DNA from: Sphingomonadales bacterium | GTDB lineage: Bacteria > Pseudomonadota > Alphaproteobacteria > SMXS01 | NCBI GenBank assembly: GCA_022844405.1 | Contig: JALHLV010000019.1 | Location: 1-64,000, forward strand | Direction: 5' to 3' | DNA length: 64,000 bases | Part shown: in pieces, positions 1-64,000 of the stretch | Position numbering within the stretch: position 1 is the stretch's first letter | Layout of the letters: each line of letters opens with the position of its first letter | Notes under the pieces: model-generated | The model's input: only the letters and a program-made list of their open reading frames with translations | Told to the model about the DNA's origin: nothing | Database searches by the model: none | Program-made: the position numbers and the translations under genes

Positions 1-1
1 C

Positions 2-340
2 GCGCCGGCACGGCCGGCGGTGCGCAAGCCGACGCCGCCGGTCGCGGCGCTGGCCAGCGGCCCGCGCGACAGCGGCGACCGTTTCAAGGGGCGCCAGCCG
101 CTGGTGACCCTGACCTTCGAGGATCCGGACCTGGAGTTCGAGACCAGGCTTCGCGGGCTGGTCGACAAGGTCCGCGCCCAATATCCGGACATCGCCTTCG
201 ACCTCGAGACCATCGGCGCACCGCCCGTCCAGCTCGGCAAGGTGCGCGGCATGCTGAAGAGCCTCGACATCCCCAACGACGTGTTCGTCACGCCGGTGAA
301 GCCCGGCGCGGCGCCGGCGATCAAGCTCTATCCCCGGTAA
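2..340 (+). CDS. C-terminal end of an unidentified protein (5' partial)
   Basis: The frame is open from the window edge to a TAA stop, so the real start is probably upstream; the first in-window start candidate is a GTG at 20. The visible part begins with a proline/alanine-rich linker of about 30 residues. A compact, charged domain follows (about residues 38-113) with alternating beta-like and helical segments, including the patches PLVTLTFEDPDLEFE and KVRGMLKSLDIPNDVF. I see no membrane segment, cysteine or catalytic motif and do not recognise the family. A Pro-rich linker before a small terminal domain would suit an envelope or periplasmic protein, but that is only a guess. The next gene is convergent. 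Confidence 0.6.
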   Translation, partial: APARPAVRKPTPPVAALASGPRDSGDRFKGRQPLVTLTFEDPDLEFETRLRGLVDKVRAQYPDIAFDLETIGAPPVQLGKVRGMLKSLDIPNDVFVTPVKPGAAPAIKLYPR

Positions 341-361
341 TCCGTCTCAGCCGCAGACGGC

Positions 362-1354
362 CTAGCCGTAGATTTGACGCCATGACGGCTTGTCGCCGAG
401 CGCCTCGGCAGCCAGCAAGGCGCGGGCCATGGCGCGGGCCAGGCAGTCGGCGGCCATGGCGCCGGCCTCGGCCAGCCGCCGCGGCGTCACCACCTCGCGG
501 TCGAGCGCTCCGGTCGCCACCGCGAACACCGTATCGCCGTCGAACGGCGTGTGCGCCGGGCGCACCGCCCGGGCGATGCCGTCATGGGCCATCATGGCGA
601 GCCGCTTCGCCTGCGCCTTGGTAAGCGCCAAATTGGTCGCCACCGCGGCGATTACCGTGTTGGAGACCGGCGGCGGCCCCGGCGGAAAACCGTCGGGCAG
701 TGGACCGTCGATCCTGCCGGGCACGCGACCGCCGAGCTCGCCGTCCAGCTCCAGCGCCCAGGCCCAGAACGTGCCGTCCGGCATCACCGCCTCGCCGAAC
801 GGATTGGCGCCGACCAGCGCGCCCACCTGCAGGCCGTCGTCGCCGAACGCCGAGGCGCTGCCCAGGCCGCCCTTCAGCGAGCCGGCCTTGGCGCCCATGC
901 CGGCGCCCACATTGCCCAGCGCGAAATCCCGCGAGGCGGCCTCGCAGGCGGCGCGGCCCAGCGCCGGATAGGGATTGGCCTCGCCCCAATCCTTGTCGCC
1001 GCCATTGCCCAGATCGAACAGGATGGCGGCGGGCACCACCGGCACGGCGCGCAGGCCGAGCGGCAGGCCGATGCCCTTCGCCGAAAGCCAGCCGGTGACG
1101 GCGTCGGCCGCCGCCAGCCCGAACACCGAACCGCCGCTGAGCACCAGGCCGTGGAAGCGCTCGATCAGCGTGTCTGGCGCCAGCGCTTCGGTGTCACGGG
1201 TGCCGGGCGCACCGCCGCGCACGTCGACCGCCATGGTCATCGGCCAGTCGGGCAGCAGCACGGTGGTGCCGCTGCGCAGCCGGAGGTCGCCGGCGTTGCC
1301 GACCTTGAGGCCCTCCAGATCGGTGATGAGATTGCGCGGTCCAGGCCTTATCAT
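362..1354 (-). CDS. P1 family (DmpA/S58-type) N-terminal nucleophile peptidase
   Basis: This 330-residue protein resembles the P1/S58 family (DmpA aminopeptidase, beta-peptidyl aminopeptidase, NylC). These are made as precursors that cleave themselves to expose an N-terminal Ser or Thr nucleophile. Visible family marks are the Gly-rich LSGGSVFGL segment (residues 72-80), the GAGMGAKAGSLKGGLGSASA region (about 150-169) and SNTVIAAVATN (231-241), where Asn232-Thr233 is the likely autocleavage site with Thr233 as nucleophile. HTPFDGDTVFAVATG (268-282) is also characteristic. There is no signal peptide, so it is probably cytoplasmic. Substrate cannot be told from sequence; members cleave N-terminal residues from short peptides, beta-peptides or amides. 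It is divergent from the gamma-glutamyltransferase gene with only about 50 bases between them. Confidence 0.85.
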   Translation of the reverse strand: MIRPGPRNLITDLEGLKVGNAGDLRLRSGTTVLLPDWPMTMAVDVRGGAPGTRDTEALAPDTLIERFHGLVLSGGSVFGLAAADAVTGWLSAKGIGLPLGLRAVPVVPAAILFDLGNGGDKDWGEANPYPALGRAACEAASRDFALGNVGAGMGAKAGSLKGGLGSASAFGDDGLQVGALVGANPFGEAVMPDGTFWAWALELDGELGGRVPGRIDGPLPDGFPPGPPPVSNTVIAAVATNLALTKAQAKRLAMMAHDGIARAVRPAHTPFDGDTVFAVATGALDREVVTPRRLAEAGAMAADCLARAMARALLAAEALGDKPSWRQIYG

Positions 1355-1407
1355 ACCTCTACCGTACCGCCTGGCCCCAAGACCCTCAAAGGACTATCAA
1401 TCAAAGG

Positions 1408-3156
1408 ATGATCATGACCGCCCGCCTCCTGCTGCCAGGCCTTACGCTGATCGGCGTCCTGCTGCTGCTGCCGTTCACCGCCTTGGCCGAAGCGCCGGAG
1501 ACCGTGGCGGCGAAACCGCCGGTCATGGCCAAGACCCAGATGGTGGCCTCGGCCAATCCCTATGCCACCGATGCCGGCCTCGACATCCTGCGGCGCGGCG
1601 GCACCGCCGTCGACGCGGCGATCACGGTGCAGCTGGTGCTGACCCTGGTCGAGCCGCAATCGTCGGGCATCGGCGGCGGCGCGTTCCTGCTCTACTGGGA
1701 CGACGCCGAGAAGAAGCTGCTGTCCTATGACGGCCGCGAAACCGCGCCGTCGGCCGTCGACGGTACGCTGTTCCTCGACAAGGACGGCAAGCCGCGCCCC
1801 AAGGGCGAGGCGATCCCGGGCGGCCAGTCCGCCGGCGTGCCTGGCGTGATCCGCATGCTGGCGATGGCGCACAAGGCCCATGGCAAGCTGCCCTGGGCCG
1901 AGCTGTTCCAGCCGGCGATCAGGCTGTCGCGGGACGGCTTCGTGGTGTCGCCCCGATTCACCTACCTGATCAGCACCGACAGGCACCTGAAGAAGTTCCC
2001 CGAGACCGCCGCCTATTTCTTCGACGCCAAGGGCGAGCCGGTCCAGCCCGGCACCCTGCTGAAGAACCCGGCGTTGGCCGACACGCTGGAGCAGGTCGCC
2101 GCCGATCCGGAGGCGTTCTATACCGGCCCCATCGCCGCCGACATCGCCGCCGCCGTGCGGCACGCGCCGGTCAATCCGGGCAAGCTGACCGCGGCGGACA
2201 TCGCCGCCTACCAGCCCAAGCTGCGCGAGCCGGTCTGCCTGCCCTACCGGGTCTGGAGGATCTGCGGCATGGGTCCGCCCTCATCGGGCGGCATCGCCGT
2301 CGGCCAGACTCTGGGGATTTTGGAGGGCCTCGGCATAGAGAACGCCAGACCGGCGAGCGCCGAGGCGGTCAACCTGTTCGCCGAGGCGGCGCGGCTGGCC
2401 TATGCCGACCGGGCAACCTGGCTGGGCGACACCGACTTCGTCGACGTCCCGGTCGCCGGCCTGATCGATCCCGGCTACATCGCCAGCCGGCGGGCGTTGG
2501 TCAAGCCCGGCGCGGTGATGCCGGACGCGCCCGCCGGCATGCCGCCCGGCGCCAGGCAGGCCTACCGGACCGTGGAGCCGTCGGAGGTGCCGGCGACCAC
2601 CCACTTTTCCATCGTCGACCGCTGGGGCGGCACGGTCGCCCTGACGGCGAGCATCGAGGACGCCTTCGGCAACCGGATGATGGTGCGTGGCTTCCTGCTG
2701 AACAACGAGCTGACCGATTTCAGCTTCGCGCCCGAGGACGACGGCAAACCGGTCGCCAACCGGGTACAGGGCGGCAAGCGGCCGCTGAGCTCCATGTCGC
2801 CCACCATCGTGTTCGACATGGAGGGCCGGCCGGTTGCCACCCTGGGCTCGCCCGGCGGGCCGCTGATCATCGGCTTCGTCGCCAAGACGCTGGTCGGCGT
2901 GCTGGACTGGAAACTGAACATCCAGGATGCCATCGCCCTGCCCAACCTGGTCTATTTCGGCGGCAAGCTGATCCTGGAGCGCGACAGCGTGCTGTGGCAG
3001 CAGAAGGCCGCGCTGGCCGCCATGGGCTACACCCTGCAGGAAGGTTCGCTGGCGAGCGGCCTGCACGGCATCCTCATCCATTACGACGGCAAAGGCGGCC
3101 GGAGCCTGGAAGGCGGCGCCGATCCGCGCCGCGAGGGCACCGCGGCGGGCGACTGA
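1408..3156 (+). CDS. ggt: Gamma-glutamyltransferase precursor
   Basis: This enzyme hydrolyses or transfers the gamma-glutamyl group of glutathione and related peptides in the periplasm. A Sec signal peptide occupies about residues 1-27 (basic start, leucine-rich core, ALAEA end). The proenzyme cleaves before the catalytic threonine at the small-subunit start. That motif is PATTHFSIVD, with Thr397 as the nucleophile, equivalent to Thr391 of the E. coli enzyme. Other family blocks are SSGIGGGAFLLYW (85-97), the GPPSSGGIA block (289-297) and RPLSSMSPTIVF near residue 460. At 582 residues it is full length. The frame begins ATG ATC ATG, so either of the first two methionines could be used. The parA-like gene follows convergently after 3 bases. 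Confidence 0.93.
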   Translation: MIMTARLLLPGLTLIGVLLLLPFTALAEAPETVAAKPPVMAKTQMVASANPYATDAGLDILRRGGTAVDAAITVQLVLTLVEPQSSGIGGGAFLLYWDDAEKKLLSYDGRETAPSAVDGTLFLDKDGKPRPKGEAIPGGQSAGVPGVIRMLAMAHKAHGKLPWAELFQPAIRLSRDGFVVSPRFTYLISTDRHLKKFPETAAYFFDAKGEPVQPGTLLKNPALADTLEQVAADPEAFYTGPIAADIAAAVRHAPVNPGKLTAADIAAYQPKLREPVCLPYRVWRICGMGPPSSGGIAVGQTLGILEGLGIENARPASAEAVNLFAEAARLAYADRATWLGDTDFVDVPVAGLIDPGYIASRRALVKPGAVMPDAPAGMPPGARQAYRTVEPSEVPATTHFSIVDRWGGTVALTASIEDAFGNRMMVRGFLLNNELTDFSFAPEDDGKPVANRVQGGKRPLSSMSPTIVFDMEGRPVATLGSPGGPLIIGFVAKTLVGVLDWKLNIQDAIALPNLVYFGGKLILERDSVLWQQKAALAAMGYTLQEGSLASGLHGILIHYDGKGGRSLEGGADPRREGTAAGD

Positions 3157-3159
3157 GCG

Positions 3160-3792
3160 CTATAGCGCTTTCAGGATTTCGTCCGCGAGGGCGCGAATCT
3201 CGATGGCGGCGACGCTGGAGGGCTGGGATTCGGTAACGCCCTGGCCATCGAGCAGGCTGGCAGCGAACGCCATGCGGTTGCCCAGGCAGGCGGCGGCGAC
3301 TGGCAGCTTGTCCCTGTGCAGACGCTCGCGCATCTCGTCGGCCATCTTGCCGCGCGGCGGCACGCGGTTGAGCACCAGCAACACCCTGGCCTTCTCGCGC
3401 TCGGCCATCTGCAGCGTGGCGCGCATGGCCCATACGTCCATGGGGCTGAGCTGGACCGGCACAACGACCAGGTCCGCCTCGCGGATCGCCAGGCGCGCGG
3501 CGGTCTCGGCATGGGGCGGGCTGTCGATCAGGATGATGTCGGCCGATCCCTTGGCACGGGAGATCTCGCTCGACGACTTCCAGCCCTCGAAGCTGGAGAA
3601 ACCGATCGTCTCCTGCTTGCCGTGAAGCTGCTCGCGCATCTCGAACCAGGCGGTGAGGCTCTTTTGCGGATCGACGTCGAACAGCGTCACCTTCTTGCCC
3701 ATGCCGGCGAGGGCGACGCCGAGATGCGCCGCCAGCGTGGTCTTGCCGGCGCCGCCTTTCTGCTGGGCAACGGCAATGGTCTTGGCGGCCAT
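3160..3792 (-). CDS. ParA/MinD-family P-loop ATPase
   Basis: A 210-residue ATPase of the ParA/Soj superfamily. The deviant Walker A motif KGGAGKTT lies at residues 12-19, with the signature lysine Lys12 that contacts the partner subunit's ATP. Walker A' (TLFDVDPQ) and Walker B (IILIDSPPH) follow. There is no N-terminal DNA-binding extension, so this is the short solo class found in many Alphaproteobacteria, not the chromosomal ParA that pairs with ParB. No parB or parS-like gene is adjacent. It could position a protein complex or a plasmid-like cargo; the role cannot be assigned. It is co-directional with, and about 90 bases downstream of, the histidine kinase gene. Confidence 0.85.
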   Translation of the reverse strand: MAAKTIAVAQQKGGAGKTTLAAHLGVALAGMGKKVTLFDVDPQKSLTAWFEMREQLHGKQETIGFSSFEGWKSSSEISRAKGSADIILIDSPPHAETAARLAIREADLVVVPVQLSPMDVWAMRATLQMAEREKARVLLVLNRVPPRGKMADEMRERLHRDKLPVAAACLGNRMAFAASLLDGQGVTESQPSSVAAIEIRALADEILKAL

Positions 3793-3882
3793 GGATGGTG
3801 TTCCTCGTCGACGGTGTCCGGGGGGCGAGTCTAGCCGACGCTATGCTGCGATGCAACATAACCGGCGGGCGGGCGGCTCGGG

Positions 3883-5280
3883 TCAGCCCGCCGCCTGGTG
3901 CAGGGACACATTGACGGTCCGCGGCAGGTGCAGGCGGAAGACGGTGCCGCCGGCGTCGGACTTGACCAGCCTGATCTCGCCGCCATGGGCGTGCGCGATC
4001 TCCTGGACGTTGACCAGCCCAAGCCCCGCGCCGTGGGCATGGGTCGATCCCTTGAACGGCTTGAACAGGTTCTCGCGGGCGTGATCGGGCAGGCCCGGGC
4101 CGGTATCGGACACGTCGATGACGGCTTGGCCGCCCATGTCGGAGCAGCCGACGGCGATCTCGCCGAAGCCGTCGCCAATCGCCTCGACCGAGTTGCGCAA
4201 CAGGTTCTGCAGCGCGCGGAACAGATGCTCGGGATCGGCCTCTATCTCCATGTGCGGGCTGACATGGTTGAGAAACATGGGGTTGGAGTCTTCGGTCAGA
4301 CCGACCGACCGGCCCACTTCCTCGACAAGCGGCTGCAGCGCGAATCGGATCACGCGCGGGTGGAGCTCCTGCGGCCGGCCGAATTTCAGCGTGTCGGTGC
4401 ACAGCCCGATGGCCCGGTCGATGGCGCGCATCAGCGTCACCGACACGGTGCGCACCGCCGGGTCGTTGTTTTCCGTCAGCCGGTTCGACACCAGCCGCGC
4501 CGTCGCCAGGATGTTGCGCAGGTCGTGGTTCACCTTGGCCACCGCTTCGCCCAGGGTGGCCAGGCCGTGCTTTTGCGCCAGCGCATGGCGGATCTGCTCC
4601 TCCATGGCGCGCAGGCTGCGCTGGAGCGTGCCGATCTCGTCGCGGCGTTTCGATTCGGGGATCAGCCGCCTGACGTCCTCGGGCGCCGCGCTGAATTCCG
4701 CCACATGCGCGGCAAGTCCCTGCAGCGGCCGCACCAAGACCCGCAGCAGGGTGAAATACACCAGCGCGGCGACGGCGAAAGAAAGCAGCAGCGACACCAG
4801 CACCAGATGGCGCACATGCGCGACGAGCCCGGCATGCAGCGGCGCCTCGTCGACCACCACGGAAACATAGCCGGGACCGTTCCTTGCCGCGCCGGTGACT
4901 CGGACCATGCCCTTGTCCGCGCCGAACAGGGTGCTCAGGCCGTCCTTGACCAGATCGAGCCGGGACGAGGCCCGCAGGTCGTAATAGGCGCCGAGCGGCC
5001 CGTCGTGCGCCGGGCCGAGCTCGAGCAACCGTCCGTCGGGTCGCTCGAACTTGACGCTCTCGACCATGGCGGCGGCGAGGGCCTCGTCGTGCACGGCCGG
5101 ATCGGCGCGACGTCCCGCCGGAGTCGCGACCACCAGGCTGGCGATCTGCGCGTCCCACAGCCGTTCGTTCAGCCAGTCACGGCGAAAACGCGCGACGGAT
5201 GATACGACGATCACCGTGTCCACCAGCGCCACGAACAGGATGGTCAGCACCAGCAGTCGTGCCGACAGGCTTTTGAACAT
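3883..5280 (-). CDS. Membrane-bound sensor histidine kinase, no adjacent response regulator
   Basis: A 465-residue kinase with a first transmembrane helix at about residues 8-30 and a periplasmic sensor stretch (about 31-157). A second helix follows (158-180), then a HAMP-like linker with a RRDEIGTLQRSLRAME segment. The H-box is VNHDLRNILA with His252 as likely phosphate acceptor; it has Asp after His, as in the HDLRN subclass. The N-box is QNLLRNSVEA (Asn363), with G1 DTGPGLP (392-398) and G2 GAGLGL (417-422). All catalytic elements look intact. No response regulator lies next to it, so its partner must be encoded elsewhere. The signal sensed is unknown. Its start faces the rpmH promoter region. 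Confidence 0.9.
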   Translation of the reverse strand: MFKSLSARLLVLTILFVALVDTVIVVSSVARFRRDWLNERLWDAQIASLVVATPAGRRADPAVHDEALAAAMVESVKFERPDGRLLELGPAHDGPLGAYYDLRASSRLDLVKDGLSTLFGADKGMVRVTGAARNGPGYVSVVVDEAPLHAGLVAHVRHLVLVSLLLSFAVAALVYFTLLRVLVRPLQGLAAHVAEFSAAPEDVRRLIPESKRRDEIGTLQRSLRAMEEQIRHALAQKHGLATLGEAVAKVNHDLRNILATARLVSNRLTENNDPAVRTVSVTLMRAIDRAIGLCTDTLKFGRPQELHPRVIRFALQPLVEEVGRSVGLTEDSNPMFLNHVSPHMEIEADPEHLFRALQNLLRNSVEAIGDGFGEIAVGCSDMGGQAVIDVSDTGPGLPDHARENLFKPFKGSTHAHGAGLGLVNVQEIAHAHGGEIRLVKSDAGGTVFRLHLPRTVNVSLHQAAG

Positions 5281-5555
5281 GCGGCCTCCCGGGTCGCACC
5301 CGTTAAATCACTTACAGGATAACAGGATTTCGCACCTGCGGTGCAACTACAGTCGAACGGCGGAATTCCGTTGCGTATCTGCAACACTCGCGAGCGCCAA
5401 GGGGCCACACCACTATACGGCGCCGCCTGATGCTTCCGGTGCGCGGCGAAAATCCGGCCGGCGCCGGACAATTGACTTGGCCGGAGGCAACCCTTATACA
5501 GCGGCCCCTTGTGGAGCGACCTTCGAATCCGGCAGCGGACGAACACGGAGTTGAC
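5281..5555. other. Intergenic region between the kinase gene and rpmH
   Basis: This 275-base gap separates divergent genes and contains the rpmH promoter near its right end. A short perfect hairpin, GCACC-TGC-GGTGC, lies around 5335. I looked for DnaA boxes because rpmH often sits near dnaA and oriC, but found no TTATCCACA-type sites and no dnaA gene. Confidence 0.5.
5472..5500 (+). promoter_or_regulatory. Sigma-70-type promoter of rpmH operon
   Basis: TTGACT (5472-5477) and TATACA (5495-5500) are separated by exactly 17 bases. Transcription would start near 5507, leaving a leader of about 50 bases before the rpmH ATG at 5556. This matches the expected strong constitutive expression of a ribosomal protein operon. 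Confidence 0.65.
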
Positions 5556-5690
5556 ATGAAACGCACTTACCAACCCTCGAAGCTGGTCCGCGCCCGGCGG
5601 CACGGCTTCCGCGCCCGCATGGCCACCGTCGGCGGCCGCCTGGTCCTGAAGGCGCGCCGCGCCCGGGGACGCAAGCGCCTCAGCGCCTGA
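5556..5690 (+). CDS. rpmH: 50S ribosomal protein L34
   Basis: A 44-residue, very basic protein of the large ribosomal subunit, beginning [19 protein letters not shown], the universal L34 signature. It continues with the expected [18 protein letters not shown] end. The ATG at 5556 is chosen because it gives the exact conserved N-terminus and has a GGAG Shine-Dalgarno about 7 bases upstream; longer in-frame starts add unrelated sequence. It heads the run rpmH-rnpA-yidD-yidC-engB-argB. Confidence 0.98.
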
Positions 5691-5741
5691 TCGGCCATCG
5701 CCGGCCATCTTTCAGGCTGGCGGCTCCGCCGGTCCTTCCCC

Positions 5742-6125
5742 ATGGCTGAAACCGATACGGATATCGTCCCGCTGGACCGCTTGAAGCGGCGGGGCGATTT
5801 CCTGCGCGTGGCGCGCGGCGCCAAATGGGCCACGCCCGGCCTGATCCTGCAGGCGGCGCCCCGTCCCCCGGTCGGCGACCCGGCGCCTCCCGGCGCCCGC
5901 ATCGGCTTCACCGTCAGCCGCAAGGTCGGCGGCTCGGTCGAGCGCAACCGCGCCCGCCGCCGCCTGCGCGAGGCCGCGCGACTGGTCATGCCGGCCCGGG
6001 CGCGCCCCGCTATTGATTATGTGCTGATAGGCAGGCATACAACGCTCACCCGGTCGTGGCCCCAGCTCGTCCACGACCTCGAAACCGCCTTGAGCCGCAT
6101 CCGGATCGACGTGACCGCACGATGA
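5742..6125 (+). CDS. rnpA: Ribonuclease P protein component
   Basis: The protein subunit of RNase P assists the catalytic RNA in removing 5' leaders of pre-tRNAs. The 127-residue product has the family motif [19 protein letters not shown], including the Arg68-Asn69-Arg70 (RNR) core, and an N-terminal [11 protein letters not shown] helix. It carries a Pro/Gly-rich insert (about residues 38-52), often seen in alphaproteobacterial RnpA. No strong Shine-Dalgarno precedes the ATG, so it may depend on translation from rpmH, 51 bases upstream. Its TGA overlaps the yidD ATG (ATGA), indicating translational coupling. Confidence 0.95.
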
Positions 6126-6403
6126 GAACGGCCTTAAGTTCCCTGTTGGCCCTGCCGGTGAGGTTCTACCGCTACTTCATCTCGCCGCTGCTGCCGCCGA
6201 GCTGCCGCTATACGCCGACCTGCTCGGAATACGCGCTGGACGCGCTGAAGCTGCATGGGCCGTTCCGCGGCTCGTGGCTCGCCATCCGCCGCCTGGGCCG
6301 CTGCCATCCCTGGGGCGGCCACGGCCACGACCCTGTCCCTCCCGCCCGTCATGAGGGCGATTGTCCCCATCGCAATGTGCCAACCGGGAGCCAGCCGAGC
6401 TGA
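6122..6403 (+). CDS. yidD: Membrane protein insertion efficiency factor YidD
   Basis: A 93-residue YidD protein, which assists YidC-dependent insertion of inner membrane proteins. Family marks are the amphipathic N-terminus ending in [18 protein letters not shown] and [22 protein letters not shown], followed by the [14 protein letters not shown] block with conserved cysteines. The start at 6122 gives the standard N-terminus and overlaps the rnpA stop (ATGA). Its own TGA overlaps the yidC ATG (TGATG). Confidence 0.95.
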
Positions 6404-8163
6404 TGCAGTCCGAAGACACCAGGAACCTCGTGCTGGCCATCGTCATCGTCCTGGCGATGATGATCGGCTATGAGTTGCTGATCGCCAGGCCCGTGGTGCC
6501 GCCGCCTGATGCCCGCACCGAGCAGACCGTGACCACCGGCGCCGATTCGAAGACCGCGCCCGCCGTCGGCAGTCCCGACCTGGGCGCCGCGCCGCCGGCC
6601 GCGCCCGAGGACCGGGCCGCCGTGCTGGGCCGGGGCGGCCGGGTCGCCATCAAGTCGCCGCGGCTCACCGGCTCGATTCGCCTGGAAGGTGGTAGGCTGG
6701 ACGACCTGACGCTGGTGGGCTACCGCCAGACCCTCGAGAAGGACTCGCCCGACGTGGTGCTGCTGTCGCCGTCGAGCACGGCGGCGCCCTACTACGCCGA
6801 CTTTGGCTGGCAGAACGTCCAGGGCGCCGCCGTGCCGGTGCCGGGCGCGTCCACCATCTGGCAGGCCGACGGCGATGTATTGTCGCCGGCCACGCCGGTC
6901 ACGCTGACTTGGGACAACGGCCAGGGGCAGCTATTCAGCCGCACCTACGCCATCGACGACAACTATATGATCGCCGTGTCCGACAAGGTCGAGAACCGGG
7001 CCGACGCGCCCGTGTCGCTGCAGCCCTATGGCGCGGTCAACCGCATGGGCATCCCCGAAACCGCGCAGTCCGCGCTGCTTCACGAAGGCTTCATCGGCGT
7101 ATTCAACGAGAAGCTTGAGCACGAGAGCTACGAGACCCAGAAGGAAGACACCCAGGACGGCTCCATCGCGGACGACCGGCAGGCGCTCAGGACCGCGAGC
7201 ACCGGCGGCTGGCTGGGCATTACCGACAAGTACTGGCTGGTGGCCTACATTCCCGACCAGAAGCGGCCGTTCAACGGCTGGTTCGAGTACCGCAACGTGA
7301 ACGGCCGCGACGTCTTCCGCTCGGTCCACACCGGCGCCCAGACCGTGGTGCCCGCGGGCGGCGCGGTGTCGACGACCGGCCATCTGTTCGCCGGCGCGAA
7401 GGAAACCAAGCTGATTGACGCCTACGAGAAGAGCTTCGGCATCGTGATGTTCGACCGGGCCATCGACTGGGGCTGGTTCTACTTCCTCGCCCGGCCGGTG
7501 TTCTGGCTGCTGGAGCTGTTGAAGGGCTGGGTCGGCAGTTTCGGCCTCGCCATCCTGGCGATCACCGTGATCATCAAGCTGGCGTTCTTCCAGCTCGCCA
7601 ACAAGTCCTACATCGCTATGGGCAAGATGCGCAAGCTGGCGCCCAAGATGACCGCGCTGCGCGAGCGCTTCAAGGACGACCCGGTGAAGCAGCGCGAGGA
7701 GGTGATGAAGCTGTACCAGACCGAGAAGGTCAATCCGGTCGCCGGCTGCCTGCCGATCCTGGTGCAGATTCCCGTGTTCATCGCGCTCTACCAGGTGCTG
7801 ATGATTTCCATCGAGATGCGCCATGCGCCGTTCTACGGCTGGGTGAAGGACCTGTCGGACCAGGATCCGCTGCTGATCACCAATTTGTTCGGCCTGATCC
7901 CGTGGGATCCGCCGGGCTTCCTCGCCATCGGCCTGTGGACCGCGATCATGGGCGTGACGATGTATGTGCAGCAGATGCTGAACCCGCCGCCGCCCGACCC
8001 GATTCAGGCCAAGGTGTTCCAGTTCCTGCCGCTGATCTTCATCTTCCTGTTCGCCAGCTTCCCCGTGGGCCTGGTGATCTACTGGACGTGGAACAACCTG
8101 CTGACCATCGCCCAGCAATGGCTGATCATGAAACGGCACGGCGCGTTCGACGAAAGCACGTGA
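6403..8163 (+). CDS. yidC: Membrane protein insertase YidC
   Basis: An insertase and chaperone of inner membrane proteins that works alone or with SecYEG. The 586-residue product has an N-terminal membrane anchor (about residues 7-24), then a large periplasmic beta-sandwich domain (about 60-340). The conserved C-terminal core of five membrane helices follows. In the core, the hydrophilic groove usually carries a basic residue; here it is Lys392 in [17 protein letters not shown], the variant usual in Alphaproteobacteria. The ATG at 6403 overlaps the yidD stop and gives MQSEDTRNL, the typical alphaproteobacterial start. A longer in-frame start at 6361 would lie inside yidD and is rejected. Confidence 0.97.
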
Positions 8164-8813
8164 GCGGGGACGCCGACAGCGGCGGAGACGCCCTCGAGCG
8201 CGGGCGCCTGTTCTTCGCCAGCGAGTGCCGGTTCATGCTCGGCGTGGCCGGGCTGGCCCAGCTTCCTGATCCCGGCCCCATCGAGATCGCCTTCGCCGGC
8301 CGCTCGAACGTGGGCAAGTCCAGCCTGCTCAACGCCCTGACCGGCCGCAAGGACCTGGCGCGCACTTCCAACACGCCCGGCCGCACCCAGCAGCTCAACT
8401 ATTTCTCGCTGGGCACGCCGACGCTGGGCGCGCTCTATCTGGTCGACCTGCCCGGCTACGGCTATGCCAAGGTGCCCAAGCCCCAGGTGGACGCCTGGAT
8501 CCGGCTGCTGAAGTCCTATCTGCGCGGCCGGCCGACCCTGCGCCGCGCCATGCTGCTGATCGACGCCCGCCACGGCATCATGGGTCCCGACCGCGAGATC
8601 ATGGCCATGCTGGACGAGGCGGCGGTGTCCTACCAGGTGGTGCTGACCAAGATCGACAAGGTGAAGCAAGGCGGCCGCGACGCGCTGATCGCCCGCACCG
8701 AGACCGAGACCCGCAAGCATGTCGCCGCCTATCCCGAACTGGTGGTGACCAGCAGCGAGACCGGCGAAGGCATCCCGGAGCTGCGCGCGACGCTGGCCGC
8801 GCTGGCGGAATAA
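8160..8813 (+). CDS. engB: Ribosome biogenesis GTP-binding protein EngB (YihA/YsxC)
   Basis: An essential small GTPase that assists assembly of the large ribosomal subunit. The 217-residue product has G1 GRSNVGKSS (residues 47-55), G2 around [11 protein letters not shown]3 [13 protein letters not shown] and G4 LTKIDKV, all as in TrmE-Era-EngA-EngB GTPases. The most likely start is a GTG at 8160 that overlaps the yidC stop (GTGA), giving MSGDADSGG; coupling to yidC translation would explain the lack of a separate ribosome site. argB follows after 67 bases. Confidence 0.93.
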
Positions 8814-8880
8814 TTCTCCCGCTCTGGCCCCCGTCACATCCATCCGCTATAAACCGCGCCGGAATCGGGAGAAAGAACCC

Positions 8881-9783
8881 ATGGCCGAGATGCCCGCCGG
8901 ATACAGCGAACTGCTGACCGCCACGACCCTGTCGGAAGCGCTGCCGTTCATGCGCAAATACGCCGGGGCGACCATCGTGATCAAATATGGTGGCCACGCC
9001 ATGGGCGACCGGACGCTGGCCGACGAGTTCGCCCGCGACATCGTGCTGATGAAGCAGGTGGGCATCAATCCGGTCGTCGTGCATGGCGGCGGCCCGCAGA
9101 TCAAGGAGATGATGGACCGCCTGCGCATCAAGAGCGAATTCGTCAACGGCCTGCGAGTGACCGACGAGGCGACCATGGAAGTGGTCGAGATGGTGCTGTC
9201 GGGCCGCATCAACAAGGAGATCGTCGCGGCGATCAACCGGGCCGGCGGCGGCGCCGTGGGCCTGTCGGGCCGCGACTGCGACATGGTGCGCGGCCGCAAG
9301 GTGAAGATGAAGCAGCGCGACCCCGACAGCAACATCGAGCGCGAGCTCGACATGGGCTTCGTCGGCGAGCCGGAATCGGTGAACCCGCACGTGCTGGACG
9401 TGCTCGCGCGCTCGGACCTGATCCCGGTGATCGCGCCGATCGGCTATGGCGACGAGGGCGAGACCTACAACATCAACGCCGACACCTTCGCCGGCGCCGT
9501 GGCCGCCGCCGTGGGCGCGCGCCGCCTGCTGATGCTGACCGACGTCAAGGGCGTGCTGGACAAGGACGGCGCGCTGATGACCAACCTGTCGCCCGAGGCG
9601 GTGGAGAAGCTGATCGAGGACGGCACCGTCTCCGGCGGCATGATCCCCAAGGTCGAGACCTGCGTGGCCGCCGTGAAGGGCGGCGTCGACGCCGCCGTCA
9701 TCCTCGACGGTAGGGTATCGCACGCGGTGCTGCTCGAGCTGTTCACGTCGGGCGGCGCGGGCACGCTGATCGGGAAGAGTTAA
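8881..9783 (+). CDS. argB: Acetylglutamate kinase
   Basis: It catalyses phosphorylation of N-acetylglutamate, the second step of arginine synthesis, in the cytoplasm. The 300-residue amino acid kinase fold shows [11 protein letters not shown] (phosphate-binding Lys and Gly-Gly), [20 protein letters not shown] and [10 protein letters not shown]. The N-terminal extension before the first beta strand (about residues 1-30) is typical of the arginine-inhibited hexameric enzymes, so feedback inhibition is likely. The ATG is preceded by a GGGAGAAAG Shine-Dalgarno. It ends the housekeeping block shared with yidC and engB. Confidence 0.96.
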
Positions 9784-9785
9784 GG

Positions 9786-9814
9786 TTTACACATCGGGGC
9801 GCTTTCCCTATTCT
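9786..9814 (+). promoter_or_regulatory. Promoter of tRNA-Arg
   Basis: TTTACA (9786-9791) and TATTCT (9809-9814) are 17 bases apart, and the predicted start near 9821 lies about 7 bases before the mature tRNA. The site begins immediately after the argB stop, so the tRNA can be transcribed independently. Confidence 0.5.
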
Positions 9815-9827
9815 CCGCCGCCACGAC

Positions 9828-9904
<77 letters not shown>

Positions 9905-9933
9905 GTTCAATTCACGAGCCCACTGGATTTGCC

Positions 9934-9979
9934 GCGATATATCGCTATATCGCCGCCGCGATTTGGGCGATAATATCGC
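9934..9979 (+). promoter_or_regulatory. Two palindromic operators upstream of the RelE/HTH module
   Basis: GCGATATATCGC at 9934-9945 is a perfect 12-base palindrome. GCGATAATATCGC at 9967-9979 is a perfect inverted repeat with the same GCGATA/TATCGC arms around one central base. A third partial copy, TATATCGC, lies at 9946-9953. They end two bases before the toxin start codon, as expected for binding by the antitoxin or toxin-antitoxin complex that represses its own operon. The block starts about 30 bases after the tRNA 3' end. Confidence 0.6.
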
Positions 9980-9981
9980 TC

Positions 9982-10233
9982 GTGAAGACGATCATCCTCA
10001 CGCTGAGCGCCGCGAAAGACCTCGATACCCTTCCGCGAGACGCTCGCGAGCAGGTGGAAGCCGGTCTTCATCGCTATGCCATGACCGGCCAAGGCGATGT
10101 GAAGGCCTTGCAGGGCCGTGACGGTTTTCGCCTCCGGATCGGCAACTACCGGGTGATCTTCGACGAGGACGCAGCAACGATCCTGGCGATCTATATCGGG
10201 CGCCGGGATACGACGACGTACAAGAGGAGCTGA
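9982..10233 (+). CDS. RelE/ParE-superfamily toxin of a type II toxin-antitoxin module
   Basis: An 83-residue protein starting at GTG 9982, giving VKTIILTLSAAKDLDTLP. It has the RelE-fold pattern: N-terminal strand, two helices, then beta strands with LQGRDGFRLRIGNYRVIF and a C-terminal IYIGRRDTTTY. RelE-type toxins usually cut mRNA in the ribosome, and ParE relatives target gyrase. The GFRLRIGNYRVIF block with a C-terminal aromatic residue favours the RelE/mRNA interferase side, but sequence alone does not settle it. A longer open frame back to 9877 runs through the tRNA and operators and is not credible. No clear Shine-Dalgarno precedes the GTG. The antitoxin gene begins 4 bases downstream. 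Confidence 0.85.
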   Translation: MKTIILTLSAAKDLDTLPRDAREQVEAGLHRYAMTGQGDVKALQGRDGFRLRIGNYRVIFDEDAATILAIYIGRRDTTTYKRS

Positions 10234-10237
10234 ACCC

Positions 10238-10621
10238 ATGAGCGCACCGCAAATTATCCGGACACCCGGCGGCGAGGAACTGGTGGTGCTGCCGCGCGCC
10301 GAATACGAAGCACTCCTGGAGCGTGCCGAACGCGACGGCGAAGATGCCGACGACATCGCGATCTATGATGCACGAAAGGCCGAGTTGGTCGCAGGCGGCG
10401 TCGTGCTGCCCCCCGAAGTCAGCGCCTCGCTCCTCAATGGCAAGAGTCGGTTGAAGGCCGTTCGCGCCTGGCGCGGTGAGACCCAGCTGCATTTGAGTTT
10501 CAAGACAGGGATCGGTCAGGGCTACCTATCCGATCTCGAGAACGGCCGCCGCGCAGGAACACCCGAGACTATTGCGAAGCTTGCAAAGGCTCTGGAGGTG
10601 CCGGTGGACTGGCTTCTGTAG
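10238..10621 (+). CDS. HTH (XRE-type) antitoxin paired with the RelE-like toxin
   Basis: A 127-residue partner of the upstream toxin. The N-terminal part, with GGEELVVLPRAEYEALLERAE, resembles the Phd/YefM-like segment that often binds toxins. The C-terminal half is an XRE helix-turn-helix with FKTGIGQGYLSDLENGRR and TPETIAKLAKALEVPVDWLL. Combining a toxin-binding N-terminus with a DNA-binding C-terminus makes it the probable autorepressor acting on the palindromes at 9934-9979. The order toxin-then-antitoxin is the reverse of the commonest type II layout but usual for RelE/HTH (HigBA-like) pairs. The acyltransferase gene is convergent, 15 bases away. Confidence 0.88.
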   Translation: MSAPQIIRTPGGEELVVLPRAEYEALLERAERDGEDADDIAIYDARKAELVAGGVVLPPEVSASLLNGKSRLKAVRAWRGETQLHLSFKTGIGQGYLSDLENGRRAGTPETIAKLAKALEVPVDWLL

Positions 10622-10636
10622 TCAGCCGACGAGGGA

Positions 10637-12061
10637 TCACCCTATCCGCCGCCGCAGTTTGTAAACCGGCCCGAACCGCACCAGCGCGGCACCCAGGAAC
10701 GGCATCGCGACGATCCAAAGCCGCACCCCCGTGACGCCCAGCGGGCTGGCGATGCTGAAGACGGCACTGGCGGCGAGGCCCGCCGAGATCAGCAGCAGGC
10801 CGGCGATCAGGCGCCAGTGCGGGATGGGCGTGTTCTCCCTGGCGATGACGCTCGTGCTCGGGCGCTCGAAGCGCGCGAACAGCAGGATCAGCGGCAGCAG
10901 CGCCGCGATATAGAGGGCGAACCAGAGCGGGCGGGCAAGCCACCATTCGCCGGTTCCGGGCACCACGTGCAGCCCGACGCCGCCCAGCAGCCAGGCGGCG
11001 ACCATGACGCCCACGAAGGCGGTGAGGTGCCAGAGATAGATGGTCATGATCATGCCGTTGATCAGCACCACGCCGGTCCACAGCCGCAGGCTGTCCAGCA
11101 TGCGCCGCGCCGCCGGTTCCAGCGCCAGCGCGACGCCGGTCTGGGCGATGCCGAGCGCCAGCAGCGCGACGGTCGGCGGCATGGAATTGCTGAGCGGCTC
11201 GCCCGGCACGCCGATCATCGCGACCGGATAGGGGCCGAAGCCGACCAGCAGGCCCAGCGCGGCGAGGCCGCCGATGCCCCACCGTAACGCGATCCCCGGC
11301 CGCGCGAATCGGCCCTCGCTCCACGCGTAGCCAAGCTGGTGAACGGCCAGCCAGACGAAGGCGAAGTTGAGGAAATTCACATACGGCACATGGAACGCCA
11401 GCGCCGCGACATCGATGGCGATGGCACCGGCCACCAGCATCCAGAACGAGCCGAGGCCGAAGCGCTTCCACGCGGCGTGGGTCAACGGCACCACGGCGGC
11501 GACCGTCAGGTAGACCGCCAGGAACCAGACCGGGATCAGCGCCAGCTGCGCCGCCAGCCGGACGATCTCGCGGTCGACGCCCACGGCGGTGCCGAACAGG
11601 GCGAACAGCGTCCAGATCAGGAACAGCGGCAGCACCGGATTGACCAGCCGCTGCAGCCGCCCGGTGAACCATTCCGCGTAGCTGCCGCCATTACGCCGGT
11701 TGGCCGACCACGAGACGTAATTCGAGAAGCCGCCGACCAGGAAGAAGATCGGCATGACCTGGAAGCCCCAGGTCAGCCACCGCGTCCACGGCACGATCCC
11801 CAGCAGGTGCCCGCCCCTGACCGCGCCGTCCTCCATATAGGGCGCCGCCACCAGCCAGTGGCCAACGACCACGGCGAGGATCGAGAAGGCGCGCAGGAAA
11901 TCCACATAGCGGTTGCGCTCGGGCGGCGCCTGCCGCGCCAAGGCCCCGGCGCGGGACCACAGGGTGGGTCTGTCGGCTGTCGCGGTCAATCTGCCCTCGT
12001 CCGTCGCTGCTCCCGCGCAGGTTAGCGTGCGACGCGTCGAGATGCACGGCCGCCCTCTCAT
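10637..12061 (-). CDS. Acyltransferase 3 family membrane protein (OafA/YrhL-like)
   Basis: A polytopic inner membrane protein, 474 residues in the longest form, with about ten hydrophobic helices. It belongs to the acyltransferase-3 family that O-acylates sugars, glycans or lipids using acyl-CoA. The signature near the first helix is RYVDFLRAFSILAVVVGHWL, with the likely catalytic His68 in VVGHW. A later helix contains NGMIMTIYLWHLTAF. The start is uncertain: the region before residue 45 is not hydrophobic or conserved-looking, and a TTG at 11989 is an alternative. It lies 44 bases downstream of the cysD-like gene on the same strand and may be the last gene of the dabB-dabA-cysD unit. Its acceptor is unknown. 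Confidence 0.8.
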   Translation of the reverse strand: MRGRPCISTRRTLTCAGAATDEGRLTATADRPTLWSRAGALARQAPPERNRYVDFLRAFSILAVVVGHWLVAAPYMEDGAVRGGHLLGIVPWTRWLTWGFQVMPIFFLVGGFSNYVSWSANRRNGGSYAEWFTGRLQRLVNPVLPLFLIWTLFALFGTAVGVDREIVRLAAQLALIPVWFLAVYLTVAAVVPLTHAAWKRFGLGSFWMLVAGAIAIDVAALAFHVPYVNFLNFAFVWLAVHQLGYAWSEGRFARPGIALRWGIGGLAALGLLVGFGPYPVAMIGVPGEPLSNSMPPTVALLALGIAQTGVALALEPAARRMLDSLRLWTGVVLINGMIMTIYLWHLTAFVGVMVAAWLLGGVGLHVVPGTGEWWLARPLWFALYIAALLPLILLFARFERPSTSVIARENTPIPHWRLIAGLLLISAGLAASAVFSIASPLGVTGVRLWIVAMPFLGAALVRFGPVYKLRRRIG

Positions 12062-12105
12062 CGCCGGGCCGGCGATCGGTCACGGCTCGTCGCGCTGGAT
12101 CGGCC

Positions 12106-13011
12106 TCAGAAATAGCCTTCGCGCTTTTTCTGCTCGAGCGAGCCGCCATCCTCTCCATCGCTGATGCGCCCCTGGCGCTCCGAGGACGACGCTCGCAGGG
12201 TTTCGTCGACGACGGCCCGCAGATCGGTGGCGTCGGATTCGATGGCGCCGGTGACCGGCCAGCAGCCGAGCGTTCGAAACCGCACCTGGCGGGTGGAAAT
12301 CCGGTCGCCGGGTTCGAACCGCATCCGGCTTTCGTCGTCGACGACGATGAAGGCGCTGCCTCGCTCGACCACGGGACGAGGCGCGGCGTAGTACAGCGGC
12401 GCGAGCTCGATGTCGTTGAGCAGCGCGTAACTCCAGATGTCGGTCTCCGTCCAGTTGGACAGCGGAAACACCCGCGCGGTCTGACCCTTGGCGAGTCGGG
12501 CGTTGTAGAGCCGCCAGAGTTCGGGGCGCTGTTCGCGCGGCTCCCAGGCGTGGGCCGCGCTTCGGATCGACACGATGCGCTCCTTGGCGCGGGACTTCTC
12601 CTCGTCGCGCCGGGCGCCGCCGAAGATGATGTCGTAACCGCCTTCGTCGAGCGCGGCCTTCAGCGGCTCGGTGCGCATGATCGTCGTGTAGCGATCGCCA
12701 TGGTCGAACGGGTTGATGCCCGCGGCCCTCCCCTCCTCGTTGGCGTAGGCCACGAGATCGAACCCGTGGTCGCGCGCGAAGGCGTCACGGAACGCGATCA
12801 GCGACCGGAACTCCCACGTCGAGTCGACGTGGAGCAGCGGAAACGGCGGCTTGCCGGGATGAAAGGCCCGGATGGCCAGATGGGCCATCACCGTGGAGTC
12901 CTTTCCGGCCGAGAAGAGCATCACCGGGTTCTGCGCCTCGGCGACGACCTCGCGAATGATGTGGATCGCCTCCGATTCCAGCGCGGCAAGATGGGTTGCG
13001 CCACCTTTCAT
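12106..13011 (-). CDS. cysD: CysD-like sulfate adenylyltransferase subunit 2 (no CysN beside it)
   Basis: The product (301 residues) has the full CysD layout: PP-loop SAGKDS at 34-39, [53 protein letters not shown] and the C-terminal [15 protein letters not shown] and KKREGYF end. CysD adenylylates sulfate to APS and normally needs the GTPase CysN to drive the reaction. No cysN, cysC or cysH lies in this window. Instead the gene follows dabA by 47 bases on the same strand. It may pair with a distant CysN, or be repurposed with the carbon-uptake operon. Family membership is clear; the role here is inference. Confidence 0.9.
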
Positions 13012-13058
13012 GGTGTGTGCTCCTTAAAAGTACACTGGGTAGCTGACCGCGCCAGCGC

Positions 13059-15491
13059 TCAGCCGGCGGCCTCGAGCCGGACCTGCTGTCCGGCGGCTTC
13101 GATATCGTCTGTCGCGGTCCATTGGAGGTCGCCGGCGTAGCGCCAGGCCATGCGGCCCTCGTCATCGAGGGCAAAGAGGTGCAGCCAGCCATTGTCGAAG
13201 AGGGCGCGCACGTTGTCGTGGCGGCTCAGGACATCCGCCATCGCCTGGCGCGGCGCCTCGATGCAGACGGACAGACGCAGCGGTTCGTGCGCGTAGACTT
13301 CGCCATCATGCACCGATTGCCACGGAAGGCCCGCCCGCAACAAGCCCCCGTTCCCCTCGACGACGCCGATGCCGCCGGTGACGTTGTGCAGCAGCTTGTT
13401 GCCGCCGCCGAACACGTCCGGCGCCACGGTCGATCCGTAGTACTGCAGGCTGATCCAGCTCGCCACGACGACCGGCGCGGTCAGGATCAGTTCGAGAACG
13501 CCGAAACTCCTGTCCTGCTTCCAGTCGTAGTCGTGGAGGAAGGCGCGTCCTTCCAGGTCCTTGCCGGCGGTGCGCGACCGCGGCGCGGCGATGAACGCCT
13601 TGCATCCGGCAAGCGCCCATTCCGGCCGCGTCTCGGCCCAGTCTCGGCTGCGCCTTGGAACGGACCCTTCGTGTCCGGCGCGGGGCAACCGGAGGGCACG
13701 CTCGCCCCGGGCGATCTTGCCCGCCGCGGCGAACCATGTCTTGGCGTCGCCGATATCCTTTTGATGCCCCTCGGAGGGATGATCCTCGGCATAAAGGGTC
13801 ACCCGATCCGTCGTCGTGTCGTGCAGCGCCGCAAGAAACAGGGTGTCCGCCGGGATCTGGATGCCGTTCGGCGCAAGCCCCTCCCGCACGTCCGGATCGT
13901 TCAGGAGCGCGGCCAGCAGACGGGCGTTCACTTCACCCGAATACCCGCCGCAGGCGCCGCAATGGAGCCCACTGGCGTGGGGATTGTTGACGACGTTGGC
14001 GCCGTGCCCCACCAGCAACACCAGACGCGCGAAGCCCGTCGTCAAGGACATGGCCCGCAGCACCGTCTCGGCGGCGTTGATCCGGGAAGCGGAATCGAGC
14101 GCGGGGTCGAGGCGGGGCGCGGGATCGTTGGACGCCGGCGTGCCGTGCAGCCCCAAAGCATCGCTCATGAGCTTGCCGACATAGATCGGACCCGTCGCCT
14201 CGACGAAGGCGAAGGAGGAGACGGCGGCCAGCTTGAACCGGCCCCAGGCGCGCCTCGCCCGCTCCTTGACCCTTTCGGATTGATCGGCTGCCGCGAGTTC
14301 GAGTCCGCCCGAGCGCGACGTGAGCGCGGGATTGAGCAGCACCGGAAGCCGCAACTCGTCGACATCGGATGCGAAGCGCCGGTGCGCGGTGGTCAGACCG
14401 AAGAAGCCGGCGAAGCCGATGGTCTGGATATGGGGGTTGACGCTCTCGAGGGCGCGGCGGAACACTTCGGAGCGCACGTCGATGCAAAACGCGGCCTGCA
14501 CCGCAGGGCGATCGCGGGTCGCCCCGGGAGACGCCTTGGCGAGCGTCCAAGCCAGCGCCCGTTGCGCCGAACGCTCCGCCGCCTCCTGAAGGATCTCATC
14601 GATCACGAGGCTCGGCGTCGGCTCGATCGGCGCCGCATGTTCCGCGCGCACACGCGCCCACTCGTCGGCGATTTGCGCGCCGTAGCGAAGGAGCAGCGCC
14701 TCTTCCCAGATCAACCGGATGGCGAGGAGGTCCGTGATCGTCTGATCCGACCCGCCGGCGAGCTCCGCCTGCCAGAGCCTGTAGCGGGCAAACTGCGCCC
14801 AGCCGCCCAGCGTCATGAACATCTGGTGGAAGTAGGTCTCCACGGCCTCTTCCCCGAGGCCGAGCCGGTGGGACACCCGGGCGATGACGGCCGATGCGCT
14901 CTCGGGTGCCTCCGACACGTGGAGCCCGAACCCGGCCAATCCGACGATTTCCGGCGTCAGGTCGTGCGTCGCCACCGCCCGCCAGGCCGCGTAGGCGCTC
15001 CTGCCGCGCGGCCCGGCCCAGAGCGCTTGACCATCGTCGAAATATCCCGCCGCCCAGGCGCCGAACCGCTCGCCGATCAGGCCCGGCCAGTCGATGCCGG
15101 AGACCGCCGCCGCGAGATCGGCGATCGTAGGCAGCGCGTGCGGCCTCGGCGCGTCGGAAGCGGCAGCAGCCTTCAGGGCAGCCAGATCGGCCGGCCGTAA
15201 ATGCGCCGGCGCGCTGGACCAGGCCTTCAGCAGGTCGTCGTCGGAAATCGCATCCGCGGCAATCTTCTCCCGGTACCAATGCCGCTTCATGGTGACGGCG
15301 GCGCCCGCGACCCGCGCGAGGCGCGCGCCGGCTGCTGCGAGCCTCTCGCCCGCCTGCCCCAGAAAGGGATTGACGGCGACGCTCGATGCCAGAGGCCAAA
15401 CCGGGGGAATGGCTCGAGCCGCTTCATCCGCCGCGCTTTCGAGGCGCTGGAGATCAGCCTGCGCCGAGGGGTGAGGATGCGACATCTTCAA
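13059..15491 (-). CDS. dabA: Inorganic carbon transporter subunit DabA (DUF2309)
   Basis: An 810-residue DUF2309 protein, the cytoplasmic carbonic-anhydrase-like half of the DAB (DabA-DabB) inorganic carbon pump. In the characterised homologue, a zinc site of two Cys, one Asp and one His is required. Equivalent residues are visible here: Cys336 and Asp338 in [10 protein letters not shown], His496 in LLVGHGANV and Cys511 in [13 protein letters not shown]. All four are intact, so the protein looks active in unidirectional CO2 hydration coupled to ion flow. It begins 24 bases after the dabB stop and is followed by the cysD-like gene. No carboxysome or Rubisco genes are in the window; DAB systems also support heterotrophs growing in air. 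Confidence 0.92.
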
Positions 15492-15515
15492 TGCTCCTTG
15501 AGTGCTCTGGACGGA

Positions 15516-17075
15516 TCAGGAAGCGCTGCGGCGGGACCAGCCGCCAACGATCCGGTCGAAGACAGCGTTGGCGTAGAAGCCGTTCGAGAGGTGCACGCGC
15601 AGGCCGGCCGCGGCAGGGTGGTAGGCCCAGAGCGGGAACATGGCTTGCACGATGGCGACCAGGCCGAAGCTGAGGACCGCAAGCACGATGAGCCCCCATT
15701 CGAGCGGCCCGGGAGACGGCGTGGCGGGCAAGACGCCCGCGGTGACCGCGGACGCCGCCATCTGCAGCGCGAAGTAGCCCGCAGAGGTTGCGACGGCGTA
15801 GACCGCCGTGCGCCGGGTGAGCGCCCTGGGAGCCGCGTCGGCGAACCCCTGCGCCAGCATATACGCCACACCGAAGATCAGGATGGCGCCCAGCGCGATG
15901 GTCTGGGGCGACTTTCCGGTGATGCCGAATGCGAGCGCCATGACCACGTAGATCGCGAGCGCCGACAGGAAGGCGCGGCCGACCGCGCCGGCGCCAGGGA
16001 TGGCGACCGGCCCTGGCCTGCGGATCGCGGCGACCCTCTCCACGGCGCCACCGGACGCGAGGAACGAGTGGGCCTTGTAGAGCGAATGCGCCGCGATGTG
16101 CAGCAGCGCCAGCGGGAACAGCGCAAGCCCGCACCCCAGGATCATGAAGCCCATTTGCGCGACGGTCGACCAGGCGAGCGAGGTCTTGACCGCCGGCTGG
16201 GTCAACATGACCAGGCCGCCGAACAGCGCCGTGAAGCCGCCGATCATGACGAGGACGGCAAGAACGCCCGGGGCCAGCAGCAAGACGTCGGCGAAGCGGA
16301 TCAGCAGAAACCCGCCCGCGTTGATCACGCCCGCATGCAGGAGTGCCGACACGGGCGTGGGCGTCTCCATGACCTCGGTCAACCAGCCGTGAGTCGGGAA
16401 CTGGGCGGATTTGAGCACCGCCGCGAGCGCCAGCAGGCCGGCCGCGCCAACCGCGAGGCCGCCGCCGTCTCCCGCGCGGGCGGCATGCAGGATCGAACCG
16501 ATATCGGCCGTGCCGTAGGCCGCCGCGAGCAACGCGACCGCGCCGAGCAGCGCGGCATCCCCCAGACGTGCGGTGACGAACTTCTTGCGCGCCGCGCGCT
16601 GCGCGGCTGCACGATCGGGGTAGAACAACAGAAGTCTGTGCAGGAACAGGCTGGTGGTGACCCAGCCGATAACCAGCTGGAACAGATTACCCGCGGTGAC
16701 GAGCAGCACCACCGAGGCCAGCGTCATGCACAGCCAGCCGGTGAACGGACCTTGCCGCGCCTCGCCATCCAGATAGGTGCCCGCGTAACGGACGACGATC
16801 CAGCCGATGAAGGCGACCAGAAGCAGCATGACGGCGCTGACGGCGTCCAGCCGGACCGCCAATCCGACGCCCTCTAGCCCGATCACGGGACTGACGCCGG
16901 GCCCGAAGAAAATAAGCCCGGCCGCCGATGCGAAGGCCGCGACAAGCGTCAGAAGCGCGGCCCCTTCGGCCAGTCCGGGGACGTATCTGGGCCTGAGCCC
17001 CGTGTTCGAGAAGCCGATCGCCGCGCCGAGGATCAACGGAACGGGGGCCAGCAAAGGCAGGAGATAGATTGACAC
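15516..17075 (-). CDS. dabB: DabB: NuoL/MrpA-like membrane subunit of the DAB carbon transporter
   Basis: This 519-residue polytopic protein has about 14 hydrophobic helices and is homologous to the proton-conducting NuoL/ND5/MrpA family. Typical segments are RLDAVSAVMLLLVAFIGWIVVRY, GWVTTSLFLHRLLLFY and the helix-breaking SAQFPTHGWLTEVMETPTPVSALLHAG (residues about 265-290), with conserved Lys and His residues used in proton transfer. Paired with DabA, it is thought to let proton or cation flow drive CO2 capture as bicarbonate. The start is GTG (complement of 17073-17075) with an AAAGGGA ribosome site upstream. It is the first gene of the unit and faces the divergent LysR gene across about 108 bases. 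Confidence 0.9.
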   Translation of the reverse strand: MSIYLLPLLAPVPLILGAAIGFSNTGLRPRYVPGLAEGAALLTLVAAFASAAGLIFFGPGVSPVIGLEGVGLAVRLDAVSAVMLLLVAFIGWIVVRYAGTYLDGEARQGPFTGWLCMTLASVVLLVTAGNLFQLVIGWVTTSLFLHRLLLFYPDRAAAQRAARKKFVTARLGDAALLGAVALLAAAYGTADIGSILHAARAGDGGGLAVGAAGLLALAAVLKSAQFPTHGWLTEVMETPTPVSALLHAGVINAGGFLLIRFADVLLLAPGVLAVLVMIGGFTALFGGLVMLTQPAVKTSLAWSTVAQMGFMILGCGLALFPLALLHIAAHSLYKAHSFLASGGAVERVAAIRRPGPVAIPGAGAVGRAFLSALAIYVVMALAFGITGKSPQTIALGAILIFGVAYMLAQGFADAAPRALTRRTAVYAVATSAGYFALQMAASAVTAGVLPATPSPGPLEWGLIVLAVLSFGLVAIVQAMFPLWAYHPAAAGLRVHLSNGFYANAVFDRIVGGWSRRSAS

Positions 17076-17146
17076 GGAATGTCCCTTTCGACGCGCACTT
17101 CGCTCCGGGAAGAGTCATACCGCTGTGCTTAACCCGATAAAAATTC

Positions 17147-17161
17147 ATTGTTTCGCCAATA
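17147..17161. promoter_or_regulatory. Possible LysR box between dabB and the regulator gene
   Basis: ATTGTTTCGCCAAT is an inverted repeat (ATTG-N6-CAAT) and also fits the LysR T-N11-A spacing (T17149, A17161). It sits between the divergent dabB and lysR genes, the usual place for such an operator. The motif is short, so support is modest. Confidence 0.35.
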
Positions 17162-17175
17162 TCATTCGTTTTAAT
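17148..17175 (+). promoter_or_regulatory. Candidate promoter of the LysR gene with almost no leader
   Basis: TTGTTT (17148-17153) and TTTAAT (17170-17175) are 16 bases apart. Transcription from this pair would begin near 17182, at most a few bases before the ATG at 17184. There is no purine-rich ribosome site upstream of that ATG, so a leaderless mRNA is plausible. The -35 overlaps the candidate LysR box, which would allow autorepression. Confidence 0.35.
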
Positions 17176-17183
17176 AGAACAAT

Positions 17184-18086
17184 ATGAGGGACCTGAACTA
17201 CAACCATCTTCGCTATTTCTGGGCGGTCGCGCATGAGGGCAGCCTCACCCGGGCCGCCGAGCACATGAACCTGTCGCCGTCCTCGCTGTCGGTTCAGATC
17301 CAGAAGCTCGAGCATCGGATGGGCCACCCGCTGTTCGAGCGCGTGGGCAGGAAGCTCGTCCTGACCGAGGCCGGCCAGATCGCGCTCGATTATGCCGATA
17401 CGGTATTCAAGGCTGGTGACGAGCTGATGAGCACCCTGCGGGGACGCCCTTTGGCCAGCCGTCAGATTCTCAGGGTCGGGGCGCTCACGACGCTGTCGCG
17501 AAACTTCCAGCTGGAATTCCTTCGACCGCTGGTCGGGCGCCCGGACGTGGAGTTGGTCGTACGGTCGGGCAACATCCGCGATCTTCTCGCGCAACTGGAG
17601 GCCCACGCCGTCGACGTCGTTCTGGCCAACAGCGCCGCGCCCCGGGACGCGCGCTCGTCGCTGCGCAACTACCTGCTCAACGAGCAGCCGGTGAGCCTGG
17701 TCGGGCGTCCCCGGTCGGACAAGCGGAAGTTCCGCTTCCCTGACGACTTGCGCACCGAGCCCCTGCTTCTCCCCAGTCTCGACAGCGATATCCGCGTGGC
17801 CTTCGATCGAATTCTCGAACTGGCCGGGATCAGGCCGACCATCCTTGCCGAGGTCGACGACATGGCCATGCTGCGGCTTCTCGCCCGCGAGCGGGAGGGC
17901 GTTACTCTGGTGCCGCCGATCGTCGTGCGCGACGAACTGGCGGCAGGGATTCTCGTCGAGCACTGCCGCATCCCGGAGGTTACGGAGAGCTTCTACGCGA
18001 TCATCCAGAAGCGGCGGTTCCCCAACCGGCTCCTCGCGGACCTGCTCTCCCCCACGGTATCGACCGCGCCACAGGCGTCGCGATGA
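17184..18086 (+). CDS. LysR-family regulator divergent from dabBA (NhaR-like)
   Basis: A 300-residue LysR-type regulator. The N-terminal winged helix-turn-helix reads LNYNHLRYFWAVAHEGSLTR and LSPSSLSVQIQKLEHRMGHPLF, with the YNHLxYFW start characteristic of the NhaR subgroup. A linker helix and a two-lobed effector domain (about residues 90-295) follow. LysR regulators commonly control the divergent neighbour, here dabB, and their own gene. By analogy with NhaR and carbon-responsive LysR proteins it may sense an ion or inorganic carbon state, but the effector is not visible in the sequence. The ATG at 17184 lacks a Shine-Dalgarno. Confidence 0.9.
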   Translation: MRDLNYNHLRYFWAVAHEGSLTRAAEHMNLSPSSLSVQIQKLEHRMGHPLFERVGRKLVLTEAGQIALDYADTVFKAGDELMSTLRGRPLASRQILRVGALTTLSRNFQLEFLRPLVGRPDVELVVRSGNIRDLLAQLEAHAVDVVLANSAAPRDARSSLRNYLLNEQPVSLVGRPRSDKRKFRFPDDLRTEPLLLPSLDSDIRVAFDRILELAGIRPTILAEVDDMAMLRLLAREREGVTLVPPIVVRDELAAGILVEHCRIPEVTESFYAIIQKRRFPNRLLADLLSPTVSTAPQASR

Positions 18087-18228
18087 GGGGCTGGCGTCGA
18101 TGCGCCAGATATCGCTACTCCACATGCATCGGGGCCAAGGCGCTCATCGCCGGTGCCAGCGCACCGCCGTTGCGCTAGGATGCGCTCGCCCGCGGGGACG
18201 GGCGGATTTCGCAACACGGAGAATGTCG

Positions 18229-19188
18229 ATGGCTTTCGGCGCGGATACGACGACGGACGAGGTGCTCCAGGGCATCGATCTCAACGGCAAGCAGGCGCTG
18301 GTGACCGGCGCGTCCACCGGCCTGGGCAAGGAGACGGCGCGGGCGCTGGCCTCGAAGGGAGCGGCGGTCACCATCGCCGCGCGCGACCTGGCCAAGGGCG
18401 AGGCCGCCGCAGCGGAAGTCCGCGCCTCGACCGGCAACCAGAACATCGATGTCGCGCAAGTCGAGCTGTCCGTGCCCGACAGCGTGCGGGCATTCGCGAA
18501 GAAGTGGCTGGCCGGGCACGGCCCGCTCAACCTGCTGGTCAACAATGCGGGTGTCATGGCCTGCCCGCTGACCCGCACGGTGGAAGGCTGGGAGATGCAG
18601 TTCGCGACCAACCATCTGGGCCATTTCCTGCTGACCAACCTGCTGATGCCGGCGCTGAAGGCCGGCGCGCCCGGCCGCATCGTCAACCTCAGTTCGGCCG
18701 GCCACCGGTTCTCCAACGTGGATTTCGACGATATCCACTTCAACAGCCGCGAGTACGAGAAGTGGTCGTCCTACGGCCAGTCGAAAACCGCCAACGTACT
18801 GTTCTCGGTGGCGCTGAACACGCGGCTGGCGCCTTACGGCATCACCGCCAACGCGGTGCATCCGGGTGGCATCCAGACCGAACTGGGCCGCCACCTGACC
18901 CAGTCCGACATCGAGGCGCTGATGAGCCGGGTGACGGCCGCGGGCGGTAGCGGCGGCTTCAAGTTCAAGACCATTCCGGCGGGCGCGGCGACCAGTGTCT
19001 GGGCCGCCACGTCGCCGTCGCTGGAAGGCAAGGGCGGGTTGTACCTGGAGGACTGCAACATCGGCGAGCTGAAGACCGAGCCGACGGCATCGAGCGGCTA
19101 TTTCGCCTACGCCACCGACCCGGTCAACGCCGCCCGGCTGTGGGCGCTGTCCGAAGAAACGCTCGGCGAGAAGTTCGATCTGGGGTAA
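18229..19188 (+). CDS. Short-chain dehydrogenase/reductase (SDR), retinol-dehydrogenase-like
   Basis: An NAD(P)-dependent oxidoreductase with a Rossmann fold. The cofactor loop is TGASTGLG (residues 26-33), followed by NNAGVM (105-110), the catalytic serine in NLSSAGH (Ser155 or Ser156) and YGQSK with Tyr182 and Lys186. The HLGHFLLTNLL segment and long C-terminus are typical of WW-domain oxidoreductase/retinol dehydrogenase-like SDRs. Substrate is unknown. I chose the ATG at 18229 because a GGAG lies 7 bases upstream; an in-frame ATG at 18223 is only 1-2 bases from that site. It precedes a Rieske oxygenase gene by about 105 bases, so the two may act on related compounds. Confidence 0.88.
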   Translation: MAFGADTTTDEVLQGIDLNGKQALVTGASTGLGKETARALASKGAAVTIAARDLAKGEAAAAEVRASTGNQNIDVAQVELSVPDSVRAFAKKWLAGHGPLNLLVNNAGVMACPLTRTVEGWEMQFATNHLGHFLLTNLLMPALKAGAPGRIVNLSSAGHRFSNVDFDDIHFNSREYEKWSSYGQSKTANVLFSVALNTRLAPYGITANAVHPGGIQTELGRHLTQSDIEALMSRVTAAGGSGGFKFKTIPAGAATSVWAATSPSLEGKGGLYLEDCNIGELKTEPTASSGYFAYATDPVNAARLWALSEETLGEKFDLG

Positions 19189-19293
19189 AGGTTTCCACGC
19201 GCCGGCGCCGGAACCCCTGTAATCCGCCATAAAACCGGCCCGGACGCGCGAAACTCTATCAATCGGCGGGCACCCGCGTTAGGGTTGGCCGGA

Positions 19294-20439
19294 ATGGTCC
19301 TTGGACCGCCCCTTTCGGAGAAGATCGGCTTGGCCCAGGATCGTCACTCCCTTGCCGCCCATGACACCGTCGACCTGCGCAAGGTCGATTCCCACCCGGA
19401 TCACTGGTATCCGCTGGCTTGGTCGGACGAGCTGAAGCCGGGAAAGACCCTGGGCCGCCGCCTCATGGGCGAGCCCATTGTGCTCTACCGCGGCGCATCG
19501 GGCAGCGTGTTCGCGCTCGAGGACCGCTGCGCCCACCGCCAGGTGCCGCTGAGCGTCGGCGTCGTCGACGGCGACGTGCTGAAATGCGGCTATCACGGCT
19601 GGGCCTATGACTGCTCGGGCAAGTGCATCGACGTGCCCTATTTCGGCATGGAGAAGCTGCCCAACGGCGTGCGCGCCTATCCGGCGCGCGAGATCGACGG
19701 CCTGATCTTCGCGTTCCCCGGCGATCCCGCTCTGGCGGACGCCGCCGCGCCGGCGTCGCTGGGTTCGGCGATGAACCGGGACTACAAGACCCGCAAGCTC
19801 AACCGCGAGGTCGACTGCCACTACACGTTCATGCACGAGAACCTGTTCGACATGAACCACCAGTTCCTCCACCGCAAGAACATGGGCACCATCAAGGCCA
19901 AGTGCCTGGGCAAGCGCGGCGGCGACACCTGGTGCGAAGTGGATTACACCTTCGACCGCACCGGCGGCCGCGCCAGCATGGGCGAGACGGTGATCGTCGA
20001 CCTGGTGCGCAGCCGCGGCGGCAAGCAGAAGAACCTCAACGACCTGATGACCATCCGCACCGAATACCCCTACCAGCGCCTCAAGGTTTGGGTCGGCAAG
20101 GAAGTGGGTGGCGACCTCGAACCGGTGCTGGATGTGTGGCTGGCCTACACGCCGCTCGACAAGGAGCAGCGCACCAACCGCACCTTCGGCTATCTGTCGG
20201 TGAAGAAGCCGCCGGTGCCGGGGCTGATCCACGTGGTGTGGCCGTTCGTGACCTGGTTCACCGAACGCATCTTCACCGAGGACAAGACCATCGTGCAGCT
20301 CGAGCAGGCCGCCCACGACGCGCAAGGGACCGACTGGAACAACGAGGTGTTCCCGCCGATCCGCGACCTGCGCGCCCTGCTGGCCCGCCAGGGACGGCCG
20401 CTCGAAGTCGGTGCCAGATCGTCGGTCGCCGCCGAATAG
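19294..20439 (+). CDS. Rieske [2Fe-2S] aromatic-ring-type oxygenase, catalytic subunit
   Basis: A 381-residue Rieske non-haem iron oxygenase. The Rieske cluster ligands are Cys79 and His81 (CAHRQVPLS) plus Cys98 and His101 (CGYHGW). The mononuclear iron site is visible in ENLFDMNHQFLHRK, with the usual Asp and two His. Organisation is that of the single-component alpha subunits related to VanA and PaO, which demethylate or hydroxylate aromatic or polycyclic substrates. No ferredoxin reductase partner gene is adjacent. The ATG at 19294 is chosen; an upstream TTG at 19285 and an internal TTG at 19330 are weaker. Substrate cannot be deduced. Confidence 0.88.
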   Translation: MVLGPPLSEKIGLAQDRHSLAAHDTVDLRKVDSHPDHWYPLAWSDELKPGKTLGRRLMGEPIVLYRGASGSVFALEDRCAHRQVPLSVGVVDGDVLKCGYHGWAYDCSGKCIDVPYFGMEKLPNGVRAYPAREIDGLIFAFPGDPALADAAAPASLGSAMNRDYKTRKLNREVDCHYTFMHENLFDMNHQFLHRKNMGTIKAKCLGKRGGDTWCEVDYTFDRTGGRASMGETVIVDLVRSRGGKQKNLNDLMTIRTEYPYQRLKVWVGKEVGGDLEPVLDVWLAYTPLDKEQRTNRTFGYLSVKKPPVPGLIHVVWPFVTWFTERIFTEDKTIVQLEQAAHDAQGTDWNNEVFPPIRDLRALLARQGRPLEVGARSSVAAE

Positions 20440-20530
20440 CCAGAAATTTCGCCGCCCGGCTGGTCCGCGTTCGCACGCGCGCCACATTATCCGTTCACAC
20501 TGCATTTTTTCAGCACAGCAGGAGTTCGGC

Positions 20531-20956
20531 ATGAGCACATATGGGTCGGCCAAGTGGCAGGGCGGCATCAGGGACGGCAAGGGCGCCATCTCCACCAAGA
20601 GCGGCGCACTGACGGAATACCCCTACGGGTTCGCCAGCCGGTTCGAGGGCAAGCCCGGCACCAACCCGGAAGAACTGATCGGCGCCGCCCACGCGGGCTG
20701 CTTCACCATGGCGCTGTCGCTGATCCTGGGCGAGGCCGGTCTCACCGCCGAACGCATGGAAACCAGGGCCGACGTGACCCTGGTGAAGCAGGCGGACGGC
20801 TATGCGATCACCGCAGTGCACCTGACCCTGACCGGCAAGGTGCCGGGCGCGGACCAGGCCAGGTTCGAGGAACTGGCGGGTAAGGCGAAGGTCGGCTGCC
20901 CTGTCTCCAAACTGCTGAACGCCGAGATCACGCTCGAGGTGACGCTCGAGGCCTGA
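20531..20956 (+). CDS. osmC: OsmC-family peroxiredoxin
   Basis: A 141-residue OsmC-type thiol peroxidase that detoxifies organic hydroperoxides. The two redox cysteines are Cys57 in GAAHAGCFTMAL and Cys123 in AKVGCPVSKLLNAEI. The N-terminal MSTYGSAKWQGG and TNPEELIGAAHA blocks match classical OsmC rather than Ohr. A GGAG ribosome site precedes the ATG. It is one of three OsmC-superfamily genes in this window. The downstream gene is convergent. Confidence 0.93.
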   Translation: MSTYGSAKWQGGIRDGKGAISTKSGALTEYPYGFASRFEGKPGTNPEELIGAAHAGCFTMALSLILGEAGLTAERMETRADVTLVKQADGYAITAVHLTLTGKVPGADQARFEELAGKAKVGCPVSKLLNAEITLEVTLEA

Positions 20957-20982
20957 GTCCGGTCTACGGTCGGTCCGCCGCG

Positions 20983-22098
20983 TCAGGGCGCCGGCTTGAG
21001 CCGCAGCAGCTTTCCGCCCTCGCCGTCGGTCACGATGTACAGCAGGCCGTCGGGACCAACCCGCACGTCGCGGATGCGCTCGTTCATGTCCTTCAGCATG
21101 GTTTCCTCGCCGACCACCTTGCCGTCCCGCATGTCGACCCGGTGGAGACTGCGCTCGGCGAGTGCGCTGACGAAAATATCGCCGTCCCATCGCGGGAACG
21201 CCGCGCCGCGATAGATCGCCAGGCCGCTGGGCGCGATCGACGGCGTCCAGCCGGCCAGGCCGTCCCTGGTGCCCTTGTAGGTCTGGAACGGGGTGATGTA
21301 GGCGCCCGAGTAATCCATGCCCTTGGTTGCCAGCGGCCAGCCATAGTTGGCGCCCTTCTCGATCAGGTTGAGTTCGTCGCCGCCGCGCGGTCCGTGCTCG
21401 TGCGCGTACAGCCGGCCGGTGGCGGCATCGAACACGACACCCTGCGCGTTGCGGTGACCATAGCTCCAGATCTCGGGCCTGGCGTCCTTGCGGCCGACGA
21501 ACGGGTTGTCGCCGGGTACGGTGCCGTCGTCGTTCAGCCGCACGATCTTGCCGAAATGGTTGCTCAGAACCTGCGCCTGCTCGCGGTAGTTGAAGCCATC
21601 GCCGCCGGTGACGACCAGCGTGCCGTCGGGCAGCCAGGCCATGCGTCCTCCATAGTGGACCGCTGTCGAACGTCCGGGTTCGCTCTCGAAGATCACGGTA
21701 AGGTCTCGCAGCGCCGCGCCGTCGAGCCGGGCGCGCGCGACCCGCAGCGCATTGCCGTCCTTGCCCTTGGCGGCGTAGGACAGGTAGACCAGCCGGTTCT
21801 CGGCGAATTTGGGATGCGGCAGCGCCTCGAACAGGCCGCCCTGGCCGGCGAACACCACGGCAGGGACTCCGGCGACCGGCGAGGACAGCTTGCCGTCCCG
21901 GACGATCCAGAGCTTGCCCTTCATGCCGGTCAGCAGCATGGCGCCGTCCGGCAGGAACGACACGCTCCACGGGTGGTCAAGGCCGGTCAGAACCGTCTCG
22001 GCGACGTAATCCTTCGCGGCGCTGGCCGGGGCGGCGCCCCACAACATCAGGCAGCAGGCGATGGCGGCCACCACGGGCCGCCGCTTTGCGATTGTCAT
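20983..22098 (-). CDS. Exported PQQ-dependent sugar dehydrogenase (aldose sugar dehydrogenase-like)
   Basis: A 371-residue six-bladed beta-propeller of the glucose/sorbosone dehydrogenase family (soluble GDH and YliI/Asd type). A signal peptide covers about residues 1-28 and ends ASA. Landmarks are TGLDHPWSVSFLPDGAML, GGDGFNYREQAQ, the SYGHRNAQGVVFD blade and AHEHGPRGGDELNLIEKGANYGWP, which match the PQQ and calcium-binding propeller loops. It would oxidise sugars in the periplasm and pass electrons to the respiratory chain. I take the ATG at 22098 because AAGG lies 6 bases upstream; the ATG at 22104 abuts that site. Longer frames upstream lack signal-peptide character. Confidence 0.88.
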   Translation of the reverse strand: MTIAKRRPVVAAIACCLMLWGAAPASAAKDYVAETVLTGLDHPWSVSFLPDGAMLLTGMKGKLWIVRDGKLSSPVAGVPAVVFAGQGGLFEALPHPKFAENRLVYLSYAAKGKDGNALRVARARLDGAALRDLTVIFESEPGRSTAVHYGGRMAWLPDGTLVVTGGDGFNYREQAQVLSNHFGKIVRLNDDGTVPGDNPFVGRKDARPEIWSYGHRNAQGVVFDAATGRLYAHEHGPRGGDELNLIEKGANYGWPLATKGMDYSGAYITPFQTYKGTRDGLAGWTPSIAPSGLAIYRGAAFPRWDGDIFVSALAERSLHRVDMRDGKVVGEETMLKDMNERIRDVRVGPDGLLYIVTDGEGGKLLRLKPAP

Positions 22099-22174
22099 GG
22101 ACATCCTTCCCTCGACCCCTAAAGATCGGCCCACATTACCGCATGGTACGCAAAAGGGAACCGGGGAGAGGGAT

Positions 22175-22630
22175 GTGAGAATACTCAGGCTGCTTCTGGC
22201 GTTCATCGTCGCTGTCGGGCTCACCGTCGTACTCGCGGTCGCGGCGCACAGCCAGTTCGTGATGGCCGGCCTGCGCGGCCTGGGTGCCGAGATCGGCGCC
22301 AGCGAAGCGCTGCGCGTCACCATCCACGACATCGTCGGCATGGCGCCGATGTACGCCATGTTCATCGCCGGCGCGCTGCTGCTGGCGTTCCTGATCGCCG
22401 GCTTCCTGTGGCCCAGGCTCAAGGTGCCGCGGGCACTCGGCTACGCCATCGGCGGCGGGGCGGCGATCGGGCTGATGCTGTTCCTCATGCGGGAAATGCT
22501 GGGCGTCGCGGTGGTAGGGGGCGCGCGCACGCCGGCCGGTTTCGCCGCCCAATGCGCGGTCGGCGCCATCGGCGGGCTGGTGTTCGCGCTGCTGTCGCGG
22601 CGTCAGGCCGGCCGCGCCACACCCATGTAG
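22175..22630 (+). CDS. Small four-helix integral membrane protein of unknown function
   Basis: A 151-residue protein made almost entirely of four hydrophobic helices: residues 3-25, 50-72, 80-100 and 125-145 approximately. Charged residues are limited to short loops and the C-terminal SRRQAGRATPM tail. I do not recognise the family and see no catalytic residues. The start is a GTG at 22175, supported by a GGAGAGG ribosome site about 5 bases upstream; the open frame extends to 22061 without a better signal. It is divergent from the PQQ dehydrogenase (77-base gap), and its last 28 bases overlap the convergent methyltransferase gene. Confidence 0.75.
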   Translation: MRILRLLLAFIVAVGLTVVLAVAAHSQFVMAGLRGLGAEIGASEALRVTIHDIVGMAPMYAMFIAGALLLAFLIAGFLWPRLKVPRALGYAIGGGAAIGLMLFLMREMLGVAVVGGARTPAGFAAQCAVGAIGGLVFALLSRRQAGRATPM

Positions 22631-23217
22631 AAATAGGTCATGGGTTTCAGCCCGGGACGATAGCTGGCCTCCAGCTCGTCGATGCGGAAGCCCGCGCCGG
22701 CGATGATCTGGTCCATCTTGCGGTTGAGGTTGCAGCCGCCGGCGATGCTCGGCCACACCTTGTTCAGGCGGTTCTGCCACGTCACCACGCCCGGATCGGG
22801 CGCCTTGCCGTGTTCGACGAAGAACAGCTCGGCGCCCGGCTTCAGCACGCGGCGCACCTCGCGCAGCGCGGCGGACGGATCGGGAATGGTGCACAGCGTC
22901 CAGGTGATCACTGCACAGTCGAAACTGGCGTCATCGAGCGGCAGCCCCTCGGCCGACACCTGGCGGAAGTCGACCGGAAAGCGCACCGACGCGGCGTGCT
23001 TCTTCGCCATCTCGCCCAGCTCGATACCCGGATCGACGCCCGTGACGCTTTCGACCGCCGGGCCGTAGAACGGCAGGTTGAGGCCCGAGCCGATGCCGAT
23101 CTCCAGCACCTTGCCGTGGGCGCGCGGCACCAGCCGGGCGCGCTCCTCGGCAATCACGCCCATGGACATGCAGCAGTTCAGCAGCTTTGGCAGGATGCGC
23201 GAATCATAGAAGCCCAT
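22603..23217 (-). CDS. Class I SAM-dependent methyltransferase (UbiE/METTL7-like)
   Basis: A 204-residue methyltransferase with motif I VLEIGIGSGLNLPFY (about 37-51), an acidic post-I residue in VTGVDPG, LPLDDASFDCAVITWTLCTIPD (motif IV) and VRRVLKPGAELFFVEHG. The overall pattern matches small phospholipid or thiol methyltransferases of the METTL7 type. The acceptor is unknown. Its start lies 8 bases after the stop of the SRPBCC gene, so it is the last member of the minus-strand run that starts near 27308. Its 3' end overlaps the convergent membrane protein gene by 28 bases. Confidence 0.88.
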   Translation of the reverse strand: MGFYDSRILPKLLNCCMSMGVIAEERARLVPRAHGKVLEIGIGSGLNLPFYGPAVESVTGVDPGIELGEMAKKHAASVRFPVDFRQVSAEGLPLDDASFDCAVITWTLCTIPDPSAALREVRRVLKPGAELFFVEHGKAPDPGVVTWQNRLNKVWPSIAGGCNLNRKMDQIIAGAGFRIDELEASYRPGLKPMTYFYMGVARPA

Positions 23218-23225
23218 GGCAGCTG

Positions 23226-23648
23226 CTAATCCTCCGCCTCGACGATGGCGGCGAGGCGCTTGAGATCGGCCGCCACCGAGCGCCGCAGCATCCAGGCCAT
23301 GCCCGGTACGGCGAACGCCGCGCTGCCTCTGTTCAGGATGCCGGCCACGGCGCCGCCAGGCGCTGGACCGACGCTATACCGTACATGCCCCTTCATGGGA
23401 CCCTCGACGAAGCGCATGGAGAGCAGCGTGTCCGGTTCGAATTCGTCGACCTCGGTGACCCAGTGGAACTTCCGGCCGAGAAAGCCGCCGTCCCGCCGCA
23501 CCCGGCTGCCCAAGGCAACCGCCCCCGGCGTAAGCCGCTGGACCGCCTTGGCGCCGCCGATCCAGCGTGGATCGTTATCCGGATCGAACATCACCCTGGC
23601 GACCGCCTCCGGCGACGCGCGTATCTCCCTCTCTACCAGCACATCCAT
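23226..23648 (-). CDS. SRPBCC-fold (polyketide cyclase/START-like) protein
   Basis: A 140-residue protein with the SRPBCC pattern: VLVEREIRASPEAVARVMFDP, WIGGAKAVQRLTPG, a mid-domain strand EVDEFEPDTLLSMRFVEGP and a long C-terminal helix with LKRLAAIVEAE. The fold forms a hydrophobic cavity that binds lipids or other nonpolar ligands. The ATG at 23648 is preferred because GGGGAGG lies 9 bases upstream; a GTG at 23666 would overlap that site. It sits between the MDR dehydrogenase and methyltransferase genes in the same run, but its ligand is unknown. Confidence 0.82.
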   Translation of the reverse strand: MDVLVEREIRASPEAVARVMFDPDNDPRWIGGAKAVQRLTPGAVALGSRVRRDGGFLGRKFHWVTEVDEFEPDTLLSMRFVEGPMKGHVRYSVGPAPGGAVAGILNRGSAAFAVPGMAWMLRRSVAADLKRLAAIVEAED

Positions 23649-23703
23649 GGCACCGAGCCTCCCCACCGCGGAAGTTTACCATGAAGGTGAAGCGCAGACG
23701 ATG

Positions 23704-24729
23704 CTACCTCGCGATCTCGACCACGATCTTGCCGACGACGGTCTGCGCGGTCATGGCGGCGAAGGCATCCTTCGCGCTGTCGAAGCCGAAGCGGGCGCCG
23801 ATCACCGGCTGGAGCCTGGCGGCGTCGATCGCCTCGCACATGTCCTCGAACCAGTCGCGGCTGCCGACCGAGATGCCGTTGACGTGCGCGCTCTTGCCCA
23901 TGATGTGGGCGGTCGGCATTTCGCCGCCCGTGCCGCCGGTGAGCACGCCGATCACGCCGATGAAACCGCCGATGCGGATCGCCTTAAGCGACTCCAGCAT
24001 GGTGCCGACCCCGCCCACCTCGACGACGATGTCGGCGCCGCCGCCACGCGTCAGCTTCTGGACCTCGGCGCCCCATTTCGGCGTGGTCTTGTAGTTGATG
24101 AGGATGCCCGCGCCGAGCTGACTGGCCTGCTGCAGTTTCTCGTCCGAAGACGAGGTGGCGACGACCTTGGCGCCCGCCATTCGCGCGAACTGCAGCGCGA
24201 ACATGGAAACGCCGCCGGTGCCCTGGACCACGACCGTGTCGCCCGCCTTCAATCTGCCGGTGCAGAACAGCGTGTTCCAGGCGGTGAGCCCGGCACACGG
24301 CAGCGTCGCCACCTCGGCGTCGGTCAGGTGCGCCGGCACCTTCGACACGCCGCGCTCCTCCAGACACATATATTCCTGCAGGCAGCCGTCGAGCCCGGCG
24401 CCCAGCGCGGTGTTGATGTATTCGGCCTTGCGCGGCCCGGTGAGCCAGTCCTGGAAAAACAGCGGCGCCACCCGGTCGCCCACCGCCACGCGGGTGACGC
24501 CGGCGCCGATCTCGACCACCTCGCCGCAGCCGTCCGAGCACGGCACCACGGCCGGCAGGCGCGGCGCGGCATACTGGCCCTTCACCACGGCAGTGTCGCG
24601 GTAGTTGAGGCTGGCCGCCTTCATCCTCAGCAGCACCTGGCCCGGGCCCGGCTTCGGGACCTCCCGCTCGACCAGCTTCAAATTCTCCCAGCCTGGTTCC
24701 TCGGACACCCACGCGCGCATCGTCGCCAT
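23704..24729 (-). CDS. Zinc-free MDR-family NAD(P)-dependent alcohol dehydrogenase/quinone reductase
   Basis: A 341-residue medium-chain dehydrogenase/reductase. The N-terminal GroES-like domain has PGPGQVLLRMKAASLNYRD and GCGEVVEIGAGVTRVAVGDRV. The Rossmann domain has VVVQGTGGVSMFALQFARMAGAKVVATSSSDEKL. The usual zinc ligands of alcohol dehydrogenases are absent (SLNYRD replaces the catalytic CxH region), which points to a quinone-oxidoreductase-like subgroup. Start and stop are two bases from the upstream amidohydrolase stop, so the two are co-translated. Substrate unknown. Confidence 0.9.
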   Translation of the reverse strand: MATMRAWVSEEPGWENLKLVEREVPKPGPGQVLLRMKAASLNYRDTAVVKGQYAAPRLPAVVPCSDGCGEVVEIGAGVTRVAVGDRVAPLFFQDWLTGPRKAEYINTALGAGLDGCLQEYMCLEERGVSKVPAHLTDAEVATLPCAGLTAWNTLFCTGRLKAGDTVVVQGTGGVSMFALQFARMAGAKVVATSSSDEKLQQASQLGAGILINYKTTPKWGAEVQKLTRGGGADIVVEVGGVGTMLESLKAIRIGGFIGVIGVLTGGTGGEMPTAHIMGKSAHVNGISVGSRDWFEDMCEAIDAARLQPVIGARFGFDSAKDAFAAMTAQTVVGKIVVEIAR

Positions 24730-24731
24730 CG

Positions 24732-25625
24732 TCAATCTCCCCTGTTGGTGGCGGCGATCATATCGGCCAGCCCGTAAACCGCCACCGCGTTGTCGCGCAG
24801 GAACGGCGCCCAGAGAGTGTCGCGCAGCGGCAGGTCGTGCATCTCGCCGAACACCCGGTCCCAGCCGAGCAGCGGGTAATACCCCGCGAACAGCAGCTTG
24901 TTCGGCGAGCGCTTGTTGCAGAAGTCCAGGACGTCGCGCGGGTAGTATTTCGGCGCGAATGCCGAGGTGGAATAGAACAGGTTCGGCCACTTCAGCAGCA
25001 GCTTGCACACCAGCCCGGTCCAGGGCTCGCCGCCATGGCGCATCACCACCTTCAGCTCGGGGAAGAACCAGGCGATCTCGTCGAGCAGCCCGGGATGCTG
25101 GAACTTGTAGGGCACACGCGGCCCCGGCACGCCGACGAACACGTTGATCGGCAGGCCCAGCTCGATGCACTTGGCATAGACCGGGTACCACTTCCTGTCG
25201 TCGATGGCGGCGGGCGGGTTGATGAATCCCGGCGCCACGGTGACCGACTTCACGTTGCGGTGGAGTTTCACTACCTGCTCGATGGCGCGCACCGCGTCCA
25301 TGCCCCGGTTGCAGTCGATCCACACCTCGCCGATGAACCGGTCGGGCCAGCGCTCGAACAGCGCCAGCGCCGGTTCAGGATTGTCCGGGTCGATCCTGAT
25401 CTGCGAGATCGCCACGTTGTGGGCGTCCATGGATGCGACCACCTGCGCCGGGTCCTTCGCCTCGTCCTTGCGGCCGCCGCCGTCGCCGAACAGATATTCG
25501 ACCGGGCTGCCCTTGGCCGGTGCGCCCTTTGCCGGCGACGCCAGCCGGCTGCTCCAGGCCTCGCCCTCGCCCAGCGGCAGCGACACCATCAGGTCGATGG
25601 CGGGAATCGACGTCGGACGCGGCAT
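24732..25625 (-). CDS. Amidohydrolase-2 family (ACMSD-like TIM barrel) protein
   Basis: This 297-residue protein matches the amidohydrolase-2 family, metal-dependent hydrolases or decarboxylases of aromatic and lactone acids. Visible blocks are IPAIDLMVSLPLGEGEAW at the start (in place of the common DxHxH), VAPGFINPPAAIDD, PINVFVG, VVMRHGGEPWT and a C-terminal LLFAGYYPLLGWDRVFGE where many members have an FGSD-type motif. Some canonical metal ligands are therefore substituted, so catalytic activity is uncertain. Gene order suggests work with the MDR oxidoreductase 2 bases downstream and the aldehyde dehydrogenase upstream. Confidence 0.82.
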   Translation of the reverse strand: MPRPTSIPAIDLMVSLPLGEGEAWSSRLASPAKGAPAKGSPVEYLFGDGGGRKDEAKDPAQVVASMDAHNVAISQIRIDPDNPEPALALFERWPDRFIGEVWIDCNRGMDAVRAIEQVVKLHRNVKSVTVAPGFINPPAAIDDRKWYPVYAKCIELGLPINVFVGVPGPRVPYKFQHPGLLDEIAWFFPELKVVMRHGGEPWTGLVCKLLLKWPNLFYSTSAFAPKYYPRDVLDFCNKRSPNKLLFAGYYPLLGWDRVFGEMHDLPLRDTLWAPFLRDNAVAVYGLADMIAATNRGD

Positions 25626-25653
25626 GGGCTTTCCCTCTCTTGATGCCGGGATG

Positions 25654-25860
25654 CTAGTCTTTCAGCATGTTCATGGCGGCCTGGCGTTCGCCGGGCTTCA
25701 GCTTCAGGAACAGGGCGCGTGCCTTCTTGATGTCGCCGGCCTCGCCGGTCTCCGAGGCGGTGCGCAGCGCCACCACCGTCGGATGGGCGGCGTTGAGGAT
25801 GAAGGTCAGCGCCTTGGCCAGGCGGCCCATGGCCACGCGGTCGATGGCGGTTTCGGTCAT
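25654..25860 (-). CDS. Small conserved-looking protein of unknown function
   Basis: A 68-residue protein, mostly helical, with the pattern MGRLAKALTFILNAAHPTVVALRTASE and IKKARALFLKLKPGERQAAMNMLKD. It has no membrane helix, cysteine or known motif, and I do not recognise it. It is kept because it is co-directional with calB (42 bases upstream) and the amidohydrolase (29 bases downstream), leaving no other gene in the gap, and the composition fits coding sequence. Confidence 0.6.
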   Translation of the reverse strand: MTETAIDRVAMGRLAKALTFILNAAHPTVVALRTASETGEAGDIKKARALFLKLKPGERQAAMNMLKD

Positions 25861-25901
25861 GCGGACGGTCCCGATGCGGTTTCCGGTCGAGAGGTTCTAG
25901 C

Positions 25902-27308
25902 CTATTTTCCGATCATCATGGCGGCGATTTTCTCCAGGCGCGGGCCGAAAGGCGGGCGGAGCGCGCCGCCGAAATTCAGCGCCGACTGCTTGAGCACCGA
26001 CTTGGCGTGGCTGAACGTCCGGAAGCCCGCCTCGCCGTGATAGGCGCCGATGCCGCTGGGGCCGACGCCGCCGAAAGGCAGCTCCTCGACCGCCACATGC
26101 AGCAGCGTGTCGTTGACCGTCATGCCGCCGGCCGTGGTGCGCTCGATCACCCGGCGCTGGGCGGAGGCGTCGTTGCTGAAGTGATAGAGCGCGAGCGGCC
26201 GGTCATGGGCGTTGACGTAGTCGATGGCTTCGCCCAGGTCGCCATAGGTCTTGATCGGCAGCACCGGGCCGAAGATCTCCTCCTGCATCACCTTCATGTC
26301 GTCGGTGGGATCGAAGATCAGGGTCGGCGCGATCTTGCGCTGGTTGCCCAGCTCCTCGCCGCCCGGATTGATCTGCTCGATGCGCGCCCCCTTGGCGCGG
26401 GCATCGTCGATCAGCCCGTTGATGCGCTCGAAATGCCGGTCGGCGACGATCGAGGTGAAATCCGGATTCGCCGCCAGCGTCGGATACATGCTGGCGATCT
26501 GTCCCGACAGGGCACGGCCGAACAGCTCGGCCTTGCCCGCCGGGACGAACGCATAATCGGGCGCGATGCAGGTCTGGCCGGCATTGAGCATCTTGCCCAG
26601 CGCGATGGACCCGGCGGCCTTGTCCAGGTCGTAGTCGCCGCCGACGATGACCGGCGACTTGCCGCCCAGCTCCAGCGTCACCGGCACCAGGTTCTCCGCG
26701 GCGGCCATCATCACCCGGCGGCCGGTGGCGGTGGAGCCGGTGAACATCAGGTGGTCGAATTTCTGGCGGCTGAACTCGGCCGCCACGTCCGGGCCGCCCT
26801 CGATCACCGCCACGCGCTCCTCGCCGAACACTTCGCCCAGCATCCGCGCCAGCAGCGCGGCGACGCCGGGCGTGAACTCGGACGGCTTCAGCATCACCCG
26901 GTTGCCGGCCGCCAGCGCCTGGCCGAGCGGCACCAGCGAGAGCTGGAACGGGTAGTTCCAGGGCGCCATGATGCCGATGACGCCGAGCGGCTGGTAGTAC
27001 ACGCGCGCGCTGGCGAAGGGATGCTGCATCCGGTTGAGCGGGCGCGTGGACGGCTTCATCCACGACGCCAGGTGCTTGGCCGAATGCTTGAGCGACATGA
27101 CCGTGGCCATGGCCTCGGCCAGCAGGGTCTCGTGCCGGCTGCGGTTGCCGAAGTCCTCGCTGACCACCTCGCCCATCCGGTCGCGGTACTTGCGCACCTG
27201 GCCCGCGAGCGCCGCCAGATGCGCCTTGCGGTCGGCCAGGCTGGGCGGCCCGTCGCGCAGGAATGCCTTGCGCTGCAGTTCCAGGACGTCGCCGATCGGT
27301 CGGTTCAT
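25902..27308 (-). CDS. calB: Coniferyl aldehyde dehydrogenase-like enzyme
   Basis: This 468-residue aldehyde dehydrogenase oxidises an aldehyde to the acid with NAD(P)+. The catalytic pair is visible: Glu213 in VTLELGGKSP and Cys247 in NAGQTCIAPDY. The SPVIVGGDYDL and PWNYPFQLSLVPLGQALAAGN segments, together with the C-terminal GGALRPPFG and KIAAMMIGK end, match the coniferyl aldehyde dehydrogenase subgroup rather than betaine or succinate-semialdehyde enzymes. A membrane-associating C-terminus is possible. The ATG has AGGAGG 5 bases upstream. It is the first gene of a six-gene minus-strand run. The physiological aldehyde is not certain. Confidence 0.85.
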   Translation of the reverse strand: MNRPIGDVLELQRKAFLRDGPPSLADRKAHLAALAGQVRKYRDRMGEVVSEDFGNRSRHETLLAEAMATVMSLKHSAKHLASWMKPSTRPLNRMQHPFASARVYYQPLGVIGIMAPWNYPFQLSLVPLGQALAAGNRVMLKPSEFTPGVAALLARMLGEVFGEERVAVIEGGPDVAAEFSRQKFDHLMFTGSTATGRRVMMAAAENLVPVTLELGGKSPVIVGGDYDLDKAAGSIALGKMLNAGQTCIAPDYAFVPAGKAELFGRALSGQIASMYPTLAANPDFTSIVADRHFERINGLIDDARAKGARIEQINPGGEELGNQRKIAPTLIFDPTDDMKVMQEEIFGPVLPIKTYGDLGEAIDYVNAHDRPLALYHFSNDASAQRRVIERTTAGGMTVNDTLLHVAVEELPFGGVGPSGIGAYHGEAGFRTFSHAKSVLKQSALNFGGALRPPFGPRLEKIAAMMIGK

Positions 27309-27449
27309 CGCAGCCTCCTAGGTTCGAGCGGCATTCTACGCGCTGTTACCAGGAAGTAAACGCGGTGGATCGGCGACGCGCCGACCCGTTTTCCGCCGAT
27401 TGGCGTAAACTGTGGATGCGACTCGGGGGGCGAGTGGAAGGCCGGCAGG

Positions 27450-27824
27450 GTGTCGACAAAGCGCATGACGACCAACGACACGCAGGCGGCGCAGCGGGCG
27501 CTAAGACGCATTCGGGTCGTCCACACGGTGGCATGGGCGATCTTCGCCGGATCGATCTTGGCCATCCCGGTCATGACGGCGAGCGGCAGGCTCGCCATCG
27601 CGGCATGGCTCAGCCTGCTGGTCTGGATGGAAGTCGCCGTCCTCGCCGCGAACCGCCTTCGCTGCCCGCTCACGGCGGTGGCCGCGCGCTATACCGACGA
27701 TCGATCGGACAATTTCGACATTTTCCTGCCGGCATGGCTCGCCAGATACAACAAGCACATCTTCGGATCGCTGTTCGCCGCCGGCGAACTGTTCCTGCTC
27801 GCGCGCTGGACGGGAGCCATCTAA
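27450..27824 (+). CDS. Two-helix membrane protein of unknown function
   Basis: A 124-residue protein with two membrane helices (about residues 22-42 and 47-66) and a C-terminal part FDIFLPAWLARYNKHIFGSLFAAGELFLLARW that may form a third amphipathic or membrane segment. Arg/Cys-rich NRLRCPLTAVAARYTDD follows the second helix. I do not recognise the family. The start is GTG 27450, chosen because GGAAGG lies 8 bases upstream; ATG 27465 is an alternative. It is divergent from calB and precedes an ABM-domain gene. Confidence 0.68.
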   Translation: MSTKRMTTNDTQAAQRALRRIRVVHTVAWAIFAGSILAIPVMTASGRLAIAAWLSLLVWMEVAVLAANRLRCPLTAVAARYTDDRSDNFDIFLPAWLARYNKHIFGSLFAAGELFLLARWTGAI

Positions 27825-27853
27825 TCTGACCGTTGAGAAAAGGGAGAGACCGG

Positions 27854-28144
27854 ATGATCGGGATGCTGATCCGCCTGAAGGTGCTCGAACACAAGGTGGC
27901 GGAGTTCGAGACACTGGTGTCGACGCTGGTGGCCAACATCCACGCCAGCGAGCCCGAGCCGAAGATCTACGAGGTGCGGCGGGTGAAGGACCAGCCGCGC
28001 ACCTATGTGTATTTCGTCGCGTTCAAGGACCAGGCGGCCAGCGACGCCTATGCCAATGCGCCCTATCACCGGAATGCGGCGCCCTTGATCATGGCCTGCC
28101 TCGACGGCGACCCGGTCTACGAGACGCTTGAAATGTTCTACTGA
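27854..28144 (+). CDS. Antibiotic biosynthesis monooxygenase (ABM)-domain protein
   Basis: A 96-residue dimeric alpha+beta barrel protein of the ABM type, starting MIGMLIRLKVLEHKVAEFE with the repeated beta-strand/helix pattern KIYEVRRVKDQPRTYVYFVAFKDQAASDAY. Family members range from haem oxygenases to quinol monooxygenases such as YgiN. The Asn, Trp and His residues of haem-degrading members are not obvious, so a cofactor-independent monooxygenase or a non-catalytic role is more likely. AGGGAG lies 7 bases before the ATG. The gene is followed by an OsmC-family gene after about 96 bases. Confidence 0.8.
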   Translation: MIGMLIRLKVLEHKVAEFETLVSTLVANIHASEPEPKIYEVRRVKDQPRTYVYFVAFKDQAASDAYANAPYHRNAAPLIMACLDGDPVYETLEMFY

Positions 28145-28240
28145 TGATCCCGGTCTCGCGGGCGTGTCGCCGGGCGCGGCGCGGTGGACGACGATGACGG
28201 CCGGGACCACAATCGTGGCCGGGTAACGAGGAGATCCGCC

Positions 28241-28729
28241 ATGGCACGAGTGCATGTCGTCCAGAAATCGGCACCCTATCAGGTGGAGGTCAAGGCCGGC
28301 GGATACAGCCTGACCGCCGACGAGCCGCCGGCGCTGGGCGGCGGAGGCACCGGGCCGGCGCCCTACGAACTGCTGCTGGGCGCGCTGGGCGCCTGCACGG
28401 CGATCACGCTGCGCATGTATGCCGAGCGCAAGGGCTGGACGCTGGACGGCGTGACCATCGACCTTACCCACCGCAAGGACGACAAGCGCTCGAAGATCGA
28501 GCGGCGGCTGCATCTGTTCGGCGACCTGGACGGCGAACAGCGCGCCCGTCTCGCCGACATCGCCGAGCGCACGCCGGTGACGCTGACACTCAGGGACGGC
28601 GCCGACATCGACACCATCCTGGCACCGGCCGAGAAGCCGCCCGCCGTGCTGAACCAGCGGCTCGATGAAGCTTTGGAGGAGAGCTTCCCCGCCAGCGATC
28701 CGCCGGCGGTGTCGCCGCGCGTCGACTAG
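28241..28729 (+). CDS. OsmC-family protein with C-terminal LDEALEESFPASDPPA extension
   Basis: A 162-residue OsmC-superfamily protein. The core has VHVVQKSAPYQVEVKAGGYSLTADEPPALGG, PAPYELLLGALGACTAITLRMYAE with one redox cysteine, and a second half where the expected second cysteine is replaced. An added tail, LDEALEESFPASDPPAVS, resembles a short motif seen at the ends of several small proteobacterial proteins. With only one redox cysteine it may not be a classical peroxidase. The ATG at 28241 follows GAGGAG. No clear operon partner is visible. Confidence 0.85.
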   Translation: MARVHVVQKSAPYQVEVKAGGYSLTADEPPALGGGGTGPAPYELLLGALGACTAITLRMYAERKGWTLDGVTIDLTHRKDDKRSKIERRLHLFGDLDGEQRARLADIAERTPVTLTLRDGADIDTILAPAEKPPAVLNQRLDEALEESFPASDPPAVSPRVD

Positions 28730-28839
28730 CAGGCTGCCGAAAAGAGATTTTGGGCTCCGGTAACCAGCGCCGCCCTGGCCCAATAGTCGTTACCGGGCAG
28801 GTCGCTTCCGCGTGCGCGGGAATGGCCACGAAGGAGGTG

Positions 28840-28867
28840 TTGACGGTATCCGTCTCCGTCCTATCTT
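28840..28867 (+). promoter_or_regulatory. Candidate promoter of the arylamine N-acetyltransferase gene
   Basis: TTGACG (28840-28845) and TATCTT (28862-28867) are separated by 16 bases. The predicted start near 28874 leaves a short leader that carries a GGGAG ribosome site before the ATG at 28892. Confidence 0.4.
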
Positions 28868-28891
28868 CTGCCGCGCCGAGGGAGTTTCGCC

Positions 28892-29707
28892 ATGACCGCA
28901 TTCGACGCAGACGCCTACCTGAAGCGCATCGGCTTGGCCGAGCCGCCGGCGCCGACCGTGGAAGGGCTGCAGGCGCTGCAGCGCGCCCAGGTGCTGGCCA
29001 TACCGTTCGAGAATTTCGACATCCTGCTGGGCCGCGGCATCTCGCTGGAGCCGGAAGCGGTGTTCGACAAGCTGGTGCGGCGCCGGCGCGGCGGCTACTG
29101 CTTCGAGATCAACGACCTGCTGCTCTCTGCGCTCCAGGCGTTCGGCTTCGAGGCGCGGGCGCTGCTGGGCCGGGTGCACCTGATGGGCCAGACCACCGGC
29201 CGCTCGCACCAGATCAGCCTCGTCACCATCGATGGCGAGGACTGGATCGCCGACGCCGGCTTCGGCGCGGGAACCGCCCTGGCGCCGCTGAAATTCGTGC
29301 TCGACCAGCCTCAGGCCGTTCCCGGATCGCTGCGCCGCTACGTGGCGGACCCCGTCTTCGGCACCATGCTGCAGGTCGAGACGCCCGAGGGCTGGAGCAA
29401 CCTCTACAGCTTCGACCTGGAGCAGGTCGTCGACGCCGACCGGGCCATGGGCAACTGGTTCACCTCCACCAACCCGCAATCGTTCTTCACCTGGGCGCGG
29501 GTCGCGGCGCGGCAGACGCCGGACGGCCGGGTGACGCTGATGGACTACACCATGAAGGTGCTGGCAAATGGCGAGGAGACGGTCACGCGGCTGGAGGAAG
29601 GCGAGCCCTACCTGACGGCGCTGCGCGACCACTTCGGCATCGAGATCGATACCCCCTATGAGGCGATCAGGCCCATCGTCGGAGACGGCGCGGATTTCTC
29701 GGTCTAA
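28892..29707 (+). CDS. nat: Arylamine N-acetyltransferase
   Basis: A 271-residue NAT that transfers acetyl from acetyl-CoA to aromatic amines or hydrazines. The catalytic triad is visible: Cys70 in RRRGGYCFEIN, His106 in GRSHQISLV and Asp121 in WIADAGFG. The N-terminal helix bundle with VLAIPFENFDILLGR also matches the family. The ATG at 28892 has a GAGGGAG ribosome site 7 bases upstream. A strong hairpin repeat follows the stop at 29718-29815. It may act on xenobiotic amines along with the P450 and Rieske genes, but no substrate evidence is present. Confidence 0.93.
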   Translation: MTAFDADAYLKRIGLAEPPAPTVEGLQALQRAQVLAIPFENFDILLGRGISLEPEAVFDKLVRRRRGGYCFEINDLLLSALQAFGFEARALLGRVHLMGQTTGRSHQISLVTIDGEDWIADAGFGAGTALAPLKFVLDQPQAVPGSLRRYVADPVFGTMLQVETPEGWSNLYSFDLEQVVDADRAMGNWFTSTNPQSFFTWARVAARQTPDGRVTLMDYTMKVLANGEETVTRLEEGEPYLTALRDHFGIEIDTPYEAIRPIVGDGADFSV

Positions 29708-29717
29708 ACCCAGCGAC

Positions 29718-29815
29718 GTCATTGCGAGGAGGCGAAGCCGACGCGGCAACCCAGGCGTTGGTTCAGCCGCGCCGTTGCTTCTGGGTTGCCGCGCCGCTTC
29801 GCGGCTCGCAATGAC
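29718..29815. repeat. Palindromic interspersed repeat between nat and the SnoaL-like gene
   Basis: The outer arms are GTCATTGCGAG (29718-29728) and CTCGCAATGAC (29805-29815), perfect complements. The inner arms CGCGGCAACCCAG (29742-29754) and CTGGGTTGCCGCG (29781-29793) are also perfect complements. The whole can fold into one long hairpin. The CATTGCGAGG...CGCAATGACGGG type is familiar as a dispersed repeat in several Alphaproteobacteria. It lies in the 116-base gap between convergent genes and could also act as a bidirectional terminator. Confidence 0.8.
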
Positions 29816-29823
29816 GGGGAAAA

Positions 29824-30378
29824 TCAGCGCCTCGTGAACTGCCAATACAGCGGGTGATCCGGACCCAGCCTGCCGCGGTCGTTGAGCGCCGCGGCGAAGC
29901 CTTCGACATGCTCGGTACGGGTCAGGTCCGAGAACCGGAAATCGCAGATCAGCACCCGCTTCGCCACCCGCCATTCGCCGCCGCGCTTCTCGAAATCGTC
30001 CAGGTAGCGGCCGCCGATGAACTGGATCTCGGTGTCGCCGGCGATGTTGAGGGTGGTGCTGCCGCCGAGGAAATAGCATTCCGCCCGGGCCGCGTTCGCG
30101 CCGGTCAGGCTGACGCTCTGGCCTGAGATGGCGTGCCACGGCCGGCAGCCCGACCCCCGGCTGATGGTGACCAGTACCTTCACGAACTCGTCGCCCCGGC
30201 CCACGAAGAAGCCGTAGTCGATATCGGCGTCGGGCCAGAACACCTGCGACAGCAGCGCCTCGTCGTCCCAGTCCAGCGCCCTGCCGTAGCGCACCTGCTG
30301 GTCGCGGATCGCCTGCAGGTCGTCCAGCTCGGCGAGACGCCGCGCCATGGACTCAATGTCGTAGGTCGTCGTGCTCAT
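29824..30378 (-). CDS. SnoaL/NTF2-like fold protein
   Basis: A 184-residue protein of the SnoaL_4 type, starting MSTTTYDIESMARRLAELDDLQAIRDQQVRYGRALDWDDEALLSQVFWPDA. That is the typical opening of members of this family, which are ligand-binding dimers that include polyketide cyclases, dehydratases and small-ring hydrolases. The cone-shaped fold is supported by GGSTTLNIAGDTEIQFIGG and GEWRVAKRVLICDFRF strands. No catalytic dyad can be fixed from sequence. It is divergent from the LLM oxidoreductase gene across about 120 bases. Confidence 0.8.
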   Translation of the reverse strand: MSTTTYDIESMARRLAELDDLQAIRDQQVRYGRALDWDDEALLSQVFWPDADIDYGFFVGRGDEFVKVLVTISRGSGCRPWHAISGQSVSLTGANAARAECYFLGGSTTLNIAGDTEIQFIGGRYLDDFEKRGGEWRVAKRVLICDFRFSDLTRTEHVEGFAAALNDRGRLGPDHPLYWQFTRR

Positions 30379-30497
30379 GCGTCCTCCCCGGAACTAGAGC
30401 CGGACCGCCACCTTACCCGGCGGCGCTCCCAATGACGTTTCATCGTCTTCCCCAGTTGGCTAGGATGATCCCGTCGGGGACCGGGGAGAAGCACTAA

Positions 30498-31412
30498 ATG
30501 AGCGGCTTGACGCTGAGCGTGATCATCACCAGCCAGGACTGGGCGACCCCGCATCTGGCCGAGATCGACGCCACCGCGCTGCACGGCCTCTACATCGCCG
30601 ACCATCCGTCGTTCCCGGTCACCGAATCCTGGACCTGGCTCGCCTATGCGGCGGCCAGGACCAGCCGGATCAAGCTCGGCACCCATGTCACCGGCGCGCC
30701 GTTCTACCACCCGACCCGGCTGGCCAAGCAGGTGGCGAGCGTCGACGTGCTGTCGGGCGGCCGCGCGATCCTGGGCATCGGCACCGCCTATGAGGTGGCC
30801 GACTTCATGCCCTACGGTTTCCCAATGCCGGGCTTCAGGGACCGGGTCGACTTCCTCGAGGAGACCATCGTCATCCTGAAACAGCTGTTCACCGGCAGGA
30901 TCGACGGGTTCAGGGGCAAGTTTCACACCTATGAGGGCGAGGCCGACTTCGCGCCGCTGCCGGTGAACGGCAGGGTGCCCATCTGGATCGGCCTTAACAA
31001 GGCCGGTCTTGCCATGCAGGTGGCGGCGCGCCACGCCGACGCGATCAACACCTGGCAGCTTTCGCCGCTGCAGGTGCGGGAGATCGCCGGGCCGCTGAAG
31101 GAAGCCGTCGAAAAGGCGGGCCGTAAGCCCGAGGACGTGGCGATAACCTGCGACCTGGTGATGGCCCGCGGCGCCGACGAAAGCGGCGCCGAGCAGCTCG
31201 TCCACCGCATCCGCGACATGGCCCGGGGCTGGGGCCGCAAGGATTCCGTCACCGAATGGGGCGTCGGCGGCGTCCTCCACGGCGACGGCGACGCCATGCT
31301 GGAGCAGCTCGACCGGTTCAGAGAGGTGGGGTGCACGGAGGTTACCGTGTCGTGCTCGAATATCGAGGATCTGCGCTGGGTCAACGAGAACGTGGCGAAG
31401 CGACTGTCGTGA
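30498..31412 (+). CDS. LLM-class (luciferase-like) flavin-dependent oxidoreductase
   Basis: A 304-residue TIM-barrel protein of the luciferase-like monooxygenase/F420-FMN family. Visible family blocks are TRLAKQVASVDVLSGGRAILGIG, TAYEVADFMPYG, RVDFLEETIVILKQLFTG and VPIWIGLNKAGLAMQVAARHADAINTW. It may use FMN or F420; the sequence does not decide. The GTG start of the GGCT-like gene overlaps its TGA, so the two are co-translated. Substrate unknown. Confidence 0.88.
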   Translation: MSGLTLSVIITSQDWATPHLAEIDATALHGLYIADHPSFPVTESWTWLAYAAARTSRIKLGTHVTGAPFYHPTRLAKQVASVDVLSGGRAILGIGTAYEVADFMPYGFPMPGFRDRVDFLEETIVILKQLFTGRIDGFRGKFHTYEGEADFAPLPVNGRVPIWIGLNKAGLAMQVAARHADAINTWQLSPLQVREIAGPLKEAVEKAGRKPEDVAITCDLVMARGADESGAEQLVHRIRDMARGWGRKDSVTEWGVGGVLHGDGDAMLEQLDRFREVGCTEVTVSCSNIEDLRWVNENVAKRLS

Positions 31413-31837
31413 CCCGTCTCTACTTCGCCTATGGCCGCAACATGCATCCGGAGATCATGCCCCGGCGATGTCCGGCGGCCGGGTTCGTCGGCACGGCGGT
31501 GCTGCCCGATCACCGGCTGCTGATCAACGCGCGCGGTGTCAGCACGGTCGTGCCCGAGACGGGCAGCGAGGTGCACGGCGTGCTGTGGCGGCTGACGCCC
31601 GTGTGCGAGGCGGCGCTCGACGAGATCGAGGGCGTCGCACGCGGCAGCTACCGCCGGGACGTCGTGCGGCCGGTGACGAACTTCGAGGTCATGGAACCGG
31701 CGCTGATCTACATCGCCAGCAACGCCGATCCCAGCCTGCCGCGCGAGGGCTACCTGGAAGCGCTGGAGGAAGCCGCGCTGCATCACGGCTTTCCGGAAGC
31801 CTACCGCCTGTTCCTCGCCGGCCTGCGGATCCCCTAG
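31409..31837 (+). CDS. Gamma-glutamylcyclotransferase-fold (GGCT/AIG2-like) protein
   Basis: A 142-residue GGCT-fold protein. The phosphate-loop-like YFAYGRNM (residues 5-12) replaces the usual YGSNM. The catalytic acid is likely Glu74 in ALDEIEGVARGSYRR. GEVHGVLWRL-like strand SEVHGVLWRLTP is also typical. Members cleave gamma-glutamyl compounds to 5-oxoproline. The GTG at 31409 overlaps the LLM stop (GTGA), which fixes the start. Its 3' end overlaps the convergent radical SAM gene by four bases. Confidence 0.82.
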   Translation: MTRLYFAYGRNMHPEIMPRRCPAAGFVGTAVLPDHRLLINARGVSTVVPETGSEVHGVLWRLTPVCEAALDEIEGVARGSYRRDVVRPVTNFEVMEPALIYIASNADPSLPREGYLEALEEAALHHGFPEAYRLFLAGLRIP

Positions 31838-33432
31838 ACCGAGGGCGCGGCCGCCGCTTCTTCCAGCACCAGGCCGCCACCGCCGCCGGCGAATGCCTTC
31901 AGCTTGACCGGCACGGCGGGCGGGCTGTTGAAATAGGCGTTCTGGTCGTGCGCCATGCCGCCTTCCGGCAGCGCCGGCCACCAGGCGCCCAGGTCGCGCT
32001 CGATCTGGGCCCGGTAGAACTCGGGCAGCACCGTGGAGTCACCGGCGAAGTAGTCCTTCATCGTCCGGTCGCTGTCGAGCAGGCGGCGGACCTTTGTCTG
32101 ATGGGCGACCCGGCTCGACGACGCGGCGCGCACCAGGTTCAGCGACTTGGCGGCGAAGCCTGTGTTGGCGTGCCAGCGGCGCGCCATGGCCTTCGCCGAA
32201 TAGGAGTACTGGGTGATGTCGATGGCCAGGTCGTAGAACCGGTCCCACGTATAGTTCACCGGCACCACGTTCATGGCCCGCGTGCTGTTGAGGAAATGGA
32301 ACGGGAACGGAAGCACCCGCCCGTCGCCCTGCAGCTGCCGGTTCATCGGCGCGGCGCGGCCATAGGACGTCCACAGCGAGTAGGCCGGATAGGCGCCGGG
32401 CGATGCGTCGAGGAACCGCTTGGTCAGCTCGAACGGCTCGTCGCCCTCGTCCTCGTCCAGGCCGAGCACGAAATTGGTCTGCACATAGGGGATGTGCCGC
32501 AGGATCATGTTCACGTGTTCCGACACCTGGCGGACCTTGTCGGCCCCGCTGGCGCGGGTGGCGCGCGACTTGTTGCCATACTCGTACCAGGACTCGACGC
32601 CCGGCAGCATGCCGACGAAGCCGTTGCGGCCCATGCGCTTCACATTGCTCTCGGACAGCAGCGACAGGCTGCTCTCGGCGGCGAAACGTACCGAGCCGGG
32701 CCTGACCGCGCCTTCGATGGCGGTCATGTAGTCGTCGAAACGGACGCCGAAATTGGGGTCGTGCCAGGCGACATAGGGATTCTTCTGGTTGGCCTGCACG
32801 AACCGCAGGTCCTCGGTGATCTGATCGAACGCCATCGGCTGGTAATCGACCGTGGAATCGATGCAGAAGCTGCAGGTGTACGGACAACCCATGGAGCCGA
32901 TCATCGGGATCAGCTTCAGCGTCGGCGCCTTGGCGAGGGTCGGCGCGATGAACTTCCAGCGCTCGCGCACGCCGGGCAGGTGATCCGGCTGGCGGGCGGC
33001 AGACATCTCGCGGCCGAGCGGCCGGTGCCGCGCCCGCTCGTGCAGCAGGTCGGCGAGCAGCGTCTTGTCGGTGAAGCCGAGCACGTAGTCGAAATACTTC
33101 ACCGCGTCTTCCGGATAGCACCGCGCATGCGGCCCGCCGAGGACGGTGATGACGCCCTTGGCCCGGTAGATGGCGCTGACCGCGTAGGCGGCGAGCGCCG
33201 AGCGGGTGAACGCGCCCAGAATCAGCACGTCGGTGTCCTCGACCAGCGAGCCGGTGAGGTCCTCTGTGCCGGTGTAGCAGATGTAGCGGACCTTGTGGCC
33301 CAGCTCCTCGCACCACACGCCCATGACCTGCGGCATGATGCTCGCGTAGTTGGCGTTCATGAGGCGGGCGTAGAGCCGCTTTTGCGGTCCGCGCGTGGCG
33401 AAATCGACGATGGTGATGCGCAATGGCGTCAT
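31834..33432 (-). CDS. B12-binding-domain radical SAM protein
   Basis: A 532-residue protein with an N-terminal cobalamin-binding-like Rossmann domain (about residues 1-130), including VLILGAFTRSALAAYAV and VITVLGGPHARCYPEDA. The radical SAM core follows with the [4Fe-4S] motif MGCPYTCSFC (Cys183, Cys187, Cys190). The cobalamin DxHxxG loop is not obvious, so B12 may not be bound covalently or at all. Such proteins include methylases and ring-forming enzymes acting on unreactive carbons, and the product is unknown. A perfect CGGTATCG dyad lies about 20-38 bases upstream of its ATG. The exported four-cysteine protein is encoded divergently about 366 bases away. Confidence 0.88.
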   Translation of the reverse strand: MTPLRITIVDFATRGPQKRLYARLMNANYASIMPQVMGVWCEELGHKVRYICYTGTEDLTGSLVEDTDVLILGAFTRSALAAYAVSAIYRAKGVITVLGGPHARCYPEDAVKYFDYVLGFTDKTLLADLLHERARHRPLGREMSAARQPDHLPGVRERWKFIAPTLAKAPTLKLIPMIGSMGCPYTCSFCIDSTVDYQPMAFDQITEDLRFVQANQKNPYVAWHDPNFGVRFDDYMTAIEGAVRPGSVRFAAESSLSLLSESNVKRMGRNGFVGMLPGVESWYEYGNKSRATRASGADKVRQVSEHVNMILRHIPYVQTNFVLGLDEDEGDEPFELTKRFLDASPGAYPAYSLWTSYGRAAPMNRQLQGDGRVLPFPFHFLNSTRAMNVVPVNYTWDRFYDLAIDITQYSYSAKAMARRWHANTGFAAKSLNLVRAASSSRVAHQTKVRRLLDSDRTMKDYFAGDSTVLPEFYRAQIERDLGAWWPALPEGGMAHDQNAYFNSPPAVPVKLKAFAGGGGGLVLEEAAAAPSV

Positions 33433-33798
33433 CCGGTGCTCCCCAGGCTAACGGTATCGAACCGATACCGACCGACCGCACCGAGATCCCATCGGACAGA
33501 TGATCTGCGAAAAACCGGCGGAGTCCGGCCTTCGTCGCAACCGGCTTGTGGCCCCGAGAGGGTTTCCCATCGGGCGCGCCGCCGTTGGATTGCTGCCCTG
33601 TTATACCGGGTGTTCGGTATGAAGGCGTACAAAAAAATTGTTGGGCCTATCATTTCCATTTTTATCGGTATTCGTATCGAGATGGAAATAACGCAGAATT
33701 CATCCAGTTGTGTTCAACATGATCCCGCAATGACGATGTTATTCTTCGGATGTTCGCCGCCTTCGGGCTGAGGGCGGCTGGTTCTTGAAGAGGGCAAC
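33433..33798. other. AT-richer control region with repeated CGGTATCG dyads
   Basis: A 366-base gap between the divergent radical SAM and small exported protein genes. Its middle (33600-33760) is clearly less GC-rich than its surroundings. CGGTATCG-AAC-CGATACCG at 33452-33470 is a perfect dyad. ATACCG-N6-CGGTAT at 33603-33620 is a second one using the same half-site. Further half-sites occur at 33666 (CGGTAT) and 33674 (GTATCG). A GCCGCC-N11-GGCGGC hairpin is near 33760. A 50-codon open frame from 33619 has no ribosome site and is not called. Confidence 0.6.
33452..33470. promoter_or_regulatory. Perfect CGGTATCG-AAC-CGATACCG inverted repeat upstream of the radical SAM gene
   Basis: Two 8-base arms separated by 3 bases, ending about 20 bases before the radical SAM ATG. 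Position and symmetry fit a dimeric regulator site, or a leader hairpin if it is transcribed. Confidence 0.5.
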
Positions 33799-34092
33799 AT
33801 GGGCAAACTTCTCCTATCGTCGGTCGCGGCGCTCGCGCTGCTGGCCGTTCCCGTCTCGGCTTCCGCCGGCGGGCTGAAGACCGGCCAGAACGACGCGACG
33901 CTGGCCGCGACCAAGTGCGGCAACAACGGCAAGGGCAATCAGGGCGAAACCTTCAACGAGCTGGGCGAGTGCCTGAAAGGCTCCCAGCGCGAGGAAACCA
34001 CGCTGTGCGTGACCAATCCGCTGACCGGCGAACGGGTCTGCATCTTCGAGGACCTGGATCCCGGTAACTCGGGTCCCGCCACGGACGACTGA
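33799..34092 (+). CDS. Small exported four-cysteine protein of unknown family
   Basis: A 97-residue protein with a clear Sec signal peptide (basic MGK, hydrophobic LLLSSVAALALLAVPV core, cleavage after SASA near residue 23). The mature part is hydrophilic and has exactly four cysteines (Cys40, Cys58, Cys70, Cys81), which could form two disulfides. It contains the Gly/Asn-rich patch CGNNGKGNQGETFNELGEC and an acidic tail. I do not recognise the family. The ATG follows GAAGAGGG. It is divergent from the radical SAM gene across the dyad-bearing region. It could be a periplasmic structural, metal-binding or defence protein. Confidence 0.72.
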   Translation: MGKLLLSSVAALALLAVPVSASAGGLKTGQNDATLAATKCGNNGKGNQGETFNELGECLKGSQREETTLCVTNPLTGERVCIFEDLDPGNSGPATDD

Positions 34093-34229
34093 ACGTTCCG
34101 GTTTCAGGACGCTTCTCCACGGATTCGACGGCATCGGGCTTGCGTGCCCGGCGCGGCTTTCGGACGCCAAGGCGGTTCCGCCCTGGCTGAAAGCGCTTTA
34201 GAGTCGCGCCGAATCTGTGGAGAGCGCCC

Positions 34230-34649
34230 ATGAAAGCCCGCGTCAAATGGATCGAGGACCGCAACTTCCTGGGCGAGTCCGACAGCGGCCATGCCGTCGT
34301 GATGGGCAGCAAGGGCGGCAAGACCGGCGTCGCCGTCGCACCGACCCCCATGGAACTGATCCTGATCGGCCTGGGCGGCTGCACCTCCTATGACGTCGTG
34401 CACATCCTGGAGCGCGGCCGCGAGGCGGTGACCGGCTGCGCGCTGGAAATCGACGCCGAGCGCGCCAGCGAGGATCCCAAGGTGTTCACCAGGATCCATC
34501 TGCATTTCGTGGTGACGGGGAAGACGCTGAACCCGGCCAAGGTCGAGCGCGCCATCGCCCTGTCGGCCGAGAAATACTGCTCGGCGTCGGCCATGCTGGC
34601 CCGGTCGGTGGCGATCACGCATGATTTCGAAGTGATCGAGGTCTCGTGA
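34230..34649 (+). CDS. OsmC-family protein (YhfA-like)
   Basis: A 139-residue OsmC-superfamily protein. Cys51 is in LGGCTSYDVVHILE and Cys117 in EKYCSASAMLA, the two redox cysteine positions, with PTPMELILIGLGGC as the classic helix-cysteine block. The pattern is that of the YhfA branch rather than Ohr. The ATG has GGAGAG upstream. It is the third OsmC-type gene in this window. The P450 gene follows after 59 bases in the same direction. Confidence 0.9.
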   Translation: MKARVKWIEDRNFLGESDSGHAVVMGSKGGKTGVAVAPTPMELILIGLGGCTSYDVVHILERGREAVTGCALEIDAERASEDPKVFTRIHLHFVVTGKTLNPAKVERAIALSAEKYCSASAMLARSVAITHDFEVIEVS

Positions 34650-34708
34650 TCACCGGTTGATGGCGATCCATTGCGTCCTTGCGCATACTGGCTGAAGGGG
34701 GGGGACCG

Positions 34709-35953
34709 ATGAGCACACGTATCGATTATGCCGCGATCGCCGATCCGCGCACCTGGGGCGACGAGCGCCGGCTGCTCGCCCTGCTCGACGACATGCGCCG
34801 CGACGCGCCCGTCGTCTGGGTGGAGCCGGAAGGTTACCGGCCGTTCTGGGCGGTGTCCCGGCACGCCGATATCATGGAGATCGAGCGCCAGAACGACCGC
34901 TTCCTTAGCGGCCCGCGCGCCGTGCTGGCCAGCAGCGCCGAGGAAGAGGCGGTGAAGGCGTTCACCGGCGGCAGCCACCTGCTGCTGCGGACCCTGATCC
35001 ACATGGACAACCCGGACCACCGGGTGTTCCGCGCCATGACCCAGGAATGGTTCCAGCCGCGCAGCCTGAACAAGCTGCAGGACCGCATCGCCGACCTGGC
35101 GCGGCGCACGATCGACCGCATGGCGGACCAGGGCGGGCGCTGCGACTTCGTCAGCGAGGTGGCCGTCTGGTATCCGCTGCACGTCATCATGATGATCCTG
35201 GGCGCACCCGAATCCGACGAGCCCAAGCTGCTCAAGCTGACCCAGGAGCTGTTCGGGGCACAGGATCCCGACATGCAGCGCCAGCGGACCGAGGCGACCG
35301 ACATGGGGACGGTCCAGGAGTTCTTCGCCTATTTCACCGCCATGACCGAGGCGCGCCGCGCCAATCCGCAAGACGACGTGGCGACCGTGATCGCCAACGC
35401 CTCCATCGACGGCAAGCCCATCGGCCATCTCGAGGCCATGTCCTACTACATCATCATCGCCACCGCCGGACACGACACCACCAGCTCGGCGACGGCGGGT
35501 GGCCTGCTGGCGCTGATTCGCAGCCCATGGGAGCTGAAGAAGCTGAAGGCCGACCCGTCGCTGATCCCCTCGGCGGTCGACGAGATGATCCGCTGGACCA
35601 CGCCGGTGAAGCATTTCATGCGCACGGCGACCGAGGACTATGTGCTGCGCGGCCAGAAGATCAGGAAGGGCGACGCCCTGATGCTGCTCTATCACGCCGC
35701 CAACCGGGACGAGGACGCGTTCGAGGCGCCGAACGAGTTCCGCGTCGACCGCGCGCCCAACCGCCATATCGCCTTCGGCTATGGCCCGCATCTCTGCCTC
35801 GGTCAGTTCCTCGCCAAGATGGAGATGCGCGCGCTGTTCGCCGAGTTGATCCCGCGGCTGGATGACGTGGCGATCGACGGCTTTCCCACCTGGGTCCAGT
35901 CCAGCTTCGTCAGCGGCCTGAAGCGCCTGCCGATCCGGTACACCCTCAAATAG
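34709..35953 (+). CDS. Cytochrome P450 (soluble bacterial type)
   Basis: A 414-residue P450 monooxygenase. The oxygen-binding I-helix motif is AGHDTT (253-258), the K-helix ExxR pair is Glu292/Arg295 in DEMIRW, and the haem loop is FGYGPHLCLGQ with Cys363 as the thiolate ligand. All core residues are present. The start at ATG 34709 follows a run of G residues and gives a typical N-terminus. No ferredoxin or reductase gene is adjacent, so electrons must come from elsewhere. The substrate is unknown; bacterial P450s of this sort often hydroxylate terpenes, steroids or aromatic compounds. Confidence 0.93.
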   Translation: MSTRIDYAAIADPRTWGDERRLLALLDDMRRDAPVVWVEPEGYRPFWAVSRHADIMEIERQNDRFLSGPRAVLASSAEEEAVKAFTGGSHLLLRTLIHMDNPDHRVFRAMTQEWFQPRSLNKLQDRIADLARRTIDRMADQGGRCDFVSEVAVWYPLHVIMMILGAPESDEPKLLKLTQELFGAQDPDMQRQRTEATDMGTVQEFFAYFTAMTEARRANPQDDVATVIANASIDGKPIGHLEAMSYYIIIATAGHDTTSSATAGGLLALIRSPWELKKLKADPSLIPSAVDEMIRWTTPVKHFMRTATEDYVLRGQKIRKGDALMLLYHAANRDEDAFEAPNEFRVDRAPNRHIAFGYGPHLCLGQFLAKMEMRALFAELIPRLDDVAIDGFPTWVQSSFVSGLKRLPIRYTLK

Positions 35954-35980
35954 ACCGCTGGGCGGCCACGCTCGCGGCGT

Positions 35981-36679
35981 CTAGGAGAGCTTCCGGCTCG
36001 CCACCGGATAGACCCGGTCCTGGCCGATCATCCAGGCGTGGAACGGATCGGCGAACAGAAAGGCGAACGCCCGGTCGAGCACGTCGAGCCCGCCCGTATA
36101 CGCGCCGAACGACGGCAGGATCAGCCGGTTGCCGTCGGTGACGAAGCAGCGGCGCCGCAGGCTCCGGCCGCGCGCCACCACCCGCGCCGCCGGGTGCAGA
36201 TGGCCCGCCACCTCGCCCTGCTGGCTGCCGGGCCGCGGCAGGTGCCGGAACACCAGCGGGCCGCAGGCGAGCGTGGCGACGCACCAGCCGCCCAGATCCT
36301 CCGGCGGCTTGGGATCGTGGTTGCCCTCGATCCAGTACCATTCATGGTCGGCGGTGAGCGCGCGGATGCGGGCGAGGTCATCGGCCGACAGCCGGCCCGC
36401 GGCGCCCAGATCGTGAAAGCTGTCGCCCAGCGCGATCACCGTCTTGGGCCGGTAGAAGTCGCAGGCCTTTTCCAGCCGCGCCAGGGTCTCGCGGGTGTCG
36501 TAGGGCGGCAGCAGCACGCCGCGCTTGGCCGCGAACGACGAGCCTTTCTCGAAATGCAGGTCGGCCACCACCAGCAGCCGCTCTTCCGGCCACCACGCCG
36601 CGCCCGAGCGGTCGAACACCAGCCCGGCGCCGTTCACCGAGGCCATCGCCAGTGCGTTGGGGGCTGCCGCTTCAGCCAT
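35981..36679 (-). CDS. pdeM: Ligase-associated DNA damage response endonuclease PdeM
   Basis: A 232-residue metallophosphoesterase of the Lhr-Core cluster. Metal-binding motifs are VVADLHFEKG, ALGDSFHDLG, WIEGNHDP and GHLHPAA, as in calcineurin-like phosphoesterases. In the family it acts as a manganese-dependent DNA endonuclease. Its ATG overlaps the end of the helicase gene by 8 bases, so the two are co-expressed. The P450 gene is convergent, 27 bases away. Confidence 0.92.
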   Translation of the reverse strand: MAEAAAPNALAMASVNGAGLVFDRSGAAWWPEERLLVVADLHFEKGSSFAAKRGVLLPPYDTRETLARLEKACDFYRPKTVIALGDSFHDLGAAGRLSADDLARIRALTADHEWYWIEGNHDPKPPEDLGGWCVATLACGPLVFRHLPRPGSQQGEVAGHLHPAARVVARGRSLRRRCFVTDGNRLILPSFGAYTGGLDVLDRAFAFLFADPFHAWMIGQDRVYPVASRKLS

Positions 36680-39212
36680 TAAGCATCTCCATGAACTCGT
36701 CCGCCACTTCGGACAACAAATCCTCGTTCGCCTCGCCGCCGATGGATTCCTTGCCGATTTCCATCATCAGCGGCACGGCCAGCGGCGAGATCTGCGCCAG
36801 CGCGCGGTGCAGGATGCGCCCGGCGGGCCGCACCCGCTCCAGCAGCCCGCGCATCCGCGCCAAATCCAGCAGGCCCGCCGACACGTCCTCGCGGGTCGCC
36901 TGCAACAAGATATGGTCGGGCTCGTGCCGTCCCAACACCTCGTAAATCAAATCCGAGTTCACCATCATCTGCCGGCCGGTCTTTTCATGGCCCGGGTGGC
37001 GCCGGTCGATCAGGCCGGCGATGGTGGCGCAGGTGCGGAAGGTGCGCTTCAGCAGGTTGGAATCCGCCATCCATGCGTCGAGGCCGTCGCCGACGCCCTC
37101 GTTCGAGAACAGCCTGTGCATGTCGAGCAAGGACATGTCGCTCAGCGCCCAGACGGTGAGCGCGTAGTCGTTGGCCATGAAGCCCATGGGCCGCATCCGC
37201 AACGTCTCCAGCCGCTGGGTCAGCAGCATGCCGAGCGTCTGGTGCGCGAGACGTCCCTCGAACGGATAGCAGGCCAGGTAGTGGCGTGAGCCGCGCGGAA
37301 AGGTCTCGACCAGCATCTGTTCGGCCTTCGGGATCGACGACTTGATGCGCTGCAAATCCAGCCACCAGCTCACCTGTCCGGGCAGGAAGCGCCACTGCTC
37401 CGGATCGGCCAGCAGGGCGCGGACGCGGGCGGCGAGAAACGTCGACAGCGGGAACTTGCCGCCCTGGTAGGACGGTACCATGGGCTCCTTGTCCTCGGTC
37501 TTCGAGGCGTAAGCCTCGTTCTCGGCCATGCCCTCGAAGCGCCAGACCTGGCCGGCGAACAGGAAGGTGTCGCCGGGGCGGAGTTGTTCGATGAACCATT
37601 CCTCGACCTCGCCGATGTGGAAGCCGGCGCGGCCGACGGGCTTGCCCGCCACATGGGTGACCGCGGGCGCGGTGCCGGTCCGGCGACCCTTGCCGCCGCG
37701 CCTGATGGACCGCAGCTTGATCATCGGCGCCTCGACGATGGTGCCGACGTTGAGCCGGTATTGCTGCGCCGCCCTGCGCGACGCGATGGTGTAGCGGCCG
37801 TCCTGCAGTCGCTCCAGCTTGTGGTACTGCTCGTAGCGGCGCAGCGCATAGCCGCCGGTGGCCGCAAAATCCACCACCCGCTCGACCGTCTGGCGGTCCA
37901 GATGGGCGTAGGGCGCGGCGGCGGTGATCTCCGCGTAGATTGTTTCCAGGTCGAACGGCTCGGCGCAGCCGCGGCCAACCACGTGTTGCGCGAGCACGTC
38001 GAGTCCGCCCGGACGCGGCAGGTCGCCGTCCTGGATGCCTTCCTCGATGGCCTGTTTGGCCGCGACGCATTCCAGCACCTCGAACCGGTTGGTCGGCACG
38101 AACAACGCCTGCGACGGCTCGTCCAGCCGGTGGTTGGAGCGGCCGATACGCTGCATCATCCGCGACGAGCCCTTGGGCGCGCCGAGCTGGATAACAAGGT
38201 CGATGGCGCCCCAGTCGACGCCCAGTTCCAGGGTCGAGGTGCAGACCACGGCGCGCAGCTTACCCAGGGTCATGGCCTGCTCGACCTTGCGCCGCTGCTC
38301 CACCGACAGCGAGCCGTGATGCAGCGCGATCGGCAGGTTCTCGTCGTTCAGCTGCCACAGCGCCTGAAAGCTGGCCTCGGCCTGCGAGCGGGTATTGACG
38401 AACAGCAGCGCCGAGCGCACCGCCTTGATGGCCGCCATGATGTCGGGCATGGCGTAGGCGCCGCGGTGGCCGGCCCACGGGATGCGCTCGCGCGTGCGGA
38501 GGATGGCGACGTCGGGCGCCGCGCCCGGATCGGCCACCACCAGATCAGCCATGCGCTCGAGGCCCGGAAACTGCGGCACCAGGTAGCGCCGCAGCCGGTC
38601 CGGATCGGCGACGGTGGCGGACAGGCCGACCCTTCGCGCTTGCGGGGCAATGCTTGCCAGCCGGCCCAGACCGAGCGACAGCAGGTCGCCGCGCTTGGTG
38701 TTCTCGATGGCGTGCAGCTCGTCGAGCACGATGGTGCGTAGGCCGCCGAACAACTCGCCGGCGTCGTTGTGCGACAGCAGCAGGGCGAGTTGCTCGGGCG
38801 TGGTCAGCAAGATATCCGGCGGATCGCGGCGCTGGCGCTGGCGCTTCTCGATCGGCGTGTCGCCGGTGCGGGTCTCGATCCGCACGCCCAGCTTCATCTC
38901 CTTCGACGGCGTCTCCAGGTTGCGGGCGATGTCGACGGCGAGCGCCTTGAGCGGCGAAATGTAGAGCGTGTGCAGGCCGCGACGCCGCTCGGCGGGCGGC
39001 CCCTGCAGCTCGTGGTAAAGCTCGATCAGCGGCGGCAGGAATCCGGCCAGCGTCTTGCCCGCGCCGGTCGGCGCGACCAGCAGGGCGGAGCGGCCAGCCT
39101 CGGCGAGGTCGAGCAGCTCCTGCTGATGCCGCCTGATCGCCCAGCCGCGCGCGGCGAACCAGTCCCGGAAGACGGGCGGCAGCGACACGGGAAGCGGGTG
39201 CGACGAATCCAT
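36672..39212 (-). CDS. lhr: Ligase-associated Lhr-type DEXH-box helicase
   Basis: An 846-residue superfamily 2 helicase with Walker A APTGAGKT (47-54), DELHAIEN as the Walker B/DEXH box, SATVADPDRL (motif III), GASK-like motif IV to VI elements and TLELGVDWGAIDLVIQLGAPK and QRIGRSNHR (motif VI). A winged-helix module and a long C-terminal part follow. It is the Lhr-Core size, much shorter than full-length Lhr. It is the upstream gene of pdeM and is divergent from the exonuclease-ligase pair across 91 bases, so the four genes form one repair cluster. In characterised homologues it translocates 3' to 5' and separates RNA:DNA hybrids. Confidence 0.93.
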   Translation of the reverse strand: MDSSHPLPVSLPPVFRDWFAARGWAIRRHQQELLDLAEAGRSALLVAPTGAGKTLAGFLPPLIELYHELQGPPAERRRGLHTLYISPLKALAVDIARNLETPSKEMKLGVRIETRTGDTPIEKRQRQRRDPPDILLTTPEQLALLLSHNDAGELFGGLRTIVLDELHAIENTKRGDLLSLGLGRLASIAPQARRVGLSATVADPDRLRRYLVPQFPGLERMADLVVADPGAAPDVAILRTRERIPWAGHRGAYAMPDIMAAIKAVRSALLFVNTRSQAEASFQALWQLNDENLPIALHHGSLSVEQRRKVEQAMTLGKLRAVVCTSTLELGVDWGAIDLVIQLGAPKGSSRMMQRIGRSNHRLDEPSQALFVPTNRFEVLECVAAKQAIEEGIQDGDLPRPGGLDVLAQHVVGRGCAEPFDLETIYAEITAAAPYAHLDRQTVERVVDFAATGGYALRRYEQYHKLERLQDGRYTIASRRAAQQYRLNVGTIVEAPMIKLRSIRRGGKGRRTGTAPAVTHVAGKPVGRAGFHIGEVEEWFIEQLRPGDTFLFAGQVWRFEGMAENEAYASKTEDKEPMVPSYQGGKFPLSTFLAARVRALLADPEQWRFLPGQVSWWLDLQRIKSSIPKAEQMLVETFPRGSRHYLACYPFEGRLAHQTLGMLLTQRLETLRMRPMGFMANDYALTVWALSDMSLLDMHRLFSNEGVGDGLDAWMADSNLLKRTFRTCATIAGLIDRRHPGHEKTGRQMMVNSDLIYEVLGRHEPDHILLQATREDVSAGLLDLARMRGLLERVRPAGRILHRALAQISPLAVPLMMEIGKESIGGEANEDLLSEVADEFMEMLNG

Positions 39213-39303
39213 GGCTTAATCTAGCGGAATAGAACAGAATGGGAACAGGTGCTTTCTGCCCGTCCCTTGAAACGAAACCGCCGCGCCTGATGTTCTTTCC
39301 TTC

Positions 39304-40356
39304 ATGAAAGCCTTCACCGACATCGTCTGCCCGACGCCGAAGGGGCTCTACTGCCCGCCCGGCGATTTCTATATCGACCCGACCCGCGCGTCCGACCGGG
39401 CCGTGGTGACGCATGGGCATTCGGACCATGCCCGCGCCGGTCACGGCTCGGTGCTGGCGACGAAAGAGACGCTGGCCATCATGGGCGCGCGCTATGGCGA
39501 GAATTTCACGCCCTCGGCGCAGGCGGCGCGTTATGGCGAGCGCCACCGGATCGGCGATGCGACCGTGTGGCTGTCGCCCGCCGGCCACGTGCTGGGCAGC
39601 GCCCAGGCGGTGATCGAGGCCCATGGAAGGCGCATCGTCGTCTCCGGCGACTATAAACGGCGGCCCGATCCCACCTGCGCACCGTTCGAGCCGGTGCCGT
39701 GCGACGTGTTCATCACCGAAGCGACCTTCGGCCTGCCGGTGTTCCGCCATCCGGACGATGGCAAGGAAGTGGCCAAGGCGCTGCACATGCTGGACGTGTT
39801 TCCGGAACGCTGCGTGCTGATCGGCGCCTATGCGCTGGGCAAGGCACAGCGGATCATCGCACTGCTGCGCCAGGGCGGCTACGACGCGCCGGTCTATATC
39901 CACGGCGCCATGGAGAAGCTCTGCGCGCTCTATGAAAGCCTGGGCGTCGATCTGGGCGAGCTGCGCCTCGCCAAGGACGCCGGCAGGGACGAGCTGATGG
40001 GCAAGGTGATCGTCGCACCGCCATCGGCGCTGGGCGACCGCTGGAGCCGGCGGCTGCCCGAGCCGGTCAACGCCTTCGCCAGCGGCTGGATGCGGGTGCG
40101 CGCCCGCGCGCGCCAGGGCGGCATCGAGCTGCCGCTGGTGATCTCCGACCACGCCGACTGGGACGAGCTGACCGGCACCCTGCTGGAGCTGTCGCCGCAG
40201 GAAGTGTGGGTGACCCATGGCCGCGAGGAGCCGCTGGTGCACTGGGCCGGGCTGAACGGCCTGAAGGCCAGGCCGCTGCACCTGGCCGGCTATGACGAGG
40301 AGGACGGCGACGGGCCGCAAGGCGACAACCCGAAAGCCGGGGAAGCCGGCGGATGA
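39304..40356 (+). CDS. Ligase-associated MBL-fold exonuclease
   Basis: A 350-residue metallo-beta-lactamase/beta-CASP protein. The metal site THGHSDHARAGHG (His37, His39, Asp41, His42) is intact, followed by SPAGHVLGSAQ, VVSGDYKRRPDP, ITEATFGLP and the terminal VTHGREEPLV block. In Lhr-Core clusters this protein acts as a DNA exonuclease. It starts the plus-strand arm and its TGA overlaps the ligase ATG (ATGA), so the two are co-translated. Confidence 0.92.
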   Translation: MKAFTDIVCPTPKGLYCPPGDFYIDPTRASDRAVVTHGHSDHARAGHGSVLATKETLAIMGARYGENFTPSAQAARYGERHRIGDATVWLSPAGHVLGSAQAVIEAHGRRIVVSGDYKRRPDPTCAPFEPVPCDVFITEATFGLPVFRHPDDGKEVAKALHMLDVFPERCVLIGAYALGKAQRIIALLRQGGYDAPVYIHGAMEKLCALYESLGVDLGELRLAKDAGRDELMGKVIVAPPSALGDRWSRRLPEPVNAFASGWMRVRARARQGGIELPLVISDHADWDELTGTLLELSPQEVWVTHGREEPLVHWAGLNGLKARPLHLAGYDEEDGDGPQGDNPKAGEAGG

Positions 40357-41930
40357 ACCGCTTCGCCGAACTGCTCGACCGGTTGTCCTATACGCCCGGG
40401 CGCAACGACAAGCTGGCGCTGATCGTCGACTATTTCCGGCACGTGCCCGATCCGGACCGCGGCTATGCACTGGCCGCCATGACCGGCACGCTGGACTTCA
40501 AGCACGCCAAGCCGGCGATGATCCGCGGCCTGATCGAGGAACGCACCGACCCGGCGCTGTTCCGCTGGTCCCGCGACTATGTGGGCGACACCGCCGAGAC
40601 CATCGCGCTGATGTGGCCGGTCCGGCACGGCGTCAACCGCGTGCCGGACCTGTCGGAGATCGTCGAGGAGCTGGACCGGACCTCGAAGCTCGACATGCCA
40701 GGCCGCATCGCCGGCTGGCTCGACGCGCTGGACGAGACCGGGCGCTGGGCGCTCTTGAAGCTGATCACCGGCGCCATGCGGATCGGCGTGTCGGCCCGCC
40801 TCGCCAAGCAGGCGCTCGCCCAGTACGGCGACCTGGACATCGCCGACGTGGAGGAGGTCTGGCACGGCCTGCAGCCGCCCTATCTGGACCTGTTCGCCTG
40901 GGCGGATGGCGTCGCCCAACGCCCCGAGCACGGCGCGCTCGCCCCGTTCCGGCCGGTGATGCTGTCCCATCCGGTCGAGGAGGCGGACTTCGCGAAAATG
41001 AACCCGGCCGACTACCGTGCCGAATGGAAATGGGACGGCATCCGGGTGCAGGCCGTGTCCGACGGCGGCGTGAAGCGGCTCTACAGCCGTACCGGCGAGG
41101 ACATTTCCGGCGCCTTCCCCGACCTGATCGAGGCCATGCGGTTCGAGGCCGCCATCGACGGCGAATTGCTCGTCATCCGCGATGGCGTCGTGGCGCCGTT
41201 CTCCGACCTGCAGCAGCGGCTGAACCGCAAGACCGTCGGCAGGAAGCAGCTTTCCGGGTTTCCCGCCGGCCTGCGGGTCTACGACCTGCTGGTCGAGGAC
41301 GGCGAGGATTTGCGACCGCTGCCCTTCGACGCGCGCCGCGAACGGCTGGAAGCCTGGGTCGCGCGGCAGGACGAGCCGCGCATCGGCCTGTCGCCGCTGA
41401 TCCCGTTCGAGCGGTTCGAGGACCTGACCGAGCTGCGCGGCCACGCCGAGGCCGAGAGCATCGAGGGCGTCATGCTCAAGCGCGGCGACAGCCCGTATCT
41501 GGCCGGGCGGCCGAAAGGCTATTGGTGGAAATGGAAGCGCGACCCGTTCCTGGTCGACGCCGTGCTGCTCTACGCCCAGCGCGGCAGCGGACGGCGCTCG
41601 TCGTTCTATTCCGACTATACGTTCGGGGTCTGGAACGACGGCGCGCTGGTGCCCGTGGGCAAGGCTTACTTCGGCTTCACCGACGACGAGCTGAAGCAGC
41701 TCGACAAATTCGTGCGCGATAACACGGTGAACACCTTCGGCCCGGTCCGCGAGGTGACCCACGAGCCCGACAAGGGCCTGGTTCTGGAGGTGGCGTTCGA
41801 GGGCCTGCAACGCTCGACGCGGCACAAATCCGGCGTCGCCATGCGGTTTCCCCGGATCAACCGGATCAGGTGGGACAAGCCGCCAAGGGAGGCGGACGAG
41901 TTGGCGCTGCTGGAGAAGATGCTGGGGTAA
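40353..41930 (+). CDS. ATP-dependent DNA ligase of the ligase-associated DNA repair cluster
   Basis: A 525-residue ATP-dependent ligase. The adenylation site is AEWKWDGIRVQ with Lys226 (motif I KxDGxR). The other nucleotidyl-transferase motifs follow: RLYSRTGEDISG, FEAAIDGELL, GVMLKRGDSPYLAGR and YWWKWKRDP. An N-terminal DNA-binding domain precedes the catalytic core. The enzyme has been linked to repair of crosslink damage such as that from cisplatin. The start overlaps the exonuclease stop. An interspersed repeat follows after the stop. Confidence 0.93.
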   Translation: MNRFAELLDRLSYTPGRNDKLALIVDYFRHVPDPDRGYALAAMTGTLDFKHAKPAMIRGLIEERTDPALFRWSRDYVGDTAETIALMWPVRHGVNRVPDLSEIVEELDRTSKLDMPGRIAGWLDALDETGRWALLKLITGAMRIGVSARLAKQALAQYGDLDIADVEEVWHGLQPPYLDLFAWADGVAQRPEHGALAPFRPVMLSHPVEEADFAKMNPADYRAEWKWDGIRVQAVSDGGVKRLYSRTGEDISGAFPDLIEAMRFEAAIDGELLVIRDGVVAPFSDLQQRLNRKTVGRKQLSGFPAGLRVYDLLVEDGEDLRPLPFDARRERLEAWVARQDEPRIGLSPLIPFERFEDLTELRGHAEAESIEGVMLKRGDSPYLAGRPKGYWWKWKRDPFLVDAVLLYAQRGSGRRSSFYSDYTFGVWNDGALVPVGKAYFGFTDDELKQLDKFVRDNTVNTFGPVREVTHEPDKGLVLEVAFEGLQRSTRHKSGVAMRFPRINRIRWDKPPREADELALLEKMLG

Positions 41931-41952
41931 CTCCCTTCCCGCTTTCCCTCCC

Positions 41953-42115
41953 TGTCATCCCCGACGCTAGTCGAGCCCGCGAACCGGCGGGTTCGCGGCT
42001 GCGAGGTTTGCGATCGGGGACCCATCCATCCGCGGGAAAGTTGCCTGCCGCAGACCGACGGCGCGTCCTTCATCGACATGGGTCCCCGCTCGCGCTTCGC
42101 TTGGCGGGGATGACA
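41953..42115. repeat. Palindromic interspersed repeat downstream of the ligase gene
   Basis: The outer arms TGTCATCCCCG (41953-41963) and CGGGGATGACA (42105-42115) are perfect complements. The inner arms CGGGGACCCAT (42015-42025) and ATGGGTCCCCG (42078-42088) are also perfect complements. A third hairpin in the left part pairs AGCCCGCGAACC with GGTTCGCGGCT around 41974-42000. The whole 163-base element is a compound palindrome of the CATCCCCG...GGGGATGAC sort, found scattered in alphaproteobacterial genomes. It occupies the gap between convergent genes. Confidence 0.75.
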
Positions 42116-42126
42116 ATTTGGGGTGA

Positions 42127-42555
42127 TCACTTATCCGGCGCCGCCCCACCCTCGACCGGCCTGCACTCGCCCTCGTAGTCGACGTTCTTGCCTGCCGCCG
42201 CCGCGTCGCACGAATTGCCGTAGGTCTTGCCGTCGCAGCCGCACTGGGGGCGGTATTCCTTGGTGCAGATCTGCGGCTTGGGCACGCAGACGCCGGTGCG
42301 CTTCTCGATGCCGCAGGCGCCGGCGTCGAACTTGCAGTACTGGCCGTCGGGACAGGAAAATCCGGCCACCGTGTCGCAGATCACCGCGTTGGCCTCGCCC
42401 TGGCCCATGCCGGACGGGGTCGACGAGGCCGCCGGGATGGTCACCGCCGACGGCTTGCCCAGCGCGTCCTCGGGATCGGGTCCGCCCGCCTTGTCCGAGG
42501 CGCAGGCGGCCAGCGCCAGCGCGGTCAGGGCGAACAGCAGGTGGATTGGCTTCAT
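42127..42555 (-). CDS. Kazal-type protease inhibitor-like lipoprotein
   Basis: A 142-residue predicted lipoprotein. The signal peptide ends in LALAAC with the lipobox cysteine at residue 18, so it would be anchored in the inner or outer membrane facing the periplasm. A Cys-rich region (Cys60, 68, 74, 81 and 90) is followed by a Kazal-like core CTKEYRPQCGCDGKTYGNSC with Cys97, 105, 107, 116 and 131. Kazal domains typically inhibit serine proteases; bacterial examples are less studied. The ATG at 42555 is preferred, since upstream codons lack signal-peptide character. Confidence 0.85.
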   Translation of the reverse strand: MKPIHLLFALTALALAACASDKAGGPDPEDALGKPSAVTIPAASSTPSGMGQGEANAVICDTVAGFSCPDGQYCKFDAGACGIEKRTGVCVPKPQICTKEYRPQCGCDGKTYGNSCDAAAAGKNVDYEGECRPVEGGAAPDK

Positions 42556-42676
42556 CGGTGATCTCCGTTGGGCTGCGTCACCATAGCGTCGTTCCCCGCC
42601 GCTGGCCAAGGGCGGTTGACGGGTGCCCCCGCAAGGCGCATAGGGCAGGCAGACATCATGATGGGGCCGGCGATCC

Positions 42677-43096
42677 GTGACTGACAGCGACGACGACTAT
42701 CCGTCCCTCGAGGACTTCGAGGTGATCGCGCGGGAGGTATTCGACAAGCTGCCCGCGCATTTCCGCGCCCATTGCGAGGGCGTCGCCATCCGCATCGAAG
42801 ACTTTCCCGACGACGAGGTCTGCGACGACATGGAGCTGGAAAGCCCGTGGGACCTGCTGGGCCTGTACGACGGCGTCAACGTGCTGGACAAGGTTTCCGG
42901 CGTGGTCGACGGCGTCCCCGACGTGATCTTCCTGTACCGGGAGCCGATCCTGGACTATTGGGACGAAGGGGAGCGGGAGGAGAGCGTCCGCCACATAATC
43001 GCGCATGTACTGATCCATGAGATCGGCCACCATTTCGGGTTCTCCGATGAAGACATGGAGCGCATCGAGGAATCCGCCATCGCCGACGGGGACTGA
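42677..43096 (+). CDS. Zincin-like metallopeptidase family protein
   Basis: A 139-residue protein with the zinc motif HEIGHHFGFSD (His114, Glu115, His118 and the later Asp124) characteristic of the short zincin-like metallopeptidase family. The remainder is acidic with a FEVIAREVFDKLPAHF N-terminal helix. There is no signal peptide, so it is likely cytoplasmic. The start is GTG 42677. It precedes the RND adaptor gene by 63 bases in the same direction, but no functional link is known. Confidence 0.88.
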   Translation: MTDSDDDYPSLEDFEVIAREVFDKLPAHFRAHCEGVAIRIEDFPDDEVCDDMELESPWDLLGLYDGVNVLDKVSGVVDGVPDVIFLYREPILDYWDEGEREESVRHIIAHVLIHEIGHHFGFSDEDMERIEESAIADGD

Positions 43097-43159
43097 TGTG
43101 CGGCGCCGGCCCAAACAAGCCTCTCGACGTTGCGGGCGCGAAATGGCACTGATGCAGCC

Positions 43160-44260
43160 ATGAACAGGCGAATGATCATCATGCTCGCGGCCGTTTTCGT
43201 CGTCCTCGGCGGCGTCTTCGGCTGGAAGGCCTTCGTCGGCATGAAGACCGCCGAGTACATGGCGGCCATGAAGCCGCCAGCCGCCGTCGTGTCGTCCGCG
43301 GTGCTGACGCCCCAGCTCTGGAGGTCCGAGCTCACGTCGGTCGGCACCCTGCGCGCCGTCCAGAGCGTCGACCTGACCACCGAAGTGGCCGGCACGGTGC
43401 GCCATATCCTGTTCGACTCCGGCACCGAGGTCGCCCAGGGCACTCCGCTGGTGCGTCTCGACATCACCGCCGAGGACGCCCGCCTGAAGTCGCTGATGGC
43501 CGAGGTGGCGCTGGCGCGCGCCAACTATGAACGCGACACCAAGCTGATCAACCAGGGCCACGTGTCGCAGGCCCGGCTCGACGCCACCAAAAGCAGCCTC
43601 GACAGCCTGCTCGCCCAGGCCGACGAGCAGAAGGCGATGATCGCCAAGAAGGTGATCGCGGCGCCGTTCTCCGGCCGGCTGGGCATCCGCAAGGTCAATC
43701 TGGGCCAGTACGTGCAGGCCGGCACGCCCATGGTCGACCTGCAGCAGCTCGATCCCATCTACGCCGACTTCACCCTGCCCGAGCGGTACCTGGAGGCGCT
43801 TGGCCCGGGCCAGACCGTCCGCTTCGCGGTGGCCGCCTTCCCCGGCCGGTCGTTTACCGGCAAGGTGACGGCGGTGAGCCCGCAAGTCGACAGCGCCACC
43901 CGCTCCATCGCGTTGCAGGCCACCATGGACAATGGCGACCGGGCGTTGCGCCCAGGCATGTTCGCGCAGGTGACCGTGGGGCTGCCGACCGAACGCCGCG
44001 TGCTGACGCTGCCGCTGTCGGCGGTCACTTACAATCCCTACGGCAACTCGGTGTTCCTGGTCGTCAGCAAGAACGGCGAGCGCATCGCCCAGGCCACACC
44101 GGTGCAGACGGGCGAGACCCGCGACGGTATGATCGAGATCACGGGCGGACTCAAACAGGGCGACGAAGTCGTGTCGGTCGGACAGAACAAGCTGCGCAGC
44201 GGCCAGACGGTGGCCATCGACAACCGGGTGGCGCCGCCTCAGGCGACGGACCTGCCGTGA
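43160..44260 (+). CDS. RND efflux periplasmic adaptor (membrane fusion protein)
   Basis: A 366-residue membrane fusion protein. An N-terminal hydrophobic anchor covers about residues 5-25. The lipoyl/biotinyl-like halves are TEVAGTVRHILFDSGTEVAQG and the later KKVIAAPFSGRLGIRKVNLGQYVQAG. The intervening helical hairpin contains QARLDATKSSLDSLLAQADEQKAMIAKK. It would connect the inner membrane pump to an outer membrane channel. The start ATG 43160 follows MRARNGTDAA-coded sequence, which lacks a signal. It is followed by the pump gene after 10 bases, making a two-gene operon; no outer membrane factor gene is adjacent. Confidence 0.92.
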   Translation: MNRRMIIMLAAVFVVLGGVFGWKAFVGMKTAEYMAAMKPPAAVVSSAVLTPQLWRSELTSVGTLRAVQSVDLTTEVAGTVRHILFDSGTEVAQGTPLVRLDITAEDARLKSLMAEVALARANYERDTKLINQGHVSQARLDATKSSLDSLLAQADEQKAMIAKKVIAAPFSGRLGIRKVNLGQYVQAGTPMVDLQQLDPIYADFTLPERYLEALGPGQTVRFAVAAFPGRSFTGKVTAVSPQVDSATRSIALQATMDNGDRALRPGMFAQVTVGLPTERRVLTLPLSAVTYNPYGNSVFLVVSKNGERIAQATPVQTGETRDGMIEITGGLKQGDEVVSVGQNKLRSGQTVAIDNRVAPPQATDLP

Positions 44261-44270
44261 GTATGGTCGC

Positions 44271-47200
44271 GTGAGATTCACCGACATATTCGTCCGCCGG
44301 CCGGTGCTGGCGAGCGTGATCAGTCTGCTGATCCTGCTTATCGGCCTGCGGTCCATCTTCATGATGGACCTTCGCGAGTATCCCGAGACCAAGTCGACCG
44401 TCGTCACCGTACGCACCGCCTATCCAGGCGCCAGCGCCGAATCCATCCAGGGCTACGTCACAACCCCGCTGCAGGCGGCGGTCGCCGAGGCTGAGGGCAT
44501 CGACTACATCTCGTCGACCAGCACCCAGGGCACATCGGTCATCGAAGCCCACATGCGGCTGAACTACGATCCGAACGCCGCCGTGGCCGAGATCCAGGCC
44601 AAGGTGGCCAGCCAACGAAACATTCTGCCGCCGGACGCCCAGGATCCGGTGATCAGCATGACCACCGGCGAGAACATGGCGCTGATCTATGTGGCGTTCT
44701 TCAGCGACGTCATGTCGCCGTCGCAGATCAACGACTATCTGATGCGCACGGTCCAGCCGCGCATCCAGGCCATACCCGGCGTCGCCAAGGCGTTCCTGAT
44801 GGGCGACAAGACCTTCGCGCTCCGGGTGTGGCTCGATCCCAAGCGCCTCGCCTCCCAGGGCATGACCGCCGACGACGTGGCCACGGCGCTCAGGGCCAAC
44901 AACTACCTCGCCGCCGTGGGGCAGACCAAAGGCGCGTCCGTCGCCATCGACATGAGCGCCGAGACCGACATCCAGGATCCGGAAGCGTTCCGCAACATGG
45001 TGATCCGCCGCGACGCCGACACCCTGGTGCGGCTGCGCGACGTGGCCGACGTGGAAATGGGCTCGCGCAACTACGAGATGACGACCTGGTACAACGGCAA
45101 GACCACCATGTTCCTCGCCGTCGAGCAGACGCCGGGCGCCAACCCGCTGACCGTGTCCAAGCAGGTGCTGGCGCTGCTGCCCGACATCAAGGCCCAGCTG
45201 CCGACCGGCCTCAGGATGGACCTGGCCGTCGACTTCAGCGAGTACATCAGCGAGTCCATCGACGAAGTGTTCTGGACCCTGGGCGAGACGGTGGTGATCG
45301 TGCTGCTGGTGGTGCTGATCTCGCTGGGCTCGCTGCGCGCCGCGGTGATCCCCAGCGTGGTCGTGCCGCTCGCGCTGGTCGGCTGCTGCTTCATGATGCT
45401 GGTGATGGGATTCTCCATCAACCTGCTGACCCTGCTGGCCATGCTGCTGGCCATCGGTCTGGTGGTCGACGACGCCATCGTCGTCGTCGAGAACGTGGAC
45501 CGCCACATCGTCGAGGGGCAGACGCCGTTCCAGGCGGCCATCAACAGCGGTCGCGAACTGGTGGTGCCGATCATTTCCATGACCACGACCCTGATCGCGG
45601 TCTATGTGCCGATCGGTTTCATGGGCGGCCTCGTCGGCAATCTGTTCATCGAGTTCGCGTTCGCGCTGGCCGGCTCGGTGCTGATCTCGGGCATCATCGC
45701 GCTCACCCTGTCGCCCATGCTGTCGTCGCGCATCCTGAAGCCGGCGAGCGAGCATGGCCGGTTCGAGCAAACCGTCCAGCATTTCTTCCAGGCGCTGGCC
45801 AATCGCTACCAGACCGCGCTGTCGAAGGTGCTCGATCACGTGCCGGTCGCCATGACCTTCGCCGCCATCGTGCTGGCCAGCATCTACTTCATGTTCGTCA
45901 CCACCAAGACCGAGCTGGCGCCGACCGAGGACCAGGGCATCCTGTTCGTGCAGATTTCCGCGCCGCAGACCGCGACGATCGATTACGTCCAGACCTACGC
46001 CAGGGAAATGGTGAAGCAGTTCGAGACCATCCCCGAATACCGGCACAGCTTCCTGATGCTGGGCGGCAGCGGCAGTCCCAGCCTGAGCTTCGGCGGATTC
46101 AAGCTGGTGGCGTCGGACCAGCGCGAGCGCTCGGTGTTCGAGGTCTATCCGGAAATCCAGGGCAAGGTGTCGAAGATCCCGGGCGTCCAGATCAACATGG
46201 CGCCCCGCCCCAGCCTGCCCGGCAGCGGCGGCGGCTTTCCGGTGCAGTTCGTGCTCACGTCCCCCCACGACTTCACCGAGATGGACCGCATGGCCGGCCA
46301 GGTGCAGGACGACGCCATGGCCAGCGGCCGCTTCATGTTCCTGCGCAAGTCCACCGAATTCAGCCGGCCGCGCACGACCATGGTGATCGACCGCGACCGC
46401 GCGGCCCAGCTCGGCATCGACATGAAGGAAGTCGGCGCCAACCTGTCGGCCATGCTGGGCGGCGGCTACGTCAACCGGTTCAGCCTGGAAGGCCGCTCCT
46501 ACGAGGTGATCCCGCAGGTGGCTCGCGATTTCCGCGCCAATCACGAACTGCTCGACGCCTATCACATTCGCGCCGGCAGCGGCCAGCTCGTGCCGCTTTC
46601 GTCCATCGTCCGGTTCAAGGAATCGGTCGAGCCCAGCAAGCGCACCCAGTTCCAGCAGCTCAACGCCGTGACCCTCGAGGGCGTACCGGCCATCGGCACC
46701 ACCCTGGGCGAGGCGCTGGAGACGCTGCGCGGCATCGCCGATGCGCGCTTCACCGAGGGCTACAGCTACGACTACACCGGCCAGTCCCGGCAGTACGCCC
46801 AGGAAGGCAACGCGCTGATCGCCACCTTCTTCCTGTCGATCCTGGTGATCTATTTGGTGCTGGCGGCGCAGTTCGAGAGCTGGCGCGACCCGATCATCAT
46901 CCTGGTGTCGGTGCCCATGTCGATCGCCGGCGCGCTGATCTTCCTGACGCTGGGCGCGGCCAGCATCAATATCTACACCCAGGTAGGCCTGATCACGCTG
47001 ATCGGCCTGATCGCCAAGAACGGCATTCTGATCGTGGACTTCGCCAACCGGCTGCAGATCAAGGAAGGCCTCGACAAGCGGGCCGCCGTGCTCAAGGCGG
47101 CGGCCGTGCGCCTGCGGCCCATCCTGATGACCACCGTCGCCATGATCGTCGCCATGGTGCCGCTGCTGCTGGCCGACGGTCCCGGTGCCGAGAGCCGCTT

Positions 47201-47342
47201 CGATATCGGCCTGGTCATCAGCACCGGCCTGGGCATCGGCACCTTCTTCACCCTGTTCGTGGTGCCCGCCGTGTATGTCGTCATGGCCCGCGACCAGCGC
47301 GACCGCGCCCGCGCCATCCAGCCGCATCCGGCCACGCCCTGA
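44271..47342 (+). CDS. RND efflux pump inner-membrane permease (HAE1-type)
   Basis: A 1023-residue proton-driven drug exporter with twelve membrane helices and two large periplasmic loops. The N-terminus RFTDIFVRRPVLASVISLLI is typical. The proton relay in helix 4 shows Asp400 and Asp401 in GLVVDDAIVVVENVDRH. Later blocks such as VPMSIAGALIFLTLG and LIGLIAKNGILIVDFANRL are characteristic. The start is a GTG at 44271, 10 bases after the adaptor stop. Substrates cannot be predicted; the HAE1 group exports drugs, detergents and other hydrophobic compounds. The outer-membrane partner must be encoded elsewhere. Confidence 0.94.
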   Translation: MRFTDIFVRRPVLASVISLLILLIGLRSIFMMDLREYPETKSTVVTVRTAYPGASAESIQGYVTTPLQAAVAEAEGIDYISSTSTQGTSVIEAHMRLNYDPNAAVAEIQAKVASQRNILPPDAQDPVISMTTGENMALIYVAFFSDVMSPSQINDYLMRTVQPRIQAIPGVAKAFLMGDKTFALRVWLDPKRLASQGMTADDVATALRANNYLAAVGQTKGASVAIDMSAETDIQDPEAFRNMVIRRDADTLVRLRDVADVEMGSRNYEMTTWYNGKTTMFLAVEQTPGANPLTVSKQVLALLPDIKAQLPTGLRMDLAVDFSEYISESIDEVFWTLGETVVIVLLVVLISLGSLRAAVIPSVVVPLALVGCCFMMLVMGFSINLLTLLAMLLAIGLVVDDAIVVVENVDRHIVEGQTPFQAAINSGRELVVPIISMTTTLIAVYVPIGFMGGLVGNLFIEFAFALAGSVLISGIIALTLSPMLSSRILKPASEHGRFEQTVQHFFQALANRYQTALSKVLDHVPVAMTFAAIVLASIYFMFVTTKTELAPTEDQGILFVQISAPQTATIDYVQTYAREMVKQFETIPEYRHSFLMLGGSGSPSLSFGGFKLVASDQRERSVFEVYPEIQGKVSKIPGVQINMAPRPSLPGSGGGFPVQFVLTSPHDFTEMDRMAGQVQDDAMASGRFMFLRKSTEFSRPRTTMVIDRDRAAQLGIDMKEVGANLSAMLGGGYVNRFSLEGRSYEVIPQVARDFRANHELLDAYHIRAGSGQLVPLSSIVRFKESVEPSKRTQFQQLNAVTLEGVPAIGTTLGEALETLRGIADARFTEGYSYDYTGQSRQYAQEGNALIATFFLSILVIYLVLAAQFESWRDPIIILVSVPMSIAGALIFLTLGAASINIYTQVGLITLIGLIAKNGILIVDFANRLQIKEGLDKRAAVLKAAAVRLRPILMTTVAMIVAMVPLLLADGPGAESRFDIGLVISTGLGIGTFFTLFVVPAVYVVMARDQRDRARAIQPHPATP

Positions 47343-47485
47343 GATACGGGCGGCGGCCGTCCCTCGGGAACCCGGCGGGCACGGCGGACGTTGCCGTGAA
47401 AGTCATTACCAGCGTCGCCGCGACGTTGATAAGCTATGGCGAGGCCAACGGGATTTCTTGCGCGGTAACGGAGTGACGCGCCGAC

Positions 47486-48904
47486 GTGGACGCAACCAAC
47501 CCTGAGTCTGCCGACGACAGGCGCCCCGGATGGGCGCGGCGCCGCGCGGCGTCGGCGAAGCGCCACTGGCTGGCGCTGACCGGGCCGGCGCCGCTGCGCT
47601 GGCTGCCCGAAGGCGTCCGCCGGCAGGCGCTGGTGCTCCGGGTGCTGCGCGCCGGCTGGCGCGACCTGATCCACGGCTATCTCAGCCTGCAGGCCATGAG
47701 CCTGGTCTACACCACCCTGCTGTCGCTGGTGCCGCTGCTGGCGGTGAGCTTCTCGGTGCTGAAGGGTTTCGGCGTCCACAACCAGCTGCAGCCGCTGCTC
47801 TACAACGTGCTGCGGCCGCTGGGCTGGCAGAAGGCCCACGAACTGGCTGACCAGATCATCGGCTTCGTCGACAATGTCAAGGTGGGGCTGCTGGGCGGCG
47901 TCGGCCTGCTGATGCTGATCTACACGGTCCTGCTGCTGATGCAGAAGATCGAGGACGCGCTCAACTACACCTGGCACATCAAGCGCAGCCGGAGTCTCGG
48001 CCAGACCTTCGCCATCTATATGAGCGTGCTGCTGGTGGGTCCGCTGCTGGTATTCGGCGCGCTCAGCCTGATCTCGGCGCTCGCCACCGACAGCTTCGTC
48101 GACTGGCTGACCCACCGGCCCGGCATGGAGACCGCCATCGCCTGGGGCGGCCAGCTGGTGCCTTACCTGATCCTCGTGGTCGCCTTCACCTTCATCTACA
48201 TGATGGTGCCGAACACGCCGGTGCGGTTCAAGCCGGCGCTGATCGGCGCATCGATTTCGGCGGCGCTGTGGGAGCTGTGGGGCTGGATGTTCGCAGCGTT
48301 CCTCGCCAACTCGGCGGGTTATGCCATCTATGCGGCCTTCGCCACCCTGTTCATCTTCATGTTCTGGCTCTACGGGAGCTGGCTGATCCTGCTCGTGGGC
48401 TCGTCCATCGCCTGCTACATCCAGCACCCGCAATACGCCACCGTCGAACCCGACGCGCTCAAGCTGAGCGCCCGCGCCCGCGAGATCATCGCCATCGCCG
48501 TGATGCGCGAGATCGCCAGCCGGTTCCAGTCGGGCGCGCCGGCCTGGACCGTGGCGGAACTGGCGAGCTACATCGACGCGCCCGACCCCGCCGTGGAATG
48601 GACCGTCTGCGCGCTGCTCGCGGGCGGCCTGCTGTGCGAGAGCGGCGAGAAGCCCACGCGGCTGATGCTGGCCAGGGACCCGTCCGCCATCACCCTGGCG
48701 GACATGGTCACCGTGCTCCGCGAGGCGGACTCGAATGGTACGCCGTCCAAACTCAAGCCGCCCGAGGATTCCCAGGCAACGCGGCTGATCGAGGACTCCG
48801 AGCGGGCGCGCGACGCGGTGCTGCGCGGCCAGACCATCCGGTCGCTGATCGACGCGGCCGACGCACCCACGCCCGGCGTCCCCCCGCTGCCGTCCGCCGG
48901 TTGA
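47486..48904 (+). CDS. YihY/UPF0761-family inner membrane protein
   Basis: A 472-residue protein with a 35-residue basic N-terminal part. About six membrane helices follow (residues about 66-290), including LQAMSLVYTTLLSLVPLLAVSFSVLKGFG, the family mark, and LMLIYTVLLLMQKIEDALNYTWHIKR. A hydrophilic C-terminal part of about 170 residues has a winged-helix-like look. The family was once called ribonuclease BN in error. Function remains uncertain. The start is a GTG at 47486. It precedes the alcohol dehydrogenase gene by 58 bases. Confidence 0.9.
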   Translation: MDATNPESADDRRPGWARRRAASAKRHWLALTGPAPLRWLPEGVRRQALVLRVLRAGWRDLIHGYLSLQAMSLVYTTLLSLVPLLAVSFSVLKGFGVHNQLQPLLYNVLRPLGWQKAHELADQIIGFVDNVKVGLLGGVGLLMLIYTVLLLMQKIEDALNYTWHIKRSRSLGQTFAIYMSVLLVGPLLVFGALSLISALATDSFVDWLTHRPGMETAIAWGGQLVPYLILVVAFTFIYMMVPNTPVRFKPALIGASISAALWELWGWMFAAFLANSAGYAIYAAFATLFIFMFWLYGSWLILLVGSSIACYIQHPQYATVEPDALKLSARAREIIAIAVMREIASRFQSGAPAWTVAELASYIDAPDPAVEWTVCALLAGGLLCESGEKPTRLMLARDPSAITLADMVTVLREADSNGTPSKLKPPEDSQATRLIEDSERARDAVLRGQTIRSLIDAADAPTPGVPPLPSAG

Positions 48905-48962
48905 CAAGGCGACGGCCCCGCCGCCTAATGCCCGCGAATTCCAGCCATCGGGGAGCACCATC

Positions 48963-50012
48963 ATGAAGAGCCAGGCGATCACGGCGTTCGGCCAGCCGCT
49001 CGAGCCGGTCACCAGCGATACGCCGGCGCCGCAGGGCGCCGAAGTGGTGCTCAGGGTCACCCATTGCGGCGTCTGCCATTCCGACGTGCACATCCATGAC
49101 GGCCATTTCGACATGGGCGGCGGCAACAAGCTGGACATGACCGGCGGCATCAAGTTGCCCTTCACCATGGGCCACGAAATCGAAGGCGAGGTGGTGGCCG
49201 TCGGCCCCGGCGCGACGACGGCGAAGGTCGGTGACCGGCGCGTGGCGTTCCCGTGGATCGGCTGCGGCATCTGCCCGGTCTGCGCCCGCGGTGACGAGCA
49301 TCTATGCAATGCGCCGCGCCAGCTCGGCATCAACATCGCCGGCGGCTATGCCGACCACGTGCTGGTGCCGCACGAGAAGTACCTGCTGGACTATGCCGGC
49401 ATCCCCGAAGGCCTGGCCGCCACCTATATGTGCTCGGGCCTGACCGCGTTCAGCGCGCTGAAGAAGATCGACCGGCCGGGTCCCGACGATGCCATCCTGA
49501 TCGTCGGCGTCGGCGGCGTCGGCATGATGGGCGTGCAGTTCGCCAAGGCCCTGTTCGGCAAGGCGCCGCTGGTTGCCGACATCAGCGCAGGCCGCATGGC
49601 GGCAGCCCAAAAAGCCGGCGCCGGCGCGGCCTATGACGCGTCGGACGCCAAGATCACCCGGCAGATCAAGGCCGACACCGGCGGCGGCGTGTTCGCGGCC
49701 ATCGACTTCGTCGGCTCGGAAAGCTCGTTCGCGCTGGCACGGGGCAGCCTGCGCAAGGGCGGGACGGCCGTGGTCGTCGGCCTGTTCGGCGGCGCGTTCA
49801 CCATGCCGATCCCCATGTTCCCGTTCACCTCCATGCAGCTGAAGGGCTCGTTCGTCGGCTCGCTGGCCGAGACGAAGGAAATGCTGGCGATGGTCAAGCG
49901 CGGCGCGGTCGATCCCATACCGGTCGCCGAGCGCCCGCTGGACCAGGCCAGCGCGACGCTCGACGATCTGCGCGCCGGCAAGATCACCGGCCGGGTCGTC
50001 CTGCGGCCCTGA
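48963..50012 (+). CDS. Zinc-dependent MDR alcohol dehydrogenase
   Basis: A 349-residue medium-chain dehydrogenase. Catalytic zinc ligands appear in THCGVCHSDVH and MGHEIEGEVV. The structural zinc site is C-x2-C-x2-C-x7-C-like in GCGICPVCARGDEHLC. The Rossmann domain has ILIVGVGGVGMMGVQFAK. GHEIEGEVVAVGPG is typical. It oxidises an alcohol with NAD(P); the substrate is unknown. No partner is fixed by context. The next gene is convergent. Confidence 0.9.
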   Translation: MKSQAITAFGQPLEPVTSDTPAPQGAEVVLRVTHCGVCHSDVHIHDGHFDMGGGNKLDMTGGIKLPFTMGHEIEGEVVAVGPGATTAKVGDRRVAFPWIGCGICPVCARGDEHLCNAPRQLGINIAGGYADHVLVPHEKYLLDYAGIPEGLAATYMCSGLTAFSALKKIDRPGPDDAILIVGVGGVGMMGVQFAKALFGKAPLVADISAGRMAAAQKAGAGAAYDASDAKITRQIKADTGGGVFAAIDFVGSESSFALARGSLRKGGTAVVVGLFGGAFTMPIPMFPFTSMQLKGSFVGSLAETKEMLAMVKRGAVDPIPVAERPLDQASATLDDLRAGKITGRVVLRP

Positions 50013-50024
50013 GGCCACAGGCCG

Positions 50025-50774
50025 TTACCGATTTGGCGCGAGCAGGGCGAAATGGCCGCCTTGGGGATCGACGGCGTTGACGATCCAGGCGTCGCCGGGC
50101 ACCTGGTGCGGCCCCATGACGACCCTGCCGCCGCCCTCGCCGATCCGCTCGACCGCGGCGTCGATTGCATCCACGCAGAAGTAGAACTGCCAGCAGGGCA
50201 CCGGGAATTCCGCCGGCTTGTTCATGGTCGCGCCGTTGGCGGTGACGCCGTCATACGCGAACAGCCGGTACTGCCCCATGGGGCCCATGTCCATGCTGTC
50301 GACCTGTTTCCAGCCGAACTGGCCGGCATAGAACGCCATCGCCGCCTCGCCGTCACCGGCATAGAGCTCGTGCCAGCCGACGGTACCGGGCGTACCCATG
50401 GGGACCGGCGGCGCGTCCGGACCCTGCGGCTGCAGGAACAGGAACACCGCGCCGGTCGGATCGGCGACGACAGAGAAACGGCCAACGCCATCGATGTCGG
50501 CAGGCTCCTTGTGCACCGTGCCGCCTGCGGCCTTCACCCTGGCCGTGTCGGCGTCTACGCTCTTGGAATGGATGTAGCCGAGCCAGTGCGGCGGCATGGA
50601 CTTGTCGGGGCAGGCCATGATGCCGCCGATGCCACGGTCGCCCGCATGGAGCACCGTATAGGCGCCGGTATCGTCGTAGGGTTGCGGCCGCCAGCCCACC
50701 ACGTCGGCGTAGAAATCGATCGCCGCGGCGGTGTCGGTGGTCATCAACTCGTACCAGAAGAATTGCTGGGTCAT
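50025..50774 (-). CDS. VOC-superfamily protein with two glyoxalase-like domains
   Basis: A 249-residue protein made of two tandem VOC modules: residues about 5-120 (FFWYELMTTDTAAAIDFYADVVGWRP) and about 125-245 (VGWHELYAGDGEAAMAFYAGQFGWKQ). Such proteins bind a metal or substrate in a beta-alpha-beta-beta-beta cavity, and include dioxygenases, resistance proteins and isomerases. The start ATG 50774 gives MTQQFFWYELMT; 16 upstream codons lack coding character. It is 13 bases from the next VOC gene and likely shares its operon, which is divergent from the HxlR regulator. Confidence 0.87.
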   Translation of the reverse strand: MTQQFFWYELMTTDTAAAIDFYADVVGWRPQPYDDTGAYTVLHAGDRGIGGIMACPDKSMPPHWLGYIHSKSVDADTARVKAAGGTVHKEPADIDGVGRFSVVADPTGAVFLFLQPQGPDAPPVPMGTPGTVGWHELYAGDGEAAMAFYAGQFGWKQVDSMDMGPMGQYRLFAYDGVTANGATMNKPAEFPVPCWQFYFCVDAIDAAVERIGEGGGRVVMGPHQVPGDAWIVNAVDPQGGHFALLAPNR

Positions 50775-50787
50775 CGTCTGTCTCCTG

Positions 50788-51270
50788 TCAGGCGCCGGCG
50801 GCGGCGCGCTCGATTTCGCCAATGTCGATCTTGATCTGCTTCAGCATCGCCTCGGTGGCGCGGCGCGCCCTCCCTCCATCCGCGTCGACGGTCAGCTCGA
50901 CGAGACGCCGGGGTATGATCTGCCACGACAGCCCCCAGCGGTCGGTCAGCCAGCCGCACTGCACCGGCGCGCCGCCGTCCTTGATCAGGGCATCCCACAA
51001 CCGGTCGGTCTCGGCCTGGTCGTCGGTGATGACCACGATCGAGGCGGCCGCCGTGTGCGTGAAGTGCGGGCCGCCATTGAGGGCCTGGTATTGCTGACCG
51101 TCCAGGGTGAACTCGACCAGCATGGTCTCGCCCCTCTTGCCGCCGCCGGGCGAGTCGGCGTTGTAAGGCGTTACCCGGTCGATCCGCGAGTTGGGGATCA
51201 GCGAGACGTAGAACCGCGCGGCATCCTCGCCGTCCTTGTCGAACCACAGGCAGGTGGAAATCTTCGACAT
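50788..51270 (-). CDS. VOC-superfamily protein (PhnB/3-demethylubiquinone methyltransferase-like)
   Basis: This 160-residue single-domain protein has the PhnB-like pattern: MSKISTCLWFDKDGEDAARFYVSLIPNSRI, TMLVEFTLDGQQYQALNGGPHFTHTAAASIVV and the family's CGWLTDRWGLSWQIIPRRL end. Despite database names of the 3-demethylubiquinone-methyltransferase type, such proteins lack a methyltransferase fold; their ligand is unknown. Its ATG overlaps the DUF1428 stop (ATGA), so the genes are co-translated. Confidence 0.88.
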   Translation of the reverse strand: MSKISTCLWFDKDGEDAARFYVSLIPNSRIDRVTPYNADSPGGGKRGETMLVEFTLDGQQYQALNGGPHFTHTAAASIVVITDDQAETDRLWDALIKDGGAPVQCGWLTDRWGLSWQIIPRRLVELTVDADGGRARRATEAMLKQIKIDIGEIERAAAGA

Positions 51271-51629
51271 CACTTGCTCCCCGCTTCGACGATAACCTCG
51301 AAACCGCCGAAAATCATCCGCTGCGGATTGAACGGCATGTCGTCGGGCATCTTCATGCGCGGATCGGCCATCACCTTTCTGTTGCCTTCGTCGCGGGCCT
51401 CCTTCGAGGGCCAGGTGATCCACGAGAACACGACGTTCTCGCCCTTCTCGGTCTTCACCGCGCCGTAGAAGTCGGTGACCTTGCCTTCCGGCACGTCCTC
51501 GCCCCAGCATTCGACCACATGGGTCGCGCCGGCTTCGCGGAACAGCACGGCGGCTTCCTCCGCCATCTTGCGGTAGGCGTCCTTCTGGCCTTGCGGCACG
51601 GGAATGACAAATCCGTCAACGTAGCTCAT
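51270..51629 (-). CDS. DUF1428-family protein
   Basis: The product (119 residues) starts MSYVDGFVIPVPQGQKDAYRK and contains VVECWGEDVPEGKVTDFYGAVK and VMADPRMKMPDDMPFNPQRMIFGGFEVIVEAG, the DUF1428 pattern, a ferredoxin-like dimeric alpha/beta barrel. The function of the family is not established. The ATG at 51629 is preceded by GAGAG and gives the standard N-terminus; the longer frame to 51746 is not supported. It is the first gene of the three-gene unit facing the HxlR regulator. Confidence 0.88.
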   Translation of the reverse strand: MSYVDGFVIPVPQGQKDAYRKMAEEAAVLFREAGATHVVECWGEDVPEGKVTDFYGAVKTEKGENVVFSWITWPSKEARDEGNRKVMADPRMKMPDDMPFNPQRMIFGGFEVIVEAGSK

Positions 51630-51737
51630 CGGTTCTCTCCTCGGGGTGGAGCGGCCCATGGCCGCGGGTCCTCTGGCCTCGTTGGATATGGGGCGCCTGT
51701 TCGGCGGCGTCCCGGCGACTCGCTCCTCGGTTGCGAC

Positions 51738-51766
51738 TTGACACACTTACCCATTTTAGTTATAAA
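51738..51766 (+). promoter_or_regulatory. Consensus promoter of the HxlR-type regulator, leaderless arrangement
   Basis: TTGACA (51738-51743) and TATAAA (51761-51766) are 17 bases apart, nearly the ideal sigma-70 promoter. The predicted start of about 51773-51774 falls 1-2 bases before the ATG at 51775. No Shine-Dalgarno exists in between, so the message is probably leaderless. Confidence 0.65.
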
Positions 51767-51774
51767 AAACAACT

Positions 51775-52497
<723 letters not shown>

Positions 52498-52960
52498 ACA
52501 TCCGGAATCCTCTCCGCGCTTCCCTGACGCTCGCCGGGGATCCGGCGGCGATGGCGGGGGCGACGTCGCTTGCCCGGAAATTGCGGATGATGCCCTTGAG
52601 TTCGGGCTCGTCGACGGCATTGGCCGCATCGGCCAGCGAGAACCAGCGCCGCTCGCGCCGGTCCTGCTCCTTCCATTCGTCCAGCTCGTCGGTGACGGCG
52701 ATGGGGAACACGTCCACGTCGACCATCCGCGACGCGCCGTTGTCACGCCGCTTGCGGTAGCGGTAGGAGCCGATCGAGGCGGAGCAGGCCGCGCCCAGCA
52801 CGCCCGCTTCCTCCTCGGCCTCCTGCGCCGCCGAGGCATGGGCGGACAGGCCCTTGACCAGATTGCCCTTGGGCAGCACCCACCGCTTCGTCTCCATGGA
52901 CGTGACCAGCAGGACGCTCAAGGGCGCGTCGAGCGCGTCCGATGTGGCCCTGTACGGCAA

Positions 52961-53249
52961 TGCGGCGATCTGCTGAATCGTAACCCCCTATGTGATGGCT
53001 TCATGGCTGCTCTAACGCGCCCGGCGCGGTGCTGTCAAATGCGTTCGGACATGATCGCACAGCGCGTCCCCACCAGCCAGCCGGCAGTCGAAAACTCTTG
53101 GGATTCCAGAAAGATCCGGTAATCTTCCGGTATCCTTTCTGCGGCCATCCCGATCTTCCGGCCGCGCCGCCGGCTGCCGCGTTTCCACCTGTTGCTTTGG
53201 TCTCAATTGATACGTATTATAGTGTCAGTTGGCACCAAGCGGAGCCGCC
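52961..53249. other. Gap with repeated TCCGGTA elements before the RES/Xre module
   Basis: The gap before the RES/Xre genes holds AAGAT-N6-ATCTT (53111-53126) and two TCCGGTA copies at 53115 and 53126, spaced 11 bases. ATCTTCCGG recurs at about 53152. The 8-base palindrome ATACGTAT is at 53210-53217. I see no gene in it. Confidence 0.45.
53192..53220 (+). promoter_or_regulatory. Promoter and palindrome of the RES/Xre toxin-antitoxin operon
   Basis: TTGCTT (53192-53197) and TATTAT (53215-53220) are 17 bases apart. The palindrome ATACGTAT (53210-53217) overlaps the -10, as expected for an autorepressed antitoxin operon. Transcription would start near 53227, leaving a 23-base leader with a GGAG site before the antitoxin ATG. 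Confidence 0.45.
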
Positions 53250-53681
53250 ATGAAAGCCGAACCCCATAGCATCGAGACCCTGCTCGGCATGCCGGGAAAT
53301 GCGGATACGTTGCTCGACCTGGCCTACCGGATCGAGGGCGGACTGCCGGTCGGCGCCGTCGAGCGCCTCGCCGGGTTCGTCGCGCCGGGCGACGCCAACT
53401 TCAAGTACCGGCTGATGTCGAAGCCCACTTTCATGCGGCGCAAGAAGTCGGCGGGAAAGCGGCTGACCGCCGAGGAGGGCAACAAGCTGGCCCGCCTCGC
53501 CAAGGTCGTCAGCTTCGCGCTCGACATCTACAAGGACCCGGCGCGGGCGCGGGCCTTCCTCAGCCGGCCGCATCCCATGCTCGACGGCAGGCCGCCGCTC
53601 GACGTTGCGCTGGCCACCGGCCCCGGCGCCGACACGGTGATCAACATCCTTGGACGCGCGGCCTATGGCGGCGGCGCGTGA
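53250..53681 (+). CDS. Antitoxin of a RES/Xre type II module (Xre/MbcA/ParS-like)
   Basis: A 143-residue antitoxin. The C-terminal toxin-binding domain (about residues 85-140) shows SFALDIYKDPARARAFLSRPHPMLDGRPPLDVALATGPGADTVINIL, the MbcA/ParS/Xre pattern, here seen as shorter blocks. The N-terminal helical part (1-80) is the likely DNA-binding region, though no textbook HTH is clear. It starts at ATG 53250 with GGAG 5 bases upstream and overlaps the toxin start by four bases (GTGA). Antitoxin-first order is standard. Confidence 0.88.
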   Translation: MKAEPHSIETLLGMPGNADTLLDLAYRIEGGLPVGAVERLAGFVAPGDANFKYRLMSKPTFMRRKKSAGKRLTAEEGNKLARLAKVVSFALDIYKDPARARAFLSRPHPMLDGRPPLDVALATGPGADTVINILGRAAYGGGA

Positions 53682-54157
53682 GCGCACAACGGACCCATGT
53701 GGTCCTGACCTGCTACCGCATCGGCGACCCGGACGGCCTGTTCCCGATCTACGACGACGAAGGCTCGCGGCTCTATCCGGGCCGCTGGAACACGCCCGAC
53801 AGCCCGATGATCTACACCTCGGAGCACTACTCGACCGCCATGCTGGAAAAGCTGGTGCACTTCAACGCGATCCTGCCGTCCAACCAGCACTTCATCCGCA
53901 TCACCATCCCCAACGGAACCAGCTTCGAGGTTTTCCCAACGGCGGCCCACCCCGGCTGGGACGGCAAGAACGAGGACATCTGCAAGCGGTATGGCGAGGC
54001 GTGGTGCGGGGAACAGCGCTCGGTGCTGCTGCTTGTGCCGTCGATTCCGGCGCGGGTGGAGCACAATTTTCTCATTAACGCGAAGCACCCGGATGCGGCG
54101 GCAATTACATATGCGTTGCCGGAGCCGGTTTGGTGGGATGAGAGGCTCTACAGATAG
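53678..54157 (+). CDS. RES-domain NAD-phosphorylase-type toxin
   Basis: A 159-residue RES toxin. Family members such as MbcT degrade NAD+ by phosphorolysis, halting growth. The named residues are visible: Arg14 and Arg36 (CYRIGD and PGRWNT), Tyr46 (MIYTSEH), Glu57 (AMLEKLVHF) and a conserved Ser around 115-122 (QRSVLLLVPS). The C-terminal NFLINAKHPDA motif is also typical. GTG 53678 overlaps the antitoxin stop, giving the antitoxin-toxin couple. All catalytic positions look intact. Confidence 0.9.
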   Translation: MSAQRTHVVLTCYRIGDPDGLFPIYDDEGSRLYPGRWNTPDSPMIYTSEHYSTAMLEKLVHFNAILPSNQHFIRITIPNGTSFEVFPTAAHPGWDGKNEDICKRYGEAWCGEQRSVLLLVPSIPARVEHNFLINAKHPDAAAITYALPEPVWWDERLYR

Positions 54158-54204
54158 GGAGGCGAGTTTCCTAAACTGTCGGCGTAGCTCCACCGTGACT
54201 CCAA

Positions 54205-55029
54205 TCAGTTCAAGTCTCTTCTGAGCGTCTCCATCAGCTTCCGCGCCTGCTGCTGGATCGCCGCCTCCGGCTTCAGGCCGAGGCACGTTTCCGCCGCTTC
54301 CCTCGCGCCCTTCAGCTGGCCGGACTGGGCCTGGATGGCGGCGCTTTCCAGCCATAGGCGCGCATCCGCCGGGGCGATCAGCAGCATGCGCTGCATGACC
54401 TGCAGGCCGCGCGCCTGGTTGCCGCCTTGCAGGGCACGGCCGCGGATGTTGTTCAGGAGGCGCAGCAGCACCGCGCGGTCGGGCATGGGCTCGTAGTATT
54501 TCGGCTCAAGCTCGGCGTCCGGACCCACATAGGTTTTCAGCATCTGGCGCAGCGCCGGCGGCTCGACGGTGACGCCGGCGTGGAACGGGTCGAGGATCAC
54601 CCGGTCGGATTCGCCGTCGAGGCGCAGCACGAAATGGCCGGGGAAATCCAGGCCCCACGCCTGCCATCCGGCGCGGCGCGCGGTTTCGATGTAGAGGATG
54701 GCGAGCGCCACGGGCAGGCCCTTCCTGCGGTCTATCACCGCCATCAGATCAGCGTTGACCATGTCGTCATAGGTGTCGCGGTCGCCGCCATAGCCGTGCT
54801 CGATGTGGATCACGGTTGACAGCGCGTCGCCCCGGTCGGCGGCGCACCACATCACGCGGTTCACCAGGCCGGCGGCCAAATCGTCCAGATGGCGCAGATA
54901 CGGCCCGACCTCGCGGCCCGGGTGGTCGAGGGCGGCGAGCAGGAGCGCGGCCTCGGCGAGCGGCATCGTGGCGCCGTCCGCCGCACCGATCTCGCGCAGC
55001 CGCGCCTCGTACTCGTCAGTTCCGGTCAT
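54205..55029 (-). CDS. SirB1-family protein (transglutaminase-like plus TPR)
   Basis: A 274-residue SirB1-like protein. The N-terminal half holds a transglutaminase-like fold with DMVNADLMAVIDRRKGLPVALAILYIETARRAGWQAWGLDFPGHFVLRLDG (residues about 88-138), and the C-terminal half has a TPR-like repeat (LQVMQRMLLIAPADARLWLESAAIQAQSGQLKGAREAAETCL). The catalytic Cys of transglutaminases is not evident, which is normal for the family. Its function is not known, though homologues lie by peptide-chain release and heme genes in other bacteria. The start overlaps the P450 stop (ATGA). Confidence 0.87.
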   Translation of the reverse strand: MTGTDEYEARLREIGAADGATMPLAEAALLLAALDHPGREVGPYLRHLDDLAAGLVNRVMWCAADRGDALSTVIHIEHGYGGDRDTYDDMVNADLMAVIDRRKGLPVALAILYIETARRAGWQAWGLDFPGHFVLRLDGESDRVILDPFHAGVTVEPPALRQMLKTYVGPDAELEPKYYEPMPDRAVLLRLLNNIRGRALQGGNQARGLQVMQRMLLIAPADARLWLESAAIQAQSGQLKGAREAAETCLGLKPEAAIQQQARKLMETLRRDLN

Positions 55030-56303
55030 TCGGCGGCCTGCGAGACCTCCGCCCGGTCGAACGTCAGCCGCAACTGCTTCAGGCCGCGCAGGATGAAGTT
55101 GGGATGGTACTCCAGCTTCTCGTGGCCGTCCGCCAGCCTGATGTTGGCGAGGCGCCGCAGCAGGGTGCGGAAGCCCAGGAACATCTCCTCGCGCGCCAGC
55201 ATGGCGCCGACGCAGAAATGCACGCCGACGCCGAAGGCGATCTGGGCGCCGGCGTTGCGGCGGCAGACGTCGAGCGCGTCGGGCTCGGCGAACACCTTGT
55301 CGTCCCGGTTGGCCGCGGCCCAGCGCAAATTGACCAGCGAACCGGCGGGAATCTCGTGGCCGCCCAGCACCGTATCGCGCGTGGTCACCCGGAACAGGCC
55401 GGCGACCGGCGATTCGAGGCGCAGCACCTCCTCGCAGAAGGTGCGCATCAGCTTGTCGTCGCCGCCTTTCAGCAGGGCGAGCTGGTCCGGGTTCTCCAGC
55501 AACAGCACCATGCCGGCGGCGAACGCGTTGGTGGTGGTCTCGTTGCCCGCCACCAGCAGCTGCTGGATGATCGACAGCAGTTCGGCGCCGTTGAGCGGCC
55601 GGCCTTCCGGATTGCCGTCCTCCTCCAGCCGGGCGTTGACCAGGTCGCTGAGGATGTCGTCCTTCGGGTCGGCGCGCCGTTCCTCCATGCGCTCGAGGAA
55701 GTAGCGCTGGAACTCGATCACCAGCCTGGCGCGGGCCAGTTCGGCTTCCAGCCCGATGTTGAGGCCGATGGGCACGGAAGCATCGGACCAGTCCTTGAAC
55801 TTCTGCATGTCCGAACGTGGCACGCCCAACTGGTCGGCGATGATGTAGATGGGCAGCTTGATCGCGAATTCGGCAACGAACTCCACCTCGCCCTTGCCAA
55901 TGAAATCGTCGATCAGCTCATCGACGATCTGCTGGATGTAGCCCTGCATGCCCCGCACGCGCCCGGCGGTGAACGCCCGGTTGACCAGGTTGCGGTAGCG
56001 TGTGTGCAGCGGCGGATCGGCTGAAATGAGGGTGCTGGCGAAAAGCAGTCCCTCCTTCCGATACAACTCGACCACCTCGGGATAGGCGCCGGGTCCGCCG
56101 CCGGAAGCGGCCTGGTTGATCTGGCTGGAGAACACCTCGGTGTTGCGCACCGCCTCCATCACCAGGTCGTAGCGGGTGACGATGAAAAAGCCGGTCTGCG
56201 GGATGCGGTAGACCGGCGCCTGCTCGCGCAGCGCCCGGTACGCCGGAAACGGGCATTCGAGCGTGCCCTGTTCCATGAGGTTGAAGCTCGTCAGATCCGT
56301 CAT
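55026..56303 (-). CDS. Cytochrome P450 with AGNETT I-helix
   Basis: A 425-residue P450. The I-helix has AGNETT (252-257), so the usual acidic Asp is Glu. ExxR is Glu292/Arg295 in EEVLRLESPV, and the haem loop is FGVGVHFCVGAML with Cys364. The ATG at 56303 gives MTDLTSFNLMEQGTLECPFPAYRALREQAPVYR in shortened view, a typical CYP start. A longer open frame to 56528 is rejected since it lies in divergent intergenic DNA. No ferredoxin gene is adjacent. It overlaps the SirB1 start, suggesting co-transcription. Substrate unknown. Confidence 0.92.
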   Translation of the reverse strand: MTDLTSFNLMEQGTLECPFPAYRALREQAPVYRIPQTGFFIVTRYDLVMEAVRNTEVFSSQINQAASGGGPGAYPEVVELYRKEGLLFASTLISADPPLHTRYRNLVNRAFTAGRVRGMQGYIQQIVDELIDDFIGKGEVEFVAEFAIKLPIYIIADQLGVPRSDMQKFKDWSDASVPIGLNIGLEAELARARLVIEFQRYFLERMEERRADPKDDILSDLVNARLEEDGNPEGRPLNGAELLSIIQQLLVAGNETTTNAFAAGMVLLLENPDQLALLKGGDDKLMRTFCEEVLRLESPVAGLFRVTTRDTVLGGHEIPAGSLVNLRWAAANRDDKVFAEPDALDVCRRNAGAQIAFGVGVHFCVGAMLAREEMFLGFRTLLRRLANIRLADGHEKLEYHPNFILRGLKQLRLTFDRAEVSQAAE

Positions 56304-56604
56304 CGCGTCCTCTCCCACAAGCGCCGTTTCGGCCTTGAAACCGCCATTTCCGGGGCGATGGAGTGTAACCCGCGAGGCCCCGGACCGATAGATAAACTGG
56401 TTGCCGAGCCCTGGGAAAAAAGGTAAGTAATGCTGATATAAATCGGCGGGTTCGCCGGTTGAATGGCGCAGGATTGCCGGAAGCTCCCGCGGCCCCATGT
56501 TCCGATATGGCTGACGCATGGCAGCCAAGGAAATCTGGGGCTTTGGTTGCTCCCGGCGAATCGGTACTCTTAACGGCCTTTAAGAAAAGACCGGAGAACG
56601 CCCC
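56304..56604. other. Intergenic region between the P450 and gltB
   Basis: About 300 bases between divergent genes. It holds a short AT-richer stretch around 56415-56450, probably part of the P450 promoter, and a sigma-54-like site at 56536-56551 ahead of gltB. I see no gene in it. Confidence 0.45.
56536..56551 (+). promoter_or_regulatory. Candidate sigma-54 promoter upstream of gltBD
   Basis: TGGGGC-N5-TTGCT keeps the invariant GG (-24) and GC (-12) at the required 10-base spacing and matches the consensus TGGCAC-N5-TTGCW at 9 of 11 positions. It lies about 54 bases before the GTG start of gltB. Nitrogen control of glutamate synthase would make sense, but a single match in GC-rich DNA can be chance. 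Confidence 0.4.
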
Positions 56605-61326
<4,722 letters not shown>

Positions 61327-61327
61327 C

Positions 61328-62746
61328 ATGGGAAAGCCGACCGGCTTCAAGGAATTCGACCGTCTCGACCGCAAATACGCCCCGGTCGAGGAGCGGGTGA
61401 CGCACTACAACGACTTCGTCATCCCGCTGCCGGCCGAGGAGCTGAACAGGCAGGCCGCGCGCTGCATGGATTGCGGTATCCCGTACTGTCACAACGGCTG
61501 TCCGGTCAACAACATCATCCCGGACTTCAACGACCTGGTGTACCGCAACGAGTGGAAGGAGGCGTTCGTCACGCTGGATTCCACCAACAACTTTCCCGAG
61601 TTCACCGGCCGCATCTGCCCGGCGCCGTGCGAGGCGTCGTGCACGCTGAACATCGACGACAAGCCGGTCACCATCAAGACCATCGAATGCGCGATCATCG
61701 ACCGGGCGTTCCAGGAAGGCTGGGTGGTGCCGCGTTCGGCGCCGTTCCGCACCGGCAAGACGGTCGCCGTGGTCGGCTCCGGTCCGGCCGGCATGGCCGC
61801 CGCCCAGCAGCTCGCCCGCGTCGGCCATGACGTGACGCTCTACGAGCGGCATCGCAAGATCGGCGGCCTGCTGCGCTACGGCATTCCCGATTTCAAGATG
61901 GAAAAGCATGTCATCGACCGCCGCGTGGCGCAGATGGAAGCCGAGGGCGTTCGGTTCGAGACCGGCGTGCATGTGGGCGTCGATATCGACGCGAACGACC
62001 TGATGAAGAAGTTCGACGCGGTGCTGCTGACCGGCGGCGCCGAGAAGGCCCGCGACCTGCCCGTGCCCGGCCGCGAACTCGACGGCATCGAGTTCGCCAT
62101 GGACTTCCTGCCGCAGCAGAACCGCCGCGTCGGCGGCGAGCCGGTCGGCAACGTCAAGGAAATCCTGGCCGGCGGCAAGAACGTCGTCGTCATCGGCGGC
62201 GGCGACACCGGTTCCGACTGCATCGGCACCAGCTTCCGCCAGGGCGCCCTGTCGGTGACCCAGATCGAGATCATGCCGCAGCCGCCCGAGCGCGAGAACA
62301 AGCCGCTGGTGTGGCCGAACTGGCCCATGAAGATGCGCACCTCGTCGTCGCAGGCCGAAGGCGCCGAGCGCGACTTCGCGGTCAACACGGTGAGCTTCGA
62401 AGGCGAGAACGGCCGCGTCACCGGCCTCAACTGCATCCGCGTCGACGAGCGTATGCAGCCGATCCCCGGCACCGAATTCCGCATCCCGGCCGACCTGGTG
62501 CTGCTCGCCATGGGCTTCGTCAGCCCGGTGCACGAAGGCATGATCGAGCAGCTCGGCGTGACGCTTGATCCCCGCGGCAACGTGGGCGCCGACACGGTGC
62601 GCTACCAGACCTCCATCGACAAGGTCTTCGCTGCCGGCGACATGCGCCGCGGCCAGTCGCTGGTCGTCTGGGCCATCCGTGAAGGCCGCCAGGCCGCCCG
62701 CGCCGTGGACCTGTGGCTGATGGGCACGACGGAACTGCCGCGGTAA
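61328..62746 (+). CDS. gltD: Glutamate synthase (NADPH) small subunit
   Basis: A 472-residue FAD/NADPH oxidoreductase that feeds electrons to GltB. The N-terminal iron-sulfur region contains Cys46, 49, 54 and 58 ([15 protein letters not shown]) and Cys97, 101 and 105 ([11 protein letters not shown]). The FAD-binding loop is [14 protein letters not shown] and the NADPH site is [13 protein letters not shown]. The terminal block [26 protein letters not shown] is characteristic. It is separated from gltB by one base. A three-hairpin repeat follows downstream. Confidence 0.97.
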
Positions 62747-62775
62747 GGCAGAAGACCAAGGACATCGCCGCCCTC

Positions 62776-62841
62776 CCTTCTCCCCGCCGGGGAGAAGGTG
62801 GCGCGCAGCGCCGGATGAGGGGCAAGCCGCGCCAGCGGCTT
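62776..62841. repeat. Triple-hairpin interspersed repeat downstream of gltD
   Basis: Hairpin 1 is a perfect 10-base stem CCTTCTCCCC-GCC-GGGGAGAAGG (62776-62798). Hairpin 2 is GGCGC-GCA-GCGCC (62800-62812). Hairpin 3 is AAGCCGC-GCCA-GCGGCTT (62824-62841). The CCCTTCTCCCC...GGAGAAGGTGGCGCGCAGCGCCGGATGAGGG type is a familiar dispersed repeat in alphaproteobacterial genomes. Placed after gltD, it may also stop transcription, though there is no T-run. Confidence 0.75.
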
Positions 62842-62920
62842 CCGGACCGCAGCGCACCTGCCCCCTGTCCGCGTCCTGAATCACCCGTTAAACTCTCCGT
62901 CGAACAAGGGGAGAGACGCC

Positions 62921-63445
62921 ATGAGCCAGCCAGCCTTCAACTACGACAACGTCAAGGGCTACACCCTGGACGAGGACGCCGAGCGCGAGCTGATCGCGGC
63001 GCAGAACGAGTGCACCTTCATGTGGTCCACCAAGGAAGGCTGGCCCGTCGGCGTGATCATGTCCTACATCTTCGAGCAGGGCTGTTTCTGGCTGTCGGTG
63101 TCGTCGCTGCGCGTGCGCGTGCAGGCCGTCGAGCGCGACCCGCGTGTGTCCATCGCCATCACCAGCAAGGGCACCAGCACCCTGGGCAGCCGGGCGCTGA
63201 CCTACAAGGGCACCTGCGAGGTTTTCAAGGACCAGGCCACCATCGACTGGTTCCTGCCGCTGCTCGCCAAGCGCCTGCGCGCCGGTGACGAGGCAGCCCA
63301 GAAGCTGTTCGTGAAGCTGAACGACACCCCCAACCGCCGCGTCCTGAAGGTGACCCCGGTCAAGCGCATCGGCTATGACGGCCAGAAGATGCGCAAGGCG
63401 ACGGAGGAAGCAGTGGCGGCGGGCCGGGAGATCGGGCCGAGCTGA
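62921..63445 (+). CDS. Pyridoxamine 5'-phosphate oxidase-family (split-barrel flavin) protein
   Basis: A 174-residue FMN-binding split barrel protein with ECTFMWSTKEGWPVGVIMSYIFEQGCFWLSVSSLRVRVQAVERDPRVSIAITSK (residues about 30-84 in shortened view), the typical strand pattern, and a C-terminal LKVTPVKRIGYDGQKMRK. It lacks the residues that fix PLP substrates, so it may be an F420- or FMN-dependent reductase-like protein. The ATG has GGGGAGAG upstream. The next gene is convergent. Confidence 0.85.
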   Translation: MSQPAFNYDNVKGYTLDEDAERELIAAQNECTFMWSTKEGWPVGVIMSYIFEQGCFWLSVSSLRVRVQAVERDPRVSIAITSKGTSTLGSRALTYKGTCEVFKDQATIDWFLPLLAKRLRAGDEAAQKLFVKLNDTPNRRVLKVTPVKRIGYDGQKMRKATEEAVAAGREIGPS

Positions 63446-63452
63446 TCGGCGG

Positions 63453-64000
63453 CTAAACCTTCACCATCACCTTGCCCCTGTTCGAGCCGTCGAACAGGCG
63501 GTGATAGGCCTTCAGCGTGTTCTCCAGGCCGTCGACCAGCTCGACGTTGTAGGTGAGCCTGCCGGCGCGGTGCCAGTCCATCAGCGTCTTCTCGATCTCG
63601 CCGCACTGGCCGAAGAAGTCCGGCGAGAAGAAGCCCTGGACCGTGGCGCGCTTCATCAGCAGCTGGTCGAAATTGGTCGGGCCGGGGCGCTTCTGGGTGT
63701 CGGCATATTGCGACACCAGGCCGCAGATGGCGATGCGCGCATACATGGCCATGTGGCCCATGATGGTATCGAGCACCGCGCCGCCCACATTGTCGAAATA
63801 GACGTCGACGCCGTTCGGGCACAGCACGTTGAGTTCGTGCGACAGGTTCTGCTGCCGGTAGTTGATGGCGTGGTCGAACCCAAGGTCCTCGGTGAGCCAG
63901 CGGCATTTTTCCTCGCGGCTGGTGAGGCCGATGACCCTGCAGCCCAGGTTGCGCGCCACCTGCCCGGCCAGCGATCCGGTGGCGCCCGCGGCCGCCGAGA
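63453..64000 (-). CDS. NADP-dependent MDR oxidoreductase (PTGR/CurA-like), 5' part outside the window
   Basis: The C-terminal 182 codons of a zinc-free MDR reductase, running off the right edge. The visible part has SAAAGATGSLAGQVARNLGCRVIGLTSREEKC, the NADP-binding loop of the leukotriene B4 dehydrogenase/prostaglandin reductase-like branch. It is followed by GVDVYFDNVGGAVLDTIMGHMA and the end GKVMVKV. Such enzymes reduce alpha,beta-unsaturated ketones and aldehydes. The GTG at 63957-63959 is not the true start. It is convergent with the flavin-fold gene. Confidence 0.9.
   Translation of the reverse strand, partial: SAAAGATGSLAGQVARNLGCRVIGLTSREEKCRWLTEDLGFDHAINYRQQNLSHELNVLCPNGVDVYFDNVGGAVLDTIMGHMAMYARIAICGLVSQYADTQKRPGPTNFDQLLMKRATVQGFFSPDFFGQCGEIEKTLMDWHRAGRLTYNVELVDGLENTLKAYHRLFDGSNRGKVMVKV

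Follow-up and report, generated by a model that had tools for sequence, protein, structure and literature searches.

A conserved tandem repeat, probably an autorepressor operator, spanning the start codon of an HxlR-type regulator gene with a predicted leaderless mRNA

Analysis of a 64,000-nucleotide stretch of a Sphingomonadales genome (the window; contig JALHLV010000019.1), together with orthologous loci, leads us to propose with considerable confidence that an HxlR-type regulator is an autorepressor that also represses a divergent operon, acting through an operator at the start of its own predicted leaderless gene, with a likely methylation input. The operator comprises two copies of an 18-base element (Table 1), a direct repeat identical at 17 of 18 positions with a spacing of exactly 21 bp, and it extends across the -10 element, the start codon, and codons 2 to 8 as originally predicted. 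Each copy is also a dyad of the form GTT-N9-AAC. The conserved promoter spacing and the exact 21-bp spacing are best read as those of an operator for two dimers bound on one face of the DNA.

Table 1. Features at and around the start of the HxlR-type gene (coordinates within the window)
Feature	Position	Strand	Basis
Glyoxalase-family gene, third on the strand (start chosen by eye)	50025..50774	-	Profile match
3-Demethylubiquinone methyltransferase-like gene, next after DUF1428	50788..51270	-	PF06983
Divergent gene, DUF1428	51270..51629	-	Profile match
CGACTCG, CcrM-type GANTC site (GACTC at 51717-51721); YGAKTCG on the minus strand	51716..51722	.	Motif and position counts
hxlR promoter -35, TTGACA	51738..51743	+	TTG at its column (-21) in 104/134 loci
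Predicted divergent -10, TAAGTG, 17-base spacer	51744..51749	-	CA or TA at first two bases in 112/134 loci; role predicted
Operator copy 1, AGTTATAAAAAACAACTA; dyad at 51759-51773; overlaps hxlR -10 and predicted divergent -35	51758..51775	.	Repeat/dyad search, conserved columns
hxlR promoter -10, TATAAA, 17-base spacer	51761..51766	+	TA at first two bases in 130/134 loci
Predicted divergent -35, TTGTTT, inside copy 1	51767..51772	-	TTG in 132/134 loci; role predicted
HxlR-type regulator gene, 240 aa, SCP2-like C-terminal domain	51775..52497	+	Profile, fold, and ORF evidence
Start codon ATG, adjoining copy 1; predicted leader of 0-4 nt (predicted 5' end)	51775..51777	+	ATG in 104 or GTG in 15 of 134 loci
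Operator copy 2, AGTTAGAAAAAACAACTA; dyad at 51780-51794; inside codons 2-8	51779..51796	.	Repeat/dyad search, TTA codon bias

Conservation of the tandem arrangement

Orthologous loci were gathered by protein searches of the named genomes (11 loci), of relatives, of the class, and of a genome family centered on G021, which we infer to be Sphingomonadaceae and in which 133 of 298 genomes gave a match at an E value of up to 1e-30. The named relatives include records of Alsobacter, Sphingobium, Sphingomonas, and Erythrobacter. The class sample yielded such a match in 7 of 385 genomes, so that the regulator is no general feature of this class. The 179 loci obtained gave 176 with a tblastn match, and removal of 5 duplicate records (the same contigs) and 20 weak paralogues left 151. 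The two best operator matches in each locus were then sought with their spacing left free between 12 and about 185, and in 134 of the 151 loci the spacing was exactly 21 bp. Recurrence of the element at homologues, which the original prediction had named as a check, is thus strongly borne out. No two of these 134 regions are identical over 140 bp, and among 71 representatives of less than 65% identity the spacing of 21 is kept in 59, the start is in place in 51, and the third codon is TTA in 43 of 44. Columns 0 to 38 of the alignment reach up to 2 bits, versus 0.01 to 0.12 in columns -70 to -55. The triplet aligned with the ATG of the window is a start codon in 119 of the 134 loci and another triplet in 15, two of which (L013 and L188) appear by eye to be misregistered by one unit, with an ATG still following the first copy. 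By the measure of the search, 17 of the 151 loci lack the spacing of 21, and some of these (L012, L143, L172, and L173) appear by eye to have weak second copies.

The dyad pattern TAGTT-N9-AACTA, with two mismatches allowed, is found twice in the window against an expectation of 1.34 and is therefore not rare on its own; it is the tandem arrangement and its conservation that go beyond chance. A chance repeat was accordingly rejected as an explanation, since the arrangement is common to 134 of 151 orthologues. The two operator copies are the only exact occurrences of the 15-base form GTTANNAAAANCAAC in the entire genome. A search of 10 genomes with up to one mismatch returned 23 matches, of which 13 lie at the hxlR locus and 10 elsewhere, versus 16 for a reversed-pattern control (two of the genomes, G440 and G669, had their own locus missed). 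A wider regulon was rejected on these counts, namely, 10 nonlocus matches versus 16 in the control and only two exact copies in the window's own genome.

The 20 weak HxlR paralogues have operator scores of at most 9 of 12, and L023 shows a poor repeat, matching at 13 of 18 bases, with a spacing of 21. The paralogues L030, L037, and L039 possess tandem dyads of their own (CTTG..CAAG and AGTTCC..GGAACT) with spacings of 33, 31, and 23, and, judging from these, tandem dyads may be common across the HxlR family. Several individual loci are peculiar. L077 has a third partial 21-bp unit with ATGAA after the two copies, resembling an in-frame duplication of seven codons; in L094, the start codon of the operator is out of frame with the HTH, implying a frameshift or a moved start; and L009 (CALQFM020000008.1), titled Candidatus Kuenenia, has a locus the same as that of G003:C8, from the genus of the window, so that its label looks wrong.

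The regulator and its predicted leaderless mRNA

The product of the gene contains a PF01638 HxlR domain (E value of 3e-18; 65.9 bits versus a cutoff of 20.8), and its winged-helix fold is recovered by profile matches and by Foldseek matches to YodB, HypR, and HxlR. Its C-terminal half (52130-52480) resembles SCP2-like domains (the alkylsulfatase C-terminal domain and UbiJ), with the Pfam match to PF14864 below the cutoff. SCP2-like domains bind hydrophobic ligands in known cases, and their fusion to an HxlR HTH in the modeled protein provides a possible ligand pocket. Of the 11 proteins aligned, all but L015 have Cys21 (10 of 11), and this residue is probably equivalent to the conserved N-terminal cysteines of the Bacillus proteins.

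In the window, an in-frame TAA at 51763-51765 and the absence of any other in-frame ATG, GTG, or TTG ahead of the HTH leave no possible start other than 51775; across the loci, the start at the operator is the sole in-frame possibility in just 59 of 118. The claim that a TTGACA-N17-TATAAA promoter precedes this start with no ribosome site holds for both of its sequence features: the window has no Shine-Dalgarno sequence upstream of 51775, and 112 of 119 loci likewise lack an SD-like 4-mer, which occurs in the other 7. With no fitting ribosome site, the hxlR mRNA is predicted to be leaderless, a reading that best fits the conserved promoter spacing and the missing Shine-Dalgarno sequence taken together. 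Such mRNAs are plausible in this group, as Zymomonas has 119 leaderless cases among 2,675 TSS-gene pairs (PMC7566282). RNA structure at the gene start was rejected as an explanation, as the start region gave no signal (z of -0.62).

It is conceivable, though we consider it unlikely, that the hxlR mRNA is instead leadered, issues from a promoter further upstream, and is translated without a Shine-Dalgarno sequence, the fit of the -35 and -10 elements being fortuitous. A strict sigma-70 scan indeed returns no promoter at the hxlR start, and about half of the Zymomonas leaderless units also have an upstream promoter (PMC7566282). That scan requires T as the sixth base of a -10 element, and TATAAA ends in A. 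The spacing of the two elements is conserved across the loci, with the frequencies of their leading bases (Table 1) and the 17-base spacer arguing against a fortuitous fit. Moreover, in 107 of the 134 loci, the divergent start, as mechanically picked, is 40 to 85 bp away from copy 1, leaving little room for a distant promoter.

Selection on the DNA of codons 2 to 8

The codons of the second copy indicate that it is maintained as DNA. Among the 118 in-frame loci, codon 3 encodes leucine in 103 and is TTA in 102 of these, although TTA makes up 0.75% of the leucine codons in the rest of the genes. Comparable departures from usage elsewhere in the same genes are seen at codon 4, where glutamine is CAA in 57 of 58 (18.7% elsewhere), at codon 5, where lysine is AAA in 83 of 99 (25%), and at codon 7, where threonine is ACT in 61 of 113 (4.7%). 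These biases are not accounted for by a general start-of-gene effect, since in codons 2 to 8 of 120 divergent genes TTA makes up none of 35 leucines. The likely start, assigned by eye, lies downstream of copy 2 in loci L010, L063 to L066 (one genus), L074, and L142, all of which keep both copies; thus, the start has moved past copy 2 in at least four lineages with the operators remaining, which indicates that the element is kept even when it is untranslated. The moved starts of L064 and L065 sit behind an AGGGAG-like ribosome site, and in L100 the start has moved by one codon (by eye). These patterns indicate that selection acts on the DNA, and the N-terminal peptide MKLEKTTN would then be mainly a by-product of the operator.

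The converse explanation, in which the bases are conserved because the protein or its translation needs MKLEKTTN and there is no operator, could draw on the wide retention of the peptide (lysine at codon 2 in 101, leucine at codon 3 in 103, lysine at codon 5 in 99, and threonine at codon 7 in 113 of the 118 loci) and on the fact that A-rich starts may favor leaderless initiation. We regard it as barely tenable and rejected the peptide as the cause: copy 1 is untranslated and equally conserved, the codon bias at codon 3 is absent from divergent genes, the loci with a moved start retain copy 2 untranslated, and residues 1 to 20 of the regulator are predicted to be disordered (pLDDT under 50). 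The locus offers a clean natural case in which operator DNA appears to dictate protein sequence, with codon choice revealing DNA-level selection across many genera, and an operator in the coding region makes the prediction testable by synonymous mutations.

Overlap with a predicted divergent promoter

A divergent promoter is also predicted, and its -35 falls within copy 1, a point that the original prediction did not raise. Column conservation and base counts fit two interleaved promoters, each with a 17-base spacer. As the TTG inside copy 1 is operator sequence as well, its conservation alone is no proof of the divergent promoter. Across the loci, the divergent proteins form seven groups (with 73, 31, 11, 6, 5, 2, and 2 members) plus 4 singletons; with one or two members of each scanned, the groups of at least two correspond, in order, to glyoxalase, DUF1428, GST, DUF899, 3-demethylubiquinone methyltransferase-like, AHSA1, and again glyoxalase proteins. 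The operator persists across these different divergent genes and hence belongs to the regulator.

Judging from the position of the operator and from what is known of the family, the regulator most likely represses its own gene and, jointly with it, controls the divergent detoxification operon. Two dimers would probably bind the two GTT-N9-AAC dyads, whose 21-bp spacing amounts to two helical turns and places them on one face of the DNA, with copy 1 lying over the hxlR -10 and the predicted divergent -35 and copy 2 over the initial transcribed region. The bound regulator would block both promoters until an inducer released it; this may be a small compound, hydrophobic or electrophilic, that is recognized through the SCP2-like domain or Cys21. 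The hxlR mRNA would begin at the ATG or within a few bases of it, which would allow the operator to sit in coding sequence; 21 bp are also seven codons, so that the unit keeps the frame, and this coincidence of two turns with seven codons may be why the unit can live there. The suggestion that the regulator might control a leaderless mRNA is better recast as a block on transcription initiation, since the data give no sign of RNA binding.

That the element is an operator whose main binder is some other regulator, or that HxlR activates the divergent operon, seems to us improbable. The identity of the binder is deduced from the sequence context, and HxlR of B. subtilis is reportedly a positive regulator, as the title of Yurimoto 2005 has it. 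Against this, the element follows hxlR whichever gene is divergent (glyoxalase, DUF1428, GST, DUF899, or others), its occurrence elsewhere in the genomes searched is not above chance, and it overlaps -10 and -35 elements, positions at which a bound protein would obstruct polymerase.

A GANTC site upstream of the hxlR promoter

A second feature not covered by the original prediction is a GANTC site of the CcrM/GcrA type upstream of the hxlR -35. Of the 134 loci, 125 have a GANTC in the 120 bp upstream of copy 1, versus 13 to 19 of 132 for each of five control windows placed farther upstream; in the same 120-bp stretches, ten other 5-letter patterns of similar makeup occur in 10 to 82 of 134. 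The flanking controls are mostly coding DNA, so a general enrichment in promoters could contribute to this difference, against which the fixed position of the site argues: 67 sites start exactly at -31. Between about -50 and -18 there are 126 GANTC sites, 117 of which read CGAMTCR (complement, YGAKTCG), versus 35 of 505 background GANTC sites. The extended motif is present in that stretch in 115 of 134 loci (approximately 0.4 expected from 35 in 377,524 bp of flanks) and in 51 of 59 of the 65% identity set. For the 95 CGAMTCR sites with a TTG at -21, the site lies exactly 10 bp upstream of the TTG in 56 and 9 to 11 bp upstream in 73; the distance is 21 in five loci (the window, its close relatives L005, L006, and L009, and L106), and the remaining distances scatter from 7 to 22, pointing to helical phasing in most loci and not in all. 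A genome-wide class of promoters with this GANTC and -35 spacing was not supported: the pattern, a narrow test that fits only 52 of the 134 loci, gave 5 matches in 10 genomes (2 at the hxlR locus) versus 2 in the control.

Through this upstream site, the locus is probably linked to GcrA and to methylation by CcrM. The genome encodes GcrA and an N6_N4_Mtase protein with a RAMA domain that is presumably CcrM, and YGAKTCG has been proposed as the motif of methylated Caulobacter promoters that GcrA activates (PMC7987155). A serious alternative, which we place appreciably short of an even chance, is that CGAMTCR is the site of some activator of the hxlR promoter or a part of the divergent leader and that its methylation is incidental. 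The GANTC lies outside the interval between the hxlR -10 and -35, PMC7987155 describes Brevundimonas GcrA targets without an extended-motif preference, and 13 of the 134 loci (the window's relative L021 and 12 others) have no GANTC between -50 and -18. Caulobacter promoters with GANTC outside the -10/-35 interval make up a cluster whose activity is lowest at 40 to 60 min (PMC4287350). The methylation reading is favored by the variable base, which is A or C in 118 of the 126 sites, by the fit of 117 of the 126 to the published directional motif, and by the two genes noted above.

If methylation does provide an input, the gene start would be a multipurpose element, serving at once as tandem operator, leaderless -10, divergent -35, start codon, and codons 2 to 8, with a CcrM/GcrA site that couples electrophile or aldehyde defense to chromosome replication across sphingomonads and relatives. 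We consider this broader proposal evenly balanced. The GANTC site makes a stress regulator a candidate for a conserved role downstream of the methylation clock of alphaproteobacteria.

Comparison with known systems

In the literature covered, from which subscription papers are mostly absent, we found no HxlR protein described with a direct- or inverted-repeat operator, a leaderless mRNA, or an autoregulation site at its start codon; nor, in the same coverage, did we find a link between HxlR and CcrM beyond work on a Streptomyces m4C methylase. The HxlR/DUF24 proteins of Bacillus subtilis (HxlR, YodB, CatR, and HypR) share with the regulator described here the HTH family, the fold, adjacent detoxification genes, and a conserved N-terminal cysteine, probably matched here by Cys21. 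B. subtilis HxlR has tandem direct-repeat sites. The present regulator differs in its added SCP2-like C-terminal domain and in having an operator that spans the start codon of a gene with a predicted leaderless mRNA, and it is read as a repressor, whereas B. subtilis HxlR is an activator by report. Lambda cI expressed from PRM and tetR of Tn1721 are leaderless autoregulated repressors whose mRNAs start at the AUG, with operators nearby; unlike in these, one operator copy here lies wholly within codons 2 to 8 and shapes codon choice across many genera. With the GcrA/CcrM-controlled promoters, the locus has in common CGAMTCR (YGAKTCG on the opposite strand) next to a promoter and the presence of GcrA and CcrM-like genes in the genome. 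It differs from them in that the site, a putative target of methylation, is placed upstream of the -35 (most often by 10 bp and by 21 bp in the window) rather than between the -10 and -35, and its neighbor is a stress-type regulator and not a cell cycle gene.
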